Assembly: GCA_009797885.1 (NCBI GenBank)
Contig: WNKP01000005.1
Span: 1-64,000 of the forward strand
Direction of reading: 5' to 3'
Source: Flavobacteriaceae bacterium GF1
Lineage (GTDB): Bacteria; Bacteroidota; Bacteroidia; Flavobacteriales; Flavobacteriaceae
Length of the DNA: 64,000 nt
Shown here: in pieces, positions 1 to 64,000 of the stretch
Layout: each line of letters starts with the position of its first letter
Numbering within the stretch: position 1 is the first letter of the stretch
Translations under genes and position numbers: made by a program
The notes under the pieces: generated by a model
Databases searched by the model: none
Seen by the model: only the letters and a program-made list of their open reading frames with translations
What the model was told of the DNA's origin: nothing

Positions 1-1346
1 TTCAGCATTTCGGGCATTCCAGGGCCACCTTTGGGGCCTTCATACCGAATAACGACCACATCCCCTTTTTTCACCAAGCCATTCTTAATACCATCATTGG
101 CATCAAACTCACCGGCAAAAACTTTGGCCGGTCCGGAAAAATATAGGCCTTCCTTACCCGTAATTTTGGCTACTGCACCCTGTGCGGCGATATTTCCATA
201 AAGAATTCGGATATGTCCGGTTTCCTTGATGGGATCGTCCAAATCATGAACTATTTTTTGCCCATCCAATAAACTGGGGACCTCGGCCAGGTTTTCGGCC
301 ACTGTTTCACCGGTTACGGTAAGGCAATCCCCATGCAGCATTCCTTTTTCCAACATGAATTTCATAACGGCCGGAATTCCACCGACACGGTGGACATCTT
401 CCATCAAAAACTTACCGCTGGGCTTTAAATCGGCCAGGAATGGTGTAGTATCACTTATCCGTTGAAAATCACTTAGGTCAAATTGGATTTCAGCCGCCTT
501 GGCAATGGCCAAAAAGTGTAGGACCGCATTGGTGGATCCCCCGAGGACGGTAATCAATCGAACTGCATTTTCCAATGATTTTTTCGAAATGATATCGGAG
601 GGTTTGATATCCTTTTCCAAAAGATGGCGCAGCGCTTTTCCAGAAGCGATGCAATCTTCCCTTTTTTCCGTTCCCGTTGCAGGGTTTGAGGAATTGTAGG
701 GCATGGCCATTCCCAATGCTTCAATGGCGGAGGCCATGGTATTGGCCGTATACATTCCACCACAGGCTCCCGCGCCGGGACAAGCATTTTGTATCACCGC
801 CTTGTATTCCTCTTCATTCATGGTTCCCGCCACTTTTTCGCCCCAGGCTTCAAAAGCAGAGACCACATCGAGCTTTTTATTGTTCAAACACCCCGAGGCA
901 ATGGTTCCGCCATAGACCAGAACGGATGGTCTGTTCAATCGAATCATGGCCATTAGTGCTCCCGGCATATTCTTATCGCAACCCACTACCGTTACCAAGC
1001 CATCATAGTTCATGGCCTGTACCACGGTTTCCATGGAATCCGCAATAATATCCCTTGAAGGCAGGGAATACCGCATTCCATAGGTTCCCATGGAAATCCC
1101 GTCGCTAACACCAATGGTGTTAAAAATCAAGCCTACCAAATCCGTGGATTGAATCCCTTCCTTGACATATTCGGATAGCTCATTGAGATGCATATTACAA
1201 GGATTGCCCTCGTAACCCGTGCTTCCTATCCCTATTAAGGGCTTTTTTAAATCGGTTTCGGTTAAGCCAATGGCATGCAACATTGCCTGAGCGGCAGGTT
1301 GGGTGGGGTCTTGGGTAACGTTTTTGCTGTATTTGTTAAGTTCCAT
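1..1346 (-). CDS. ilvD: Dihydroxy-acid dehydratase (3' end outside window)
   Basis: This enzyme dehydrates 2,3-dihydroxy-3-methylvalerate and 2,3-dihydroxyisovalerate to 2-oxo acids in isoleucine/valine synthesis. About 448 residues are present of a family length near 560; the C-terminus is cut by the window edge. The ATG is at 1344-1346. The three iron-sulfur ligand cysteines are visible at C50 (GNPCNMHL), C123 (GCDKNMPG) and C195 ([11 protein letters not shown]). The spacing and motifs are those of the IlvD/Edd family, with the GNPCN segment favouring IlvD over Edd. In flavobacteria ilvD usually heads an ilv-leu operon, which would continue left of the window. Upstream lies a candidate attenuator with a branched-chain-rich leader peptide. 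Confidence 0.97.
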
Positions 1347-1533
1347 TAAAGATTTTCAGTATTCTCGTTAAAACAGTATATATTCTTCAACATCCAAAAA
1401 TATACTATAGAATTACCCTATTCTTTTGGCGAATGGCAACGATTTAAATCCATTTTATTTTGAATCTGTTCAAAATTCTGTTATTCAGCCACTTAAACAC
1501 CTTTTTCATACCATATCCAAAAATTAAAAAGTC

Positions 1534-1569
1534 GATAAAAAAAGCCTGTATCGTCTTGGATACAGGCTT
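1534..1569 (-). terminator. Attenuator terminator hairpin upstream of ilvD
   Basis: A perfect 11-bp stem (arms 1559-1569 and 1542-1552, AAGCCTGTATC paired with GATACAGGCTT) with a 6-base loop is followed on the minus strand by seven T residues. It lies about 190 bases before ilvD. The only leftward unit upstream of it, apart from convergent pxpC read-through, is the short leader ORF. An attenuator for ilvD is therefore the likeliest role; the alternative is a plain terminator for pxp read-through. Confidence 0.75.
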
Positions 1570-1571
1570 CT

Positions 1572-1636
1572 CTTGATTACGACATTAGCCAAATCAACTC
1601 CTCCCAGAATTGAATTTTAGAATGCGGTTAATCAAG
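1572..1636 (-). promoter_or_regulatory. Alternative pairing in the ilv leader
   Basis: CTTGATTA at the end of the leader ORF (plus-strand 1629-1636, minus sense) is the exact reverse complement of TAATCAAG (1572-1579, minus sense), which sits two bases before the terminator stem. With one mismatch the pairing extends by two more pairs (C-G, T-A). A ribosome at the leader stop codon would mask the first arm. A stalled or advancing ribosome could thus choose between structures, as in classical attenuators. The exact antiterminator pairing is not resolved by eye. Confidence 0.5.
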
Positions 1637-1696
1637 CGATATCTTTATACTCTTAAAGATAGTCAATTTAAAGACTACAACAAACTGCTTTACCAT
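1628..1696 (-). CDS. Putative ilv leader peptide (22 aa)
   Basis: A short ORF starts with ATG at 1694-1696 and ends with TAA at 1628-1630. It reads MVKQFVVVFKLTIF followed by KSIKISLD. Nine of 22 residues are Val, Ile or Leu, including a VVV run, exactly the amino acids whose pathway the next gene (ilvD) serves. The stop lies 58 bases before a hairpin with a U-tract. The last codons are perfectly complementary to an 8-base element just before that hairpin. This is the layout of a ribosome-dependent attenuator. I see no clear promoter upstream, and translation is inferred only. Confidence 0.6.
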   Translation of the reverse strand: MVKQFVVVFKLTIFKSIKISLD

Positions 1697-1704
1697 TATC
1701 TTTG
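1697..1704 (+). promoter_or_regulatory. TATCTTTG, match to the flavobacterial -7 element
   Basis: The octamer fits TAnnTTTG exactly but lies only three bases before the ATG of the nitroreductase gene, so transcription from it would be nearly leaderless. No TTG lies at the -33 spacing. It may be coincidence. Confidence 0.3.
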
Positions 1705-1707
1705 AAA

Positions 1708-2439
1708 ATGATGGAAAAAACCGTTACCGAGGCCATAGGCCACAGACGTTCTGTTCGAGTATTTAAAGAGGAGGAGGAACTGGACAGTAAAAAAGTTGAA
1801 CAATGCGTTAAAAATGCCGTTTTGGCGCCCACCAGCAGTAATCTCCAACTCTGGGAATTTTATCATATCACCGACAAAACCACCATGAATAAAATGACCA
1901 AGGCGTGTTTGGGCCAGAATGCCGCCAAAACGGCCAAGCAACTTATCGTTGTAGTGGTAAGAAAGGACCTCTGGAATAAACGTGCCCAGGCGAACATAGA
2001 CTTTCTGAAAAAATCCTATGGCCCTAAACCGGCTTCGGAATACACAAAGCGGGAAAAGTTTGCCCTTAGTTATTACCAAAAACTGATTCCTACCGTGTAT
2101 TTTGATTTTCTCGGTTTTTTGGGTTGGATCAAATATGCCGCTTTTCAGCTTATTGGACTCTTTAAGCCCATTTACCGGCAAGTACGTGCGTCCGATATGC
2201 GTATTGTTGCCCATAAAAGTGCCGGATTGGCCGCTCAAAACTTCATGATCAGTATGGCCGCCATTGGTTATGATACCTGTCCCATGGAAGGAAGTGATAC
2301 CCTAAGGATCAAAAAGATATTGGGTCTACCCTGGGGTGCTGAGATAAACATGGTCATTGGCTGTGGGGTAAGAGCGGAAAATGGGGTTTATGGCCCAAGG
2401 TTTAGGGTGCCTTTTGAATCGGTTTACCACAAAATCTAA
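1708..2439 (+). CDS. Nitroreductase family protein
   Basis: This is a probable FMN-dependent NAD(P)H oxidoreductase of the nitroreductase fold, cytosolic, substrate unknown. From the ATG at 1708 it is 243 residues; the second ATG at 1711 is equally possible, and an in-frame TTG at 1702 is less likely. Visible family signatures are the FMN-contacting RRSVR near residues 13-17, APTSSN near 42-47, and the C-terminal block from GLAAQNFM to CPMEG around 173-195. Between them sits an unusual hydrophobic insert (FDFLGFLGWIKY) that may form the dimer or substrate lid. The stop overlaps the convergent pxpC stop by four bases. Confidence 0.88.
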   Translation: MMEKTVTEAIGHRRSVRVFKEEEELDSKKVEQCVKNAVLAPTSSNLQLWEFYHITDKTTMNKMTKACLGQNAAKTAKQLIVVVVRKDLWNKRAQANIDFLKKSYGPKPASEYTKREKFALSYYQKLIPTVYFDFLGFLGWIKYAAFQLIGLFKPIYRQVRASDMRIVAHKSAGLAAQNFMISMAAIGYDTCPMEGSDTLRIKKILGLPWGAEINMVIGCGVRAENGVYGPRFRVPFESVYHKI

Positions 2440-3275
2440 CCGTAAATAAATCGAATGGTGTCCCCTGCTTTTTTTTGGGCCAGTATGGATATGCTTTCTT
2501 TTGTCAACTGTAATATTCTTGGATATCCACCTGTGGTTTGACCGTCTTTCATTAAAACGATGAGTTTTCCCGCAGGTGTCAACTGCACCGTCCCTGGTAG
2601 TGTTGCCGAAGTAAGCATCGTGATGGAATGTTCTCCAATTTTCTCCTCTAACTGATAGGCCATCCTATTATTTTCCTTGGAAACCGAAAACCTAAGATCA
2701 AACAATTGTTCCTGTTGTTTTTGGGTTAAAATTCCAAATTCCGGTCCTGGGTTTACCCTGAGTTCCTGGTTTTCCAAATAGTCCCCTACCTTTAAGTTGG
2801 TCAATTTAGGATCAAATGAGCGAATAGGATAGTATTCTATTTCATCACCTTCCTTTATGCATTGTTTGTTGGTCAAGGGAATGTATTGGGAGGTACTTCC
2901 CAATACATTTGCAAAAACAAATCCTTCCTTTATCCCCAAATAGCCTCGAAACCCTTTTTCCAGTCGGCCATAGGACAAAATATCCCCTTGGGCAACAGGA
3001 TACACCCGATAATTTTCAATAGGTTCATTGTTTAAGGTAGCAGAAAGTTCGGCACCTCCCAAACAGATGTAGGTCTGTTGCTCAAATAAGAGTGTGGGTC
3101 CCGTCATGGTAATTTCCAAAACCGTGGCATCGGAAGGATTTTCCAAAAGTGTATTGACCCGATGTCTTGCCATGTCATCCATGGTACCGGAAACCGGAAC
3201 GCCCTTATGCTTCCATGCAAATCTTCCCTTATCCTGAACAGTGGTGTAAAAACCGGATTTTAGAACCTTAAGCAT
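2436..3275 (-). CDS. pxpC: 5-oxoprolinase subunit C (biotin-dependent carboxyltransferase family)
   Basis: This is one of three subunits of the ATP-dependent bacterial 5-oxoprolinase, which opens 5-oxoproline (pyroglutamate) to glutamate. The 279-residue protein shows the KipA/PxpC opening GFYTTVQDKGRFAWKHKG then PVSGTMDD, and the late GGYPRILQL segment. The ATG at 3273-3275 lies inside the end of pxpB (8-base overlap), which suggests coupled translation. With pxpA and pxpB immediately upstream the assignment to the complex is strong. It is slightly shorter than many homologues but has no visible gap. Confidence 0.93.
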   Translation of the reverse strand: MLKVLKSGFYTTVQDKGRFAWKHKGVPVSGTMDDMARHRVNTLLENPSDATVLEITMTGPTLLFEQQTYICLGGAELSATLNNEPIENYRVYPVAQGDILSYGRLEKGFRGYLGIKEGFVFANVLGSTSQYIPLTNKQCIKEGDEIEYYPIRSFDPKLTNLKVGDYLENQELRVNPGPEFGILTQKQQEQLFDLRFSVSKENNRMAYQLEEKIGEHSITMLTSATLPGTVQLTPAGKLIVLMKDGQTTGGYPRILQLTKESISILAQKKAGDTIRFIYG

Positions 3276-3999
3276 CCAAGACTATTTTTTCAGGTTGATA
3301 AATTCCAACTTCGGCCTCTATTATTTTTAAATCGAAGGTCGCACGTTCAATGGGAACGAACTGAATCTGATCACCAACATTGATAAAACAGGGCTCCTTA
3401 CGATTTAAATTGAACATGGGCACCGGACACCTTCCAATAATGTTCCATCCCCCTGGGGAGTCTTGAGGGTAAATTCCTGTCTGTTTTCCTGCCAGTCCCA
3501 CCGAACCTTTTGCGACATGAAGCCTAGGGCTTGCCCTTCTTTTCGTCTCTAGATTCTTTGGCAATCCGCCCAAATACATAAACCCTGGAAGAAAGCCAAT
3601 ACTATACACCGTATACCTATGTGAGGTGTGGCGTTGTACTAACTCTTCTACCGAAATAACCAACTTCTGCGCGGTGGTTTCCAAATCAAGTCCAAAATCC
3701 AGGTCATAGCAGACCGGAAGTTTCCACAGGTTTCGTTTCAGGGAGAATTCAGCACGGGGAGCAGCGTACCATTCCAGAAGTTTGTCCTTAAAACCGGTAA
3801 ATTCGAAATCGGAATTTTGACAGATTAAAGTCAACGAATTGTAAGACGGAACCATAACCCATTTTGCTTCCAAGACGGTTTTTAAGAATTCTTGAAAACC
3901 AATGATATCGTTAAGGATGGCTTCATCTACTTTTTGCGGCCATTCCATTAAAATTGCGGTATCACCGAAAGGTTTTACGGTAATGGGGAACAAACTCAC
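3268..3999 (-). CDS. pxpB: 5-oxoprolinase subunit B
   Basis: This is the KipI-like subunit of 5-oxoprolinase, 243 residues. The hallmark run around the YSIGFLPGFMYLGGLP motif is followed by RASPRLHV and GSVGLAG then QTGIYPQDSPGGWNIIGR, a segment nearly invariant in the PxpB/KipI family. The start is GTG at 3997-3999, forming a GTGA four-base overlap with the pxpA stop; no nearer ATG exists, and the overlap decides the start. Partner and order match the Bacillus ycsF-kipI-kipA type cluster. Confidence 0.94.
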   Translation of the reverse strand: MSLFPITVKPFGDTAILMEWPQKVDEAILNDIIGFQEFLKTVLEAKWVMVPSYNSLTLICQNSDFEFTGFKDKLLEWYAAPRAEFSLKRNLWKLPVCYDLDFGLDLETTAQKLVISVEELVQRHTSHRYTVYSIGFLPGFMYLGGLPKNLETKRRASPRLHVAKGSVGLAGKQTGIYPQDSPGGWNIIGRCPVPMFNLNRKEPCFINVGDQIQFVPIERATFDLKIIEAEVGIYQPEKIVLDA

Positions 4000-4730
4000 T
4001 TTCTAATTTGGATGTTATGATTTGGCAATTCCCTATGAAGATACGTTAATATTTCCAATGCACGGGGGGTATCTCCATGTATACAAAAAGTATCTGCTTT
4101 TATTTCAATTTCCATTCCTTGTACGGACCATATTTTCTTTTCATGAACCATTTTCAATAAATGTTGGAGTACCTCTTCCGGGGCTTGGATCAAAGCATTC
4201 CCTTCCTTTCTGGAAACCAAGCTGTAATCGGCATTGTAATTCCGGTCCGCAAAGGCCTCCAATTTTATCGGAATTCCCTTTTTTTTGGCTTCCTCCTCAA
4301 TTTTGGAGCAAAATGGCACGTAAATAGGAATATCACTAAACGCTTTCACTGCCTCCAAAAAAACCATGGCCAAATCGGTATCTATTGCTATTTCGTTATA
4401 AAGTGCACCATGTGGTTTAATATGGTGCAACTCCCCTCCCTCTTCCTTCAAAACCTTCAAAAATAGCGCCAATTGTGCTTGAATACTTGCGATAAGATCG
4501 TTTGTGGAAATGTCCATTACCTTTCTTCCAAAATTCTCTTTGTCGGGATAACCGGGATGGGCCCCCAGCTTTACATTATACTGTCGGGCAACACGAATAG
4601 TGGTCCCCATAGTGCGTTCATCCCCTGCATGTCCACCACAGGCAATATTACATGAACTAAGGAACGGCATTAACTGGGCTTCATTGCCAATACCCTCTCC
4701 CACATCGCTATTTAAGTCAATCCATTTCAT
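3996..4730 (-). CDS. pxpA: 5-oxoprolinase subunit A (LamB/YcsF family)
   Basis: This is the third 5-oxoprolinase subunit, 244 residues. The N-terminus MKWIDLNSDVGEG and the following NIACGGHAGD are the diagnostic YcsF/LamB motifs; HPGYPD and KPHGALYN follow. I place the start at the ATG 4728-4730, one base after the stop of the transporter gene, because the only upstream alternative is a TTG at 4745 and the family normally begins right before IDLN. It lies in a leftward operon with the NRAMP gene upstream and pxpB/pxpC downstream. Confidence 0.95.
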   Translation of the reverse strand: MKWIDLNSDVGEGIGNEAQLMPFLSSCNIACGGHAGDERTMGTTIRVARQYNVKLGAHPGYPDKENFGRKVMDISTNDLIASIQAQLALFLKVLKEEGGELHHIKPHGALYNEIAIDTDLAMVFLEAVKAFSDIPIYVPFCSKIEEEAKKKGIPIKLEAFADRNYNADYSLVSRKEGNALIQAPEEVLQHLLKMVHEKKIWSVQGMEIEIKADTFCIHGDTPRALEILTYLHRELPNHNIQIRK

Positions 4731-4731
4731 T

Positions 4732-5922
4732 TTAGAACAATCCAAAAACCTTAACTATACTTTTTAGTCCCAAAACCAAACATACACCAATTATGAGAAT
4801 GCCATAAATATTTTGTGGCATGTTATTTTTATACGACCCCATTACCTGCCCCTTATTGACTATCCAAACCAACAAAATGGCTATAACGGGTAGAAGTACC
4901 CCATTCGCGACCTGTGCAAACGTAATGACTTCAATGGGTTTAAAGTTATAGAGCAAGGTAGCCACCCCTACCAATAAGACCGTTATCCAGACCATTCTAA
5001 ACTTCGTATCCTTTAAACCGGCCTTCCAATCAAAGCAACTATTGGCCACATAAGCTGCTGCCAATGGTGCGGTAATGGATGAGGTAATACCAGCAGCAAA
5101 AAGGCCAATTCCCATAAAATAACGTGCCATATTCCCAAAGAGCGGTTCGAGTCCTTTGGCCAAATCCGTAGCCATTGTAACTTCTTGAAGGGGAATTGCT
5201 GCCGCGGACACGATAATGGACATCGAAACCAATCCCCCCAGTCCAATGGAAATTACGGTATCTGACCGTGCCATTTTTACATCGGACTGTTTTTTCCACT
5301 TTTCGTTGACCAACGAAGCATGTAGAAAGAGGTTGTAAGGTACAATTGTAGTTCCTATTAGGGCTATAATGGTCAGTAATCCATCTTTGGGAATTGAGGG
5401 AACAAAAAGGCCTTTGGCCAGTTCCAATACATTTGGTTTTGTCAGAACAGCCGTTATCAAAAAGGACAGGCTCATCAATGCGATCAGGAATATAAAGACC
5501 TTTTCGAGCATTTTATAGTTTCCCAGCCATAATAGGAGAAAGGCTATCCCACCAATGATGAGTGCAAAATAGGAGTTGTTTCCTTTGTCAAAAATAGCTT
5601 CGAGACCAAGAACGGCACCTCCTATATTTCCGGCTTCATAAGCCGCATTACCTATTAAAATAGCCATCAAAATAATGCCGATGACGGCAACACGGATCCA
5701 TTTTATTTGCAGTTGATCACGTATCGCATCGGCCAACCCCTTTTTTGTTACAATGCCCAATCTAGCTGCCATTTCCTGTAGGACAATCGTTGCCAGAACG
5801 GAAAACAACATGGCCCATAACAGGGCATAACCAAAGGAAACCCCGGCCAAAGTGCAGGCTGTAATGGTGCCTGGTCCTATAAATGCAGCGGCGATTAAAA
5901 CCCCAGGTCCTATTCTTTTCAA
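4732..5922 (-). CDS. NRAMP-family divalent metal/cation transporter
   Basis: This is an inner-membrane transporter of the NRAMP (Nramp/MntH) fold, 396 residues with about 11 hydrophobic segments. The TM1 signature appears as GPGTITACTLAG; the usual Mn/Fe motif DPGN is replaced by GPGT, and TM6 lacks a clear MPH (it reads SAAAIPLQE). Both metal-site motifs are thus altered. Bacillus ycsG, linked to the 5-oxoprolinase genes, is also of this family, so the substrate may be an organic or non-canonical cation linked to oxoproline use (inference). The only start before the in-frame stop is TTG at 5920-5922. A run of nine A residues (minus sense) just upstream could hide a frameshifted start. Confidence 0.85.
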   Translation of the reverse strand: MKRIGPGVLIAAAFIGPGTITACTLAGVSFGYALLWAMLFSVLATIVLQEMAARLGIVTKKGLADAIRDQLQIKWIRVAVIGIILMAILIGNAAYEAGNIGGAVLGLEAIFDKGNNSYFALIIGGIAFLLLWLGNYKMLEKVFIFLIALMSLSFLITAVLTKPNVLELAKGLFVPSIPKDGLLTIIALIGTTIVPYNLFLHASLVNEKWKKQSDVKMARSDTVISIGLGGLVSMSIIVSAAAIPLQEVTMATDLAKGLEPLFGNMARYFMGIGLFAAGITSSITAPLAAAYVANSCFDWKAGLKDTKFRMVWITVLLVGVATLLYNFKPIEVITFAQVANGVLLPVIAILLVWIVNKGQVMGSYKNNMPQNIYGILIIGVCLVLGLKSIVKVFGLF

Positions 5923-6102
5923 AAAGTGATTTTTTTTTCACCACAAAAAATAACACTTTCCCAACAATGGAATTACCATTCGTCTAAAAAAATGCATTTC
6001 ATCTAATATTTACGTGCTACTCATCGAGTGGATATACGAATCCAAAAATGTCAAAGTTATTATAGTCCCAAATCTTATTATTGACCAAACTTAACTACTT
6101 AC

Positions 6103-6546
6103 ATGACGTGCAAGGAGTGTAACAAAAGTATAACCCCCGAGGTTGGCCAACATGCTAAAGATTCATTTGGTGTAGAACTCTGTGAAAGACATACCAAGTT
6201 AGTGAAGCGTATTGTTGAGGAGAACCAAACACCAATTGAAGCCATTCAACTGTATTATGCCCTCAAGGAGGTTGGAGCTAATCCCATGCTGGAATGGTGG
6301 GATGGCCAGAAATCCATTGATATTGCAATTTCCAGGGTAAAGCTCAATATTGAAATTGAAACGGACTACCATTTAATTACACATGAACAAGCGATAAACG
6401 ACCTGGAAGAAGCCATGCACTCCTTCAAGAATGGTTTTACTACCGTGCGTATCCCACATGTGGTGATTAAATACTACTTGGAAGAGACCGTTAAAAATAT
6501 ACTGGGCATCATACAAGGACTAAAGTCCAACCTAAAGGTGATCTAG
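6103..6546 (+). CDS. Small protein with CxxC zinc-finger-like N-terminus and DUF559-like nuclease fold
   Basis: This 147-residue protein has no symbol I recognise. The N-terminus carries C3-x2-C6 and a second C27-x2-H30 pair (ELCERH), which could bind zinc. The rest resembles the PD-(D/E)xK layout of DUF559/VSR-like endonucleases: SIDIAI (acidic residue on a strand), then KLNIEIET with the ExE motif, DYH, a helix with Q and ND, and VRIPHVVI. It is monocistronic, upstream of an unrelated aminotransferase. A role in DNA repair or defence is possible but unproven; no methylase or helicase lies nearby. Confidence 0.6.
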   Translation: MTCKECNKSITPEVGQHAKDSFGVELCERHTKLVKRIVEENQTPIEAIQLYYALKEVGANPMLEWWDGQKSIDIAISRVKLNIEIETDYHLITHEQAINDLEEAMHSFKNGFTTVRIPHVVIKYYLEETVKNILGIIQGLKSNLKVI

Positions 6547-6707
6547 ACTTTTCTACCCATTTTTCCGAATAGCATTACAAAGATTTTGATAACTTACGGG
6601 TAATTGGACCCAAGATAGGTTCATCGAAACTTTTGTATTGATGGCATCCCATGGTATGGTAAAATCCATTCCGCATGTAAAGCGGCATGCCAAAACAGTA
6701 GCTAGCT

Positions 6708-7826
6708 ATGGATAATATTGATCGTAGAAAATGGTTAAAAACTGCGGGCTTGGGCAGTGGTTTTACGCTCTTGGGCGGATTTGGCACATGGGCCGCGACA
6801 TCCGATACATACATGGATTACAAGGGGGAAAATCCCATCGCCAAGCTCAATTCCAATGAAAACCCGTATGGCCCTTCAAAACGGGTGCGTTCCGCAATTA
6901 CGAACGCTTTTGATAAGGCCTGTAGATATCCCTCACTGGTATTCAAACCCCTTTTGGAGCAAATTGCCAGAAAGGAAGGGGTTGGAACAGACCACATTGT
7001 GGTTACGGGCGGATCTACCGAAGGATTGAAAGCCACTGGGCTGACTTATGGTATTGATGGGGGCGAAATCATAGCGGCGGACCCCACTTTCCAAGCCATG
7101 CTGCGTTATGCAGAAGGTTTTGGTGCCTATGTCCATAGGGTTCCCGTGGACGGACAAATGGGGCATGATTTGGAAGCCATGTCCCAACGCATCAATAACC
7201 GAACGCGACTGGTATTTATCTGTAATCCCAACAACCCAACAGGAACCTTGCTCGACAAGGATGTCCTTAGGGATTTCTGTAGCTCGGTAAGTAAGAAAAC
7301 CGTAGTGTTCAGTGATGAAGCCTATTATGATTTTATTACCGAACCGGATTACCCTTCCATGGTGGAACTGGTAAAAGAAGGAATGAATGTCATTGTTTCC
7401 AAAACATTTTCCAAGGTTTATGGATTGGCCGGAATGCGTATTGGTTATTTGGTAGCAAGGCCCGATATCGCCAAACGTTTGCAAAAAAACATTATGGCCA
7501 TGACCAATGTTCTTGCCATTGAAGCTGCCAAGGAGGCTTTAAAGGACGATGATTTTTACAAATTCAGCTTGTTGAAGAATATGGAAGCCAAAAATAGGAT
7601 TTATCAAACCCTGAATGATCTGAATTTGGCGTATGTGAAATCGCATACTAATTTTGTTTTCTTTAAAACTGGAAGGCCCATTACCGAAATGATCGCTGAA
7701 ATGAAAAAAGAAAACGTGATGATAGGAAGACCCTTTCCCCCATTTTACGAATGGGCAAGAATCAGTTCCGGTACTGCATCGGATATGTCACGTTTTGACC
7801 TTGCGCTGAAAAAAGTCTTGGGCTAA
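6708..7826 (+). CDS. Histidinol-phosphate-aminotransferase-like PLP enzyme with Tat-type signal
   Basis: This is a fold-type I aminotransferase of the HisC-like subgroup, 372 residues. The catalytic lysine is K236 in SKTFSKVYGLAGMR, the CNPNNPTG loop is present, and the family arginine lies near the C-terminus (WARISSGT). Unlike cytosolic HisC, the first residues DRRKWLKTAGLGSG followed by a hydrophobic stretch look like a twin-arginine signal (RRKWLK). The enzyme may thus be exported folded with its cofactor. The substrate is unknown, and no his genes are nearby, so it is unlikely to be the biosynthetic HisC. Confidence 0.85.
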   Translation: MDNIDRRKWLKTAGLGSGFTLLGGFGTWAATSDTYMDYKGENPIAKLNSNENPYGPSKRVRSAITNAFDKACRYPSLVFKPLLEQIARKEGVGTDHIVVTGGSTEGLKATGLTYGIDGGEIIAADPTFQAMLRYAEGFGAYVHRVPVDGQMGHDLEAMSQRINNRTRLVFICNPNNPTGTLLDKDVLRDFCSSVSKKTVVFSDEAYYDFITEPDYPSMVELVKEGMNVIVSKTFSKVYGLAGMRIGYLVARPDIAKRLQKNIMAMTNVLAIEAAKEALKDDDFYKFSLLKNMEAKNRIYQTLNDLNLAYVKSHTNFVFFKTGRPITEMIAEMKKENVMIGRPFPPFYEWARISSGTASDMSRFDLALKKVLG

Positions 7827-7909
7827 TATTCTGGTATGCGAAAAAATGCGGTGTTTTGCATAAAACCATAGCCTTCCAATAACGGTTTTTAAGAAGCTGA
7901 TCAGCAGGT

Positions 7910-8911
7910 ATGGATTCACTCACACAAATTGTCCTTGGCGCATCGGTCGGCGAGGCTGTTTTGGGAAAAAAAGTGGGTAACAAAGCCCTGCTATGGGGCG
8001 CTGTGGCCGGAACAATCCCAGATTTGGATGTATTGTCCAACTATTTTTTGGATACGGTAACCGCCATAGAAGTACATCGTGGGTTCAGCCATTCGATTTT
8101 TTTCGCACTCCTATTTTCCCCCTTGTTTGGCTGGCTGGTGTGGAAGTTGTACGCCAAAAAGGAAGCGTCATGGAGGGACTGGTCCCTTTTGTTTTTTTGG
8201 TGCCTATTTACACATCCTTTGCTGGATGCCTTTACCACATGGGGGACACAACTATTTTGGCCTTTGGAAATCCGTTTGGCATTCCAGAGCATCTTTGTGA
8301 TCGATCCCCTATATACCCTACCCTTTTTGATTATTGTACTTATGGTGTTACGGCTCAAAAAATCAAATCCAAGGAGAAAACAACTGAACCGCTGGGGACT
8401 TGTCATAAGTTCAGGTTACTTAATGGTCACCTTGATGTTAAAAGGTTTTGCCAACCATAGCTTTGCCCAGGCATTGGAACAACAAAAGATATCCTACAGT
8501 AGCTTATCAACGAGACCGGCCCCTTTCAATACCATACTCTGGATGGCGAATGTGGAAACCCAGGATTCGTATCTTATTGGGGAATATTCCTTTTTTGATA
8601 CCAAACCTATTTCCTTTGAACGTATTCCCAAAAACCATCACCTATTGGAAAGCTTTGCCTCCGATGATAAGGTAAAAAGACTTATTCGGATAACGGAGGG
8701 TTGGTACGCCATGACCAAAAAAGGGGAAAGACTTTATTTTAATGATCTGCGTTTTGGCCTTTTGAGCTTGGACCCGGAGGAGACCCAATTTGCCTTTTCC
8801 TATGAATTGCGGCACAATGCAAACGGACTGGAATTTCATGAGGTTCCCAAATTCCGGGGGGATGCCCAAAGATTGCTCCATGCACTTTGGGAAAGACTTA
8901 GGGGGAACTAG
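7910..8911 (+). CDS. YdjM/DUF457-type membrane-bound metal-dependent hydrolase
   Basis: The 333-residue protein begins MDSLTQIVLGASVGEA and carries the family motifs PDLDVL, HRGFSHS and HPLLDAFTTWGT, with His/Asp residues likely binding metal at the membrane face. Four or five hydrophobic segments fill residues 55-190. The remaining C-terminal 140 residues form a soluble domain. The family is related to the LexA-regulated YdjM proteins of unknown substrate. The start lies 83 bases after the aminotransferase on the same strand, so co-transcription is possible. Confidence 0.85.
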   Translation: MDSLTQIVLGASVGEAVLGKKVGNKALLWGAVAGTIPDLDVLSNYFLDTVTAIEVHRGFSHSIFFALLFSPLFGWLVWKLYAKKEASWRDWSLLFFWCLFTHPLLDAFTTWGTQLFWPLEIRLAFQSIFVIDPLYTLPFLIIVLMVLRLKKSNPRRKQLNRWGLVISSGYLMVTLMLKGFANHSFAQALEQQKISYSSLSTRPAPFNTILWMANVETQDSYLIGEYSFFDTKPISFERIPKNHHLLESFASDDKVKRLIRITEGWYAMTKKGERLYFNDLRFGLLSLDPEETQFAFSYELRHNANGLEFHEVPKFRGDAQRLLHALWERLRGN

Positions 8912-8963
8912 TCATTCATTTCAGTTGCTTCCTAGTGGTATCGGTTGCCACTAAAATCTAGCT

Positions 8964-8983
8964 AAAAAGGGTCAAATTGACCC
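8964..8983 (-). terminator. Rho-independent terminator of the SRPBCC gene
   Basis: A perfect palindrome GGGTCAA-A-TTGACCC (8969-8983) is followed on the minus strand by five T residues (8964-8968). It lies 45 bases beyond the stop of the leftward SRPBCC gene and 53 beyond the convergent hydrolase stop. The T-tract assigns it to the minus strand. Confidence 0.75.
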
Positions 8984-9027
8984 GGGTAATAGCATCCCCA
9001 TTAAAACATATGGACTAGAAGGTTTGT

Positions 9028-9522
9028 TCAACGTCTTCCTGCAACATCGGTCTCTACATACTTTTTAAATTCCAATAGACGTTGTTCCAACATATCTCCA
9101 TAATCCGTCCCCTTATATTTTTCAAAAGTGCGTTTTGAAATACCGGTGTACCAAACGGTTTCGGTGAGTTCCAATGCTGCTTTTTGTTCAAGGCTACGCA
9201 TAATGTAAATGTTTCCGGAACTAAGTTTATATCGTATGGTATACGATTCACTATCCACCAAATCCACAATTTCCACATCAAATATCTCTCCAGATCCCAC
9301 AATGACCTTACAGCGCTTATTCTTTGCCAACCCATCTCCACATCTTACATCAACAACATTGCTGTCCCATAAGCTAATGGTAGAAAAATCGGTTATGGCG
9401 TTCCAAACGTTTTCAGCGTTTTGGTCGAGTTCAATCGTATTTTTAAAGGTTTTGGACGTTGCCCCTTGGGCAAAAATGATAAAGGGCACCAAAAAAAAAG
9501 TGAGTTTTAAAAAATTTTTCAT
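9028..9522 (-). CDS. Exported SRPBCC-fold protein
   Basis: This 164-residue protein starts at the ATG 9520-9522, because the longer reading begins with TTG. A signal peptide (MKNFLKLTFFLVPFIIFAQG) is followed by a START/polyketide-cyclase-like fold: FKNTIELDQNAENVWNAITDFS and LWDSNVV are typical of the helix-grip N-terminus, and WYTGISKRTFEKYKG of the C-terminal helix. Such proteins bind hydrophobic ligands; the ligand here is unknown. It lies leftward of a Crp/Fnr gene, with a CRP-like palindrome in the gap. Confidence 0.8.
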   Translation of the reverse strand: MKNFLKLTFFLVPFIIFAQGATSKTFKNTIELDQNAENVWNAITDFSTISLWDSNVVDVRCGDGLAKNKRCKVIVGSGEIFDVEIVDLVDSESYTIRYKLSSGNIYIMRSLEQKAALELTETVWYTGISKRTFEKYKGTDYGDMLEQRLLEFKKYVETDVAGRR

Positions 9523-9572
9523 GACCAATGATTTTAGTTATGCTAAAGTTCAGCCAAACATTGGATTAAGAC

Positions 9573-9588
9573 TGTGTCATTTGACACA
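9573..9588. promoter_or_regulatory. CRP/FNR-like palindrome upstream of the SRPBCC gene
   Basis: TGTGTCA-TT-TGACACA is a perfect inverted repeat with a 2-base centre. It resembles the TGTGA-N6-TCACA class bound by Crp/Fnr-family dimers. It lies 51 bases before the SRPBCC ATG and directly downstream of a Crp/Fnr-family gene, so it is a natural candidate target. A near-match to the -7 element (AATGTTTG, minus strand) lies between it and the gene. Confidence 0.55.
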
Positions 9589-9609
9589 ATAATGGATGCT
9601 ACCAAAAAT

Positions 9610-10185
9610 TTATGCGGCGGTGAGCTTACGTCGAATTCGGTGTAGGGTTTCCCGCGAAGTGCCAATATAGGAAGCGATAATACTAACGGGAACTTCTTGC
9701 ACCATTGCGGGATTGTTTTGCAATAAATCGAGGTATCGCTCTTCAACGGACAATTTGGAATTCTTATTGGCCTCCACAACTTTGGCCGATAAAATGTATT
9801 CCGTAATCGTCTGAATGAAATTGGCCAATTCTTGATTTTCCGACTTAATCGCTACATAACCGGACCGCTTTAACTCGCAGTATTGAACATCGGTAAGGGC
9901 CTGACACTCGTCCATAGTGGACTTTTGATGGAAGAAACTATCCATAATGGTCCAACAGGAGTTTGGGCTAATTACTTTTAGGGTAACCCTTTCGCCCAGA
10001 TTACTATAGGAATAGTAATGAAGAAAACCGCTTTCAAAAAAATAAATGCTATCTACTTTTTGACTAGGTTGTATCAACTTATCCCCCTTATTTAAGGTTC
10101 CTTCTGTACATTGATTCAAAAGAAAATCCATATTCGGGGCCGAAAGCGGTCCAAAACCCTCAAAAAATCTTCGAAGCATTTCCAT
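9610..10185 (-). CDS. Crp/Fnr-family transcriptional regulator
   Basis: This cytosolic one-component regulator is 191 residues. An N-terminal cyclic-nucleotide-binding-type beta-roll is recognisable (LNKGDKLIQPSQKVDSIYFF, then SGFLHYYSYSNLGERVTLKVI). The C-terminal helix-turn-helix is VPVSIIASYIGTSRETLHRI around residues 166-185. No cysteine cluster of the FNR [4Fe-4S] type is present, and the cNMP-binding RxAxR motif is not evident, so the ligand is unknown. It probably shares a leftward direction and control with the SRPBCC gene. Confidence 0.88.
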   Translation of the reverse strand: MEMLRRFFEGFGPLSAPNMDFLLNQCTEGTLNKGDKLIQPSQKVDSIYFFESGFLHYYSYSNLGERVTLKVISPNSCWTIMDSFFHQKSTMDECQALTDVQYCELKRSGYVAIKSENQELANFIQTITEYILSAKVVEANKNSKLSVEERYLDLLQNNPAMVQEVPVSIIASYIGTSRETLHRIRRKLTAA

Positions 10186-10469
10186 ATATTAAAAATACCA
10201 CTTTTTGAACCATTACCATTGTTAAAAAAGATATGGACCCCGTTACGGTCCTCAGGGCACTCCATGGCACATTATCCCAAGTTTTCTCCATTGAAGAATT
10301 GGGCAAGACCCGAACAACTATCCTAAAGGAGACAAAATATTCCATTTTTTGGCCTCTTATGGACAAATCCAAAGTAAACTAATTATGAAAAGTTGCACTT
10401 TTTTCTGCATAAAGGCGTTTAATTGTAGCGATTAGACTCATGGATGGTTCCTTAATAATCCCATGATAC

Positions 10470-11345
10470 ATGGATTTTCGTATGAACGATCTTATCATAA
10501 ACTTCACACCAACCGGGATGATTCCAACCAAGGAAATGACCCCTCATGTACCTGTAGCTATTAACGAAATCGTAGAAGATGTTCTAAGGGCTTCAGAACT
10601 TGGGATTACCATGGTACACTTACATGCCCGTGACAAAAAATCCGGGGAACCCACCTATAAAAAGGAAGTGTATGCTACGATAATTGAGGGAATACGAAGT
10701 CATGCCCCTGAACTTGTGATCTGTGTGTCATTAAGCGGCAGGAATTTCAGTGAACTGCAGCAAAGGGCCGACCCCTTATATTTAACTGGAAATCTAAAGC
10801 CCGATATGGGAAGCTTAACCCTAAGCTCCCTGAATTTTAATAGGGTGGCCAGCATGAATTCGCCCAAAATGATTCAGGATCTGGCCCGTATTATGAAGGA
10901 AAGGAAAATAATTCCCGAGTTGGAAGTATTTGATAGCGGTATGATCAATTATGCCAAATATCTTGAAACGAAAGGGCTTATACAACCACCGCATTACTTT
11001 AATCTTTTGTTTGGCAATATTGCCTGTGCGCAATCTGATTTGCTACACGCGGGGGTCCTGTTAAATGATTTGCCCAAAAATTCGTTATGGAGTATTGCGG
11101 GCATAGGAAAAACCCAATTACCAATGAATGCCATTGCAGTGGCTATGGGCGGCGGTGTAAGAGTTGGATTGGAGGACAATATATGGTGGGATGACCAGCG
11201 CACCCATCTGGCCACCAATTATGACCTTTTAAAAAGAATTCACGACCTGGCAAATATCAACGGACGAAATTTTATGAAGCCTTCAAGGTTCAGGGAACTC
11301 ATGGACATGGCTCCCGGTAATGGTACGTATGGCTTAAAAGAATGA
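10470..11345 (+). CDS. BKACE (beta-keto acid cleavage enzyme, DUF849) family protein
   Basis: BKACE enzymes cleave beta-keto acids with acetyl-CoA, giving an acyl-CoA and acetoacetate (3-keto-5-aminohexanoate cleavage is the founding case). The 291-residue protein has the zinc-site H50-x-H52 in MVHLHARD, with LEVFDSGM and GGGVRVGLEDNIWW matching the family's C-terminal Glu region. A second ATG at 10482 (MNDLIINFTPTG) could be the true start. No lysine-fermentation genes are nearby. Only a GNAT gene follows, one base after the stop, which points to a specialised substrate. Confidence 0.87.
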   Translation: MDFRMNDLIINFTPTGMIPTKEMTPHVPVAINEIVEDVLRASELGITMVHLHARDKKSGEPTYKKEVYATIIEGIRSHAPELVICVSLSGRNFSELQQRADPLYLTGNLKPDMGSLTLSSLNFNRVASMNSPKMIQDLARIMKERKIIPELEVFDSGMINYAKYLETKGLIQPPHYFNLLFGNIACAQSDLLHAGVLLNDLPKNSLWSIAGIGKTQLPMNAIAVAMGGGVRVGLEDNIWWDDQRTHLATNYDLLKRIHDLANINGRNFMKPSRFRELMDMAPGNGTYGLKE

Positions 11346-11346
11346 C

Positions 11347-11997
11347 ATGGGTTTAGAAAAACAGCAGAAAAATTATACCATAGCACTAATTCGAAACCGA
11401 TTTAAAAATGGTTTGGTGTTATACAGCTTAAACAATCTTTTGACCAGAACCGGGATAGATATCAATCTCTATTATTGGGTACGTGAGGGATCAGCGGATT
11501 TTGATGCTCCAAAAATAAAGGGCAAGGAAACGCACTATACATTCCAATTTTTGGAACTGGAAGATGTTGAAGCCTTGCGTTCCTTAAAAATGCGCTACAA
11601 TAAAAGTGAACTGATTGAAGGGATAAAAAACGGTCAAAAATGCATTGCCCTTAAGGATGCGGACAATTTAGCGGCACTTATGTTTATTGAGTACAACAGT
11701 TTTAAGTTCAAAGGGAAAGACTTTACGCTAGGTAAAGAGGATGCCTATCTGCTAAATATGTACACCCTGAATGAATACAGGGGAAGGAATCTGGCCCCCT
11801 ACTTACGGTACAAGTCATACGAATTGCTCAAGGAAGCGGGCAAAAAAAACCTCTACAGTATTACGGAATACTTTAATTATTCCTCCAGGAAATTCAAGGA
11901 AAAGCTAAAGGCACAACATATATCGCTCTATCTAAATATCGTACTCTTCAAGAAAAAAAAATGGACTTTTAAACTAAGGGATTTTAAAAATAACTGA
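11347..11997 (+). CDS. GNAT-like acetyltransferase coupled to BKACE
   Basis: The 216-residue protein begins one base after the BKACE stop, so the two are almost surely co-translated. The GNAT core is suggested by LAALMFIEYNS, LLNMYTLNEYRGRNLAPYLRY (a degenerate R-x-x-R/G-x acetyl-CoA loop) and KNLYSITEYFN. The N-terminal 60 residues and the basic C-terminus (FKKKKWTFKLRDFKNN) are not recognised. BKACE produces acyl-CoA, which a GNAT enzyme could use as donor; that link is inference. Confidence 0.65.
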   Translation: MGLEKQQKNYTIALIRNRFKNGLVLYSLNNLLTRTGIDINLYYWVREGSADFDAPKIKGKETHYTFQFLELEDVEALRSLKMRYNKSELIEGIKNGQKCIALKDADNLAALMFIEYNSFKFKGKDFTLGKEDAYLLNMYTLNEYRGRNLAPYLRYKSYELLKEAGKKNLYSITEYFNYSSRKFKEKLKAQHISLYLNIVLFKKKKWTFKLRDFKNN

Positions 11998-12001
11998 AGT
12001 T

Positions 12002-12134
12002 ACCCCAGCCGTCCTTCCCAATCCAAACTTCTACACTGAATGGTTTCTGAAATATGGTCTCCGGTTATGGCCTTCGCATTTCCCGGGCTGTGGATAGCTC
12101 CCCCCTCCTACCAAAACCACATCTGTTATAGTAT
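12002..12134 (-). pseudogene. Decayed comM 3' fragment with internal deletion
   Basis: Positions 12002-12081 align almost base for base with the 3' end of intact comM (13853-13935). Positions 12082-12134 align with an internal part of the same gene (14511-14563), in the same orientation. The joint falls in ATTTCC/CCCGGG microhomology, so about 570 bases are missing. Reading is broken. It lies beyond the serine hydrolase gene, which is thus bracketed by two comM copies. The remaining gap to 12279 shows nothing else recognisable. Confidence 0.85.
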
Positions 12135-12279
12135 ATAATGTGATGGTCTTATTCAATTCAATTCATATCAATAACCAATTAATGGCTTATATCCTACCCA
12201 GATCAATTCGGAGCGCCGGACCAATCTTATAATAGTCGTGAGGAAATAGGCAAGGAAAACAATCGGGAGGTTATTTAGT

Positions 12280-13596
12280 TCACGTTCCAGCTGATTCCGA
12301 GGGTTGGGAACTGACCACTGACTGATCAAGAGGCGTTTCGTCCGTGTGGACCCGAATGACCTCCTGAACGATACTGTAGAGATCGGTAATCACGCGCTGG
12401 GCTATCTTGGATTGGTTATTCAGCAATACACAAATACCCAAATCTTCCTCAGGAAAGACCGCTATTTCATTGCGGAAGTGGTTAACGCTTCCCCCATGGT
12501 GCCATATGGTGTTTTCGACCGTTGGGTTACCTGAACGGTAGGTATGGATCCTCCAGCCAAAACCGTAATACGAGGCTATATGTCCAGGCCAGCGTTGATA
12601 GTACTTCTGCCTACCCGGTATCTCAACAAATGGCGTAAAGGCCTCCTGTAAGGCTTCGCGTGTCATTACATCAGGATGATGGCCGAGCAAAAGCTGCATC
12701 CATTTCGCCATATCCTCGGCGTTCGAATTGATGCCCCCCGCAGCAACGGCATTAAAGTAGGAGTTCGTTAGCCTTTCGGATTTCCATCCACTTCGAGATT
12801 TGACATGTGGTTTGGCCTTATTCCCCGTCTTCCCAAGTGCCTCAAAGTCCGTGGTCGTCGCGCACATTTCAAGCGGTTTGAAAAAGCGTTCTTCCAAGGA
12901 TGTGGTAATCTCCTCCCCGGTAACCTTCGCCATCATTTCGCCGGAAAGCGCAAATAGTGCGTTTTGATAGCTATACATTTCCCCTGGCCTACTTATAGGC
13001 TGTACCTCAGCAAATCGGCCTGCGATTTCATCCAGGGATAGCCCTGCCTCAACCAGATTTGTGTAGCTGTGATAGGGTGCTCCCGAGGTATGTGATAACA
13101 AATGGGCCAATGTGATGTTTTCGGTATTCTCGCGATTTCCCAATTCAAATTCGGGAATGCAGTCACTGACCCTGTCTTCCCAGGTCAACATGCCTTCACG
13201 CTTTAGATCTGCCGCAAGCACCCCCGTAAATCCCTTTGAAAGCGAACCCAGTCGGAAGACCGTTTGCCCGTCTACCTTTTTGCCTGTAAGGCTATTCTTT
13301 ATTCCGAATCCGTCTGCCAACAGCACTTGTTTCCCATGTACAATGCTCACACCGGCACCCACAACCTCCCCAGCCGCTATGGCCTTATGGAAATAGGAGT
13401 CAACGGCCTGTTGCAGGGCAATCCGCAATTCTTTGTCTAAAACCTTATTGTTCTGTTTTAGGGTTATGTAGATATTCCCATCCAAGGTTTCCATTGAAGA
13501 ACGACTGGCTGAAACGAAGTCATTGCCACTTGACGTCAGAACAAATAGGAAAAGAAACAAAATCGCCAAACCAGCGAAGACTTTAAATCGGTACAT
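12280..13596 (-). CDS. Exported serine hydrolase, class C beta-lactamase fold
   Basis: The 438-residue protein starts at the ATG 13594-13596, as the longer reading begins with TTG. A hydrophobic signal peptide covers about residues 5-24. The penicillin-binding fold motifs are present: S118-L-S-K121 (nucleophile and base) in RLGSLSKG, the YxN-type SYQNALF, and a late HHGGSVNHF in place of KTG. Such enzymes can be beta-lactamases, esterases or D-amino peptidases, and the substrate is not evident. The gene sits between a comM remnant and intact comM, which suggests insertion. By eye it is richer in G+C than its neighbours. Confidence 0.88.
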   Translation of the reverse strand: MYRFKVFAGLAILFLFLFVLTSSGNDFVSASRSSMETLDGNIYITLKQNNKVLDKELRIALQQAVDSYFHKAIAAGEVVGAGVSIVHGKQVLLADGFGIKNSLTGKKVDGQTVFRLGSLSKGFTGVLAADLKREGMLTWEDRVSDCIPEFELGNRENTENITLAHLLSHTSGAPYHSYTNLVEAGLSLDEIAGRFAEVQPISRPGEMYSYQNALFALSGEMMAKVTGEEITTSLEERFFKPLEMCATTTDFEALGKTGNKAKPHVKSRSGWKSERLTNSYFNAVAAGGINSNAEDMAKWMQLLLGHHPDVMTREALQEAFTPFVEIPGRQKYYQRWPGHIASYYGFGWRIHTYRSGNPTVENTIWHHGGSVNHFRNEIAVFPEEDLGICVLLNNQSKIAQRVITDLYSIVQEVIRVHTDETPLDQSVVSSQPSESAGT

Positions 13597-13814
13597 GTAC
13601 AAAAATGGCTTTCGTCCGGATTTGGAATGTCACAGGACGTTTGGATAGTAAACCCATTAATCCGTTGATTATTATATGTTCTGGAATTTTTATCAAGAAA
13701 CCGTTAAATTTAATGAAAATCCAGTCACGCTGTACGCATATTCTTTTCAATACTAAGCAAAATGGACTTATGCGTTGGAAGCTTACAACAAAAAACTAGA
13801 ACCACGCCCTCGCT

Positions 13815-13838
13815 ACCGCCAGTTTGCCACTGGTGGTT
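13815..13838. repeat. Short imperfect palindrome downstream of comM
   Basis: CCGCCAGT (13817-13824), a 5-base loop and ACTGGTGG (13830-13837) form an 8-bp hairpin with one G-T pair, 14 bases after the comM stop. No T-tract follows on either strand. It may be a REP-like element or a weak terminator. Confidence 0.4.
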
Positions 13839-13850
13839 ATATTATGAATA

Positions 13851-15386
13851 TCACCCCAACCAACCTTCCCGATCCAAACTTCTGTACTGAATGGCTTCTG
13901 AAATATGGTCCCCGGTTATGGCCTTTGCATTTTCCAGGTCGGCTATGGTCCTGGCCACTTTAAGTATTCTATCGTAGGCCCGGGCGGATAGGTTTAGCCG
14001 TTCCATCGCGTTTTTAAGAAGCTGTAATGAGGCCTGGTTTAATTTACAATACTCCCGAATCTGCTTGGTGTTCATTTGTGCATTGTAGTGTACCTTTTCC
14101 AGGTCCTTAAACCGCTCGGTCTGCAGTTCACGAGCTTTGGTGACCCGTTTTCTGATGTCAACACTGCCCTCGCCTTTTCTGTCATCGGACAATTTTTCAA
14201 AAGGTACCGGGGTCACCTCAATATGGATATCGATCCTATCCAATAAGGGTCCGGAAATCTTTCCCAGATAGCGTTGCATCTCTGCCTGGGAAGAGGTTAC
14301 CGGGGCATCGGGGTCATTAAAATATCCCCCGGGACTGGGATTCATGCTCGCCACCAACATAAAGCTGCTGGGATAGGTCACCGTAAACTTCGCTCGTGAA
14401 ATGGTCACCTCCCGATCTTCCAGGGGTTGTCGCATTACCTCAAGAACGGTACGCTTAAATTCAGGCAATTCATCCAAAAACAGGACCCCATTGTGGGCCA
14501 GTGATATTTCCCCGGGCTGTGGATAGCTCCCACCACCAACCAAAGCCACATCGGAAATGGTATGATGGGGCGAACGGAAGGGCCGCTGACTCATCAATCC
14601 CATGTCCTTTATCTTACCCACCACACTATGGATTTTAGTGGTTTCCAAGGCTTCATGAAGTGTCATTGGGGGCAAAATTGATGGTAACCGTTTTGCCAGC
14701 ATGGTCTTTCCAGCTCCCGGAGGACCAATCAAAATGATGTTATGGCCTCCTGCCGCTGCAATTTCCATACAACGTTTGATGCTTTCCTGGCCCCTCACAT
14801 CAGAGAAATCAAATTCAGGAAAGTCCAATTTGTTATAAAACTCCTCCCTGGTATCAATAATCGTCGGTTCCAATGGCTTTCCAACATCAAAAAAATCAAT
14901 GACTTCCTGGATACACTCCACACCATATACTTCCAACTTTCCGACTATGGCCGCTTCTTTGGCATTTTCCTTTGGGAGAATAAATCCCTTATATCCTTCT
15001 TCCTGTGCCTTTATCGCAATGGGAAGGGCCCCTTTAATAGGCTGAACGGCACCATCCAGGGACAGTTCACCCATGATAAGGTAATCTTCAATGTTGGGCG
15101 ACTTAATTTGACCAGAGGCCGCCAGAATTCCCAAAGCCAAAGTCAGATCATAGGCAGAACCTTCCTTTCGCAAATCGGCGGGCGCCATATTGATGGTTAT
15201 TTTCTTCCCTGGGATTTTGTAACCATTGTTCTTGAGTGCTGCCGCTATCCTATAATTGCTTTCCTTAATGGCATTGTCCGGTAATCCCACAAGGTGATAG
15301 CCTATACCGTTATCCACATTCACTTCAACGGTGATCGTAGTGGCCTCCACCCCAAAGACGGCACTTCCAAAAACTTTAGTGAGCAT
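13851..15386 (-). CDS. comM: YifB/ComM-family Mg-chelatase-like AAA ATPase
   Basis: This 511-residue protein is a ComM/YifB helicase-type AAA+ ATPase, known in other bacteria to promote branch migration during natural transformation. The N-terminal Lon-substrate-like domain (FGVEATTITVEVNVDNG, VGLPDNAIKES) covers residues 1-170. Walker A is GPPGAGKT at 221-228, Walker B lies in GVLFLDELPEF, and the Mg-chelatase C-terminal domain carries LSARAYDRILKVARTIADL. The ATG overlaps the stop of the upstream acylase gene as TAATG. A decayed copy of its 3' end lies 1.7 kb further on. Confidence 0.95.
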   Translation of the reverse strand: MLTKVFGSAVFGVEATTITVEVNVDNGIGYHLVGLPDNAIKESNYRIAAALKNNGYKIPGKKITINMAPADLRKEGSAYDLTLALGILAASGQIKSPNIEDYLIMGELSLDGAVQPIKGALPIAIKAQEEGYKGFILPKENAKEAAIVGKLEVYGVECIQEVIDFFDVGKPLEPTIIDTREEFYNKLDFPEFDFSDVRGQESIKRCMEIAAAGGHNIILIGPPGAGKTMLAKRLPSILPPMTLHEALETTKIHSVVGKIKDMGLMSQRPFRSPHHTISDVALVGGGSYPQPGEISLAHNGVLFLDELPEFKRTVLEVMRQPLEDREVTISRAKFTVTYPSSFMLVASMNPSPGGYFNDPDAPVTSSQAEMQRYLGKISGPLLDRIDIHIEVTPVPFEKLSDDRKGEGSVDIRKRVTKARELQTERFKDLEKVHYNAQMNTKQIREYCKLNQASLQLLKNAMERLNLSARAYDRILKVARTIADLENAKAITGDHISEAIQYRSLDREGWLG

Positions 15387-17785
15387 TAGTATTGTTTGGG
15401 GCTAAAAATTAATAAATGTGGTGAGGTTGATTTGATTTCCTCCTCGTTCATCATCATCTTTCGGAACTCCCCTTTGACAAACATTTCCGCCTGATCCTTG
15501 TAATGCTTGCTCAAGGGATTGCCAGACTGCCCAGTTGGCAATATGCTAATGCTGTTTTCAATATCCGAAAAGTCCACAATCCTTCTGGTGGAAGGAATAC
15601 TGGAAACCTTGTAACGTCCATCCGCCATGGTCCTAAAACCCTGATTGTTCAAGGTGCCCGAAGTGCCCGAGGATGGAAACGGCCCTACGGTAAAATACTT
15701 TTTCAGGGAAGCGACCCTGCCTATGGGATGGTCATGTTCCAAATAATGGGCCTTATCCCAGGTCCAATCGGTATAGTCCCCGCCCAACTCATTGGACAAT
15801 TGCTCCCATGTATCCTTGAACGAACGGGTGACAATATGGGTTCGATTTTCCCTAATGTCCTTGGTAGTGACATCATCCCACCAAATGGACTCGGGGTTAT
15901 GGAACACTTTCCTTAACTTTAATTGTACCGTATAGGAAAGATATTCCTCCTTTGAGGAAAACTCATCCGCGAAAATATTCCTATGCAGGTTTTGCCCCAT
16001 TTTTTCAAAAAACAGGCCCCCAACACTTTTTAGGCCAAAACTACCATCCCAAGCTTTTAATACATCTAAATATGCCAGTTGTTCCGTGGACAGCCCATCT
16101 ATTTCCATATCCTTCAGAAAACTCGCGATCCTATCTGTTGCCGTTCGTAAGGTAATGTCATTGACCATTCGTTTCATATCATCCACGGTCCATCCTTCTT
16201 TTTTGGCCTCCATCAAGTCCATTATTCGGCCCGCACGTCTGCTGGAATTTGCAAAATAACCCGGGACATACATTCCCGCCGTGGAGTCCGGTTGATTGTT
16301 TGCGGAATACACATAAGATGCCCATGGATTGATCGATTTTGGATTATGCTCAAAACTTAAATAGGCAACCGGCTCATCGTCTCCACTGGCGCCATCCAGA
16401 ATAAACTTGGTGCTTGTACTATCCGGCATTTGGTACAGTTTTGCTGTTCCCCACCATGCGATATTACCATCTGCATCTCCATACATAACATTGAGTCCAG
16501 GCGCATGGATATTGGGCAGGAACTTACTGAATTCCTGCATATCGGAAGCGTGATTTAACCCATAGAGGCCCTGTACCAACTTATTTTCGAATTGGGTAAA
16601 CAACCAGTACATGCTTACCAAACGTTCCCCTTCCACTCGGGTCCTATTGGCATGATTGGCATTCACAATTGGCCCATGATGCGTTTTTCGATATTGAAAA
16701 TCGACAGCGCCTACATCCTTTACCTCAATTGTTTTGTTCACATATTCAAACTTCCTCCATTCGTCTTTGAAACGATACAGTGTGGTGTCGTTTGGATGCT
16801 GTTCTTCATAGTAAAAATTGGTATCGTCATTGGCCAGCATGGTAAAACCGTGGACCATCTTGCGGTCATGGGACAACAGCGGAAAAGGGACCCCGGCCAA
16901 ATAATAACCGTATTTCTCATAATTTGGGGTCACCAAATGGGCTTCATACCAAACTGAAGGCTGCGCTTGGGCAATATGTGGGTCATTTTCAAACAATACT
17001 TTGCCTGTAGCCGTTTTTTCAGGTGCCAACACCCAGCTATTGCTGCCATAAATTTCCGGAATGGGTAGGTTATCAAGGGCACTTACAATGCGCTTTTGGA
17101 TAGCTTCAAGGGCAACTACCGAAGAATCCCTATACACCGGAATTTTGATTTCTTTTGAGGGGTCATTCGCAAAAAGCTCATTGGTATAAGACGAATCCAA
17201 TACTTTGAGCAAGTTGGTGTTTACAATGTCCCTTGCTCCTTTATTGAAGGTAAAACCCATATAGGCCACGGCGTTGTAGACATCCTTCAACACAAATTTT
17301 TGTTTCTCCAGTCCCGTTAAATAGAATTCAATAGGTGTTGGGCCATCTTCGATAAATTGATTGATCCCATCCAAATATGCATTGGCCAAGACAATACTGG
17401 GATGGTTACTGTCCAAATTTGCCAAGGCTTCTTCATTATGGTCATCAATTCCCAGGGAAAGAAAAAACTTATCCGTTTCCAGTGTTAGCTCTCCAAAAAT
17501 TTCGGATAGCCTTCCCGATCCTGCCCTTCGCAATAGCTCCATTTGCCAAAGTCTGTCCTGGGCATGGACATAACCCAAAGTACGCATGGCGTCTTCTTCG
17601 TTGGCCGCATAAATATGCGGAATACCGTAGGGGTCAAAATACACTTGAACGGTATCGGAAATGGCATCCATCTCCTTTTCCCCTTCATAAGTGGGTGTTA
17701 GACTGTTCAGAAAAATAAATGCAGCAAAGACTATCAGTGTGATTAGCCCCAGTAGGACCAATAGCACTCTCTTCAGTTTATTCAT
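15386..17785 (-). CDS. Penicillin acylase family N-terminal-nucleophile hydrolase
   Basis: The 799-residue exported or membrane-anchored Ntn hydrolase has an N-terminal hydrophobic segment at about residues 8-27. The precursor is expected to self-cleave before S250 in YGSNSWVLAP, which becomes the N-terminal nucleophile of the beta chain. ENDPHI and the late GTSGTLNNQGFR region are family marks. Substrates may be amides or acyl-homoserine lactones; nothing here decides which. It is part of the tilS-dsbD-acylase-comM leftward operon, 30 bases after dsbD and coupled to comM. Confidence 0.92.
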   Translation of the reverse strand: MNKLKRVLLVLLGLITLIVFAAFIFLNSLTPTYEGEKEMDAISDTVQVYFDPYGIPHIYAANEEDAMRTLGYVHAQDRLWQMELLRRAGSGRLSEIFGELTLETDKFFLSLGIDDHNEEALANLDSNHPSIVLANAYLDGINQFIEDGPTPIEFYLTGLEKQKFVLKDVYNAVAYMGFTFNKGARDIVNTNLLKVLDSSYTNELFANDPSKEIKIPVYRDSSVVALEAIQKRIVSALDNLPIPEIYGSNSWVLAPEKTATGKVLFENDPHIAQAQPSVWYEAHLVTPNYEKYGYYLAGVPFPLLSHDRKMVHGFTMLANDDTNFYYEEQHPNDTTLYRFKDEWRKFEYVNKTIEVKDVGAVDFQYRKTHHGPIVNANHANRTRVEGERLVSMYWLFTQFENKLVQGLYGLNHASDMQEFSKFLPNIHAPGLNVMYGDADGNIAWWGTAKLYQMPDSTSTKFILDGASGDDEPVAYLSFEHNPKSINPWASYVYSANNQPDSTAGMYVPGYFANSSRRAGRIMDLMEAKKEGWTVDDMKRMVNDITLRTATDRIASFLKDMEIDGLSTEQLAYLDVLKAWDGSFGLKSVGGLFFEKMGQNLHRNIFADEFSSKEEYLSYTVQLKLRKVFHNPESIWWDDVTTKDIRENRTHIVTRSFKDTWEQLSNELGGDYTDWTWDKAHYLEHDHPIGRVASLKKYFTVGPFPSSGTSGTLNNQGFRTMADGRYKVSSIPSTRRIVDFSDIENSISILPTGQSGNPLSKHYKDQAEMFVKGEFRKMMMNEEEIKSTSPHLLIFSPKQY

Positions 17786-17815
17786 GGTGGGGTATTTTAG
17801 TTGCTAACTAAAATA

Positions 17816-19792
17816 CTAATTCATGGACAATTGGTATTGATTTAATCCGAATTTTAGCCATTCTTCATATGTATCCGTATCCACATACTGCACGGCAGTG
17901 TTCAAAACTTCCAATTCTGGAGAAAGCAGTACGTAATAGGGTTGGGAGGCCGAATTGAAATTAATGGTCTGAAAAGTACCCCATTTTTGCCCTATTGTTT
18001 TAATGGTCTTGATACGACCGGATTCATATTGGAAATCAAACTGCTGCGATTCCGGAAGCTCTTTTCGATCGTCCACATAAAGCGATATTAAGATGTAATC
18101 ATCCCTGAGCATCGGATAAATCCTGGGATCGCTCCATACATTTTCCTCCATCCTCCGACAATTCACGCAGCCCCAGCCCGTGAAATCCAACAATATGGGT
18201 TTGTTCATCGCCCGGGCGGCGGCCACACCTTCTTCAAAAACCTTGTAACAGTCCAATCCCAACGGACATTCACTCTGCTTTTCTGAAATGGAATAAAAAT
18301 CGGGGGGAGGAAAACCACTCAAAGGTTTAAGATGGGTAATGTTCGTCAATCCCAGAATAAGATATACCCCGAAAGCCATACTGAACACCCCGGTTGCTTT
18401 TCTCCCAAGGGACGGCTTTTGCCTTTGCCCATCATGGGGAAAACGGAAGATTCCAAAAAGGTAAAGCGCCAATAACAGAAAAATAACGATCCAAATACCC
18501 AAGAAAATCTCGCGTTTAAAAATGCCCCAATTCCCCACCAAATCCGCATTGGATAGGAACTTAAAGGCCATGGCAAGCTCAAGGAAGCCCAAAACCACTT
18601 TTACCGTAGTCATCCAACCCCCGGATTTGGGCAATGAATTCAACCATGTTGGAAAAAGGGCAAATAAGGCAAAAGGAAGGGCCAATGCCAACCCGAATCC
18701 CGTCATTCCAATGGTAAGATTGGTAGCCACACTGCCCTGCGCCAATGTTGTACTTCCCAAAAGCCCTCCCAATATAGGTCCGGTACAGGAAAAGGAGACT
18801 ATGGCCAACGTAAGCGCCATAAAAAAGATACCCAAACCACCGCCAACCTTATTGGAAGCGCTATCCAATTTATTGGCCCAGGAACTGGGTAAGGTAAGCT
18901 CATAATATCCAAAAAATGAAAATGCAAAAAAGACAAAAATGGCAAAGAAAAATACGTTCAACCATACATTTGTTGCAATGGTATTCAGTATTTGGGAATC
19001 AACGGAATCAAATAAATGAAAGGGAAGACTCAATAAAAAGTAAATCAAGACAATAAAAAACCCATAGAGCAAGGCGCTTTTTATTCCTTTGGAACGATTT
19101 GCGGAGTGCTTGGTAAAGAAGGACACCGTTAAGGGAATCAACGGGAAAACGCAGGGAGTGAGCAAGGCAATAAATCCGCCCAAAAAGCCCAATCCAAAAA
19201 GCATCCAAAAGTTGGTTGAAGAGGATTTTTGATGTAGTGAACCTTCCTCCAATTTGGATTTTTGCTTTAAATCGAGCTTTAGGGCATTGGTCATTGCCAA
19301 ACTGCGTTCATCAAGTGTGCGATCTTCCACAACCACTTCCCCCCCGCTCAGCGAAATGGTAAAAACCTCCTCTTTTAGAACACAAACTTCCTTACAGATT
19401 TGGTAGTACAGAATGACCTCCACCTGTTTTACGTCCTTATTGAGAAGTCGAATCTTCTGTTTAAAAAGTGCTTTTTCCTTAAAGAAGGTTTCTTCAACAT
19501 CAAAGACCTCCGTATATTTTTTATAGGTTTTCCCTTCCTCGGTAGGGCCAAGGAGTTCGTAGTCCGTACCGGCTCCCACAAATTCAAATTCACTGGGCAT
19601 TGACCCTCCTTCCGCAGTGTACAGGGAGTAGATAAACCAGTCCTGATAAATATCCGCCTTAAAAATCAATTCGTACCCATCCTGGTCGAGCTCAACTACT
19701 TCGTGGCTCCATACAGCCGGATTTTCATCGGATTGGGCATATCCAAAAATGGAAAGCAAAAGCGTCGCTAATAAAAGAACTGTGTATTTCAT
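17816..19792 (-). CDS. dsbD: Thiol:disulfide interchange protein DsbD-type
   Basis: DsbD passes electrons from cytosolic thioredoxin across the inner membrane to periplasmic partners. The protein has 658 residues from the ATG 19790-19792, chosen because it forms an ATGA overlap with the tilS stop and starts the signal peptide MKYTVLLLATLLLS. The order is signal peptide, periplasmic N-terminal domain (CKEVCVLKEE pair), a CcdA-like transmembrane core with conserved cysteines in LLTPCVFPLIPLT and SFSCTGPILGG, and a C-terminal thioredoxin domain with C542-V-N-C545. Confidence 0.93.
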   Translation of the reverse strand: MKYTVLLLATLLLSIFGYAQSDENPAVWSHEVVELDQDGYELIFKADIYQDWFIYSLYTAEGGSMPSEFEFVGAGTDYELLGPTEEGKTYKKYTEVFDVEETFFKEKALFKQKIRLLNKDVKQVEVILYYQICKEVCVLKEEVFTISLSGGEVVVEDRTLDERSLAMTNALKLDLKQKSKLEEGSLHQKSSSTNFWMLFGLGFLGGFIALLTPCVFPLIPLTVSFFTKHSANRSKGIKSALLYGFFIVLIYFLLSLPFHLFDSVDSQILNTIATNVWLNVFFFAIFVFFAFSFFGYYELTLPSSWANKLDSASNKVGGGLGIFFMALTLAIVSFSCTGPILGGLLGSTTLAQGSVATNLTIGMTGFGLALALPFALFALFPTWLNSLPKSGGWMTTVKVVLGFLELAMAFKFLSNADLVGNWGIFKREIFLGIWIVIFLLLALYLFGIFRFPHDGQRQKPSLGRKATGVFSMAFGVYLILGLTNITHLKPLSGFPPPDFYSISEKQSECPLGLDCYKVFEEGVAAARAMNKPILLDFTGWGCVNCRRMEENVWSDPRIYPMLRDDYILISLYVDDRKELPESQQFDFQYESGRIKTIKTIGQKWGTFQTINFNSASQPYYVLLSPELEVLNTAVQYVDTDTYEEWLKFGLNQYQLSMN

Positions 19793-21084
19793 GAAACCCA
19801 TGTGAACTTTAGAATTTCTTTTGTTAATCCGGTTACTTTAAATCTATCATCCAGTCGTTTTCCCAACACCCAAACTATTTTATCCCTCGAACAAAGGAGC
19901 CACTGGCTTTCTTTTTGAAGGGTCGTATATTTTTCATCCTTAAAGAATTTCGACAGTTTTTTTCTCCCTTCCATTCCCAACGGATAAAAGTAGTCGCCAA
20001 TTTTCCATTTCCTTAATTTTAACGGATAGTTTAACTTTTCCTTATCAACATAAATCACATTGGGTGAAAAGGCTCCTATGGCATTGACCGCATCCATCGT
20101 AAGCTGCAACGGTTCTTTTATATGGTTTTCATCTTCGGTAAGCAGGAATACCTTTTCTTCGGATTTGGCAATGGGCGCCAAAATCAAATGATCCCTATCC
20201 TTTATCATCCGGTGGGTCCGGGACTGTACTTCCTTTCCACTTTGGGCGGTAAGCAAATGGGTCAAATCTTCCCACTGGGTAAATCCAAAATCCCTAAAAA
20301 GTAAGTGGAGGTAGCCGTTCACTGGACTTAGCTTATCCAATTCCGATATTGGAATGTGGATTTCACCATTGGTTGCCGTAAAAAGTCTGGCTTTCAATTC
20401 TTCCTTGTAATTCCCCAACAACTGACTACTGTAGTCCAGATACTCCTGTGTTTGTTGGAAGTTGGAAAGAAAGGTTGGATTTAGTTCCTTTAGTTTCGGA
20501 ACGATTTCATGACGGATTTCATTTCGTAGGTATTTCAAATCCTTGTTGCTAAGGTCCTCTCTCCAGGCAATACCATTGGCCTTGGCAAATTCCAAAATCT
20601 CATCTTTGGAAAAAGTCAGTAGCGGTCTAATAATATCTTGGTTTTTTCTTGGGATTCCCCGCAAACCTTCCAAACCTGTACCTCTGGATAGGTTGATGAG
20701 AAAGGTTTCCAAGTCATCATCCAAATGATGGGCCGTAAGGATATGGTCAAAACCTTTGGTTGTTGCTAGTTTTTGAAACCAATGGTACCGCAGCTCCCTC
20801 GCTTTAAGTTGCACCGAACCTGTTTCTTGGCTTAGGTCAAAAGTTTTAAAGAAAGCCGTTATTTTGTTTTTTGCGGCCCAGGCAACCACAAATTCTTCAT
20901 CTCTATCGGAATCCTTCGCCCTAAGCTTGTAATTGCAATGGGCAACGGAAAAATTATAGCCGTTCTCCAACAATAGCTGGGCCAATACCATACTATCCAA
21001 TCCTCCACTGCAAGCCAGCAATAACCTCTTTTTTTTCAAAAAAGGAAAGTGATTTTCAATATGGCTATTCAACTTGTCCAACAC
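19789..21084 (-). CDS. tilS: tRNA(Ile)-lysidine synthase
   Basis: TilS modifies C34 of the AUA-reading tRNA-Ile to lysidine, an essential cytosolic step. The 431-residue protein has the PP-loop SGGLDS at 26-31, HCNYKLRAKDSDRDEEFV and HHLDDDLET, all family signatures, plus the C-terminal substrate-binding domain with GRKKLSKFFKDEK. The start is GTG at 21082-21084. It heads a leftward operon and overlaps dsbD by an ATGA. Confidence 0.96.
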   Translation of the reverse strand: MLDKLNSHIENHFPFLKKKRLLLACSGGLDSMVLAQLLLENGYNFSVAHCNYKLRAKDSDRDEEFVVAWAAKNKITAFFKTFDLSQETGSVQLKARELRYHWFQKLATTKGFDHILTAHHLDDDLETFLINLSRGTGLEGLRGIPRKNQDIIRPLLTFSKDEILEFAKANGIAWREDLSNKDLKYLRNEIRHEIVPKLKELNPTFLSNFQQTQEYLDYSSQLLGNYKEELKARLFTATNGEIHIPISELDKLSPVNGYLHLLFRDFGFTQWEDLTHLLTAQSGKEVQSRTHRMIKDRDHLILAPIAKSEEKVFLLTEDENHIKEPLQLTMDAVNAIGAFSPNVIYVDKEKLNYPLKLRKWKIGDYFYPLGMEGRKKLSKFFKDEKYTTLQKESQWLLCSRDKIVWVLGKRLDDRFKVTGLTKEILKFTWVS

Positions 21085-21100
21085 TGGACAAAAGTAATAT

Positions 21101-21634
21101 TTAAAGAATTTCCAGGAATTTGTCCAAGGCCGTTCGATGTTGATCGGCCAATTCCGCAGTTACGATTTTTCCGGAGCGATCAAAGTTTTCAGCAAATGAG
21201 GGCAGGGAAAACGTAGCGACCACTTCCGCGCCAAACCGTGGCAATAGTTTTTCGGTAACGCCCAATGCACCCTTACCGCCACCTTTTCCCCTGGAGGTAG
21301 AAATCAACAGCACTTTTTTACCCGGTAAAAACTTACGCTCCAATCGGGACAACCAGTCCAGCAGATTTTTAAAGTAAGCCGATGGATTGCCGTTGTGTTC
21401 ATTAACGGAAATAATGAGGGCGTCCATTTTTTGGATATCATTCTTCAACTCCACCAATGAATTTGAATATCCTTCTTTTTTTTCCAGGTCCTCACTATAC
21501 AGGGGAAAGGGATAATTGGCCATGTTCAACAAGCGGGTTTCATGATGTTTGATCAATGATACCGTATATTTCACCAATTCGTAATTAATGGATGTGGAAG
21601 AATTACTTCCTGCGAATGCTAAAATCTTAGCCAT
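21101..21634 (-). CDS. NADPH-dependent FMN reductase family protein
   Basis: This is a flavodoxin-like oxidoreductase of 177 residues. The start is the ATG 21632-21634 (MAKILAFAGSNSSTSIN, the FMN-phosphate loop); the longer reading to 21661 adds nine residues not seen in the family. ISVNEHNGNPSAYFKNLLDW replaces the usual PEYN-S-P loop, and KKVLLISTSRGKGGG follows. It probably reduces quinones or azo compounds, with substrate unknown. It lies 16 bases before tilS and may be co-transcribed. Confidence 0.88.
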   Translation of the reverse strand: MAKILAFAGSNSSTSINYELVKYTVSLIKHHETRLLNMANYPFPLYSEDLEKKEGYSNSLVELKNDIQKMDALIISVNEHNGNPSAYFKNLLDWLSRLERKFLPGKKVLLISTSRGKGGGKGALGVTEKLLPRFGAEVVATFSLPSFAENFDRSGKIVTAELADQHRTALDKFLEIL

Positions 21635-21698
21635 GTTCAAAAAAGTTAATGTATTCTGCAATAATCTCTAAAAATCAGCCTATTGCGTGTTTTTTATC

Positions 21699-21706
21699 TA
21701 ATTTTG
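21699..21706 (+). promoter_or_regulatory. TAATTTTG, -7 element
   Basis: An exact TAnnTTTG match lies 56 bases before the rightward acyltransferase-like gene, in the gap between divergent genes. A TTG at 21683 is closer than the usual -33 spacing. It is likely the promoter of that gene. Confidence 0.5.
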
Positions 21707-21762
21707 GCACCTAAAATAATCCAAATCCCTCTGGATTACGAATATTAAGTGAAGAACTACAG

Positions 21763-22959
21763 ATGAAAGTTGAGTCCAAAAGATTGTTTTTTATAGATGC
21801 CATGCGGGCATGGGCAATCTTAATGATGCTCCAGGGTCATTTTATCGATGGGCTTTTAGATCCCCTCTTCAGAAATCCCGACAATTCCGTTTATTCGGTA
21901 TGGCTGTACTTTAGGGGAATCACCGCTCCTGTTTTCTTTACGGTTTCGGGATTCATCTTTACCTACCTCTTGTTGAGGGTGCCGGAAAAAGGGTTTGAAA
22001 ACCCACGCATACGGAAGGGCATAAAACGAGGGTTGCAACTGTTGGTAATCGGTTATGCGCTACGATTAAACTTATTTGGGCTCCTTAAAGGGCAAATCTA
22101 TGATGGTTTTTACTTGGTGGATGTGCTTCATTGTATAGGTCTGTCCATTTTGGCCATCATTGGATTTTATCTTTTGACCAGTCGAAGGAAAGCCTATCTT
22201 TTTCCTTTACTACTGCTCTCTACCACTGTCCTGTTGTTTCTTTTTGAACCCGTTTACAAGCAATGGTCTTTTTCCTGGTTGCCTGCGGGCCTGGCCAATT
22301 ATTTTAGCAAGGCCAATGGTTCGGTATTCACCATTATTCCGTGGCTGGGCTATACTACTTTGGGCGCAGCGCTTTCCCTAGTATTTATAAAATTCAAGGA
22401 TTTTAAACAATTGTATCCTGTCTCGATCGTGTCGTCCCTCATTTTAGGGGTATTTCTTATTTATTTCTCTTCTCCCATGTTCATGGCACTGCACGAAATG
22501 ACCGGTGTCGATTTGTTTGCTCTTATTTATTCGAACAATTATCTATTTATTCGCCTAGGGGACGTGTTTGTTGTATTTGCCGTATTTATGTTGATCCGTG
22601 GCGTATTGACCAATACAACCCTACTGAACATTGGGTCCAATACATTATCCATATATGTTATCCATTTCATTATCCTTTATGGGAGCTTTACGGGCCTGGG
22701 ATTATATAAATTCTTTCACCACCAACTACATCCGTTACTGGCCATTGGTGGTTCCGTACTGTTTATGTTGGTATGTACATATTTGGCACTTCAATACAAC
22801 CAGAGGGAAGGCGAAGTAAAGGCAAAGGGAGCCACGCTTATTGCCAATGGAAAGATGCAACTATCCCTATTCTCCAAAAAGGCCATTCCGGTCATCAAAG
22901 AGCAATTGGTTCGAGTTAAGTTGTCCTTCCTACGTTTTTTGGCTACTTCCAAAAACTAA
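21763..22959 (+). CDS. Multi-pass membrane protein, DUF1624/acyltransferase-3 like
   Basis: The 398-residue protein has about ten hydrophobic segments. The N-terminus RLFFIDAMRAWAILMMLQGH matches the start of heparan-alpha-glucosaminide acetyltransferase-like (DUF1624) proteins, in which an Arg and a His at this point are conserved; acyltransferase-3 proteins are similar. NTLSIYVIHFIILYG near residue 300 is also typical. Such proteins may acetylate cell-surface sugars. It stands alone, facing lpdA convergently. Confidence 0.75.
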   Translation: MKVESKRLFFIDAMRAWAILMMLQGHFIDGLLDPLFRNPDNSVYSVWLYFRGITAPVFFTVSGFIFTYLLLRVPEKGFENPRIRKGIKRGLQLLVIGYALRLNLFGLLKGQIYDGFYLVDVLHCIGLSILAIIGFYLLTSRRKAYLFPLLLLSTTVLLFLFEPVYKQWSFSWLPAGLANYFSKANGSVFTIIPWLGYTTLGAALSLVFIKFKDFKQLYPVSIVSSLILGVFLIYFSSPMFMALHEMTGVDLFALIYSNNYLFIRLGDVFVVFAVFMLIRGVLTNTTLLNIGSNTLSIYVIHFIILYGSFTGLGLYKFFHHQLHPLLAIGGSVLFMLVCTYLALQYNQREGEVKAKGATLIANGKMQLSLFSKKAIPVIKEQLVRVKLSFLRFLATSKN

Positions 22960-22992
22960 AAAGCGACTCAATTACATCTGTGCATTTTAAGG

Positions 22993-24399
22993 TTAAACGT
23001 GGATGGCCCTATCCTCCGTGGCGGCCAGGGCGGCTTCCTTCACAGCTTCGGCATAGGTTGGGTGTGCATGGCTCATTCGGGCCATATCCTCGGCAGAAGC
23101 CCTAAACTCCATTGCGGTTACGGCTTCCGTAATTAAATCCGCGCAGCGCGCGCCAATCATATGTACACCTAAGACTTCATCGGTTTTGGCATCGGCAAGG
23201 ATCTTCACAAAACCATCAATGTCCATACTGGCACGGGCACGACCCAGGGCCCGCATTGGAAATTGTCCAACTTTGTAGTCTACACCTGCTTCTTTTAACT
23301 CTTCCTCGGTTTTGCCCACTGCGGCAACTTCCGGCCAGGTATAGACCACTCCCGGAATCAGGTTATAATCGATATGGGGTTTCTGTCCCGCAAGGATTTC
23401 TGCCACCATGGTCCCCTCTTCCTCAGCCTTGTGGGCCAACATGGCACCACGTATAACATCACCGATGGCATAAATATTGGGTGCCGTAGTCTGCAAATGG
23501 TCATTTACCACTACCCTGCCCCTTTCATCCAGTTGAACCCCTGCCGCTTCGGCATTGAGTCCATCCGTATAGGGTCTTCGACCAACGGAAACCAAGCAAT
23601 AATCGCCTTTAAACTCAACCTCTTGACCTTTTTTGTCGTCGGCTCTCACAATGATTTCAGTGTCTTTGCGTTCCACGGATTTCACCTTGTGGGACAAAAA
23701 GAATTTTACTTTTTGTTTTTTCATGGACCGCATCAATTCCTTGGACAGTGCGCCGTCCATACCGGGTATTATTCGGTCCATAAACTCAATAACGCTCACT
23801 TCCGCTCCCAAGCGTTTGTACACTTGACCCAGTTCCAATCCTATGACCCCTCCACCAATCACGATCATATGTTTTGGAATTTCGGACAGTTTCAAGGCTT
23901 CGGTGGACGTAATGATCCGTTCCTTATCAATCTCAATAAAAGGTAAGGTAGATGGCTTGGATCCTGTAGCGATAATCGCATTCTTGGCTTCAATGGTTTC
24001 TGTTTTTCCATCCGCCTTTTTAATGGCAATGTGGGTGGCATCCTTAAAACTCCCCAGGCCTTCAAAAACATCAATTTTGTTTTTATCCATCAAAAACTGA
24101 ATTCCCTTGGTGGTTTGGTCCACCACACCATCTTTACGGGAAATCATCTGTTTTAAGTTTACTTTGATTTCGCCAGGGATGTCAATCCCATGTTCCTCAA
24201 AATGTTTTACTGCATCTTCATAATGATGGGACGAGTCCAACAAGGCCTTTGAAGGAATACAACCTACATTTAGGCAGGTACCGCCCAAGGTGGCATATTT
24301 TTCCACAATTGCTGTTTTCATACCCAATTGGGCACATCGAATAGCGGCCACGTACCCACCGGGGCCAGAACCGATAACGGCTACATCATATTGACTCAT
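22993..24399 (-). CDS. lpdA: Dihydrolipoyl dehydrogenase
   Basis: This is the E3 flavoprotein of 2-oxo-acid dehydrogenase complexes, 468 residues. The FAD loop is IGSGPGGYVAA, the redox disulfide is C42-LNVG-C47, and the NAD loop is VIGGGVIGLELG. The C-terminal catalytic His-Glu pair is H446 and E451 in SHAHPTYAEAV. All key residues are present. The gene is monocistronic with a recognisable promoter upstream. Confidence 0.97.
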   Translation of the reverse strand: MSQYDVAVIGSGPGGYVAAIRCAQLGMKTAIVEKYATLGGTCLNVGCIPSKALLDSSHHYEDAVKHFEEHGIDIPGEIKVNLKQMISRKDGVVDQTTKGIQFLMDKNKIDVFEGLGSFKDATHIAIKKADGKTETIEAKNAIIATGSKPSTLPFIEIDKERIITSTEALKLSEIPKHMIVIGGGVIGLELGQVYKRLGAEVSVIEFMDRIIPGMDGALSKELMRSMKKQKVKFFLSHKVKSVERKDTEIIVRADDKKGQEVEFKGDYCLVSVGRRPYTDGLNAEAAGVQLDERGRVVVNDHLQTTAPNIYAIGDVIRGAMLAHKAEEEGTMVAEILAGQKPHIDYNLIPGVVYTWPEVAAVGKTEEELKEAGVDYKVGQFPMRALGRARASMDIDGFVKILADAKTDEVLGVHMIGARCADLITEAVTAMEFRASAEDMARMSHAHPTYAEAVKEAALAATEDRAIHV

Positions 24400-24442
24400 A
24401 TGTAAAAGGATTTCCGAATTAGAATTTTTTTTGGAACGACCT

Positions 24443-24470
24443 CAAAAATACGAATGTTTTTCGGGAACAA
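24443..24470 (-). promoter_or_regulatory. Promoter of lpdA
   Basis: On the minus strand a TATTTTTG -7 element (plus-strand 24443-24450) is preceded by TTG (24468-24470) at a 17-base spacing, close to the flavobacterial TTG-N17-23-TAnnTTTG pattern. It lies about 44 bases before the ATG. Confidence 0.65.
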
Positions 24471-24478
24471 TTGCAGAT

Positions 24479-24868
24479 TTAGGCTGGGGAGAGCGGAAAT
24501 TTAATACCGCCATAATACCCCATCCACAAACCTGAGAGTAGGGTTGTACTTAGCAGCACATCAAACCAAAACGGACTGGGATGGGCCTCACAACCTACAA
24601 AGAACAAAACCTTGGCCAAAACGGCCGTGGAGAGCACAAGATTGGGATAATAATTGTCCTGTAGGACCAACAGCGATGTCAAAAAACCGGTAATCAATCC
24701 TGCCGAGCCGATACCTAAGGTTTTAAATGTCAATTGTATACTGTCGGCGTTACAAAAAGTAAAACCTTTAAAAAGAACATCCTCCACCAAAGTCGTGTAT
24801 AACAGCAGAACGGACAAACCAATGAGTGTGGCAAATAATGTTAGGGCGAACCGAAGCCGGGGTGTCAT
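24479..24868 (-). CDS. Small integral membrane protein of unknown function
   Basis: The 129-residue protein has four predicted membrane segments (about residues 6-26, 49-69, 77-93 and 102-122). I do not recognise the family. A CNADSIQ stretch and GCEAHPSPFWFD lie in the loops and hold the only cysteines. It sits between lpdA and an Lrp gene, all leftward, 80 bases before lpdA. Confidence 0.6.
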   Translation of the reverse strand: MTPRLRFALTLFATLIGLSVLLLYTTLVEDVLFKGFTFCNADSIQLTFKTLGIGSAGLITGFLTSLLVLQDNYYPNLVLSTAVLAKVLFFVGCEAHPSPFWFDVLLSTTLLSGLWMGYYGGIKFPLSPA

Positions 24869-24967
24869 GTTGGGTTGTTTTTTGATTGATGTGATGTAAC
24901 AACCTCAAGTTAGGTGTAAATAGTGCACGAACACCCCTTTTTTAACGTGGTTTTAGGTTAAACTTTC

Positions 24968-25426
24968 TTAAAGTGCTATGGCCGTGGTCTTTTTGACCTC
25001 ATTGATGCCAAAGGAACTTTGGGTACTTCCAATTTGATCGATTGCCGTAAGCTTATGTACCATAAACTCCCTGTAAGCGGTCATATCGGCAACGTTCACC
25101 CGGAGGATATAATCATAATCCCCACTGATATGGTGGCATTCCTGAACCTCGTCCAGTTGTTGGACCTGATATTCAAACCGTATCACATTATCTTTAGTGT
25201 GCTGTACCAATTTCACGTGACAGAATACGGTAAACGACCTACGAATGGCCTCCCTATCCACCAGGGCCACATAATGGGTGATTACATTTTCACGTTCCAG
25301 CTTCCGAATGCGTTCAAAAGCGGCCGTAGTGGAAAGTCCCAATTCGGCGGCATAGGCTTTTGTAGTCCGTTTGCAGTCTTCCTGTAAAAGATTCAACAAT
25401 TTTCTATCTGTTTGATCCAAAGTCAT
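24968..25426 (-). CDS. Lrp/AsnC-family transcriptional regulator
   Basis: The 152-residue protein has the Lrp layout: N-terminal HTH (LDQTDRKLLNLLQEDC, then STTAAFERIRKLERENVI) and C-terminal RAM ligand domain (VKLVQHTKDNVIRFE, HHISGDYDYILRVNVADM). Lrp proteins sense amino acids. It is divergent from a Cys/Met PLP lyase, and an Lrp-like palindrome lies in the 154-base gap, so local control of that lyase is likely. Confidence 0.93.
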   Translation of the reverse strand: MTLDQTDRKLLNLLQEDCKRTTKAYAAELGLSTTAAFERIRKLERENVITHYVALVDREAIRRSFTVFCHVKLVQHTKDNVIRFEYQVQQLDEVQECHHISGDYDYILRVNVADMTAYREFMVHKLTAIDQIGSTQSSFGINEVKKTTAIAL

Positions 25427-25455
25427 TTCCGATAATTTTTCGTTCGACCCTGTGC

Positions 25456-25483
25456 AATTTAATGAAAATAGAATTAAATTCTA
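25456..25483. promoter_or_regulatory. Lrp-like operator palindromes
   Basis: TAGAATTAAATTCTA (25469-25483) is a perfect 15-base palindrome agreeing at 12 positions with the E. coli Lrp consensus YAGHAWATTWTDCTR. An overlapping inverted repeat, AATTTAAT (25456-25463) and ATTAAATT (25473-25480), adds a second phasing. The site is 43 bases before the Lrp gene start and about 100 before the divergent lyase. Confidence 0.6.
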
Positions 25484-25580
25484 TATAGTTGAATAAATTT
25501 AAAATAATTTACTGTACATGATTCTTATCATTGAATTTCATATTGAAATGATAGAAATTGGTAGTTAAATTATATGCATA

Positions 25581-26804
25581 ATGAAAAGCAAATCGGCACA
25601 AAAGCTACAGGACCTTCACTATTTCGGTGAATTTGGTGGAGTGAATCCATCCATATCAGATTCCTCGACCTACACCTTTCTTTCAGCAAAAAAGATGTTC
25701 GATACCTTTGAAGGCAATACCGAGGGCTGTTACCTGTACAGTAGACATTCCTCTCCTTCCAACCTTTATTTGGGTGAAGCCCTGGCCGCTTTGGAAGGTA
25801 CGGAAACCGCCAATGTCTATGCTTCCGGAATGGGCGCGATTTCCGCAGTGATCATGCAACTCTGTGAAGCAGGCAGCCATATGGTGAGCAGCCGAACCAT
25901 TTACGGAGGCACCTATGCGCTTATGAAAAACTTTTTGCCAAAATTGGGCATTGACACTTCTTTCGTGGACATTACCAATTTGGAAAAAGTGGAAGAATCC
26001 ATTACCAAGAACACTAAAATGCTTTATTGTGAAGCCATAAGCAATCCATTACTGGAGGTAGCGGATATTCGTTCCCTATCCAAATTGGCCAAAGCCCATG
26101 GTATTCCCCTGGTAGTGGACAACACCTTCTCTCCCCTAAGCATAAGTCCAGTACACCTGGGCGCGGATATTGTAATTCACAGCCTCACCAAATTCATTAA
26201 TGGATCCAGCGATTGTGTAGCCGGCGCAGTCTGTGCTTCAACCGAATTTTGCCTAAGCCTTAAAGATGTCAATAACGGTGCTGGAATGCTCTTGGGCAGT
26301 ACTTTGGACAGTTTACGTGCGGCCTCTATTTTAAAGAATATGCGAACCCTGCATATTCGAATCAAAAAGCACAGTGAAAATACGCTCTACCTGGCCCAAA
26401 AATTCCAGGAAGATGGATTAAAAGTAGCGCATCCCGGGCTTTCCTCCCACCCCGGTCATAACACCATGAAGGAGCAAATGAACCCACAATATGGTTTTGG
26501 CGGATTAATGACCCTTGATGTGGGTTCCCTGGACAAAGCGAATGCCCTAATGGAACTGATGCAAAAAGAAAACCTGGGCTATTTGGCCGTAAGTCTTGGA
26601 TTCTACAAGACCTTGTTCAGCGCTCCCGGCACCTCGACCTCATCGGAAATACCTTTGGAAGAACAAGAGGAGATGGGCTTAACGGATGGCCTGATTCGGT
26701 TTTCAATTGGTCTGGACAACAACATTGAAAATACCTATCAACGGATGAAACACTGTATGGAAAGACTTCATATCCTAGGTCCCAAAACCACCACATTGGC
26801 TTAG
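25581..26804 (+). CDS. Cys/Met metabolism PLP enzyme (methionine gamma-lyase-like)
   Basis: This trans-sulfuration-family lyase has 407 residues. The PLP lysine is K204 in HSLTKFINGSSD, and NVYASGMGAISAV, NPLLEVADI and DNTFSPL are family marks. The reading YLYSRHSSPS corresponds to the usual YxYxRxxNP phosphate-binding segment with N replaced by S. It could be methionine gamma-lyase, an O-acetylhomoserine enzyme or a related lyase. The divergent Lrp regulator suggests induction by an amino acid, fitting a catabolic lyase. Confidence 0.88.
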   Translation: MKSKSAQKLQDLHYFGEFGGVNPSISDSSTYTFLSAKKMFDTFEGNTEGCYLYSRHSSPSNLYLGEALAALEGTETANVYASGMGAISAVIMQLCEAGSHMVSSRTIYGGTYALMKNFLPKLGIDTSFVDITNLEKVEESITKNTKMLYCEAISNPLLEVADIRSLSKLAKAHGIPLVVDNTFSPLSISPVHLGADIVIHSLTKFINGSSDCVAGAVCASTEFCLSLKDVNNGAGMLLGSTLDSLRAASILKNMRTLHIRIKKHSENTLYLAQKFQEDGLKVAHPGLSSHPGHNTMKEQMNPQYGFGGLMTLDVGSLDKANALMELMQKENLGYLAVSLGFYKTLFSAPGTSTSSEIPLEEQEEMGLTDGLIRFSIGLDNNIENTYQRMKHCMERLHILGPKTTTLA

Positions 26805-26821
26805 AGGGAACCCCTCCAGGT

Positions 26822-26864
26822 TTGCACAACAGGGCTCAAAGTTGTAATATTAGGCTTGCACAAC
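26822..26864. repeat. 9-base direct repeat upstream of nhaC
   Basis: TTGCACAAC occurs at 26822-26830 and 26856-26864, 34 bases apart start to start (just over three helical turns), between the lyase stop and the nhaC ATG. It could be a regulator site; no factor is evident. Confidence 0.35.
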
Positions 26865-26874
26865 TCAATAGCCC

Positions 26875-28365
26875 ATGACCCAAAAGACCAAGAAAGCCAA
26901 GTACAGACAGGATGAACAAGTAGTTGAAAATAGGGAACTGAACATATGGGAAGCTTTGATTCCCGTGGTTGCGCTTGTCGGGATGTTGGCATATAACGTG
27001 TACGTGTTTGGGGACGATGCGTTGAGTGGTTCCAATCAATTTATACTTCTTATGGGCGGTGCCGTTGCCGCTACCGTAGGCTTTTTTAATAAGGTCTCTT
27101 ACAAACAGATGCTGGCGGAAGTGGCGGAAAACGTGCGTTCCACTACCGGTGCATTACTGATTCTTTTAATGGTCGGGGCATTGGCGGGCACATGGCTGGT
27201 CAGTGGAATCATTCCTGCCATGGTCTATTACGGGCTTCAAATATTGAACCCAACCATTTTCTTGGCGGCCTGTGTCATTATTTGTGCCATTATTTCCATT
27301 GCCACGGGGAGTAGTTGGACCACGGCAGCCACGGTGGGTATAGCGTTGGTAGGCATTGGCGAGGCTTTAGGTATTTCTTTGGGGATGACCGCAGGTGCGG
27401 TCCTGTCTGGAGCTTATTTTGGGGATAAAATGTCCCCTTTGAGCGACACCACCAATCTGGCTCCGGCAATGGCCGGTGGCGAGTTGTTTTCGCATATACG
27501 CTATATGGCATGGACCACAATTCCTACCATCTCCATTACGCTTTTGGTTTTCATCATAATTGGCTTTACCAATGATACCTCCGGCGTTGCCGATACAGGA
27601 ACAATTTTGACCACTATTAATTCTTCCTTTAATATCAATGGTTGGCTTTTTATAGTGCCGGTCGTTGTCATCCTACTTATCGTTAGGAAAGCGCCACCCT
27701 TGCTGGGGTTGTTGATAGGAACGCTATTGGGCGGGGTTTTCGCCTTAATTTTTCAACCGGATATCGTGGCCAAAATTGGTGGTGGGGCCCATTTGGATTT
27801 CGCGACGGGCTACAAGGGAATTTTGAATGCCATAACCGTTGATACGGCAGTGGAAACTTCCGACCCTGCCTTGAACGAGCTCTTTTCATCTGGGGGAATG
27901 GCAGGCATGTTGGGTACCATTTGGCTTATTGTCTGTGCCATGGTCTTTGGGGGAATTATGGATGGTATAGGTGCCTTACAGCGTATTACAAAATCCCTGT
28001 TGAATCTGGCCAAGACCACTTTCGGGCTTTTTGCCAGTACGGTGGGCAGCTGTCTGGCATTGAATGTCACAGCATCCGATCAATATTTGGCCCTGGTGGT
28101 TCCGGGCAAAATGTTTTCCAAAGCCTACGAAGAACGGGGACTGGCCCCTGAGAACCTGAGTCGGACCTTGGAGGATTCGGGAACGGTAACCTCTGTTTTG
28201 GTACCGTGGAATACCTGTGGGGCTTATCACAGTGGAGTGTTGGGAGTAGCCGTGGGCGATTATTTTTTCTACGCCATCTTTAATTGGCTAAGCCCCTTCA
28301 TGACCCTCTTCTTTGCTGCTTTTAAAATCAAGATAAAACAATTGGTTAACGCTTCCAAAGCATAG
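26875..28365 (+). CDS. nhaC: Na+/H+ antiporter, NhaC family
   Basis: This inner-membrane antiporter has 496 residues and about 11-12 membrane segments. ATGSSWTTAATVGIALVGIG and SGAYFGDKMSPLSDTTNLAP are NhaC signatures, and SGTVTSVLVPWNTCGAY is also conserved in the C-terminal half. It probably supports sodium homeostasis in a marine organism. An exchange of other ion or organic acid pairs cannot be excluded, since NhaC members also include malate/lactate antiporters. The gene is 70 bases after the PLP lyase. Confidence 0.92.
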   Translation: MTQKTKKAKYRQDEQVVENRELNIWEALIPVVALVGMLAYNVYVFGDDALSGSNQFILLMGGAVAATVGFFNKVSYKQMLAEVAENVRSTTGALLILLMVGALAGTWLVSGIIPAMVYYGLQILNPTIFLAACVIICAIISIATGSSWTTAATVGIALVGIGEALGISLGMTAGAVLSGAYFGDKMSPLSDTTNLAPAMAGGELFSHIRYMAWTTIPTISITLLVFIIIGFTNDTSGVADTGTILTTINSSFNINGWLFIVPVVVILLIVRKAPPLLGLLIGTLLGGVFALIFQPDIVAKIGGGAHLDFATGYKGILNAITVDTAVETSDPALNELFSSGGMAGMLGTIWLIVCAMVFGGIMDGIGALQRITKSLLNLAKTTFGLFASTVGSCLALNVTASDQYLALVVPGKMFSKAYEERGLAPENLSRTLEDSGTVTSVLVPWNTCGAYHSGVLGVAVGDYFFYAIFNWLSPFMTLFFAAFKIKIKQLVNASKA

Positions 28366-28384
28366 AATTCGGCGTCAAATTTTA

Positions 28385-28392
28385 TACCTTCG
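28385..28392 (+). promoter_or_regulatory. TACCTTCG, near -7 element before tpx
   Basis: One mismatch to TAnnTTTG, placed 60 bases before the tpx ATG in an 86-base gap. It is a likely start point for the tpx-dgkA unit. Confidence 0.4.
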
Positions 28393-28451
28393 CAACTCCT
28401 GCCGCATAATGGGGGAAAACTGACAATAATTCACTTTTAAACACATATAAA

Positions 28452-28958
28452 ATGGCTACAGTAACCTTAAAAGGAAACGAAATACATACTATGGGAAATC
28501 TCCCAGGCAACGGAAGTCAGGCACCTGATTTCACATTGGTCAAAAATGATTTGGGCACCACTACCTTGTCCGATTATAAAGGGCAAAAGGTCGTCTTGAA
28601 CATTTTTCCAAGTATTGACACCGGAACCTGTGCCCAATCCGTAAGACAGTTCAACCAGGAGGCCGCCGAACTTGTGAACACGAAAATTCTTTGTATATCC
28701 AAGGACCTCCCCTTTGCGCAAGCGCGTTTCTGTGGAGCTGAGGGTATTGAAAAGGTAGAAACCCTTTCCGATTTCCGTGATGGCAATTTTGGGAAATCCT
28801 ATAACGTTGAGTTTACGGATGGCCCGTTACAGGGCCTTCACTCAAGGGCCGTTGTGGTCTTGGATGAGAACGGTACGGTAACCTATTCCGAGCAAGTTCC
28901 AGAAATTGTGGACGAACCCAATTATAAAGCTGCGCTGGAAGCACTAATGGATGCCTAA
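28452..28958 (+). CDS. tpx: Thiol peroxidase (atypical 2-Cys peroxiredoxin)
   Basis: Tpx reduces hydroperoxides with thioredoxin as donor. The 168-residue protein has peroxidatic C60 in IFPSIDTGTCAQSVR and resolving C94 in QARFCGAEG, the spacing of E. coli Tpx (C61/C95). Full length. It overlaps dgkA by eight bases. Confidence 0.97.
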   Translation: MATVTLKGNEIHTMGNLPGNGSQAPDFTLVKNDLGTTTLSDYKGQKVVLNIFPSIDTGTCAQSVRQFNQEAAELVNTKILCISKDLPFAQARFCGAEGIEKVETLSDFRDGNFGKSYNVEFTDGPLQGLHSRAVVVLDENGTVTYSEQVPEIVDEPNYKAALEALMDA

Positions 28959-29316
28959 GGAGCCTTTTATCATCAACCGGATCAAAAGTATTGGCTTTGC
29001 CTTTAAGGGCCTTTTTATCCTCCTTAGGACGGAGTCCAGTATTCAAATTCAACTGGTGATAGCCCTGGCAGTGACCGTGGCGGGCTTTTATTTTGGAATA
29101 TCCAAAACAGAGTGGATGTTACAGTGTGTCTGCATTGGAATGGTCATGGGAATAGAGGGGTTAAATACGGCGGTTGAAAAAATCGCCGACTACATTCAAC
29201 CGGAATATGACCAAAAAATAGGATTGATTAAAGATATTTCCGCTGGGGCCGTAATGACCGTTTCCATTGTGGCCGTCATCGTTGGCTGTATCATTTATTG
29301 GCCAAAAGTTTTTTAG
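28951..29316 (+). CDS. dgkA: Diacylglycerol kinase family protein (DgkA type)
   Basis: This small inner-membrane kinase has 121 residues and three membrane segments. The catalytic motif E69-GLN-TAVE76 (MGIEGLNTAVEKIADYI) matches DgkA/undecaprenol kinase, which recycles lipid intermediates. The start ATG at 28951 lies within the end of tpx. Confidence 0.93.
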   Translation: MPKEPFIINRIKSIGFAFKGLFILLRTESSIQIQLVIALAVTVAGFYFGISKTEWMLQCVCIGMVMGIEGLNTAVEKIADYIQPEYDQKIGLIKDISAGAVMTVSIVAVIVGCIIYWPKVF

Positions 29317-29345
29317 CGCAACATCCCACAGCCCTTTGGGAAACG

Positions 29346-29353
29346 TAAATTTG
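29346..29353 (+). promoter_or_regulatory. TAAATTTG, -7 element before ftsK
   Basis: An exact TAnnTTTG match lies 23 bases before the ftsK ATG. No TTG is seen at the -33 spacing. It probably starts the ftsK-lolA-lptF/G-ribB unit. Confidence 0.55.
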
Positions 29354-29376
29354 TAACTTAGCTCCTTATTTTAGAA

Positions 29377-31755
29377 ATGGCGACCAAGCGAAGAAAATCA
29401 AAGGCTGCTTCCGTAAAGAAAAAGCAATCCCCCCTAAAGGTGTCAAAGAAGAATAAAATCATCTTTGGCAGTTTTTTGATCGTTTTAAGTATAGCCCTGT
29501 TTTTTTCTTTCATTTCTTTCTACTTCACCTGGCAGGAAGACCAAAGCCTTCTGGCCGAGTTTTCGGACAGAAATGCCGAAACCGATAATCTATTGAACAA
29601 ATTTGGTGCAGCAATCAGTCATTTTTTCATGTTCAAGGGATTTGGTCTCGCCTCTTTTGCATTTCCCGTTTTATTGGCGGTAACAGGCTTGTACTGGTTT
29701 CTGGGACTCAAAGGCACACGCCTCTTGGGGAAATGGATTTGGGGACTTTTGGGTATTGTTTGGGTTTCCATTGCCTTGGGTTTCCTCTTTTATGAGCAAC
29801 CGCTTCTTGGAGGTCAGATCGGCTTTGAAATGAATGACTTTCTCCAGGACTACATGGGTAAAATTGGAGTCTTCCTCCTTTTGCTATTTACCCTTGTGGT
29901 GATTATGGTGCGATTGTTCAATTTTTCGCCCGAGGGCATAGGGAATTATTTTAAAGGCGTCAATTTCCCAAAACCCAAACCAAAACCAAGGGTCAAGGCC
30001 GAAATATTGGATTCCGAAAAAGGGTCCATTGAATTGAGTTTGGAAACCGGGGAGGAAGAAATCAAAATAGATACCTACACGCACAAAAAGGACATTCCGC
30101 CATTGAATCCCGAATCCGGTTTGGATGTGAACCTTCCTAAAATGGAGGACGAGGAAATTGATTTAAAAGTCGAAAAAATAGCGGAGGAAAAACTCGAAAC
30201 CGATGTCAAGGCGGCCAAACTGGTCAAGGATTTTGGTGAGTTTGATCCCAAATTGGAATTGGGGAACTATAAATTCCCCCCCATACAACTGCTGGAAGAA
30301 CATGGCGCTTCCAGGGGAATTACCATAAATCAGGAAGAACTGGAGGAAAACAAGAACAGAATTGTTTCCACCCTTAAAAATTATAAGATTGGTATTGCGC
30401 AGATCAAGGCAACCATAGGTCCCACAGTAACACTTTATGAGATTGTCCCTGAAGCCGGGATCCGTATTTCCAGGATAAAAAACCTGGAAGATGACATCGC
30501 ACTTTCATTGGCAGCATTGGGCATACGAATCATTGCGCCCATTCCTGGAAAGGGCACCATTGGTATAGAGGTACCCAATAAAAATGCCACCGTTGTTTCC
30601 ATGCGATCGGTGATCGCATCCTCCAAATTCCAAAAAGCGGAGATGCAGTTGCCCGTTGCTTTTGGAAAAACCATCAGCAATGAAACCTTTGTGGTGGATT
30701 TGGCCAAAATGCCCCACTTACTTATGGCGGGGGCCACGGGACAGGGAAAATCCGTGGGCCTGAATGCCGTGATTACCTCTTTGCTCTATAAAAAGCATCC
30801 GGCAGAGATCAAGTTTGTTCTGGTAGACCCCAAGAAGGTGGAATTGACCCTGTACAATAAAATTGAACGTCACTTTTTGGCAAAATTACCGGATTCCGAA
30901 GAGGCCATTATTACCGACAATACCAAGGTGATCAATACACTCAACTCCCTTTGCATTGAAATGGACCATCGATATGAATTGTTGAAATTGGCCATGGTCC
31001 GAAATATCAAGGAATACAATGTAAAGTTCAAGTCCAGAAAGCTCAACCCAAATGACGGCCATAAATTCCTACCCTATATTGTTTTGGTGATCGATGAGTT
31101 TGCGGATTTGATCATGACCGCCGGCAAGGAAGTGGAAGCCCCTATAGCCCGACTTGCACAATTGGCCCGGGCCATTGGAATCCACTTGATCATTGCCACC
31201 CAAAGGCCATCGGTAAATGTGATCACAGGAATAATCAAGGCCAATTTCCCGGCGCGAATAGCTTTTAGGGTAACCTCCAAAATTGATTCCAGGACCATAT
31301 TGGACACTCAGGGGGCCGATCAATTGATCGGACGTGGGGACATGTTGTTTACCCAGGGCAATGATGTGACCCGATTGCAATGTGCCTTTGTGGACACCCC
31401 GGAAGTAGCAAAGATTACGGAATACATCGGTTCGCAACGCGCCTATCCGGATGCGCACCTACTACCGGAATATGTGGGCGAGGATTCTGGCACAGGAATT
31501 GATTATGAAATCAGTGAACGCGATAGCATGTTCCGAGAGGCGGCGGAAGTTATCGTAAATGCGCAACAAGGTTCTGCTTCCCTGATACAGCGAAAATTGA
31601 AATTGGGATACAACAGGGCCGGTCGTATTATTGATCAATTGGAGGCCGCCGGTATTGTTGGGCCCTTTGAGGGCAGTAAGGCCAGACAGGTTTTGATACC
31701 GGATATCCTGGCTTTGGAACAACTTTTACAGAACGAAACACAGAATAGAAATTAA
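29377..31755 (+). CDS. ftsK: DNA translocase FtsK/SpoIIIE
   Basis: FtsK pumps DNA at the septum during chromosome segregation. The 792-residue protein has four N-terminal membrane segments (about residues 27-180), a short acidic linker, and the ATPase motor. Walker A is GATGQGKS at 452-459 and Walker B is VLVIDEFADL at 569-578. The C-terminal gamma domain (ASLIQRKLKLGYNRAGRIIDQLEAAGIVG) recognises polarity sequences. It is complete and first in a conserved flavobacterial cell-envelope cluster. Confidence 0.97.
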   Translation: MATKRRKSKAASVKKKQSPLKVSKKNKIIFGSFLIVLSIALFFSFISFYFTWQEDQSLLAEFSDRNAETDNLLNKFGAAISHFFMFKGFGLASFAFPVLLAVTGLYWFLGLKGTRLLGKWIWGLLGIVWVSIALGFLFYEQPLLGGQIGFEMNDFLQDYMGKIGVFLLLLFTLVVIMVRLFNFSPEGIGNYFKGVNFPKPKPKPRVKAEILDSEKGSIELSLETGEEEIKIDTYTHKKDIPPLNPESGLDVNLPKMEDEEIDLKVEKIAEEKLETDVKAAKLVKDFGEFDPKLELGNYKFPPIQLLEEHGASRGITINQEELEENKNRIVSTLKNYKIGIAQIKATIGPTVTLYEIVPEAGIRISRIKNLEDDIALSLAALGIRIIAPIPGKGTIGIEVPNKNATVVSMRSVIASSKFQKAEMQLPVAFGKTISNETFVVDLAKMPHLLMAGATGQGKSVGLNAVITSLLYKKHPAEIKFVLVDPKKVELTLYNKIERHFLAKLPDSEEAIITDNTKVINTLNSLCIEMDHRYELLKLAMVRNIKEYNVKFKSRKLNPNDGHKFLPYIVLVIDEFADLIMTAGKEVEAPIARLAQLARAIGIHLIIATQRPSVNVITGIIKANFPARIAFRVTSKIDSRTILDTQGADQLIGRGDMLFTQGNDVTRLQCAFVDTPEVAKITEYIGSQRAYPDAHLLPEYVGEDSGTGIDYEISERDSMFREAAEVIVNAQQGSASLIQRKLKLGYNRAGRIIDQLEAAGIVGPFEGSKARQVLIPDILALEQLLQNETQNRN

Positions 31756-31764
31756 TTACAACAC

Positions 31765-32412
31765 ATGATCAGGAAAACACTTACCGTACTAACGATTCTA
31801 ACCCTTTGCTTTTCCCTACAGGCACAGAATTCCCAAAAGGCAAAAGCACTTTTGGATGAGGTTTACACCAAGGTCGTATCCTATGACAATATTGCCATAG
31901 ATTTTAAATATGCCCTGGAAAATACGGATGCCAATACCAAAAGTGAGACCAAGGGGTCCGCAACATTGGAAGGGGATAAATACTTGGTGGAACTCTTTGG
32001 TTCCACACAGTTGTACGATGGAAAAAAGGTGTATACCGTTGTTCCCGATAACGAAGAGGTGACCATAGAGGACAAATCCAATGATGAGCAAACGATTACC
32101 CCTTCAAAAATGCTGACGTTTTACAAAGAGGGGCACAATTACGAATGGGATATTCTGCAAAACATCCAAGGTCGAAAAGTTCAGTTTGTAAAACTGACGC
32201 CCATTGATTCCAATTCGGATATCAAATCCATCCTTTTGGGGATTGATGCTGAAACCAAGCATATCTACAAGCTTATTGAAACAGGGCAGAACGGGACCAA
32301 GACCACCATTACCGTTAATTCTTTCAAAACCAATCAACCCTTATCAAAAAGCTTGTTTACCTTTGATGAGGCCAAATACGAGGATGAAGGCTATTATATC
32401 ATAAAGAATTAG
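31765..32412 (+). CDS. LolA-like outer-membrane lipoprotein carrier
   Basis: This periplasmic chaperone has 215 residues, with a signal peptide ending in SLQAQ near residue 21. The fold is recognised by the DEVYTKVVSYDNIAIDFKY opening and the FTFDEAKY end. It is expected to carry lipoproteins to the outer membrane. It lies nine bases after ftsK and one base before the next gene. Confidence 0.88.
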   Translation: MIRKTLTVLTILTLCFSLQAQNSQKAKALLDEVYTKVVSYDNIAIDFKYALENTDANTKSETKGSATLEGDKYLVELFGSTQLYDGKKVYTVVPDNEEVTIEDKSNDEQTITPSKMLTFYKEGHNYEWDILQNIQGRKVQFVKLTPIDSNSDIKSILLGIDAETKHIYKLIETGQNGTKTTITVNSFKTNQPLSKSLFTFDEAKYEDEGYYIIKN

Positions 32413-32413
32413 C

Positions 32414-33913
32414 GTGTTGCCCATAATTGACCGATATATATTATCGCGTTTTCTCTATAATTTTTTCAGCTCTTTCGCCATATTAATGGTGATTTTCATT
32501 TTTCAGACCGTTTGGCTGTTCATTGATGATTTGGCAGGAAAGGATTTGGATCTCCTGATTATTGGCAAGTTCCTGTTCTACTACATGCCCACATTGATTG
32601 ATAAAGTGCTGCCTTTAACGGTCCTCCTGGCCTCCCTTCTCACCTTTGGTACTTTTGCGGAGAACTATGAGTTTGCCGCCATGAAAGCCTCCGGGGTCTC
32701 CCTGCAGAAGGCCATGCGCAGTATTATTGTTTTTGTCATTTTGTTGGGTGTTGGGGCCTTCTTTCTGGCCAATAACATCATTCCGGCCTCCGAGCAAAAG
32801 ATATTCAATATGCGTCGGAACATTGCCAAGGTAAAACCTGCTGCAGTGATTGTGGAAGGGGTTTTCAGTGATATTGAAGGAACGGACATGAATATGAAGG
32901 TGGCCAAAAAGTCCGGTGACAAGGACCAGTATCTTCAGGATGTCATCATCCACCAAAAAACAAAGACCAATATCAATACGGTGGTCATTAAGGCTCAAAA
33001 TGGGGAATTGATCAGTAGTGAGGCGTCCGATATCATTCAGTTGGAACTTAAGAATGGCTACTATTATGAGGAAATTCAAAAAAGGTCCGCCAAGGACAAA
33101 CGAAAGTTTCCCTTTACCCGGGTAAACTTTGAAACCTATGTCAAGAATATTGATGTATCTGACTTAAACAATCAGGATATTGAGGCAGAATCCGATATCA
33201 TGACGGACAAAATGAAAAATGTATTCCGATTGACCAAGGATATCGATTCGCTTCGCGACAACAATCTTAAACAGGTTAAGGCCTTTTCTAAAAACATCAC
33301 CATACGCATGGGTGCCTTTCCCGTAACAACAAAGGACAGCACCAAAACCAATGATGCAAGGGACGAGAAGGAAGTGCTCCTGGAAATGATGGAAAAGAAG
33401 GTAGATTCCACGGTTGATTTAAATGACCTCACTACACTGGTTCCCGAATGGCAGGAATCACAATTATACAATAATGCAAAAAACGCCCTAACTAATATTC
33501 TAAACACGGTCAATGGTAAAAAAGTGGAACTTGGGAAACGTTACGAAATCTATAACAGGCATATTCTGTCCCTACATAAGAAGTTTGCCTTGGGTTTTGC
33601 CTGTATTATCCTGTTCTTCGTGGGTGCCCCATTGGGCGCTATTATACGAAAAGGGGGATTGGGACTTCCCATGGTCATTGCCATTATTCTGTTCCTAACA
33701 TATTACTTTATTGGGGTCTTTGCGGAGAATTCCGCAAAAAAAGGAGGAATCAATCCTGTCTTAGGGGCATGGCTTTCCACCATTATCATGTTGCCTTTGA
33801 GCATCTATTTCACAAAAAGGGCCACGGCAGACCGTGGATTGATGGGCGATGGTAATTTTATACAACGTATTGCAGAATTTTTTAAGTTTAAGAAGAAAGC
33901 ACAAAACACATAA
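32414..33913 (+). CDS. LptF/LptG-family permease
   Basis: This is an inner-membrane part of the LPS export ABC transporter, 499 residues. The start is GTG at 32414, one base after the lolA stop (MLPIIDRYILSRFLYNFF). It has six membrane segments, three N-terminal and three C-terminal, separated by a large periplasmic beta-jellyroll domain of about 260 residues. EFAAMKASGVSL and KFALGFACIILFFVGAPLGAIIRKGG are LptF/G signatures. LptF and LptG cannot be told apart here. Confidence 0.9.
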   Translation: MLPIIDRYILSRFLYNFFSSFAILMVIFIFQTVWLFIDDLAGKDLDLLIIGKFLFYYMPTLIDKVLPLTVLLASLLTFGTFAENYEFAAMKASGVSLQKAMRSIIVFVILLGVGAFFLANNIIPASEQKIFNMRRNIAKVKPAAVIVEGVFSDIEGTDMNMKVAKKSGDKDQYLQDVIIHQKTKTNINTVVIKAQNGELISSEASDIIQLELKNGYYYEEIQKRSAKDKRKFPFTRVNFETYVKNIDVSDLNNQDIEAESDIMTDKMKNVFRLTKDIDSLRDNNLKQVKAFSKNITIRMGAFPVTTKDSTKTNDARDEKEVLLEMMEKKVDSTVDLNDLTTLVPEWQESQLYNNAKNALTNILNTVNGKKVELGKRYEIYNRHILSLHKKFALGFACIILFFVGAPLGAIIRKGGLGLPMVIAIILFLTYYFIGVFAENSAKKGGINPVLGAWLSTIIMLPLSIYFTKRATADRGLMGDGNFIQRIAEFFKFKKKAQNT

Positions 33914-33914
33914 A

Positions 33915-35045
33915 ATGGAAATCGCCACAAAACTGAATACGATAGAAGAAGCCATTGCGGATATTAGGCAGGGCAAGGTCATTATTGTGGTTGATGATGA
34001 GAACCGGGAAAATGAAGGGGATTTTTTGGCCGCTGCCGAATTGATCACCCCTGAGACCATCAACTTTATGGCCACCCATGGAAAAGGCCTTATCTGCGCC
34101 CCACTTACGGAAGGTAGGTGTAAACAACTGGGGCTGCATAAGATGGTATCCCATAATACCGATCCATTGGAAACTGCCTTTACGGTTTCGGTAGATTTAA
34201 GGGGAAATGGGGTTACCACCGGTATTTCCGCTTCTGACCGTGCCAAAACCGTTTTGGCGTTGACGGATGAAAGTACCAAAGCCCATGAACTGGGGCGCCC
34301 AGGACATATTTTCCCCCTAATTGCAAAGGAAGGTGGGGTGCTCAGACGGACCGGGCATACGGAAGCCGCCATTGATTTTGCACGTTTGGCGGGATTAAAA
34401 CCTGCCGGGGTCATCGTTGAAATAATGAATGAGGACGGCAGTATGGCCAGACTGCCCGAGCTGTTTGAAGTGGCCAAAAAGTTCAATTTGAAAATCGTCT
34501 CCATTGAAGATCTTATTGCCTATAGAATGGAGCACGATAGCCTTATAGAAAAAAAGGAGGATTTTGATATCCAAACCCGATTTGGAGCATTCCGACTAAG
34601 GGCCTATCAACAGACCACCAATGATCAGGTCCATATTGCCTTGACCAAGGGAAACTGGAACAAAGGGGACCGTATACTGACCCGAATTAATTCCACCCTG
34701 GTAAACAATGATATTCTGGGTACGCTCACCAATAATCCTGAGGATAAGTTAGTGGACATGTTCAAGGCCATCAATGCCGAGGAAAAAGGCGCTTTTATTT
34801 TTATCAACCAGGATTCCAAATCCATAAAGCTCCTGAGCAGGTTGGGCGAATTGAAGGAGCTACAGGCCAAAGGAATCTATAAGGCCCCAAAAATAGAAAT
34901 GGACTCCAAGGATTTTGGGGTCGGAGCGCAAATCCTGCACGATCTGAACATTACCAAAATCCGTTTGCTCACCAATTCAGTGCAGACCAAACGCGTGGGT
35001 ATCGTTGGCTATGGCCTGGAGATTGTGGAATATGTGCGCTATTAA
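33915..35045 (+). CDS. ribB: 3,4-dihydroxy-2-butanone-4-phosphate synthase with degenerate GTP cyclohydrolase II domain
   Basis: RibB makes the four-carbon riboflavin precursor from ribulose 5-phosphate. The protein has 376 residues. The N-terminal 200 residues hold the intact DHBP synthase motifs VDDENRENEGDFL, THGKGLICAPL and RPGHIFPL. The C-terminal half has the length of GTP cyclohydrolase II but lacks the zinc cysteine cluster (C-x10-C-x-C); where it should be, the reading is NSTLVNNDILG then TLTNN. So the second activity is probably lost. The start ATG follows the lptF/G stop by one base. Confidence 0.9.
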   Translation: MEIATKLNTIEEAIADIRQGKVIIVVDDENRENEGDFLAAAELITPETINFMATHGKGLICAPLTEGRCKQLGLHKMVSHNTDPLETAFTVSVDLRGNGVTTGISASDRAKTVLALTDESTKAHELGRPGHIFPLIAKEGGVLRRTGHTEAAIDFARLAGLKPAGVIVEIMNEDGSMARLPELFEVAKKFNLKIVSIEDLIAYRMEHDSLIEKKEDFDIQTRFGAFRLRAYQQTTNDQVHIALTKGNWNKGDRILTRINSTLVNNDILGTLTNNPEDKLVDMFKAINAEEKGAFIFINQDSKSIKLLSRLGELKELQAKGIYKAPKIEMDSKDFGVGAQILHDLNITKIRLLTNSVQTKRVGIVGYGLEIVEYVRY

Positions 35046-36244
35046 AGTTTAGGGGTTATCCCTCGCAGTATTTCGGACATCTTTTCTGCCCTTTGTGCTA
35101 CCTCACTTTGCGTCCACCCCAATTTAACCAAACAGGAAATCGTACGTCCTATCCAATGATCGGAAGCCGAAAAATCCATAGTTGAATACTCGGGAAGCTG
35201 TTTAACGACTTGTTCCGGTAAGTTCCCAATTGACTTTTTTTCGATAAGGTGCTCCCATTTTCGGTAGTAGTGCCAATTGTTGTCATACCAGTAAAAACAG
35301 CCATCCACCCCGGCTTCGGCCAAAGCACGATGTGCCTTTTTGGCCAATTCCGCGGTAGGAAGGAAGAAATTGAGGAAGGAATAGTTTTCTTCCCCCCCTT
35401 CGGGCACCCTTCTAAAGCTAATCCTCGCAATGGAGTGCAAGGCTTCCTTCAATACGGCATAATGGTTTTTTTGGATATGGACAAACTCATCCAAACGTTG
35501 GACCTGGGCGCAGCCCACTGCGGCATTCAATTCAGAAATCCTAAAATTGTACCCCAGGAAGGGATGGGTTTCCGCTCCCCTATCGTTGCCTAAATGATCA
35601 TGCCCATGATCGGCATACTTATGGGCATTTTCATAGAATTCCAAACGGTCCGTTACCAAAGCCCCTCCTTCACCACAGGTAATCGTTTTTACAAAATCAA
35701 AGGAAAAACAACCCAAATCCCCAATACTTCCCAAAGGTTTCCCTTTATAGGAACCCCCTATGGCCTGGCAAGCGTCTTCCAAAAGCAGGAGATCATGCGT
35801 TTTACAAATGGCCTTCAAAGCATCCAAATCGGCCATGGAGCCACACATATGTACGGGCATGACCACTTTGGTGTTTTGGGTGATGGCCCTTTCAACGGCA
35901 TTGGGATCTAAGGTCAATGTATCGTCTACATCAACCAAAATGGGAACCGCCCCCAGTGCTAAAATGGACTCAAAACTGGCTACAAAGGTAAAAGTGGGCA
36001 TGATCACTTCATCCCCAGCCCCTACTCCTGCACTGGCCAGGGCCACGGTTAGTGCCGCCGTACCGCTGCTTACGGCATGGGCATATTGGGTCTGCATCCG
36101 TTCTGCCAGTGCAACTTCCAAGGTTTTTGCTTTCCAATGCCCCTTGCGCATACCGTCAAAACCGTAACGCATCAGGACCCCATGGTCCAAAACATCTTGT
36201 ACTTGTTTTTTTTCAGCTTCCCCAAACAATTCAAATCCAGGCAT
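35042..36244 (-). CDS. DegT/DnrJ/EryC1/StrS-family aminotransferase
   Basis: This is a PLP sugar-aminotransferase-like enzyme of 400 residues. The PLP lysine is K186 in FSFDFVKTITCGEGGALVT, and D157 in LLEDACQAIGG contacts the cofactor ring nitrogen. Such enzymes aminate nucleotide-linked keto sugars for glycans or antibiotics. No sugar-nucleotide genes lie nearby, so the substrate is unknown. The stop overlaps the convergent ribB stop in TTAA. Confidence 0.9.
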   Translation of the reverse strand: MPGFELFGEAEKKQVQDVLDHGVLMRYGFDGMRKGHWKAKTLEVALAERMQTQYAHAVSSGTAALTVALASAGVGAGDEVIMPTFTFVASFESILALGAVPILVDVDDTLTLDPNAVERAITQNTKVVMPVHMCGSMADLDALKAICKTHDLLLLEDACQAIGGSYKGKPLGSIGDLGCFSFDFVKTITCGEGGALVTDRLEFYENAHKYADHGHDHLGNDRGAETHPFLGYNFRISELNAAVGCAQVQRLDEFVHIQKNHYAVLKEALHSIARISFRRVPEGGEENYSFLNFFLPTAELAKKAHRALAEAGVDGCFYWYDNNWHYYRKWEHLIEKKSIGNLPEQVVKQLPEYSTMDFSASDHWIGRTISCLVKLGWTQSEVAQRAEKMSEILRGITPKL

Positions 36245-36250
36245 ATCCCT

Positions 36251-37006
36251 TTAAATAAAAAACCACAGTCGGATTGCCATTGCAACCACCATGATAATTA
36301 AAAATGCTTTTATGAACCCGTCTCCCTTTTTAACCGAAAACCGACTCGCGATCCAGGCACCAGAACCCTGGCCAATGGCCAAAATACAGCCTACCAGCCA
36401 GTTGACCTTATCATTAAAAACGAATACGGCCAACGCCGCCAAAGTGTACACAAAAACCGCAGCAACTTTGGTGGCATTGACCCGCACCAAATTCATGCGG
36501 TGTACGTAATGCAAATATAGGATGATGACAAAACCAATACCGGCATTGATAAATCCTCCGTAGATACCGATCAAAAAGAAGACAAAAATTCCCAACCAAA
36601 GGTATTTCCCTGTGAGTCTTTCAGCCAAATCGGTCATATTCACCTTGGGTTTTAAAACAATAAGCAGCACAACGGCAATCATGATACCGGCAAGAATACG
36701 GTTAAAGGTCTCCCCTTTAATGTCCACAGCTATCTGTGCCCCGATAATGGCCCCAAAGAAAGCCGCTATCCCCAGGTACAAATTGAACGGAAATGTGGAA
36801 ACCCCCTTACTTCTAAATCCTGCCACTCCCATGGCCGTTTGTATGGTGATGGCCACCCTATTGGTTCCATTGGCTACAGCCGGTGGGAGTCCCAAAAAAA
36901 TAAGGGTGGGCAATGTAATGAGGGAAGCCCCTCCTGCAATGGTATTGATAAAGCCCACAGTGAAACCCACCAAAACCAAAAGTGGGTAGTGCCATAATTC
37001 TTCCAT
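36251..37006 (-). CDS. Sulfite exporter TauE/SafE family permease
   Basis: The 251-residue membrane protein has about eight hydrophobic segments. The start is the ATG 37004-37006 (MEELWHYPLLVLVGFTVGFI); a longer open frame runs into the tRNA gene and is not real. FINTIAGGASLITLPTLIFLGLPP and the repeat near FINAGIGFVIILYLHY are the two TauE motifs. Exported compound unknown. It lies six bases after the DegT start on the same strand. Confidence 0.88.
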   Translation of the reverse strand: MEELWHYPLLVLVGFTVGFINTIAGGASLITLPTLIFLGLPPAVANGTNRVAITIQTAMGVAGFRSKGVSTFPFNLYLGIAAFFGAIIGAQIAVDIKGETFNRILAGIMIAVVLLIVLKPKVNMTDLAERLTGKYLWLGIFVFFLIGIYGGFINAGIGFVIILYLHYVHRMNLVRVNATKVAAVFVYTLAALAVFVFNDKVNWLVGCILAIGQGSGAWIASRFSVKKGDGFIKAFLIIMVVAMAIRLWFFI

Positions 37007-37064
37007 GTGCACAAATGTACCATCAAAACAAAAAAGGAATACCATAAAAATTAAAACCAATCGC

Positions 37065-37095
37065 TTTAGTGAAAATAAAAAGCTATGTATATTTG
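37065..37095 (+). promoter_or_regulatory. Promoter of tRNA-Ser
   Basis: TATATTTG at 37088-37095 fits TAnnTTTG exactly, and a TTTA at 37065-37068 lies at about the -33 spacing. The start point would be near 37103, about 40 bases before the tRNA. Confidence 0.65.
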
Positions 37096-37098
37096 CAC

Positions 37099-37122
37099 CC
37101 GCCTTCGCAAAGGCTCCGGCGG
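37099..37122. repeat. GC-rich imperfect palindrome in the tRNA leader
   Basis: CCGCC ... GGCGG flank TTCGCAAAGGCTCC, giving a compact GC-rich hairpin in an otherwise AT-rich leader, followed by another small one (GCGGTAAAACCGC, 37118-37131). It may be a REP-like repeat or a processing site. Confidence 0.35.
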
Positions 37123-37143
37123 TAAAACCGCAAATTTTTATTG

Positions 37144-37228
37144 GGAGGAATGGCAGAGTGGTCGAATGCGGCAGTCTTGAAAACTGTTGAGGGTCACACC
37201 TCCGGGGGTTCGAATCCCTCTTCCTCCG
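37144..37228 (+). tRNA. tRNA-Ser (anticodon UGA)
   Basis: An 85-base cloverleaf is readable: acceptor GGAGGAA paired with TTCCTCC (37221-37227), anticodon stem GCAGT/ACTGT around the loop CTTGAAA giving anticodon TGA, a long class II variable arm (GAGG...CCTC), and T-arm GGGGG-TTCGAAT-CCCTC. CCA is not encoded. Partial copies of its 3' end occur at 37525-37543 and 61320-61333, so it probably served as an integration site. Confidence 0.97.
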
Positions 37229-37233
37229 CAAAG

Positions 37234-37262
37234 AAAAGCTTCACAATTGTGAAGCTTTTTTA
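37234..37262 (+). terminator. Terminator after tRNA-Ser
   Basis: A long perfect palindrome (AAAAGCTTCAC-AATT-GTGAAGCTTTT, 37234-37259) ends in a T-run to 37261. It lies six bases after the tRNA. Confidence 0.88.
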
Positions 37263-37869
37263 TTTCTAAAGCAAACCTAGCCCGCTTGTGATTTGCAGAA
37301 GAGATAAAAAAGAGCTACCCTATGTAGCTTTTCTTTGTATTGGATTCCCTTTTGGGATGCACGAGCGAAGCGCTGTGAATCCCTTTTTGGAAAAAATTGG
37401 ACTTTTATTTAAATAAATATCTTACCACTAGTTCAGGATTTTAAAGTCCTGATTCTTTAGAGATTTATTGTTCCGACTATGGGAACCTGAGTTTGCAACA
37501 TAGAAGGTCAAGGGAACACTTAGTGAATCCCACTTCCTCTGCAAGAGCAATAGGAAAGCCTCTGTTCAAGGCGCTTTTTTTATAGTATTGTTGCACTCCA
37601 TACGACACCAAACTATTTTCGATGTAAGGAAACACCAGTAGGGAATTGAAAACAAGTTTACTAGGCACTACATGCGCGCTATCCCCTAAAGGGTGAATTA
37701 ACGAAACCGCCAAATGAGACCAGAAATGGAACAATCCAACAAATGGAGAAAGGTTTTGTCAATTCTGTCCCTTAAAACGACCCAATTTTAAATCTTCGAA
37801 ACAACACTATATCCCTTTCGATTCAGGTCAAATCCTTAACTGTTTCTTTTAATTTTTCTTTTTTGTTTT
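37263..37869. other. Gene-free stretch right of tRNA-Ser
   Basis: No credible gene is visible in these 607 bases. They contain a partial tRNA-Ser 3' end (37525-37543) and a hairpin with T-run. The one open frame on the minus strand (37477-37734) has no coding character and includes the tRNA scar. This is typical of a scarred integration site. Confidence 0.6.
37525..37543 (+). repeat. Partial copy of the tRNA-Ser 3' end (att-like)
   Basis: GAATCCCACTTCCTCTGCA differs at two of 19 positions from the tRNA-Ser 3' end (37212-37230). It is followed, as a real tRNA would be, by a terminator-like hairpin (about 37555-37581, AAAGCC...GGCGC then seven T). Likely a remnant of a former att site or a lost tRNA copy. 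Confidence 0.65.
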
Positions 37870-38349
37870 TCATTTTGAAATGGCATTTCCACTATTGCCC
37901 CCCTTTTCCTTTCGATAATAGGTGCCGCCAACAACCAGTGCTGCCGAAATTATCAGCAGATTTTTGATGATATACTGTCCTTCAAGGGTTGGCATCAAGT
38001 AATTACCATTCTGAAAGGTTACCTCTGGAAGGAACACCAAGGGCATAAGAGTACCAACCATTTGCAAGAATAGTAGGCCAATGGCAATACGTGTGGTGCT
38101 CTTAAAAAGAAAGGTTATTCCAATGACTACTTCCCACCAACCAATTACCATGAGCCAATTTTCTGCTGAGCCAAAAGGTAACCATGCTACTGTAGCTTTC
38201 AATAACCCTTCGGCTGCTGACAGATGAAATGGTTTTAATATTCCGAACCAGAAAAAAATTACTGCAAACGAAATTCGCATGGCTGGAATGCCCCACAGCT
38301 TCATGTGGCGTGCAATGTATTGATCTAGTTTGTTGATATCTGCATTCAT
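37870..38349 (-). CDS. DoxX-family membrane protein
   Basis: The 159-residue protein has four membrane segments. RISFAVIFFWFGILKPF and WEVVIGITFLF are like DoxX/DUF417 proteins, which lie near redox enzymes and may take part in thiol or quinone stress handling. It lies leftward, downstream of a quinone-reductase-like gene. A 12-base palindrome TATGTAAACATA (38366-38377) lies 17 bases before the start. Confidence 0.82.
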   Translation of the reverse strand: MNADINKLDQYIARHMKLWGIPAMRISFAVIFFWFGILKPFHLSAAEGLLKATVAWLPFGSAENWLMVIGWWEVVIGITFLFKSTTRIAIGLLFLQMVGTLMPLVFLPEVTFQNGNYLMPTLEGQYIIKNLLIISAALVVGGTYYRKEKGGNSGNAISK

Positions 38350-38401
38350 CCTTTTATTATTTGGTTATGTAAACATATTATTGCCATCATTAATTCTGAT
38401 T

Positions 38402-38980
38402 TTATTGTAACCTCTTACCCTGTTTACTGACTTTAAGCAACCACTTCCAACGCTGAGAAATGTTCGAGCTTTTTATGGGTGCCAAATAAGTAACTTTTAC
38501 AGGTTTGACTCCACAAAATTCCAAAACCCCCTTTTTGAACTGATTTATAACCGGGTTTTTCATTACCCAGTTGTTATACCAGCTAACGGTATCAGCAGTA
38601 ACAATGATTCTGGCCGTTTTTCCTTTAAGTAGTTTGTCTGGAAACAACTTTCCTTTTTGATACTTAAAGGTTGTCCCCGGCAGAAAGGTTCGGTCAATAA
38701 AACCTTTCAAAACCGCAGGGACTCCATACCACCACATAGGAAACACCCACACAAGATGATTGGCTTCTTTGATCTTCTCAATAGCGGTTTCCAAATCCGG
38801 TTCTAAGGGATGTGGCTTTCGGTAACCATATTTCAAAATTGGATCGAAATCCAAATCGACTAAGTTGATTGTTTCAACCTCGGCACTGCTTTTACGAGCA
38901 GCGTCACCATAAGCTTTAACAATCGCCCAATTGAAACTTTCCCTATCTGGATGTCCGTTTATGATTAGTATATTTTTCAT
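38402..38980 (-). CDS. NAD(P)H-dependent flavin oxidoreductase (NQO1/MdaB-like)
   Basis: This flavodoxin-fold quinone reductase has 192 residues. LIINGHPDRESFNWA is the FMN/FAD phosphate loop, VWVFPMWWYGVPAVLKGFIDR the isoalloxazine contact, and FLPGTTFKY is typical of the MdaB/KefF group. It would reduce quinones by two electrons. It is followed by DoxX on the same strand. Confidence 0.9.
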   Translation of the reverse strand: MKNILIINGHPDRESFNWAIVKAYGDAARKSSAEVETINLVDLDFDPILKYGYRKPHPLEPDLETAIEKIKEANHLVWVFPMWWYGVPAVLKGFIDRTFLPGTTFKYQKGKLFPDKLLKGKTARIIVTADTVSWYNNWVMKNPVINQFKKGVLEFCGVKPVKVTYLAPIKSSNISQRWKWLLKVSKQGKRLQ

Positions 38981-39043
38981 TTTTATCCTTCCAATTTTCG
39001 TAAGCGGTTCAATAGAAGCTGCGTGATTTTATCAATTAAAACG

Positions 39044-39664
39044 TTAAATATTTACCCCAACAAAAAAACCAATAAGCTCTATTTTAAAGGACCTGGTGGA
39101 CAAGGCCCTGAACCAAGGTGTCCCAATTCCAAATCTCAAATTTTTGTATTGCAGGCCCAAGCGATACAGATTGCTAAGACTGGTATTGCCAGAAAAGTCA
39201 ATAGACCCGTTTAACTGCCCCCGAAAATACAAATCAATCCATTTGCCTATTGGTGATTGGTACTCCAATAACATTCTTGTATAGAGGCTTCTCTTATCTG
39301 AAATTCTATAGGATGGAAAAACATCAAACCGAAAATTGTTTTTCGTATAACTGTATTGAGCTCCGAATGCCAGAATGAGACCCTTTTGGTTCCATGCTAT
39401 CTCGGTGGCCAATGAAACACCTTTTTTTATTTCGTAAAACAAAAAATTGTCAATTAGGTAACTTTCGGATATCCTTTCAAAGTTGTAATCCGTGCTTATT
39501 GAAGTCAAATTGAAAAAACTAAGTTTGGTAAGCTCACTGTTCTTGAAGAAAGTATATTGATATTTAACCCGCTCATCCATAAAAGTACTTTCCATATAGG
39601 AACTCTGGGAGAGCAAACAAGATTGTATCCCAAATAATATCCCTATGAAAGCCATGTACTTCAT
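39044..39664 (-). CDS. Exported hypothetical protein, possible outer-membrane barrel
   Basis: The 206-residue protein is not recognised. A signal peptide (MKYMAFIGILFGIQSCLLSQ) is followed by alternating polar/apolar strands with many aromatic residues, and the C-terminal part (KIELIGFFVGVNI) ends in a strand, as small outer-membrane barrels do. A cysteine at residue 16 in QSCLL does not make a good lipobox. It lies in a leftward run of redox genes. Confidence 0.6.
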   Translation of the reverse strand: MKYMAFIGILFGIQSCLLSQSSYMESTFMDERVKYQYTFFKNSELTKLSFFNLTSISTDYNFERISESYLIDNFLFYEIKKGVSLATEIAWNQKGLILAFGAQYSYTKNNFRFDVFPSYRISDKRSLYTRMLLEYQSPIGKWIDLYFRGQLNGSIDFSGNTSLSNLYRLGLQYKNLRFGIGTPWFRALSTRSFKIELIGFFVGVNI

Positions 39665-39751
39665 TACCGAGGTATTTTTTATCCTTTTTTTCGTAGGTAT
39701 TTAACCTTTTGATACTTACCATTTAATTTCTTTAGGTCTTTATTGGCATCT

Positions 39752-40381
39752 TTATACCGTTTCAAACAACTCTTCCACAGTTTTTCTGACCTTTTTTCGG
39801 TACTGCGTCTGATCTTCTTCTGAACGATATCCCACTGGGGCAATGACCGATGCATTCAGCCCTCTCCCATCAAGTCCTAGTATTTTATTGTAGGCCACTG
39901 TATCAAAACCCTCCATTGGGCAGGCATCTATCTTCAATTCCGCGCACGCATTCAATAAATTGGCCAAGGACAGATATGTTTGTTGTTTGGACCAGGATTG
40001 CCATTCAGAAGTAGTTTTTTTTGCCAAGTTTTCCTTGATGAAGTCCCCATAGCCAGCTACATCCGAAATGGCAATTTTCTGAGTCTTGGCTATGTTGCCA
40101 ATGTAGTCCTCTATATATTCCTCTTTATGTTCGGAAAAATTGCAAAAAACGAACAGGTGGGACGCTTCCGTTACTTGCGATTGTCCCCAGGAAAACTCCC
40201 TTAGCTTCGCTCTTACCAATGCATCCTCTACAATCAAAACCTTGTACAGCTGCAAGCCATAGGAGGATACGGATAGTTGCACTGCCTCTTTCAGGTATTC
40301 CAAATCTTGTTCGGGTACAATTTTATTCGAATCAAACTTCTTAGTGGCGTAACGCCATTTTAAATTTTCTACAAGTTTCAT
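39752..40381 (-). CDS. Nitroreductase family protein (NfsB-like)
   Basis: This FMN-dependent NAD(P)H oxidoreductase has 209 residues. RYATKKFDSNK is the N-terminal FMN loop, LSVSSYGLQLYKVLIV corresponds to the usual PSS-Q-W block, and DACPMEGFD with the late YRSEEDQTQYRKKVRK completes the family pattern. It would reduce nitroaromatics or quinones. It is leftward after the GNAT gene (40-base gap). Confidence 0.92.
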   Translation of the reverse strand: MKLVENLKWRYATKKFDSNKIVPEQDLEYLKEAVQLSVSSYGLQLYKVLIVEDALVRAKLREFSWGQSQVTEASHLFVFCNFSEHKEEYIEDYIGNIAKTQKIAISDVAGYGDFIKENLAKKTTSEWQSWSKQQTYLSLANLLNACAELKIDACPMEGFDTVAYNKILGLDGRGLNASVIAPVGYRSEEDQTQYRKKVRKTVEELFETV

Positions 40382-40421
40382 TTTAATTGGTTTTTTTGAT
40401 TAAACGCTTTTTTTGTTTTAC

Positions 40422-41159
40422 TTAAACCTGTATTGATAGTGCATAGTTGCTCATTGCGAATTGTTCTTCAAATCCCAACTTTTCATACAGGCCTTTGCCC
40501 ATAGCTGAAGCTTGCAGCACTGCATGGGAAGACCCTCTCCCCATAGCTTCATGCAACATAGATTGCATCATTTTTTCCGCATAGCCTTTTCTTCGCATCT
40601 CTGGAATTATCCCCATAGAATGGATTCCCACGATTTGATTTCCCGTGCTATAGGCTACTGCAGTACCTACTGGGAAGGTTTGGTCGTAGGCGATTAAATA
40701 ATCCACATCATCGAGGCTTTTCAATATCAACTCATAATGAATCTTATAATTAAAGGCCCTTTCGAACAATAACTCCCACAATTGGGCAGCTTTCCTGTTT
40801 TCTACTTTTTGGAGCTTAAGTCCGGAAGGGGTGAAATCCCCTTTAGAAAGATCGAGGGCCATCCCGACCTGCTCCAAAACCTTTTCAAACCCGTTTTTTG
40901 CAAATAGGGATTCGTAATCGTTACCCTCTATTTCCCAATAAGGAATTGTAAGTTTAGTGGAAGTAGAAGCGATGATCTCCTTTGCAATAATGATATCCTC
41001 AGGGGTAGGTTTTTTTGTAAACCAAAGTTTGTTGGGCCAATCTGAGTAGGTTATTGTTCCATGGTCAAAAACGTCACCTGGTACATAGGCTCCTGCCCTA
41101 CGATCCACCAATTGCCAAAGTGAGATCAAATTGTCGATGTTGAGTTTCTTTAAGTCCAT
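40422..41159 (-). CDS. GNAT-family N-acetyltransferase
   Basis: The 245-residue protein has a C-terminal GNAT domain with the acetyl-CoA loop in MGIIPEMRRKGYAEKMMQSML (around residues 180-200) and VLQASAMGKGLYEKLGFEEQ. The first 100 residues form a separate, unrecognised N-terminal half, as in two-domain GNAT proteins. Substrate unknown. It follows the DMT gene by three bases, so they are co-transcribed. Confidence 0.87.
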   Translation of the reverse strand: MDLKKLNIDNLISLWQLVDRRAGAYVPGDVFDHGTITYSDWPNKLWFTKKPTPEDIIIAKEIIASTSTKLTIPYWEIEGNDYESLFAKNGFEKVLEQVGMALDLSKGDFTPSGLKLQKVENRKAAQLWELLFERAFNYKIHYELILKSLDDVDYLIAYDQTFPVGTAVAYSTGNQIVGIHSMGIIPEMRRKGYAEKMMQSMLHEAMGRGSSHAVLQASAMGKGLYEKLGFEEQFAMSNYALSIQV

Positions 41160-41162
41160 TTT

Positions 41163-41612
41163 TTATGTGTTTTTGATTAAAATAATACCTAATGTCATAG
41201 CGATTACACCGAAAATCTTCTTGCAGGCTATAGGTTCCGTTGGCATTCCAAACCAGCCAAAATGACCCGCAACGACTGAAAACAAAATTTGTCCAAAAAG
41301 ACCAATGGAAATCATTGTGGAGATGCCCAATTTTGGTATGGTATAATAATACAGACCAATACCAATAACACTGAACAATGCGCCAGAAAACCACAGATAG
41401 TAAGGGACATCCTTTAATTTGTAGAATGACGGCAGGTGCTTTGTGCATACCATAACTGCAAAAAGGGCTAACAAAGCACTAATTATATAGGCCACGAGTG
41501 AGGTTAACAATGGGCTTTTTAGTTGGACACTTAATTGTGAATTAAAACCCCCATGAAGTGCCAAAAAAACACCTCCCATAAAAGCTAACAGAATTGGTGT
41601 AGTCTGACTCAT
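41163..41612 (-). CDS. DMT-superfamily transporter, YdcZ/DUF606 type
   Basis: The 149-residue membrane protein has five hydrophobic segments. The opening LLAFMGGVFLALHGGFNSQLS and the later YYLWFSGALFSVIGIGLYYY fit the half-size DUF606 (YdcZ) family, thought to work as dimers. Transported compound unknown. It is first gene of the leftward DMT-GNAT unit, with a motif shared with the AhpD-like gene 58 bases upstream. Confidence 0.87.
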   Translation of the reverse strand: MSQTTPILLAFMGGVFLALHGGFNSQLSVQLKSPLLTSLVAYIISALLALFAVMVCTKHLPSFYKLKDVPYYLWFSGALFSVIGIGLYYYTIPKLGISTMISIGLFGQILFSVVAGHFGWFGMPTEPIACKKIFGVIAMTLGIILIKNT

Positions 41613-41670
41613 AATTCAAATGATTAATGATTTATAGGTCAAATGTACCGCAGTGATTATCCTTGCGCAT

Positions 41671-41688
41671 TTACATATGTCGATAAAT
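41671..41688. promoter_or_regulatory. Candidate Crp/Fnr site upstream of the DMT gene
   Basis: TTACATATGTCGATAAAT shares 15 of 18 bases with 43203-43220 upstream of the AhpD-like gene. It contains the 8-base palindrome ACATATGT and is flanked by CATTTA/TAAATG arms (41668-41689). The Crp/Fnr gene lies just to the right, so autogenous or local control is plausible. Confidence 0.5.
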
Positions 41689-41692
41689 GGAA

Positions 41693-42286
41693 TTAAAGCC
41701 CTTTTCTAATCCTACTAAGCTGGGTAGGAGTAATTCCGAGGTAGGATGCTATAAGCCATTGAGGGACCCGCTGGGGTAATTTAGGGTACCTATTGAGGAA
41801 GGTGATATACCGCTCTGTTGCGCTCTCCGCAGCAAATGAAATATGGCGTCTTTCATTTTCTATGATCCAGTTTTCCTCTAGGTTCGAAATATAATAGTTC
41901 TTTAAGTCCTCGTGTTTATAAATGACTTCCTTGTAGCGCTGATAGTCCATCTCCAAGATTGTGCTGTCCACAACACATTCAATGCCAAATCCTGAGGGAG
42001 TTTGTGTAAGCATGGATACCGTGGAACCTGCCAAATGTCCCTCCACAAAAAAGTTTTTGACATATACATTGGCTTCATCGTCCATCCACTGGGATACCAA
42101 AATTCCTTCACAAACAAAATAAATGTTCCTTGCGGTTTGACCATGATATACTATGCTCTCATTTTTCTTGATATCCTTAATCGCTATATATGGTAAAAAT
42201 GCCTCAAAAGAACTTTGTGAAACAGAGGCAAAGCTGTTAACATACTGATAGAATAATTGGCTGTATGGATGGTCGAAAGAAATCAC
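41693..42286 (-). CDS. Crp/Fnr-family transcriptional regulator
   Basis: The 197-residue protein has an N-terminal cNMP-type domain (IKKNESIVYHGQTARNIYFVCEGIL) and a C-terminal HTH (QRVPQWLIASYLGITPTQLSRI, near 172-193). The ligand-binding RxA motif is not evident. The start is GTG at 42284-42286; no ATG is close. It sits among redox and transporter genes in the same direction, and two near-identical motifs nearby make it their likely regulator. Confidence 0.88.
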   Translation of the reverse strand: MISFDHPYSQLFYQYVNSFASVSQSSFEAFLPYIAIKDIKKNESIVYHGQTARNIYFVCEGILVSQWMDDEANVYVKNFFVEGHLAGSTVSMLTQTPSGFGIECVVDSTILEMDYQRYKEVIYKHEDLKNYYISNLEENWIIENERRHISFAAESATERYITFLNRYPKLPQRVPQWLIASYLGITPTQLSRIRKGL

Positions 42287-42569
42287 TATTGGTTCACGTC
42301 TAACTCGTTGATTGAGTTAAAGATACCATATTATCCAGAATGAAATGGCCGCCAAATGAAATAGAATCAAAGGGTTGCAATACGGAATCACTTAATATCC
42401 CATGGTTTATATCCATTATCAAAAAGAACAGTACTTCCCTTGATTCAATACCATCCAGAAATGGAGCCCAGATATCTCAAATGAAAGGTCTGGGCTTATT
42501 AATGTTTGGATATCAATTAAGCTGTTCGAGGCAAACTTTTCCTTATTAAATCATTTCATCCGCTAAAAA

Positions 42570-43046
42570 TCAAACGACAGGCTCTTGAATTTCAATTGCC
42601 TTAACCTGATATTTCCCCGGAGCAAATTTGAATGTTTTCATTAACCTTGTCCAAGTATTGATTTGGGCTATAGCCAAAGTCAAATAACTTATCTCCGATT
42701 TATTGAAGTACTTTAGCAAAGCATCTATTTCTTCATCGCTGATGTGCGAGTTTGATATGTTCGTTATCCGTTCGGTGAATCTCAGTACCTCTATTTCCTT
42801 TTCGTTGAAGAAAGGCGAATCTTCCCATGTGGAAAGCAAAACCAGGCGTAGTTCGGATTCCCCCAAATGTTTTAGCTCTTTATAATGCATATCTGTGCAA
42901 TATGCACATCCATTGATTTGCCCGACCCGTAATCGGATAAGCTCCAAAAGTTTCATCTCAATTGGAGAATTGTTTAAGAAATGTTCCACTTCCATCAACT
43001 TTTCGAACATCCCTTGAGGAATGTCATTGTAACTAATTCGTTCCAT
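42570..43046 (-). CDS. Carboxymuconolactone decarboxylase/AhpD-like protein
   Basis: The 158-residue protein has the AhpD core C47-AY-C50-TDMH54, the cysteine pair and histidine of the alkylhydroperoxidase relay. LTLAIAQINTWTRLMKTF near the end is typical of the YnjA/PA0269-like branch. It would reduce peroxides or act in thiol redox control. A gap of 283 bases without a credible gene lies to its left, up to the Crp/Fnr start. Confidence 0.92.
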   Translation of the reverse strand: MERISYNDIPQGMFEKLMEVEHFLNNSPIEMKLLELIRLRVGQINGCAYCTDMHYKELKHLGESELRLVLLSTWEDSPFFNEKEIEVLRFTERITNISNSHISDEEIDALLKYFNKSEISYLTLAIAQINTWTRLMKTFKFAPGKYQVKAIEIQEPVV

Positions 43047-43413
43047 AATTTCGATTTATTTATGTTATCTATTTTTCCCCTTCGATGGCGTCCTCTTGGG
43101 TGTAAGTCGCACCAACTAATTTTAACGATAAAGAGACTGTGGGTACATTCACCCTTCACTTTATGATGAAGTAAAAATAGTTTTACTAAAACCCCTTGAC
43201 AATTACATATGTTGATGGATTTGATATTTAGGTCGGACAAGCACAGGGTTTCATTTAGTTTGATATTTTAAAAAAGCGTTGTAGTAATTTCCCAAATGAG
43301 ATTTAAACATTATTGAGTACGAAACCCATTTATATGTTTAGTTAAATCCTTAAGCCCTAATAATGATTTTCCAGAAGTTTACTTGTATAGAAGCTTTTAA
43401 AAGACATCATTAC
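43047..43413. other. Gap upstream of the AhpD-like gene
   Basis: No gene is visible. The stretch holds the shared motif at 43203-43220 and a small inverted repeat ACTTTATGATGAAGT (43158-43172). The rest is AT-rich with nothing recognisable. Confidence 0.45.
43203..43220. promoter_or_regulatory. Candidate Crp/Fnr site upstream of the AhpD-like gene
   Basis: TTACATATGTTGATGGAT is the second copy of the motif found at 41671-41688, in the same orientation relative to the leftward genes. It lies 157 bases before the AhpD-like ATG and directly after TTGACA, which could be a -33 element. Confidence 0.45.
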
Positions 43414-43578
43414 CTAGTTAATCTTTAAAGGTTCAGAAAACCAACGATTCTTGGGAATTCGTCCTGTCTTCGCAATCAGTCCCATTAACTCGCCTTTTAA
43501 CTGGACCAAAATAATTCCCTTTTTATCAAGGAACGATTGTTGATCAAGGTTGATAAATGGTGTAAACTTATTGGACAT
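43414..43578 (-). CDS. Possible small protein (54 aa), unknown
   Basis: An ATG at 43576-43578 opens a 54-codon frame ending in TAG at 43414. It begins MSNKFTPFINLDQQ and has a regular hydrophilic/hydrophobic mix (GIILVQLKGELMGLIAKTGRIP). The amino-acid composition looks coding, unlike the surrounding AT-rich sequence, but I know no family. It could be a real small gene or the remnant of a longer one. Confidence 0.3.
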   Translation of the reverse strand: MSNKFTPFINLDQQSFLDKKGIILVQLKGELMGLIAKTGRIPKNRWFSEPLKIN

Positions 43579-43770
43579 CTTTTGTAAAAATCTTTTACAC
43601 GCCGAAAGATATTCCTATCAATATATTCTTATAAAACATTAACAATTAATACATTACATTTTTTGGTATGAAATTAGATATTAACGTGTACTCAAGAGTA
43701 TTTACAGTAATAACTTTTATTGTACAGTACTTTTTCTACCAAGGAAATTAACCCAAAAAACGCACAAATA
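43579..43770. other. Gap before the FtsX-type permease
   Basis: An AT-rich stretch with no gene. It probably holds the promoter of the permease gene, but no exact TAnnTTTG element is found near it. Confidence 0.4.
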
Positions 43771-46182
43771 ATGTTCAAAAACTATCTAAAGGTAGCGCTG
43801 CGAAATATAAGTAGAAACAAGACTTTTTCGGCTATCAACTTGCTGGGTATAGTTTTAGGCATGATAAGTTTTCTATTTATATTTCTTTGGATACAAGATG
43901 AAAGAAGCATCGATAACTTTCATGAGAATGCGGATAACCTTTTTAACGTATACTACACCATAGAGTCGGAAGGAAAATTGAATGCCACCTACCAAAGCCC
44001 AACTGGTTTCAATGATACGCGGTTTTATCCCCTTGTCGAAGGTGCAAAAAAAAGTGTTCCAGGAATAAAGCACATTTCTTTTTATGCGTCGGGCTATGAT
44101 TTGCCCTGGGGGTTTCCTGAAACTTTTGTAGTCGGTGATAAGATGTACAAGCTTGAAGGTTCAAGGGCCAGTTCCGAGTTTTTCAAGATGTTTGACTATC
44201 CGATTATTTCCGGTGATTCTGAGACCCCACTTTCCAATATCAATACAATTGCCATTTCAAGAAAAATGGCGGAGATGTTTTTTGGTTCCCCGCAAAACGC
44301 AATTGACAAAATAGTCAAGTACAATGGTGAATTGGACTTGACAGTTACTTCTGTTTTCGAAAACGTTACTACGAAAAGCTCTTTAGTTTTTGATTATCTT
44401 ATCGATTGGGAAACCTTCGCAAGAGAACAGGTAAAGTATGCCTCGGACGATTTATTTGCCACGGTACAAATTGAAGGCAACACCGACGCCGCAGAGGTCG
44501 AACGAAATATTAATGAATACCTGCAAACACGTGTTGACCAGAATCAGCCGGTCAAAATTGAAGCCAAATTGGCCCCATATCAAGATCGTTACCTTAAGGC
44601 CAATTTTAAAAATGGGAGGCCCCATGGAGGAAGAACGGATTATTTGAAGCTTTTTGGAGCAGTGGCACTTTTTGTCCTTGTAGTTGCCTGTATCAATTAC
44701 ATGAACCTTTCGACTGCTCGGTCTATAAAAAGGGCAAAAGAAGTTGGTGTTCGCAAAGTAGTTGGTTCTTCCCGAAAGCATTTGATAAGACAATTTTTGA
44801 TTGAATCCATTTTGCTTTCACTTTTTGCCGTGGTTATCTCGGTATTGCTTACTTGGATACTTCTCCCTTATATCAATGCCATTACCGGAAAGCAAATTAG
44901 CCTTCCGTTCATGGTGCCTTCATATTGGTTGGCAGTAATGGGATTAATTTTGGTGACCGGTCTTGTCGCGGGAAGCTATCCCGCACTCTTTATGTCTTAC
45001 TTAAAACCAGTAGAGGTTCTACAGGGCTCCGTACAGTTTTCCGGTTCCTCAAAATGGTTCAGAAAAGGTCTTATCGTATTTCAATTTGGCCTTTCGATAT
45101 TTCTCTTAATAGCTACTTTGGTCGTTTCAAGACAAGCAGATTACGTCCAAAACTCCCATTTGGGGTATAACCGTGAAAATCTGGTATACATTCGAATCGA
45201 AGGTACGCTATCCAACCCTGAGAAGTACGCGACCTTTAAACAGGAAGCTTCTAAATTACCAGGGGTTGCTCTTGTAGACAGAAGTAGCGAAGCGCCACAT
45301 TCGATGACTTTTGAAGTATTAGATGCTATCAACTGGGAGGGAAAAAGTCATGGAGAATCAGTTGGGTTTATGCCCAAATCCGTTGGATATGATTATTTAC
45401 GGATTATGGACCTGAAGGTGGGTGAAGGACGTGGTTTTTCAAGAGCTATAGCAACGGATTCTTCGGACGCCTTCATGGTAAACCAGGAGGCGGTCAAACA
45501 AATGGGAATGACGGACCCTTTGGGCAAATGGATATCGGCATGGAAAAAGAAGGGTCGTATTGTAGGTGTTTTAGAGGACTATCATACGGCCTCACTTCAT
45601 CAAAGAATTAAACCGGTAATAGTTGATATAAAAGAGCATCTTCCGTTTGGCTTTATTCTTGTAAGAACACTACCGGGCAGGACAAAGGAAGCACTGGCAG
45701 GACTGGAACAGCTATATGGCCGTATCAACCCCAACCGACCTTTCGATTTCAAGTTTGCAGACAGTGAGTACCTGGCTATGTATAAAAGTGAAGAGGTGAT
45801 TGCTAAACTCTCCAATATCTTTTCCTTTTTGTCCATCTTTATTTCCTGTTTGGGGTTATTTGGGCTCGCCATGTTCTCGGCCCAGCAAAGAATAAAGGAA
45901 GTTGCTGTTCGTAAAGTGCTTGGTGCATCCGTTGCTAACATCATGGGGCTTTTTTCAAAAGATATCATGAAATTAATAGGATTCTCATTTCTGATAAGTA
46001 TTCCAGTAGGGTGGTATGCCATGAGTGAATGGTTGAAGGGTTTCGCCTATAAAGTGGACCTATCATGGTGGATATTTCTACTGGCCGGAATCATATCGAG
46101 TTTGATTGCTTTGGCAACTATTAGTTCCCAGTCATTGAAGGTGGCCTTTTCCAATCCTGCAAAATCCTTGCGAGCAGAATGA
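43771..46182 (+). CDS. FtsX/MacB-type ABC transporter permease
   Basis: The 803-residue inner-membrane protein starts at the ATG 43771 (MFKNYLKVALRNISRNKTFS), the usual opening of Bacteroidota FtsX permeases. The layout is TM1 (about 21-42), a periplasmic MacB-PCD domain, three membrane segments (about 285-430), a second periplasmic domain, and three final segments ending in NPAKSLRAE. VGVRKVVGSSR and VAVRKVLGASVANI are the two coupling motifs for an ATPase. No ATPase gene lies next to it. Substrate unknown; such permeases are often induced by antimicrobial compounds. Confidence 0.93.
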   Translation: MFKNYLKVALRNISRNKTFSAINLLGIVLGMISFLFIFLWIQDERSIDNFHENADNLFNVYYTIESEGKLNATYQSPTGFNDTRFYPLVEGAKKSVPGIKHISFYASGYDLPWGFPETFVVGDKMYKLEGSRASSEFFKMFDYPIISGDSETPLSNINTIAISRKMAEMFFGSPQNAIDKIVKYNGELDLTVTSVFENVTTKSSLVFDYLIDWETFAREQVKYASDDLFATVQIEGNTDAAEVERNINEYLQTRVDQNQPVKIEAKLAPYQDRYLKANFKNGRPHGGRTDYLKLFGAVALFVLVVACINYMNLSTARSIKRAKEVGVRKVVGSSRKHLIRQFLIESILLSLFAVVISVLLTWILLPYINAITGKQISLPFMVPSYWLAVMGLILVTGLVAGSYPALFMSYLKPVEVLQGSVQFSGSSKWFRKGLIVFQFGLSIFLLIATLVVSRQADYVQNSHLGYNRENLVYIRIEGTLSNPEKYATFKQEASKLPGVALVDRSSEAPHSMTFEVLDAINWEGKSHGESVGFMPKSVGYDYLRIMDLKVGEGRGFSRAIATDSSDAFMVNQEAVKQMGMTDPLGKWISAWKKKGRIVGVLEDYHTASLHQRIKPVIVDIKEHLPFGFILVRTLPGRTKEALAGLEQLYGRINPNRPFDFKFADSEYLAMYKSEEVIAKLSNIFSFLSIFISCLGLFGLAMFSAQQRIKEVAVRKVLGASVANIMGLFSKDIMKLIGFSFLISIPVGWYAMSEWLKGFAYKVDLSWWIFLLAGIISSLIALATISSQSLKVAFSNPAKSLRAE

Positions 46183-46531
46183 TTCGTGAGCCTAGTATTT
46201 TAAAAAAACTGCAGCCTTGTATAAATATAGTCGTCTCAGTTTAAAGGCTAAGCCATACTTAATAATGAAAATTTGTTTGTACGCGGGCCTGTGATTTTGC
46301 TTATTAATACCTTGTGTTTTTGCCAAGGATTATCCGAAGGAGGTATTGGAATTTCTTTAAATGGAAATTAAGAGAAAAAATTCCAAGACCACAGGTTGAC
46401 GAAAATCTCGCCTCTTCCCCGACAATCGTTTAGCCTGAGGTTTTATTGGGTCATTGGTACAAACTATAGCTATTGATGTAACTTTATTTCTGAATTTCAG
46501 TCTTTCTTTCTACAAACGTTTGGCACTAAAA
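46183..46531. other. Gap between the permease and an AraC gene
   Basis: No gene, terminator hairpin or repeat of note was seen in these 349 bases. Confidence 0.4.
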
Positions 46532-47332
46532 ATGAGTAGGTTTATTAACAAAAAACCAGTAAAGGAACTAGAACATTTAGTGCATAGTTTTTATTTTCAA
46601 TCCTTTTACAATAAGGAACAAAAAAACTCTGGTCTTATTGCTGATGATGGATGTTACGAAATCATGTTGGTAAAAGAAGAGAATGCCATTTTAAAGACAG
46701 GTAAACAAACTAAATACCAAATACCCAAGACCTATACCATCCATAAAGTAGAACAACCGTTTGGAATTGAATATGCAGGTAGTTTCAATACATTTTGCAT
46801 AAAACTTCAACCATGGGTAAACGCTTTGTTTTTCTCAGATGGTCTGCCACAAGGGGTAATTGACCTGAGAATGGTATTTGGTGAAGAAATTTCTTGTTTA
46901 CATGACAGGGTTTTTTCAGTTTCTGATTTTGACGAAATGGTTGAAATAGCGGAAGAATTTATAATTCGGTTAAATATTCATTCATCGCCTGAGACAAAGT
47001 TCATCAATAAAGTCTGTGATGAAATTTATGTCAAAAACGGCAATGTTACAGTTAAAGAACTGGCAGATTTGTTTCAAACAAGTAGGCAGGCATTGAACAA
47101 ACTCTTTTACTACAACGTAAAACACACCTTAAAAAAGTTCATTCTTCTAATTAGAATCAGGGCTTCTATTGAATATAAGCTTACCCATCCTGATACGCCT
47201 TTGACTTCTATTGCATATATGTTCGGATATTCAGATCAAGCGCATTTTGTGAACAATTTTAAAAGACTTTGTGGAACAACCCCTTCGGACTTCGTTAAAA
47301 ATAGATCTTACTCATGTAACGATTTAAGATAA
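46532..47332 (+). CDS. AraC-family transcriptional regulator
   Basis: The 266-residue protein starts at the ATG 46532 (MSRFINKKPVKELEHLVHSFYFQ); an earlier ATG would add 26 atypical residues. The N-terminal part is a DUF6597-like ligand domain. The C-terminal two-HTH AraC domain is clear (VTVKELADLFQTSRQALNKLF and TSIAYMFGYSDQAHFVNNFKRLCGTTPSDF). It precedes a serine hydrolase gene, which it may control. Confidence 0.9.
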   Translation: MSRFINKKPVKELEHLVHSFYFQSFYNKEQKNSGLIADDGCYEIMLVKEENAILKTGKQTKYQIPKTYTIHKVEQPFGIEYAGSFNTFCIKLQPWVNALFFSDGLPQGVIDLRMVFGEEISCLHDRVFSVSDFDEMVEIAEEFIIRLNIHSSPETKFINKVCDEIYVKNGNVTVKELADLFQTSRQALNKLFYYNVKHTLKKFILLIRIRASIEYKLTHPDTPLTSIAYMFGYSDQAHFVNNFKRLCGTTPSDFVKNRSYSCNDLR

Positions 47333-47379
47333 GGGCGTTCTTTACACCAAAATTACAATTCCGTAAATACAGCACCATT

Positions 47380-47387
47380 TATCTTTG
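47380..47387 (+). promoter_or_regulatory. TATCTTTG, -7 element before the serine hydrolase
   Basis: An exact TAnnTTTG match lies 27 bases before the ATG at 47415. It shows that an earlier in-frame TTG at 47385 is inside the promoter and not the start. Confidence 0.6.
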
Positions 47388-47414
47388 AGCCTTGCAGCAG
47401 TAATTGTTTTAAGC

Positions 47415-49169
47415 ATGTATTTAAAATTACATTACATTTTTTTGATTATTGTACTATTACAAACTTCAATTGTAAAACCACAAAATTCTAGAGCAGAAAT
47501 ATCTGATGGGGATACCATCACCAAGACTTTAAAACTGGGTGAAGCCCACAATTATCAAATAGCGTTGAACCAAGGAGAACTTGCCGTTCTTACGCTATAT
47601 GACTATACAATAAATACCAAAAGTATAGTCACAAATGAGGAAAATTACATTGTAGAGCAATCGGATACATGGGACATATCGAATTATATTGTTTTTTATG
47701 CCGATGAAAGTGAAGAATTCAGTATTGAAATTGAGCCTTTCAATAATAGCCAAGAAAAAGGTGTTTATTCTTTAAAAACAAAAGTATATCGCTCAGAAAC
47801 CAATGACAAAACGGAGACGATAAATCAATTTCTGTCCATCTTTTATGAAGATGATGGCCCTGGGGCATCCATACTTATTTTGGATAATGGTATTCCCAAA
47901 TACAAAAGGAGCTTTGGCCTATCGAACCTAGAGTATAATATCCCAGTTACTGAAAATACAGTTTTTAACCTCGCATCTGTTTCAAAACAAATTACGGCTT
48001 TTGGCATTGCTATTCTTGCTTATAGGGGCATCATCTCTTTAAAAGACGATATCAGAAAATACATCCCTGAATTACCCGAATATGACCATGTAGTCACTAT
48101 TCAACACCTTATCGACCATACTAGCGGATTATATGAAAGCAGGCATGCATTGGTTCTTGCTGGATATGGGTCGGAAGGTTTTTATGATAAGGATAGGGTA
48201 TTACGGTATTTATCCAGACAAAAAAACTTGCTGTTTACACCAGGCGAGCGTCTTCAATACAGTAATTCCGGTTATATACTTTTGTCAGAAGTAATCTCTA
48301 GGTCAACGGGTATTGGATTTGCCGAATGGATAAAGGAAAATATTTTTTCTCCTTTGGAAATGAATAATTCTCTCATCAGGGATAATCCAGAATTGATAAT
48401 TGAGAAAAGGGCGTACCCCTATTATGCGACAAGCGAGGAAGATCATGCACAATCCCTGAATGATTTCGGAGCAATAGGAGCTTCTGGGGTATATAGTTCT
48501 ATCAACGATTTAGCCAAATGGCTGAATAATTACAAGACAGGAAAAGTTGGAGGGCCAGAAATTTTGGCTATCGTAAATAGGCAAGGTGTTTTAAATAATG
48601 GAGATCGGACCAACTATGCTTTTGGAAACTGGAAATCTGATAACAAGGGTTTGAATAGAATAAATCACTTGGGTCTGACTTCAGGGTATAGAACATCGGT
48701 CACTCGTTATCCTGACAAAGATGTGGCTATCATATATCTTGCGAATGACGGCGCATTCCGAACCTATTATTTGGCAAGAAAAATTGAGGATATCTTTTTA
48801 TTGGATTCTTATAGCTTCGTTAAAAAGGAAAGTGAAGGGAGTAAAACTATTGATACGAATAAGGATACCTCATCTGAGGAATTGGAAAGTGAAAAAAGAA
48901 TAGACACGGACATTACTGAATACCTTGGGGTTTACTACAGTAATGAGATTGTTGCTTCATATGATTTCGTAGAAAAAAACGGGAAAATTCAAATTGTAAG
49001 TACGAAACATAGGCCAATAGACTTGGAACAAACTAACAATGATATTTTTAAAGGAAATCAATGGTTTTTTGATCAGATAAAATTCCAGAGAGATAAATCC
49101 AACAAAATCATTGGCTGCATAGTTTTTAGTGACAGCGATGGTACGGGTATTGAATTTAGAAAAGAATAA
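47415..49169 (+). CDS. Exported serine hydrolase with N-terminal domain
   Basis: The 584-residue protein starts at the ATG 47415, giving a signal peptide MYLKLHYIFLIIVLLQTSIV. Residues 25-130 form a beta-rich domain I do not recognise. A class C beta-lactamase fold follows, with S188-VS-K191, YSNSGYILL (YxN) and HLGLTSGYR. The last 100 residues look like the C-terminal lipocalin-like extension seen in many Bacteroidota members. It may be an esterase or D-amino peptidase. Confidence 0.88.
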   Translation: MYLKLHYIFLIIVLLQTSIVKPQNSRAEISDGDTITKTLKLGEAHNYQIALNQGELAVLTLYDYTINTKSIVTNEENYIVEQSDTWDISNYIVFYADESEEFSIEIEPFNNSQEKGVYSLKTKVYRSETNDKTETINQFLSIFYEDDGPGASILILDNGIPKYKRSFGLSNLEYNIPVTENTVFNLASVSKQITAFGIAILAYRGIISLKDDIRKYIPELPEYDHVVTIQHLIDHTSGLYESRHALVLAGYGSEGFYDKDRVLRYLSRQKNLLFTPGERLQYSNSGYILLSEVISRSTGIGFAEWIKENIFSPLEMNNSLIRDNPELIIEKRAYPYYATSEEDHAQSLNDFGAIGASGVYSSINDLAKWLNNYKTGKVGGPEILAIVNRQGVLNNGDRTNYAFGNWKSDNKGLNRINHLGLTSGYRTSVTRYPDKDVAIIYLANDGAFRTYYLARKIEDIFLLDSYSFVKKESEGSKTIDTNKDTSSEELESEKRIDTDITEYLGVYYSNEIVASYDFVEKNGKIQIVSTKHRPIDLEQTNNDIFKGNQWFFDQIKFQRDKSNKIIGCIVFSDSDGTGIEFRKE

Positions 49170-49359
49170 AACCAATGGGGGGGTTATAAATAAAAAGTAA
49201 AAGTCTATTGCAGCTCTCTGCTGAAAGGTCGGTGTGTGAAAATCCGATTGTTCCTACATTTAGAATTTGGATGAAGAAACCTCCTGGGTGCACTTTCAAC
49301 TAATCTGCCTCATTTGCCTAAAAGACATTTTTCTCGTTTCAGCCTGTGCAAAATACATT

Positions 49360-51801
49360 TTAGGTCCTTTCGTTTTCAGATTTACCTACCTTTTTATTCT
49401 TGTAGTTGGATTTTTTGAGTTTGCCGAAGTTATAGGAAGCAGAAAATCTAATAAAGTTGGTGTTAAATCTGTTACCGTAAATGATATCAGTGGTGCCGGA
49501 ACGATAATTACCGTCAGCTCGTATACCTTGAAAGACATCATTAAAATCAAGATTTAGTTTTAATGTATCCCCAAAGAATTGTTTCTCAACTCCTATATTC
49601 ACCGTGTACTGATTTTTTCTTAAATAAATCCCGTCTTGTAGGTCACTCAAATACCAACCTGTTAAGTAAAAGGTGAACAAATCACCAATTGTAAAACTAT
49701 TTTGGGAGTAAAAATAAAAGCTTGGTTCATTGTCCCTGATTTCAAAAACGCCCGTATTGTCGATTAACTCATTGTAGTTTACAATTATGTTATTAATGGA
49801 TTGCCACCATTTGAGATTGATGGTTCTACTTAAAGAGGCAAAAAAGGCATGTTCCCTATCAAAATTGATGGTCTGTAATACATATTCCCGTGACGAGTTT
49901 TCCAGTTGGAACGCCGCTCTTGTAATCCGTTCAATAGTGTAGGTATACCCAAATTTTAGATTCCAGTCTTTATAGGTTCCACCTGTTTCAAAACTATGTA
50001 CTCGGGAAGGTTGCAAATTGGGATTTCCCCTAATGGAGGTAAACTCATCTTGGTATATCACAAAAGGATTTAAGGTTTCATAGGAAGGTCTTCGTATTCT
50101 GGAGGAATAAGTAATAAATATATTCGTGTTTTCGGACAATTTGGTGTCAAAGGAGGCATTGGGAAAGACATTGATGTAATTATCTTCAATGACCGCCCCC
50201 CCGTTCACACTGGTGAACAAGGTATAATCCGTGAATTCTGTTCTAAAACCAAGACTATAGTTTGTGTTTTCGTTCAAACGCTTGCTAAAATTTAAATATA
50301 AAGCGGGCACCCTTTCATCGTATTGAAAATTATTGGAAAGCTCAGTGTCCCTGATCAAAGTACCATCTTCCTCCAAATCAAAGAAATCGGTAAATGATGT
50401 ATTGTTTACATAAGCAAACTTACCTCCCATTTCTAGACTGCTCTTGTCGTAAACCTTGGTGAAGTCCAATTGAACGCTGACAATCTGAATGTTCCCCTCA
50501 CCTGAATTATTAAGCTTGGAGTTGCTTTCTACCCCATCGATTGTACTTGACTCGTTGATTTCGTTATCAAAGTCGTTCTTATAAGAGGCATACTGCCCCC
50601 CTATAAATAGAATGGTGCCCAAGCTATCTATTTGGGTTGAATAGTTTAGGTTTAAAATGTTTTTACGATTCAAATCGTCCATTTCCAAAACGCTATTGTA
50701 GAGGCCGATTTCATTATCGATTATCACATTGTTGCTTAGTTGATCACCTCCCATATCTTCATAAGCACCATTGTACTCTAGGGAAATGTATGAATCTTCT
50801 GAGATGTCATACTGGCCACCAAGGCTGTAGTTGGAGAAGTTATTCCGCTCGTACAACCAATCCAACTCTATATCCGAGCTAAAAAAGTCCCCAACTTCAT
50901 CTCGTGTACGCGTTGTGTTTTTAAACCATCTATCATTTCCCACCAGCAACCCATAGGAGGCATTCATTGACCACTTACCTCTCCCGTAATTTAGGTCTAG
51001 GTTGGTCCTATTGTCATACCCTGCAAAATCACTGTAACTGTAGTAGTTTTTAAGCATCCCTTTTATCCCCTCTTCTGTATTGCGTTTGGTTTTAATGTTA
51101 ATGACCGCATTACCCTCGGCATCATATCGCGGTCCAGGATTGGTTATGATTTCAATCTTGTCGATGTTGGAGGGCGCAATGGTGGACAAACGCTCATCGC
51201 TCACCTTTATCCCATTGATGAATATCACGGCATCCCCCTTTCCAAAAATGCTTATCCCGTTATTTTCATCGACTAAAACGCTGGGTGATTTGCTGAGTAT
51301 TTCTTGCGCAGAGGTACTGGTGGCCAAGGTGGTATTTTCAACTTTTATTTCAACTGAACCATCTGCTCTTTGTTTTACCAAAGGGGTTTTGGAAACCACA
51401 ACTACTTCATCCAACTCTGTGGATGCTTCTTCAACCACTATATCACCCAAATCAATCAATGTCTGGCCCTCAAATTCCACATTGATATATGTGTCCTGAA
51501 ATTCCAAAGAAGTTAGTTTTAGCAGAACACGTGGTGTATTCAGGTTTTCCAGTTCAAATTTTCCATCAAAGAAACTGGTTCCAGCTATGATTGTAGAGTC
51601 CGTGGGAGACAATACCAGTGCATTACCCGTCATAATAGCTCCATCAGAATTCACTACGTTGCCAGATATGGATTCTATGGATTGCCCATGCGCAGCTATA
51701 AGAGAAAAAAGTAAACAAATCAGCAATAACAGCAAACCCCAGCAGTCTTGAAGTTTATGATACCTCGTTATAATGCGTTTCTGGTTCAACATTAGTTTCA
51801 T
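49360..51801 (-). CDS. TonB-dependent receptor-like outer-membrane protein
   Basis: The 813-residue protein has a signal segment (residues 20-40), a carboxypeptidase-regulatory-like domain (SISGNVVNSDGAIMTGNALVLS), a plug domain (VVEEASTELDEVVVVSKTPL, GKGDAVIFINGIKV, IEIITNPGPRYDAEGNAVINIK) and a long beta-barrel. It belongs to the 'outer membrane beta-barrel' branch that lacks a clear TonB box. It is next to a membrane-bound AraC regulator on the same strand. Ligand unknown. Confidence 0.92.
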   Translation of the reverse strand: MKLMLNQKRIITRYHKLQDCWGLLLLLICLLFSLIAAHGQSIESISGNVVNSDGAIMTGNALVLSPTDSTIIAGTSFFDGKFELENLNTPRVLLKLTSLEFQDTYINVEFEGQTLIDLGDIVVEEASTELDEVVVVSKTPLVKQRADGSVEIKVENTTLATSTSAQEILSKSPSVLVDENNGISIFGKGDAVIFINGIKVSDERLSTIAPSNIDKIEIITNPGPRYDAEGNAVINIKTKRNTEEGIKGMLKNYYSYSDFAGYDNRTNLDLNYGRGKWSMNASYGLLVGNDRWFKNTTRTRDEVGDFFSSDIELDWLYERNNFSNYSLGGQYDISEDSYISLEYNGAYEDMGGDQLSNNVIIDNEIGLYNSVLEMDDLNRKNILNLNYSTQIDSLGTILFIGGQYASYKNDFDNEINESSTIDGVESNSKLNNSGEGNIQIVSVQLDFTKVYDKSSLEMGGKFAYVNNTSFTDFFDLEEDGTLIRDTELSNNFQYDERVPALYLNFSKRLNENTNYSLGFRTEFTDYTLFTSVNGGAVIEDNYINVFPNASFDTKLSENTNIFITYSSRIRRPSYETLNPFVIYQDEFTSIRGNPNLQPSRVHSFETGGTYKDWNLKFGYTYTIERITRAAFQLENSSREYVLQTINFDREHAFFASLSRTINLKWWQSINNIIVNYNELIDNTGVFEIRDNEPSFYFYSQNSFTIGDLFTFYLTGWYLSDLQDGIYLRKNQYTVNIGVEKQFFGDTLKLNLDFNDVFQGIRADGNYRSGTTDIIYGNRFNTNFIRFSASYNFGKLKKSNYKNKKVGKSENERT

Positions 51802-51925
51802 AGGAATTTCCTCAAATGGCTACATACTGGGCTCAAAGAAAAACTAGGCTAAAGTTGAAGTATTTCGGCCAGGACGAGGTATCCTATTGAAAATCCGTAG
51901 TCCGGATTTATAAATGGCAACCCCT

Positions 51926-53023
51926 CTATTCTATAGTAGAATGTTGTTCCCGATAGTTTGAAGGTGTTAAACCAGTAAGCTTCTTAAACGTCGAAAAAAA
52001 AGTAGACTTAGAATTAAATCCACAATCATAGCCTATGGTTTCAAGGGTGAAGTTATTATTACTCAATAATTTCTTTTTAGCAGCTTCAATTCGATGTTCA
52101 TTTATAAAAATTGCAAAGCTTTTACCGAGATTATCATTTAAGAATTGTGAGAGAAGGTACGGGGGTATTTGAAGTTTATCTGCCACATCGGCAATTTTCA
52201 AATTAGGATTTCTAAACAATTCCCCTTCTTTAAATAAACTATACAATTTTGTAGTAAGAATTTGTTCCTCGGAAGCATCTATTTTCTTCGAGGCATACTT
52301 CAAATGCCGTTCAAAAAAACCTGATGTCCTCCGGAATTTGAAAATCCAGAGAATGAGTAGACCATAAAAAATAATAGAAAATGATAATGCACCTACCATG
52401 TAGGTGGTGCGTGAAGTTACAATAGGTCCAATCCAAAAAACAACAATTCCCAAAAAGAGACTAACCAGCCAGGTTTCTTCATCATTCAACTTGAATTTGC
52501 TCTGAAATACTTTGCCAAAACTTTTTTTAAGAAGGACTGCTGACAGCGCCAAATAAACAAACCATTGGAAGTATATGAAGGCTACCACATATTGTGAGAG
52601 TAAGGTAGGGCCATTCACATAACTAAAGGTCAATGGATAGAGTAAGCCTATTATTGGAATCGAAACGACCGCTGGAATTATATGGACCCACCAATATGCT
52701 TTTGTATTCGTATTGTCTTTTATTGAACACTTTACATACAAATAAAAAAATGGCCCAATCAAAGCATTTGCGGAAAACCCTATTTCCACTATGATTTCAG
52801 AGAGGCCCCAATCAAAATAAAGAAAAACAGACGTTACTATTTTGACACCAATTGCCAATAGTAGCGCAGCCAGAAAATAATTTGCATTGGCCCTATGTTT
52901 AATGAGGAAGGCAAAATAAATACCTAAAAACAGGGCGTTAAAAGCACCAAGTGCCCCAAAGAAAAATAATATTTGATTTTGAGTATCCAAGCCAATAATA
53001 AAAATACAAATTACACAAGCCAA
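51926..53023 (-). CDS. AraC-family regulator with multi-pass membrane sensor
   Basis: The 365-residue protein has seven or so N-terminal membrane segments (residues 15-230) followed by a cytosolic AraC HTH (LKIADVADKLQIPPYLLSQFL and FTLETIGYDCGFNSKSTFFSTFKKLTGLTPSNYR). The start is a TTG at 53021-53023; a second TTG at 52990 (LDTQNQILFFFGALG) is equally good. It lies 124 bases upstream of the receptor gene and could sense an external signal for it. Confidence 0.87.
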   Translation of the reverse strand: MACVICIFIIGLDTQNQILFFFGALGAFNALFLGIYFAFLIKHRANANYFLAALLLAIGVKIVTSVFLYFDWGLSEIIVEIGFSANALIGPFFYLYVKCSIKDNTNTKAYWWVHIIPAVVSIPIIGLLYPLTFSYVNGPTLLSQYVVAFIYFQWFVYLALSAVLLKKSFGKVFQSKFKLNDEETWLVSLFLGIVVFWIGPIVTSRTTYMVGALSFSIIFYGLLILWIFKFRRTSGFFERHLKYASKKIDASEEQILTTKLYSLFKEGELFRNPNLKIADVADKLQIPPYLLSQFLNDNLGKSFAIFINEHRIEAAKKKLLSNNNFTLETIGYDCGFNSKSTFFSTFKKLTGLTPSNYREQHSTIE

Positions 53024-53320
53024 ATCTCCTGAATAAAGAGATAACTGTTGATTTTAATTGTTTAAGGTTTTGTAAGGAATCTAACATTAGTTTTATTGGA
53101 TGGAGTAACCTATTCGGTGAGCATAAAATTGTATATGACCGAAAATCTGCTACTTATTATTATTTTGAAAGATAGATTCTAATCCCATATTGACCTTTTG
53201 ATTTAAATGGTTTGAAACTATGTCATTTCAATGGAGCAGTAAGTACTCTATCGGAAACTGGATTCCTTAAAAATGGTTTTCTTTGACAAGCCTCAAATTG
53301 AATTTCCAAAAACACAATTA

Positions 53321-54157
53321 ATGAATGTTATAAGAATCGAACCGCCAAAAAAACTAAGAAAGGTCGTCAGGCATTTTTGGTGTTCAAGCTTCCCAAATCC
53401 AAATGCTTTCGCCAAGCAATATAAAATCTTGGCCGACGGTTCGCCAGGAATTGTTTTTCAACATTCCACTGGCAATTCATCTGTTTTAAATAGCGACGGG
53501 GAGCCTTTGCCCATAGCATTTTTGTACGGTCAAAAAACTACTGCTTGCACAAACCTGATCAGGGGCACTCCAACTATTATTGGGGTCAGCTTTTACCCTG
53601 TTGCCTTTAGGTCACTTTTCAATATTGATGCTTCCGACCTTACAAACGACATTTTGGACATCGAGTATTTTTTTCCTCCTGGATTTGTTGACCTATTGTT
53701 GAATACCACAGATACAGAACAAGCGATCGAGTTGTTCTGCGATACATTATATCAACAATCTTCAAGACAAGAACAGGATGCGGTAATAAAAGAAAGTGTC
53801 CATCGTATTATTGGAAACACTGCAAATGCAAATGCAAGGGATGTATCCTCATATTCCAATACCTCAAGGCGACAGTTCCAGCGAAGGTTCAAAGAATGTA
53901 TCGGAGTGGCCCCTGGGACCTATATCCGTATCATCAAGTTTCAAAAAGCGGTCCAATTGCTTAGAAATGGTCATTTTGAAAAGTTGAGCGACATTGCCTA
54001 TGTGCTGAACTATTCCGACCAGTCCCATTTCATAAGGGAGTTTAAGAACTTTTCGGGCCACACACCCAAGATATTTTTAAGGAAAAGTCCCGATTACAAC
54101 CCAACGCATATGGGCAATGAAAGTTCCTTCTCCCCTTTGCGTTTATTGGAGTGTTGA
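53321..54157 (+). CDS. AraC-family transcriptional regulator (DUF6597-type)
   Basis: From the ATG 53321 it has 278 residues (MNVIRIEPPKKLRKVVRHFWCSS). The N-terminal ligand domain resembles DUF6597 (ILADGSPGIVFQHS). The AraC HTH lies at the end (TSRRQFQRRFKECIGVAPGTYIRI and LSDIAYVLNYSDQSHFIREFK). It precedes an MBL-fold hydrolase gene by 60 bases. Confidence 0.9.
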   Translation: MNVIRIEPPKKLRKVVRHFWCSSFPNPNAFAKQYKILADGSPGIVFQHSTGNSSVLNSDGEPLPIAFLYGQKTTACTNLIRGTPTIIGVSFYPVAFRSLFNIDASDLTNDILDIEYFFPPGFVDLLLNTTDTEQAIELFCDTLYQQSSRQEQDAVIKESVHRIIGNTANANARDVSSYSNTSRRQFQRRFKECIGVAPGTYIRIIKFQKAVQLLRNGHFEKLSDIAYVLNYSDQSHFIREFKNFSGHTPKIFLRKSPDYNPTHMGNESSFSPLRLLEC

Positions 54158-54217
54158 GGAACCATGTCGCCCTTGTTCTATTTTAACAACCCCCCAAACA
54201 TTATTTTGCAATGAAGT

Positions 54218-54961
54218 ATGGTGCATGTACATCACATAAACTGCGTTCAAATAGAATCGCCTTTTGGTCCTGCTATCGGTCATTGTGTTTTGATCGAAAC
54301 GCTTCAAGGACTTACACTCATTGATGCCGGATTGGGAATGGCGGAAACCAAGGCTCCCGAAAAAAGACTGGGAAGGGAGTTGGTTGAAATTACAGGATTC
54401 AAATTTGACGAAAATCTTACGGCAATTCGGCAAATTGAGCAACTAGGTTTAGACCCGAAAAGTGTAAACCATATAGTTTGCTCCCATCTTGATCCGGATC
54501 ATATCGGAGGGCTCGCGGACTTTCCCAAAGCTAAAGTTCATGTTTCCAAGGAAGAGTATGTGAGCTTTCAAAATGGCCACAAACGATATTTGCCCCAACA
54601 ACTATCCCATGGGCCCAAAATTGAGCTTTATGAAAAAAACGACAGTGAATGGTTTGGCCTCCCTGCCAGAAAAGTGAATCTGGATTTCGAAATCTATTTG
54701 ATACCCTTGTTCGGACATACCCTTGGACATTGCGGTATAGCATACAGAACCAACGGACAGTGGACATTTTACGTTGGGGATGCATATTACCTAAAGGCCG
54801 AACTGCAAGATAAAAATCACCCAGTAGACCAATTGGCGACCCTAAGGGCAATGGACAATTTCATAAGAAAAGAATCTTTGGAAAAGGTAAGAAAGGTTAT
54901 CAGGAAACATGGCCATGATATGGTGTATTTTGGCTACCACGATCCAACGGAGTTCCAATAA
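54218..54961 (+). CDS. MBL-fold metallo-hydrolase
   Basis: The 247-residue protein is of the metallo-beta-lactamase superfamily. The metal motif reads H90-L-D92-P-D94-H95, a variant of HxHxDH with Asp in place of the second His. FGHTLGHCGI supplies the next His, GDAYY the bridging Asp, and YFGYHDPTEF the last His. It is similar in layout to AttM/AiiA-type lactonases; lactonase activity is only inferred. It probably belongs with the AraC gene upstream. Confidence 0.88.
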   Translation: MVHVHHINCVQIESPFGPAIGHCVLIETLQGLTLIDAGLGMAETKAPEKRLGRELVEITGFKFDENLTAIRQIEQLGLDPKSVNHIVCSHLDPDHIGGLADFPKAKVHVSKEEYVSFQNGHKRYLPQQLSHGPKIELYEKNDSEWFGLPARKVNLDFEIYLIPLFGHTLGHCGIAYRTNGQWTFYVGDAYYLKAELQDKNHPVDQLATLRAMDNFIRKESLEKVRKVIRKHGHDMVYFGYHDPTEFQ

Positions 54962-55092
54962 AAGTAACCTTTTTTGAAGTACCTCAGCTTCTTTCCAACC
55001 TATAAAAAAATTGGCTTAGGAATGTAACTTTTCTGGTTTCGGGAAGTATCCTCTTCATTAAGAATAAACAAATCCCGAAAATTCGGAAAATC

Positions 55093-56319
55093 ATGAAGAA
55101 TATTTTATACCCATTTTTAATAATCCCTATGCTGCTAGCCTGTCAATTGAAAAATGGACAACCTTCTAGTGGTGAAGTCTCCGTCTCAGCGTCAGCACAC
55201 ATTATGGAAAGAGTTGAAAATAACATTCTTCCATTGAAAAAAGAAGGAGAGATTCAAGAACCCCAACCTCAGACTGTTCTAAACCGGATGGGGGAATACG
55301 GAATCCATGGAGTAAGCATTGCTGTTTTTGACAATAACGAAATAGTATGGGCCAAAGGATATGGGGTAAGTGATAAAAGCTCAGAAGAAGCCGTGGATAC
55401 GACTACAGTCCTTCAAGCTGCATCAATTTCAAAACCAGTGACAAGTGTAGGAGCATTTAGACTTATTGAAGAGGGTAAAATGAACCTATATGAAGATGTA
55501 AATCTTCAATTAAAAAGATGGCAGATACCGATAAATGGATTTACTTCAGAACAAAAGGTTACTCCGGCACGTATAATGAGCCATATGTCGGGTTTAAGCA
55601 CTCCGGGATTTGTTGGTTATTATCAAGGAGCTGAACTTCCTAGTCTTAGAGAAATAGTTGAAGGTGGTCCACTATCGAACTCTGACCCGATTAAGGTATT
55701 ATAAGAACCTGGGAAGTCAGAGAGTTATTCAGGTGGAGGATTTATCGTCCTTCAAATGTTAATGGAAGATGTTTCTAAAGAGGATTTTTCTGGGTTGCTA
55801 TCAAATCTGGTTTTACAACCAGCCGGAATGATTAATAGCACTTTTGAAAATCCTTTGTCCAAGAAATTGGAAGCTCAAGCTTCAAAGGGTTATTTAAAGA
55901 ATGGTGAAATGGTAGAAGGTGGCTATCTCGTGCATCCCGAATTGGCTGCTGCAGGACTTTGGGCCACACCTTCGGATTTGGCTCGTTTTATGATACGTTT
56001 TGGTAAATCATACAGAGGGGAAAAAGGCGGTCTGGTCAAGCATGAGACTGCAAAAAAGATGTTGACCAAGATTCCTGGCACTGGAGGTATGGGTTTTGGT
56101 CTTCGAGGAGAGGGAGATACATTTCGTTTTCAACATAGTGGAAGAAATAAAGGATTTACTTGTTATGCGGTTTCTTTCGCAAATACAGGTAGGGGTGTTG
56201 TTATAATGACAAATTCTGATGAGGGATTTCCATTTATGCAAGAAATGTCAAAAACCATATCAAGGGAATTTAATTGGCCCGATATATGCCTTGGTGGTCT
56301 TTCGGTATCGCTGCTATGA
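55093..56319 (+). pseudogene. Serine hydrolase (lipoprotein) broken by an in-frame stop
   Basis: The frame runs unbroken for 409 codons except for one TAA at 55702-55704 (codon 204). There is no frameshift: GTA TTA TAA GAA CCT GGG continues directly into the expected EPGKSESYSGGGF segment. A lipobox (LLAC, C17), S111-IS-K114 and QHSGRNKGF mark a class C beta-lactamase-fold lipoprotein. The true C-terminus ends near FNWPD; the last residues run into a foreign permease stub. The sequence shows little other decay, so the loss is recent or the stop is read through. Confidence 0.85.
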
Positions 56320-56408
56320 TAACATTGGGCATCGCAATTTTTACCTTGAGCTTTCAATCCATAAAAGCTGCAAATGCCAATCCTGTAAAAAGTCTACGGA
56401 CAGAATAA
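56289..56408 (+). pseudogene. C-terminal remnant of an FtsX-type permease
   Basis: In the frame different from the hydrolase, these 40 codons read PWWSFGIAAMITLGIAIFT followed by LSFQSIKAANANPVKSLRTE and a stop. This matches the end of the intact permease at 46182 (last membrane helix, then NPAKSLRAE). Everything upstream of it is missing, replaced by the serine hydrolase. A deletion joined the two genes. Confidence 0.82.
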
Positions 56409-56547
56409 TCCTTTAAAAAGAACATTTTAAGGGAATTCTCCTTCCTTTTTGATTGGTCCCGTTAAGTCGCCGTTTAATAGTACGGTGCTTATTAGCTAAA
56501 ACCACTTAACAATGGGTGGTTAGCCAATTGGAGAAAGAAGGGTCCAC

Positions 56548-57972
56548 CTAGAACTTGTAAGCAATCGAAACGTTCAAAAAATCAGCCACCTCCGACGGGC
56601 TCGGGTTCTGCTCGATAGCTCCTCTCCCAAAAAAATGGGCATAAGTGGCCAAGACGGATATATTCCGGTTCACCTTCCAGAAAAATTCCGTATTCGCTTG
56701 ACTTCCCAAATAGTTCTCATTTCCAATCGATAATGGATTGTTAGGTAACCCGTTTGGGGCGTACGTTCCATCCGCTGTACTTGGCCTCCAGTACCAAGAC
56801 CAATCCAGCACCAATTGCATATCCTTGGCAGGTTTGAGTATTAATTCGGGATGGACACTGGCAAGATTTGCCGCCGCAAACGCCGCTGCACCCCTAAAGT
56901 ATCCCTGCCTCGGAAATAGTACATTAACCGTGTTTAGGTCCAAATCGTCCGAATCACGGTCGCCACTTATGTAGTCCGCTTTAAGCCCTATCCTTGGGGT
57001 ACAGAACAGTTGTTGGAAGGTATAGCCTGCATTGAAGCCACCACCATATGCCTTTATATTCCCTTTCCCAGCATCTTGGTCGAAGGTTCCAAACTGATAA
57101 CCGCCTTCGATGTCGTAGTCAAAGTTCCCCTTATTTCCGAAAAAGCGTGCCCCCAGTATATACCTATTTTCATCACCACTACCTTGATGGAAACGGGCGT
57201 TTTCGTTATTGTAGCCCAGAAAAAACAGGTCATAGGTAAAATTGGTTCTTACCGTTTTGTTGGCATATAGCCCGAACAGATCCCGGCCGTTTTCAAAAAT
57301 CCTGTTGTCAAAAGGGCCTCGCCGATTGTTCACTGGACGTAGGTACAAAAGGTTGATGTCCCATTTGCTCCAATTTATTAAAGTTCGTATTCCGTCGAAG
57401 CTCAACCGGGTATTTGGCCCTTCCCGCATAGTGATCAATCTCGAAGCCCCTAGGACCGTTTCCTGTCTTCCTATCCTTAAAACGATATTCCCTTGGACCG
57501 TAAAATTGATTTTGATGTCCGCAAATAGCTGATGTATAAAAGCATTGTCCTCATCAATTGGTCTTGGCCCCAACTGCCTTCCATTTTCCTGGGTACTCCC
57601 GAGCTGGCCAAACATTCTGAAGTTTTTTCCCAGACGTACATCCGTATGCAGCATAAAACGGCTCAAGAGATAACCGTCATCCGAGGTCTGTCCCTCAAAA
57701 CGGTTATTGACCCATTCATATAAAAATCGGACATCCCCTCCAATACTGGCATAAAAGTCAGGGTCGGTCTTACTCAGCGATACGTACTTGACAGGGTCAA
57801 AAAAATCAATGTGCTGGGTACTGTCCGCCAATAAACGATAGTCTTCCAAATAGCGCAGCATCATAATGGGCTGGGATGGCTTGGGTTCGGTTTGTTGTGC
57901 CTCACCATGATAAAAGGCCATGGACCAAACCAATGCAAACGTTAGGAGTTTTTTTAAATCTTTTGCCCTCAT
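56548..57972 (-). CDS. Alginate-export-family outer-membrane porin
   Basis: The 474-residue protein has a signal peptide (ending near GEAQQ) and an 18-strand-type barrel. SLSKTDPDFYASIGGDVRFLYEWVNN at the start and RIGRQETVLGASRLITMREGPN in the middle match the Alginate_exp family. It ends in the expected aromatic residue (IAYKF). The group in Bacteroidota probably passes other solutes than alginate. It is 9 bases beyond the pirin gene on the same strand. Confidence 0.9.
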   Translation of the reverse strand: MRAKDLKKLLTFALVWSMAFYHGEAQQTEPKPSQPIMMLRYLEDYRLLADSTQHIDFFDPVKYVSLSKTDPDFYASIGGDVRFLYEWVNNRFEGQTSDDGYLLSRFMLHTDVRLGKNFRMFGQLGSTQENGRQLGPRPIDEDNAFIHQLFADIKINFTVQGNIVLRIGRQETVLGASRLITMREGPNTRLSFDGIRTLINWSKWDINLLYLRPVNNRRGPFDNRIFENGRDLFGLYANKTVRTNFTYDLFFLGYNNENARFHQGSGDENRYILGARFFGNKGNFDYDIEGGYQFGTFDQDAGKGNIKAYGGGFNAGYTFQQLFCTPRIGLKADYISGDRDSDDLDLNTVNVLFPRQGYFRGAAAFAAANLASVHPELILKPAKDMQLVLDWSWYWRPSTADGTYAPNGLPNNPLSIGNENYLGSQANTEFFWKVNRNISVLATYAHFFGRGAIEQNPSPSEVADFLNVSIAYKF

Positions 57973-57981
57973 TCGAATAGG

Positions 57982-58806
57982 TTATAAAATTGCCAATTCC
58001 CCCATTTCACCACGCCCAAAACGACGTTTGGCGGCCTCTAACTGTTCCTGTGAGGTCATTACGTAGGGCCCACCGTAAACGATGGGTTCCTTATGGGGTT
58101 TGCCCGAAGCCAAAGTGAAGTTGATAGGGTCTTGGGCTGTTTTGATTTTTATAGTATCGCCTTCTTCGTCAAAAAGAACAAGATGCTGACTTGAAATGGT
58201 TTCTTCCGCGACCTCTCCGGAACCTGAAACCACATATACAAATGTCATCTCCTCTCCTTCTAACTCGATTTCTTGATAGGGCTCCAGATATACATCCAAT
58301 AGAGTTACCGGGGTCACCATCTGAAGAATGGACCTTTTGTTTCCATAGTTTCCATGTATTACCCGTACTTTTTTGCCTTCGGTTACGACTTCAGGAACCT
58401 GATTGGAATTTGCGTGCAAAGCTTTTGGAGCTACAAGACGGTTTTTATCGGAATGGTTGACCCAAATCTGAAAACCATGGCTGTCCACCCCTGTGGTTTC
58501 GGGAACTTCATCATGCTGGATACCACTCCCCGCTTGGGTAACGTGCACGCCACCCGCATCAATGATACTGTGGTCGCCCAAACTGTCCCTGTTGATGAAA
58601 CCTCCCTTGCTGTCCGGGTGTATATAGGTTATTACCGAGACTCCTGCGTGGGGATGGGGGCCAAAAATTGGACGGTTCATATGGTATTCGGTAAAGGCCA
58701 AAAAAGGTTCAATGGGAATTTCATTGTTGAAATGGTTGACCGTTGAAAAACCGGATCGGTTCTGCTCAAAGTGCTTTATACTGATGTGTTTTATCTGTTT
58801 TTCCAT
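57982..58806 (-). CDS. Pirin-family protein
   Basis: This bicupin protein has 274 residues. Metal-binding histidines H51 and H53 in GPHPHAGV and the later GSGIQHDE fit pirin, of which some members oxidise quercetin. The C-terminal cupin ends with GGPYVMTSQEQLEAAKRRF. It lies between an MFS gene and a porin gene, all leftward. Confidence 0.93.
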   Translation of the reverse strand: MEKQIKHISIKHFEQNRSGFSTVNHFNNEIPIEPFLAFTEYHMNRPIFGPHPHAGVSVITYIHPDSKGGFINRDSLGDHSIIDAGGVHVTQAGSGIQHDEVPETTGVDSHGFQIWVNHSDKNRLVAPKALHANSNQVPEVVTEGKKVRVIHGNYGNKRSILQMVTPVTLLDVYLEPYQEIELEGEEMTFVYVVSGSGEVAEETISSQHLVLFDEEGDTIKIKTAQDPINFTLASGKPHKEPIVYGGPYVMTSQEQLEAAKRRFGRGEMGELAIL

Positions 58807-58817
58807 TTTTTTTGAAT

Positions 58818-60008
58818 TTATTGGTTGTCAATTAGGGAAGTCTTTGCTTCTACTTTTCCGTTATTTTTTGTTACGAGATAAAAGATTCCTATTACACCCG
58901 AGATCATTGCCATTGCCACAAAGGTGTACCCAAGGCCCATTTTGGTTGCCAAGGGCTGTGCGAGAATCGGTGAGGCAAATTGTCCTATGAACAGTGCACT
59001 GGTAAAGAGCCCCATAATCGTCCCCCGTTGGGGAAGTGGTGTTATTTCCAATAGCCATACCGTGCCGTTGGGCATCAGCAGACCGACTCCGAACCCGCTG
59101 ATCAGTAGACCTGTCAATGCAAGAACATAGGTGGTTCCGAATCCTACTATGGCATAGCCCAACGCCAATGTGACAAAGGTAATGGCGAAGAGTTTCTGAA
59201 AGGAAAGTTTCCGTTTCAAACGGGCATAAAAACCTGCCCCGATGGCGCCGCCAATGGTAGAAAAGGCAATAGCCAATCCTGACAGGCTTGCAGATTCCGC
59301 GCCCCTTTCCTGAAGCAAGAAGGGAATCTGTACAGGGGTCATATAGAACACCACCATTGCAATGAACAATGTTGCCAAGATTGCACCAATCTTTTGATAC
59401 GGCAGATTTCGGTTATTGCCAACGGCTTTGTTATCGTTTTTGAATTCGTCTTTTGGCTCTACCAATGAAATGGCGACCAATACCATTACGACGATTGAGA
59501 AAAGATAGATTGCAAATGGAAAACGCCAATCCATATCGGCCAGCAAACCACCAAGACCCACAAAAACAATCCCCCCGGCTGACATGAAAAGGCTCTGTAA
59601 CCCTGAAAAACTGTTCCGTTCCTCTCCGGTAAAATAATCCCCGACCAAAGTACTGCTGACTGTCATGATGCCGCCGACGGCGACACCCAAAAAAGCCCTG
59701 CCTATCAGAATGTCATAGAGGTCATTCATCCAAAGTCCCGTGCTCCCCGCAATGGCGTAGATGGCCAACGAAATATACAATAACCGCAACCTACCGAAAC
59801 GGTTGATCAACACCCCTACAAAGGGTGCTGCCAAGGCAATAAAAAGTGCGGGCAGTGTAAGGACCAATTTGGTCAGGAGTGCCGCATTGGGTACTTGGTC
59901 GAAAAGTTCGTTCATCGCAGGTAATGAAGGTGCTATGGTGGCCCCACTCATTACCGTAAGGCTAGCGGCCAATAACAATGTCAGTTTAAGAAGGCTCTGT
60001 TTTTTCAT
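58818..60008 (-). CDS. MFS efflux transporter
   Basis: The inner-membrane transporter has 396 residues and twelve predicted segments. The motif A loop appears as GVLINRFGRLRLLY between TM2 and TM3. ATIAPSLPAMNELF in TM1 is typical of the DHA1 drug/efflux group. Two ATGs (60011 and 60008) are possible. It is the first gene of the MFS-pirin-porin unit. Substrate unknown. Confidence 0.88.
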   Translation of the reverse strand: MKKQSLLKLTLLLAASLTVMSGATIAPSLPAMNELFDQVPNAALLTKLVLTLPALFIALAAPFVGVLINRFGRLRLLYISLAIYAIAGSTGLWMNDLYDILIGRAFLGVAVGGIMTVSSTLVGDYFTGEERNSFSGLQSLFMSAGGIVFVGLGGLLADMDWRFPFAIYLFSIVVMVLVAISLVEPKDEFKNDNKAVGNNRNLPYQKIGAILATLFIAMVVFYMTPVQIPFLLQERGAESASLSGLAIAFSTIGGAIGAGFYARLKRKLSFQKLFAITFVTLALGYAIVGFGTTYVLALTGLLISGFGVGLLMPNGTVWLLEITPLPQRGTIMGLFTSALFIGQFASPILAQPLATKMGLGYTFVAMAMISGVIGIFYLVTKNNGKVEAKTSLIDNQ

Positions 60009-60029
60009 CATTTTTATAATTTGATGTTA

Positions 60030-60037
60030 CAAAGCTA
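60030..60037 (-). promoter_or_regulatory. TAGCTTTG, -7 element before the MFS gene
   Basis: An exact TAnnTTTG match on the minus strand, 21 bases before the ATG. The start point would be near 60024. Confidence 0.55.
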
Positions 60038-60118
60038 TCCACCAAGGAGGCGCTAGGGAAGGTCTAGGTTTCTGTAAAAATGGTCTATTGGTCAGAATCG
60101 ATTTAGTTGGGGCTCAGT

Positions 60119-60997
60119 TCAAGCCAACGAAGCACGAAAGGCCTTCGGACTTCTCCCTTCATGTCTTTTGAAGAACTTCCCAAAAAAGGAGGCATCCGAG
60201 AAGTGTAGTTCCCGTGCCACCTCGCTGATGTTCAAATCTACGTTTTGCAGTAGCACCTTGGCCTCTAGCATCACCATTTCATTGACCCAGTCACTTGGTG
60301 ACTTGCCCGATTCTTCCTTGACGACCTGGGAGAGGTATTTGGGATTGATAAAGAGTTGGTCGGCATAGAATTGGACGCTTCGTTCCGTTCTAAAATGCTT
60401 GGCCAACAGATCTTTGAAGTTTCTGAGTATGCGATGCCCATTGGTAATGGATACGGAAGTTTTATGGATAACGCTTTCATATATATCGGCCACTTCATGG
60501 AGCAAGGCGGATATATAGGAGCGTATAGCATCATTCGAATGTGCCGTATTCCTGTCCTGTCTATCCGCTATAATGGAGAACAATAGCCGTAAGTGCAGTT
60601 CCTGTTTTTTGGTAATCGGAAAATTATGCGTGCCGGAAGTTCCAAAAAAAGGGAACCGTTTCAGGTAATCGATGTTTTTTAGGTCTTTGACAAAAAAATC
60701 TTTGGTAAAGAACAAGGCGGTGTTCTGAGTGCCGTTCCCACCTTCTTTCCATTGCCGGATGATTTCAGGCCCCATGGCGATCAGGGAGGGCGGGGTAACT
60801 TCATAGGACGTTAAATCAGCAACAAGGACCGTTCTCCCTCCCGTAACCAAAGAAAGGCCGTAAGTCTGGGTCCTGTAAGGCTCTTTGAGACTGAATTTTC
60901 GGGTATGCTCAGGAACGACAAAGAAATTGCGTTTTTTTTGGAAGGGCCCAAAATTCGTCCGGAGTTCATCAATGTTTAATCTGTCTATGCCGCTCAT
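60119..60997 (-). CDS. AraC-family transcriptional regulator
   Basis: From the ATG 60995-60997 (MSGIDRLNIDELRTNFGPF) it has 292 residues. The N-terminal cupin-like sensor precedes a C-terminal AraC domain (VQFYADQLFINPKYLSQVV and LNISEVARELHFSDASFFGKFFKRHEGRSPKAFR). It precedes the MFS-pirin-porin unit on the same strand with a 110-base gap and is its probable activator. Confidence 0.92.
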   Translation of the reverse strand: MSGIDRLNIDELRTNFGPFQKKRNFFVVPEHTRKFSLKEPYRTQTYGLSLVTGGRTVLVADLTSYEVTPPSLIAMGPEIIRQWKEGGNGTQNTALFFTKDFFVKDLKNIDYLKRFPFFGTSGTHNFPITKKQELHLRLLFSIIADRQDRNTAHSNDAIRSYISALLHEVADIYESVIHKTSVSITNGHRILRNFKDLLAKHFRTERSVQFYADQLFINPKYLSQVVKEESGKSPSDWVNEMVMLEAKVLLQNVDLNISEVARELHFSDASFFGKFFKRHEGRSPKAFRASLA

Positions 60998-61319
60998 GTC
61001 CTTAAAAATAAAACACAAACTCTTAATTCTCAATTTGCATTATTACAGAATCCCAATTTTTTTGGAAAAGTCATAACTTCATTAGGACAAGCCTACCTGG
61101 AAGTTCTGTAATTATTCTTTTATACAATCCCATAAAACCAACCATTTACAGAACTTCTTGATATAGTTTTATGCGTACTGCTTTGATTTGCTATCAAATG
61201 AAAGTCAAAGAAGGCAGAAGTGTTGAAGTATAGTTAAAAAGGTGTCCCTTTCGGTGCCACCCAAATTTTGGGCTTCTTTGAAGCCTTAAAAACAGTCATA
61301 TCATCTAATTTCTATAAGA
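60998..61319. other. Gap with long inverted repeat
   Basis: No gene is visible. A 12-base inverted repeat GAAGTTCTGTAA/TTACAGAACTTC (61100-61111 and 61146-61157) lies in the AraC upstream region. A second hairpin GGCTTC-TTT-GAAGCC lies at 61271-61285. Neither carries a T-run. Confidence 0.5.
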
Positions 61320-61333
61320 CCCTCTTCCTCCGC
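61320..61333 (+). repeat. Partial copy of the tRNA-Ser 3' end (att-like)
   Basis: CCCTCTTCCTCCGC is identical to 14 bases of the tRNA-Ser 3' end (37216-37229). It is followed after 11 bases by a strong terminator that has no gene to its left on that strand, as expected for the original downstream side of a tRNA gene. It is a candidate attR for a 24-kb island beginning at 37216. Confidence 0.65.
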
Positions 61334-61344
61334 TTCTTTACACG

Positions 61345-61372
61345 AAAAGCCCCCTGTTTAATGGGCTTTTTT
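61345..61372 (+). terminator. Orphan terminator after the tRNA-Ser scar
   Basis: AAAAGCCC and GGGCTTTT (61345-61352, 61363-61370) pair over 8 bp around a 10-base loop, ending in a T-run. The nearest rightward gene to the left is 5 kb away, so it most likely belonged to a tRNA gene. Between it and 61634 nothing further is recognisable apart from the direct-repeat copy. Confidence 0.7.
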
Positions 61373-61634
61373 GTGGTATTGTGAGACCTACGGTCGCTTT
61401 TTCGTCTTCGCGTTGGATACTCCATATTTCGTTTATTTTAAATCCTCTGTTTTGCAAAACCAACCATTTAAAGGACATTGCCCATTTTTCCATTACATCT
61501 CTTAAAACGCAGTTTGATCAAACCATTTTTCTGAGGTTCCATGGTAGGAGTTTTTAGATTATGTATTTACTTCGTATTAAGTTTACAGAAATGAATAGGA
61601 GTTAATCAAAAAACAACTTCCATTACTTTTAAAA

Positions 61635-62549
61635 TTGGACAAAATTCAACGTCATACCATCACCGATCTATACCATACCTTGGGCATGAGCGTGGATGAT
61701 GAGATTAACTTCACAATTCTAAACGTTCCTAATATTCACACGGAAATCCCCTTCAAATCCCCGGTTTTAAGGGCAGAGTATTTTTCTTTTATCCTGACCA
61801 AGAAAGGTTCAGGTGTGTATAAGCTTGACGACAACACTTTCCCATTTGGGAATAAATCCATCTATTTCACCAACCCTGGGCATATCAAGTCATACGAATT
61901 GTTCTCCTCGAAAGAGGCCCAGATCATTATGTTGACGGAAAAATTCCTTCAGGAAAACGTACATCCTGAGATTTATAGCGAGTTTCCCTTTCTTCTGGCT
62001 GAGATCGTGCCCCCGAACGAACAGACCGAAACAGAGTTCAAGGAATTGGAAATGCTTTTTGATCAGGTGGACTTTGAGTTTAAAAATGATTCCAATTACA
62101 AGGATAAGATCATTGGCAATATGATATTGGTATTGCTGATGAAGATCAAAGAACGGTTTTGGGCCAACTACAATCCCCTTGTCGAAGGTGAGCACAGCTC
62201 TAGAATTGTCAAGTCGTTCAAAAAAATACTGGAATCCGAATTCAAAAAAATATTGGGCGACAAACAGGGACAGGTAAAACTACAGGCCCAGTACTTTGCC
62301 GAACAACTCAACCTTCATCCCAATTACCTTAATTCCGTCCTAAAAAGCAAAACGGGCAGGACCCTCAGTGATTGGATATCCCAACGCGCCCTTTCTGTAT
62401 CCAAATCCCTTTTGGTGGATTCTTCCTTATCGCTCAAAGAGATATCCTATTTGTTGGGCTATAGTGAGCCCACACACTTCAGCAGATTCTTCAAAAAGAA
62501 CACAAAACTATCCCCAAGAGCCTTCAGGGCAGCCAATAAGAGCCTGTAA
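61635..62549 (+). CDS. AraC-family transcriptional regulator
   Basis: The frame opens at TTG 61635 (304 residues); an ATG at 61686 (MSVDDEINFTIL) is an alternative and no upstream ATG exists before an in-frame TAG. The N-terminal domain (LRAEYFSFILTKKGSGVYKLD) is a cupin sensor. The AraC HTH is at the C-terminus (FAEQLNLHPNYLNSVL and LSLKEISYLLGYSEPTHFSRFFKKNTKLSPRAFR). It lies 101 bases before the aldo/keto reductase gene and probably controls it. Confidence 0.88.
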   Translation: MDKIQRHTITDLYHTLGMSVDDEINFTILNVPNIHTEIPFKSPVLRAEYFSFILTKKGSGVYKLDDNTFPFGNKSIYFTNPGHIKSYELFSSKEAQIIMLTEKFLQENVHPEIYSEFPFLLAEIVPPNEQTETEFKELEMLFDQVDFEFKNDSNYKDKIIGNMILVLLMKIKERFWANYNPLVEGEHSSRIVKSFKKILESEFKKILGDKQGQVKLQAQYFAEQLNLHPNYLNSVLKSKTGRTLSDWISQRALSVSKSLLVDSSLSLKEISYLLGYSEPTHFSRFFKKNTKLSPRAFRAANKSL

Positions 62550-62650
62550 TCTTTGAAATTGGTCAGTTTTCGTTTGGACTGGGTTCGTGAACAGCCCTTG
62601 TTCCTCGGCACCTTTGTATCAAATAATTACGAACAATAAAAACGAAAAAA

Positions 62651-63565
62651 ATGACTGATTTAAGTAGTACATCAAGAAACAAAATCAATATGCCACTTGT
62701 TGGATTTGGCACCTACCAACTATCAACCAAAGAAGCTGAATCCAGTGTGGCGGAAGCTTTGAGGGCCGGATACAGACATATAGACTCGGCCGAAGGCTAC
62801 AACAATGAAAAAGGAACCGGCAATGCCATTAAAAAGTCCGGTATTGCCAGGGACGAGATTTTTTTGACAACCAAACTTTTTCCAGGAAACACACAATGGG
62901 GCGTTCAGGAAAAAACGTATAATTCCACCATTGCCACCCTGAAAAACCAATTAAAGGAACTCCAGGTTGACTATGTTGACCTTTATCTTATCCACGCCCC
63001 GCTTGCGTCATTGCGATTGGAACAATGGAGAGCCTTGATTGAATTGAAAAAACAGGGGCTGGCCAAACATATTGGGGTATCCAACTATAATGAAGAGACC
63101 ATCAATGAGATTTTGGACGCGGGTCTGGAAAAACCTGAAATCAATCAAATTGAATTCCATCCCCTTTGTGCACAGCCAAAGTTGACCCAGTATCTGAATG
63201 AAAATTCCATTGCGTCCACTGCGTACAGTTCGCTGGCCCCACTTTCCACTTGGAGAACGGCCGAAGGCCAAGGCGGTGAAGTATTGGCCGAAAAAAAGCA
63301 GGATGCACAGTCCATCATAAGGGAGGTTGCCAATGAATTGAATGTCTCTGAAGCCAAACTCCTACTAAGATGGGGATTGCAAAACGGGTACAGCGTACTT
63401 ACCAGAAGTACAAAACCGGAGCGTATCAAAGAAAACATAGACCTTTTTGATTTTACCATCCCAAACGGTCAAATGCAACAATTGAACGATTTGAACCAAA
63501 ACCAGGCCTTTGCCTGGGCGGCCAACGGGCTAAATCCCATGGAAGCGGCTCCTGCTTTGAAATAA
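62651..63565 (+). CDS. Aldo/keto reductase
   Basis: This NADPH-dependent carbonyl reductase has 304 residues on a TIM barrel. The tetrad is D45 and Y50 in HIDSAEGYNNE, K75 in TTKLFPG and H115 in YLIHAPL. The C-terminal cofactor loop reads LTRSTKPERIKEN. It resembles the 2,5-diketogluconate reductase/YvgN type. Substrate unknown. A possible -7 element CACCTTTG (one mismatch) lies at 62609-62616. Confidence 0.93.
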   Translation: MTDLSSTSRNKINMPLVGFGTYQLSTKEAESSVAEALRAGYRHIDSAEGYNNEKGTGNAIKKSGIARDEIFLTTKLFPGNTQWGVQEKTYNSTIATLKNQLKELQVDYVDLYLIHAPLASLRLEQWRALIELKKQGLAKHIGVSNYNEETINEILDAGLEKPEINQIEFHPLCAQPKLTQYLNENSIASTAYSSLAPLSTWRTAEGQGGEVLAEKKQDAQSIIREVANELNVSEAKLLLRWGLQNGYSVLTRSTKPERIKENIDLFDFTIPNGQMQQLNDLNQNQAFAWAANGLNPMEAAPALK

Positions 63566-63619
63566 TAGGATACCCGAACAAAAGTTGAACAAAAATTACT
63601 AACACTAAAGAATCATAAG

Positions 63620-63853
63620 ATGACAACGACGGGAATATCATTTGCTCCAAATACAACGGAAATAGACAGGTCTTCAAATTCAATGGTTGCCAGATATCTC
63701 AAAAACAATCCTTTGGGCGTGGGTTTCCTGTTGGATAGGAATAAAAAAGATGAAATAAAAAGTGAGGGCAATCATTTTGGATACCTGCCTTTTACGAACG
63801 AAACAATATACAGAGATTACCTACCATCAGATATCGTTTCAAGATGGGATTAA
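63620..63853 (+). CDS. Small protein of unknown function (77 aa)
   Basis: This frame opens 54 bases after the aldo/keto reductase and ends 24 bases before a Tat-signal protein gene, in the same direction, so it fits an operon slot. I do not recognise it. It is hydrophilic, with no signal peptide, and ends in FTNETIYRDYLPSDIVSRWD. It could also be a leftover fragment of a larger enzyme. Confidence 0.45.
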   Translation: MTTTGISFAPNTTEIDRSSNSMVARYLKNNPLGVGFLLDRNKKDEIKSEGNHFGYLPFTNETIYRDYLPSDIVSRWD

Positions 63854-63877
63854 TAAAAACAATAAAACAGTAATACA

Positions 63878-64000
63878 ATGAAAAACATAAATAAAATGAG
63901 CCGTAGGGAAATTTTAAAAAAAGGCAGCTTGGGTGCAACAGGCCTTGCAGCAACCACATTGCTTGGGAGCAATACCCTTGCAGCACAGGAAGACAATGGG
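63878..64000 (+). CDS. Tat-exported protein (5' end only)
   Basis: Only 41 codons are in the window. MKNINKMSRREILKKGSLGA followed by a hydrophobic stretch and AAQED is a clear twin-arginine signal (SRREILK) with an AxA-type cleavage region. The mature part lies beyond the edge, so the enzyme class cannot be told. Flavobacterial neighbours of aldo/keto reductases with such signals are often oxidoreductases or further aldo/keto reductases (inference). Confidence 0.8.
   Translation, partial: MKNINKMSRREILKKGSLGATGLAATTLLGSNTLAAQEDNG

Follow-up and report, generated by a model that had tools for sequence, protein, structure and literature searches.

Flavobacteriaceae ilv attenuators and a probable degenerate copy upstream of ilvD

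The ilv operons of enterobacteria (ilvGMEDA, ilvBN) are controlled by leader-peptide attenuators, and Bacteroidetes/Chlorobi are reportedly among the groups in which Vitreschak and colleagues, in a comparative study of 2004, predicted attenuators. Closer to the present case, in Flavobacterium psychrophilum, of the same bacterial family, the upstream regions of amino-acid biosynthesis operons are reported to bear strong signs of leader peptide attenuation (PMC9723704); in the available main text of that paper "ilv" occurs 0 times. The ilvBNC attenuator of C. glutamicum (PMC11857589), going by its description, is alike in having a branched-chain operon and a three-hairpin leader, but it belongs to an unrelated phylum. 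In Bacteroides there are short ORFs reminiscent of leader peptides, with no ilv case in the accessible text (PMC7366714), and the accessible part of PMC2864571 has nothing on ilv attenuation in flavobacteria. A literature search found no report of an ilv attenuator in flavobacteria.

What follows concerns a known kind of switch, an ilv attenuator family that is common in the sample of Flavobacteriaceae compared here and degenerate in the window, by which I mean the whole 64,000-nucleotide stretch of DNA analysed, from Flavobacteriaceae bacterium GF1 (contig WNKP01000005.1). The features under discussion are these:

1..1346, minus strand: ilvD (dihydroxy-acid dehydratase), truncated by the contig start; start at 1346
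1395..1402, minus strand: proximal -7 box of ilvD, TATTTTTG; predicted transcription start at about 1390
1509..1519, minus strand: TGGATATGGTA, the outer end of a conserved module that lies before the proximal -7 box, at a distance of 116-117 bp from that box
1535..1569, minus strand: intrinsic terminator formed by segments 3 and 4 (3:4), with a stem of 11 bp (1569-1542) and a U-run reaching 1535
1572..1593, minus strand: segment 2, the 3' side of the 1:2 hairpin (TAATCAAG at 1579-1572) with a remnant of the antiterminator strand, from alignment to relatives and folding
1594..1635, minus strand: frame TTG-ATT-AAC-CGC-ATT-CTA-AAA-TTC-AAT-TCT-GGG-AGG-AGT-TGA (LINRILKFNSGRS), at the position of the relatives' leader peptide
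1628..1696, minus strand: ORF taken for the leader by an earlier sequence-only reading, judged here not to be the leader; its VVV is lost in the siblings
1646..1650, minus strand: position of the relatives' leader ATG, occupied by ATA (1648-1646) going by the spacing from the -7 box or GTA (1650-1648) going by alignment
1654..1661, minus strand: distal promoter -7 box, TATCTTTA, aligning with the relatives' boxes; predicted start at about 1649
1681..1684, minus strand: TTTG, a candidate for the -33 element in the distal promoter, with a 19-nt spacer to the -7 box
1697..1704, plus strand: TATCTTTG, the -7 box of a divergently transcribed nitroreductase gene with its ATG at 1708 or 1711

The top NCBIfam matches of the gene starting at 1346 are PRK00911 and ilvD, slightly below their cut-offs, as expected of a gene truncated at the contig start. 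In G004, which with G006 is one of the two siblings used below (with the window they make up a clade of three species), a full ilvD is followed by genes with matches to the large subunit of acetolactate synthase (a TPP enzyme), to a methyltransferase, to the small subunit of acetolactate synthase and to ketol-acid reductoisomerase. The divergent gene, 1711-2436, has a Pfam Nitroreductase match. Its -7 box (1697-1704, plus strand) ends 3 nt before the ATG at 1708, or 6 nt before the one at 1711, so this mRNA may also be leaderless. On the minus strand of 2436-5922 lie four ORFs that, by eye, I take to be a 5-oxoprolinase PxpCBA set and an NRAMP-type transporter. An Rfam scan of the whole window at the gathering score gave only a tRNA at 37144-37228, and a riboswitch, T-box or other known Rfam family as the ilvD leader was set aside, there being no match at that score.

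The hairpin that the sequence-only reading described upstream of ilvD is there: 11 perfect pairs, AAGCCTGTATC-CAAGAC-GATACAGGCTT (1569-1542, minus strand), and a U-run of seven T, two of them inside the stem, ending at about 1535, some 190 bases upstream of the ilvD start. So is the 8-base complement that it reported, CTTGATTA (1636-1629) pairing with TAATCAAG (1579-1572) on the minus strand, and in folding the window and both siblings have a 1:2 hairpin in the form of a long hairpin spanning 1636-1572. The 181-nt region 1700-1520 folds better than 200 of 200 dinucleotide shuffles (z -4.3). A simple terminator scan reported the ilvD-upstream hairpin on the plus strand only, leaving the minus-strand tail unflagged, and by the same scan terminator-like sites are no commoner than in shuffles.

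The relatives tell what such a hairpin may belong to. They comprise 98 ilvD upstream regions, 11 from the genus and 87 from a family sample; ilvD was found in 313 of 397 family genomes and the best-scoring part of them was used, so the sample leans to close relatives. Outside the window clade, 29 loci have a Val/Ile-rich leader frame with a U-tailed terminator behind it, for a total of 30 elements (L109 has two). The peptides, for example MRNGKLISDVVIIVPFRE, MKFLQNIVILVIIVPLGG, MKLNVNLINVVIIVP and MKKQLINIISIIVIVIISQL, are of the VVIIVP or IISIIVVIIS type and stand before ilvD, ilvE-ilvD or ilvB, some of the elements being in tandem. Behind them come a 1:2 hairpin, a 2:3 antiterminator and a 3:4 terminator with its U tail. 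As in the enterobacterial ilv attenuators, then, there is a regulatory codon run, there are 1:2, 2:3 and 3:4 segments and a U-tailed terminator, and branched-chain genes lie downstream. The sequence-only reading had suggested aligning the ilvD upstream regions of related flavobacteria, and in the family such an alignment does bring out conserved Val/Ile-rich leader ORFs and covarying hairpins.

The 30 leaders were picked by eye, as terminators behind a V/I/L-rich frame, and terminators lacking one (L077 and L102, for example) were left out. Having been picked partly for richness, they have I, V or L at 260 of 535 positions in frame, compared with 162 of 535 and 56 of 535 in the other frames. 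Two stem classes occur among the elements, CCTGTATC (class A, n=17) and CCTTCC (class B, n=13), and segments 2 and 3 match within a class: the 2-3 duplex of class A averages -8.9 kcal/mol with its own class and -5.1 with the other, that of class B -9.2 and -7.3 kcal/mol. In class A, 9 of the 23 pairs of the 1:2 and 3:4 helices show two-sided changes, a figure as high in 0 of 500 shuffles; for the 2:3 helix, 97.5% of cells are paired, with changes confined to one side of its pairs.

Folding predicts how the intact members would work. RNA polymerase would start just upstream of or at the leader ATG, and a ribosome would translate the peptide with its run of Val and Ile codons. When Val- or Ile-tRNA is short, the ribosome would stall on segment 1, segments 2 and 3 would pair (GATACAG with CTGTATC), and no terminator would form. 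A ribosome that reached the stop codon would let segments 3 and 4 pair, ending transcription. When a ribosome is simulated by masking, upstream pairing of segment 3 exceeds 0.5 in all 30 elements when the ribosome is stalled; placing it at the stop codon lowers this to 3 of 30, and leaving it out gives 11 of 30. Among the 17 class A elements the median 2:3 pairing is 0.02 with no ribosome, 0.85-0.87 with one at -66 to -42, and 0.03 with one at -36, near the stop. With no ribosome the value for class B is 0.78, so class B would need translation for termination. Once the transcript is complete, the terminator wins in nearly all cases under any ribosome mask, which means that the folding model, like other attenuators, works only by timing.

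Model R1, built from the 17 class A elements with the window excluded, was run on 80 titled ilvD loci, several of them from training genomes. It gave 46 forward matches in 42 loci (37 of 83 matches were on the reverse strand and were dropped). One of the 46 is in the window clade (L175); the remaining 45 all have an I/V-rich leader ORF, L215 177-272 included. Among 20 loci with weaker or tandem R1 matches, the gene downstream is an ilv gene in 15 (some of them named by eye), hisG in one and an unrelated gene in four. In the hisG case, L166, the match is a terminator 20 nt before the gene with the short frame MKITNNIHRHLNFLKRVL, and may be a his attenuator of related type. Tandem attenuators, in which one leader peptide follows another ahead of ilv genes, occur at L109, L155, L156, L157, L158, L159, L215, L239 and L240; the copies are near-identical duplicates in L155-L157 and of different stem classes in L109 and L158. 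An element also precedes ilvD at 1310-1445 of L251, with the leader MKPFITIIIIIVVVIII, and since that record is titled Saprospiraceae bacterium, the family may extend beyond Flavobacteriaceae, if the title is right.

There is a departure from enterobacteria in where the leaders begin. In 14 of 29 leaders (L091 left out; background 0.045 per 13 positions) no more than 3-6 nt separate the start codon from a -7 box before it; in four more the gap is 8-10 nt, and in 11 no box was recognised. In F. psychrophilum the -7 box spans -12 to -5 (PMC9723704), so many of these leaders should lie on leaderless or near-leaderless RNA. Another observation concerns their codons: Val is mostly GTC, 36 of 71 in the 30 leaders against 255 of 2502 in ilvD of 79 titled loci, a preference that could reflect a rare control codon or a constraint of pairing.

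Is the window's element one of this family? It consists of a U-tailed terminator with the family stem CCTGTATC/GATACAGG, upstream of an ilv gene. The pattern CCTGTATC-N3-14-GATACAGG occurs at a single place in the 5.28-Mb genome; a search for a second copy there found none, and sibling G004 has one further stem place. In exact form the stem is present in 3 of the 11 genus genomes. Across 149 family genomes the pattern has 25 places, at least 20 of which, the window's included, fall within the R1 matches listed; the five outside those listed are in G012, G084, G098, G103 and G137. Position agrees as well. L018, whose leader is intact and which shares the upstream nitroreductase start, has an intergenic region of 366 bases to the window's 364, and a terminator at -221 to the window's -220. 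The R1 score of the window, 49.5 bits, is the top match in its own genome but is not decisive, because unrelated terminators also score near 50 bits (L163 48.7, L164 52.0). I claim no sequence homology for the leader itself, because the window's element had no significant match to a family profile built from the 5' part alone, terminator excluded; pairwise, that part has z of -0.5 to 2.6 against seven relatives (2.3 against L018). The kinship thus rests on the stem, its uniqueness in the genome and its position, and by these marks the window hairpin is a copy of the family terminator.

What the window seems to lack is the sensor. Where the relatives have their leader ATG, the ATA frame meets a stop after six codons, the GTA frame after a single one, and downstream of the distal promoter the window has no ATG or GTG leader with a Val/Ile run over segment 1. 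The TTG frame has I or L at 3 of the 12 codons after its start. Segment 2 reads GATTTGG where relatives have GATACAG or similar. By eye this keeps 6 of 7 aligned pairs, with a 2:3 duplex z of +0.10; GACTTGC of the siblings keeps 4 of 7, with z of +1.6 and +1.5. The antiterminator would thus be weakened in the window and for the most part broken in the siblings. In the relatives, by the same mononucleotide shuffles of segment 2, the median is -1.97 and 29 of 30 values are negative (L109b being the exception), as are 38 of 39 in the titled set (exception L241), where L175 of the window clade has +1.25. Oddly, segment 2 of the window forms a more stable duplex with 5' arms of class B (-10.5 kcal/mol) than with those of class A (-6.5). 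The siblings G006 and G004 share the losses. These features are lost or weakened in the DNA; that sensing went with them I infer, and the clade seems to keep the attenuator's stop signal before ilvD with the sensing part lost.

It would be natural to suppose that a switch that has lost its sensor is simply decaying. The element, though, is not drifting freely: over 1653-1535 the window differs from each sibling by 5 of 119 bases, whereas four-fold sites of ilvD differ by 22.9% (G006) and 19.2% (G004). The terminator, 1569-1535, shows 0 of 35 differences. Simple neutral decay fails to explain so low a divergence; a role as terminator, insulator, small RNA or residual sensor would. The constraint is not specific to the leader and may be regional, because the spacer downstream of the element is equally constrained (2 of 95 differences).

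That spacer leads to a second, predicted promoter. The proximal box lies at -56 of ilvD, downstream of the terminator, and TAnnTTTG is found between -75 and -25 of the ilvD ATG at 66 of 98 loci. Loci with an attenuator have it in 19 of 32 cases (the window clade included), unlike the enterobacterial operons, and those without one in 47 of 66. A proximal box after the terminator is therefore no bar to membership in the family. The eight genus members without the attenuator all have the box at -56 to -58, and in the 520 bases next to ilvD none of them showed a terminator. Upstream of the box the sequence TGRATATGRTA starts 116-117 bp away in 71 of 72 distances (103 distinct box-bearing loci). 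The module so delimited, 1519-1395 on the minus strand, has a consensus with the dyad-like CTGATAATCAG flanked by TTTAA-type stretches, and looks like operator DNA for some regulator. The pattern ATATGRTA-N103-108-TANNTTTG has 24 places in the 11 genus genomes, six of them upstream of ilvD (G000, G002, G003, G004, G006, G009). The remaining 18, several of which look mutually orthologous, compare with 16 for a reversed-pattern control, and I claim no regulon for the module.

In the window, ilvD is most likely transcribed mainly from the proximal promoter at about 1390. The sequence-only reading had held that an ilvD transcription start downstream of 1534 would speak against attenuation. The predicted start does lie there. 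The class of switch that the reading named exists at this place in the family, and the window carries a copy of its terminator. It had the class right and the leader wrong.

The leader that it chose, MVKQFVVVFKLTIFKSIKISLD on 1696-1628 of the minus strand, does have 22 codons, 9 of them V, I or L, with VVV at 1681-1673. By itself such an ORF is weak evidence, because ATG ORFs are frequent in dinucleotide shuffles: among 1000 shuffles of 1710-1347, 891 had one of 12-40 codons and 175 one with at least 9/22 V/I/L, although only two of these also had VVV. In both siblings VVV is AMG, while the rest of the region changes little. Bases 1680-1672 are changed at 7 of 9 positions in G006 and 6 of 9 in G004 (against the 5 of 119 downstream), and the VVV codons take 6 of the 7 differences from G006 within 1683-1654 and 5 of the 6 from G004. 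They are the most variable stretch, and they sit inside the spacer of the leader's own promoter, between TTTG (1684-1681, its last base overlapped) and TATCTTTA (1661-1654), two elements whose spacing is that of a Bacteroidetes-type promoter. TTTG is kept in both siblings though this spacer differs at 7 of 19 positions in G006 and 6 of 19 in G004. The ORF begins upstream of that promoter, TTTG-N19-TATCTTTA, and overlaps it. In the folding model, moreover, upstream pairing of the terminator's 5' arm is 0.17 with a ribosome at VVV and 0.69 with one at the stop codon, so that stalling for valine would act as the reverse of an attenuator. On these grounds, variability, overlap with the promoter and a switch that runs the wrong way, I reject the ORF as leader; that its VVV senses valine is scarcely credible.

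I propose that what stands before ilvD is a diverged member of the Flavobacteriaceae family of ilv leader-peptide attenuators. Its sensor would be lost or weakened, and it would yield a constitutive RNA of about 115 nt while ilvD is driven mainly by the proximal promoter. I consider this probable. In the window clade promoter, 1:2 hairpin and terminator are kept, and start codon, Val/Ile run and 2:3 pairing are lost or weakened. In that state, the distal transcript begun at about 1649 would end at about 1535 whatever the supply of amino acids, and ilvD would be expressed mainly from about 1390. Both starts and the termination I infer. An ordinary terminator, unconnected to amino-acid control, would fit the want of a demonstrable working sensor and of a sequence match to the family in the leader part, but the stem is the one found in the ilv attenuators, it occurs only once in the genome, and it stands where the family has it; this reading is very improbable. 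It is less far-fetched, if still unlikely, that the attenuator works, with LINRILKFNSGRS read from TTG 1635 as leader, stalling at Ile codons 2 and 5 (and at codon 6, Leu in the window and Ile in the siblings) and a weakened antiterminator. The frame has the same place and codon count to the stop as L018 has from its CTG-ATT on, its sole change in the siblings is CTA to ATA, Leu to Ile, and a ribosome at -60 in the folding scan brings 2:3 pairing to 0.54 in the window. Against this, pairing in the siblings reaches at most 0.33, and the frame hardly switches (0.56 stalled, 0.50 at the stop). It also starts with TTG, no ATG lying between the predicted start and that codon, and its three I/L among 12 compare with 5-12 I/V/L in the 30 relatives.

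Transcript, terminator and distal promoter boxes are all strongly constrained although the sensor seems lost, and this raises another idea: the terminated 115-nt RNA may have acquired a new task, either as a small RNA acting in trans or by insulating the proximal promoter from upstream transcription. The folds of window and siblings, which both close into the 1:2 hairpin plus terminator, are in keeping with it. The other 8 of the 11 genus genomes, though, have no stem (exact pattern), no strong DNA match and no terminator within the 520 bases, so the task would not be essential to the genus, and I rate a new task of this kind as improbable. A broader version, which I offer only tentatively, is that selection has maintained, in one Croceivirga-type clade, an attenuator that no longer has its leader peptide or its switch. 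Its transcript would always terminate, at about 115 nt, and control of ilvD would have passed to the proximal promoter and its rigid 117-bp module. This would be a cis attenuator turning into a small RNA or insulator.

To return to the diverged attenuator that I favor: with leader and switch degenerate, unlike those of the enterobacterial operons, the window is not the place to look for a working switch. Flavobacteriaceae are described, in the accessible text of PMC9723704, as lacking Shine-Dalgarno sequences, and the comparison suggests that ribosome-dependent ilv attenuation is widespread and anatomically clear in them; their leader peptides seem to begin at the 5' end of the RNA or beside it. 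Within one genus the switch would have been lost or bypassed, given a degenerate copy in three of 11 genomes and none found in eight. A comparison across that genus makes a possible takeover by the proximal promoter, and its regulator, directly testable.
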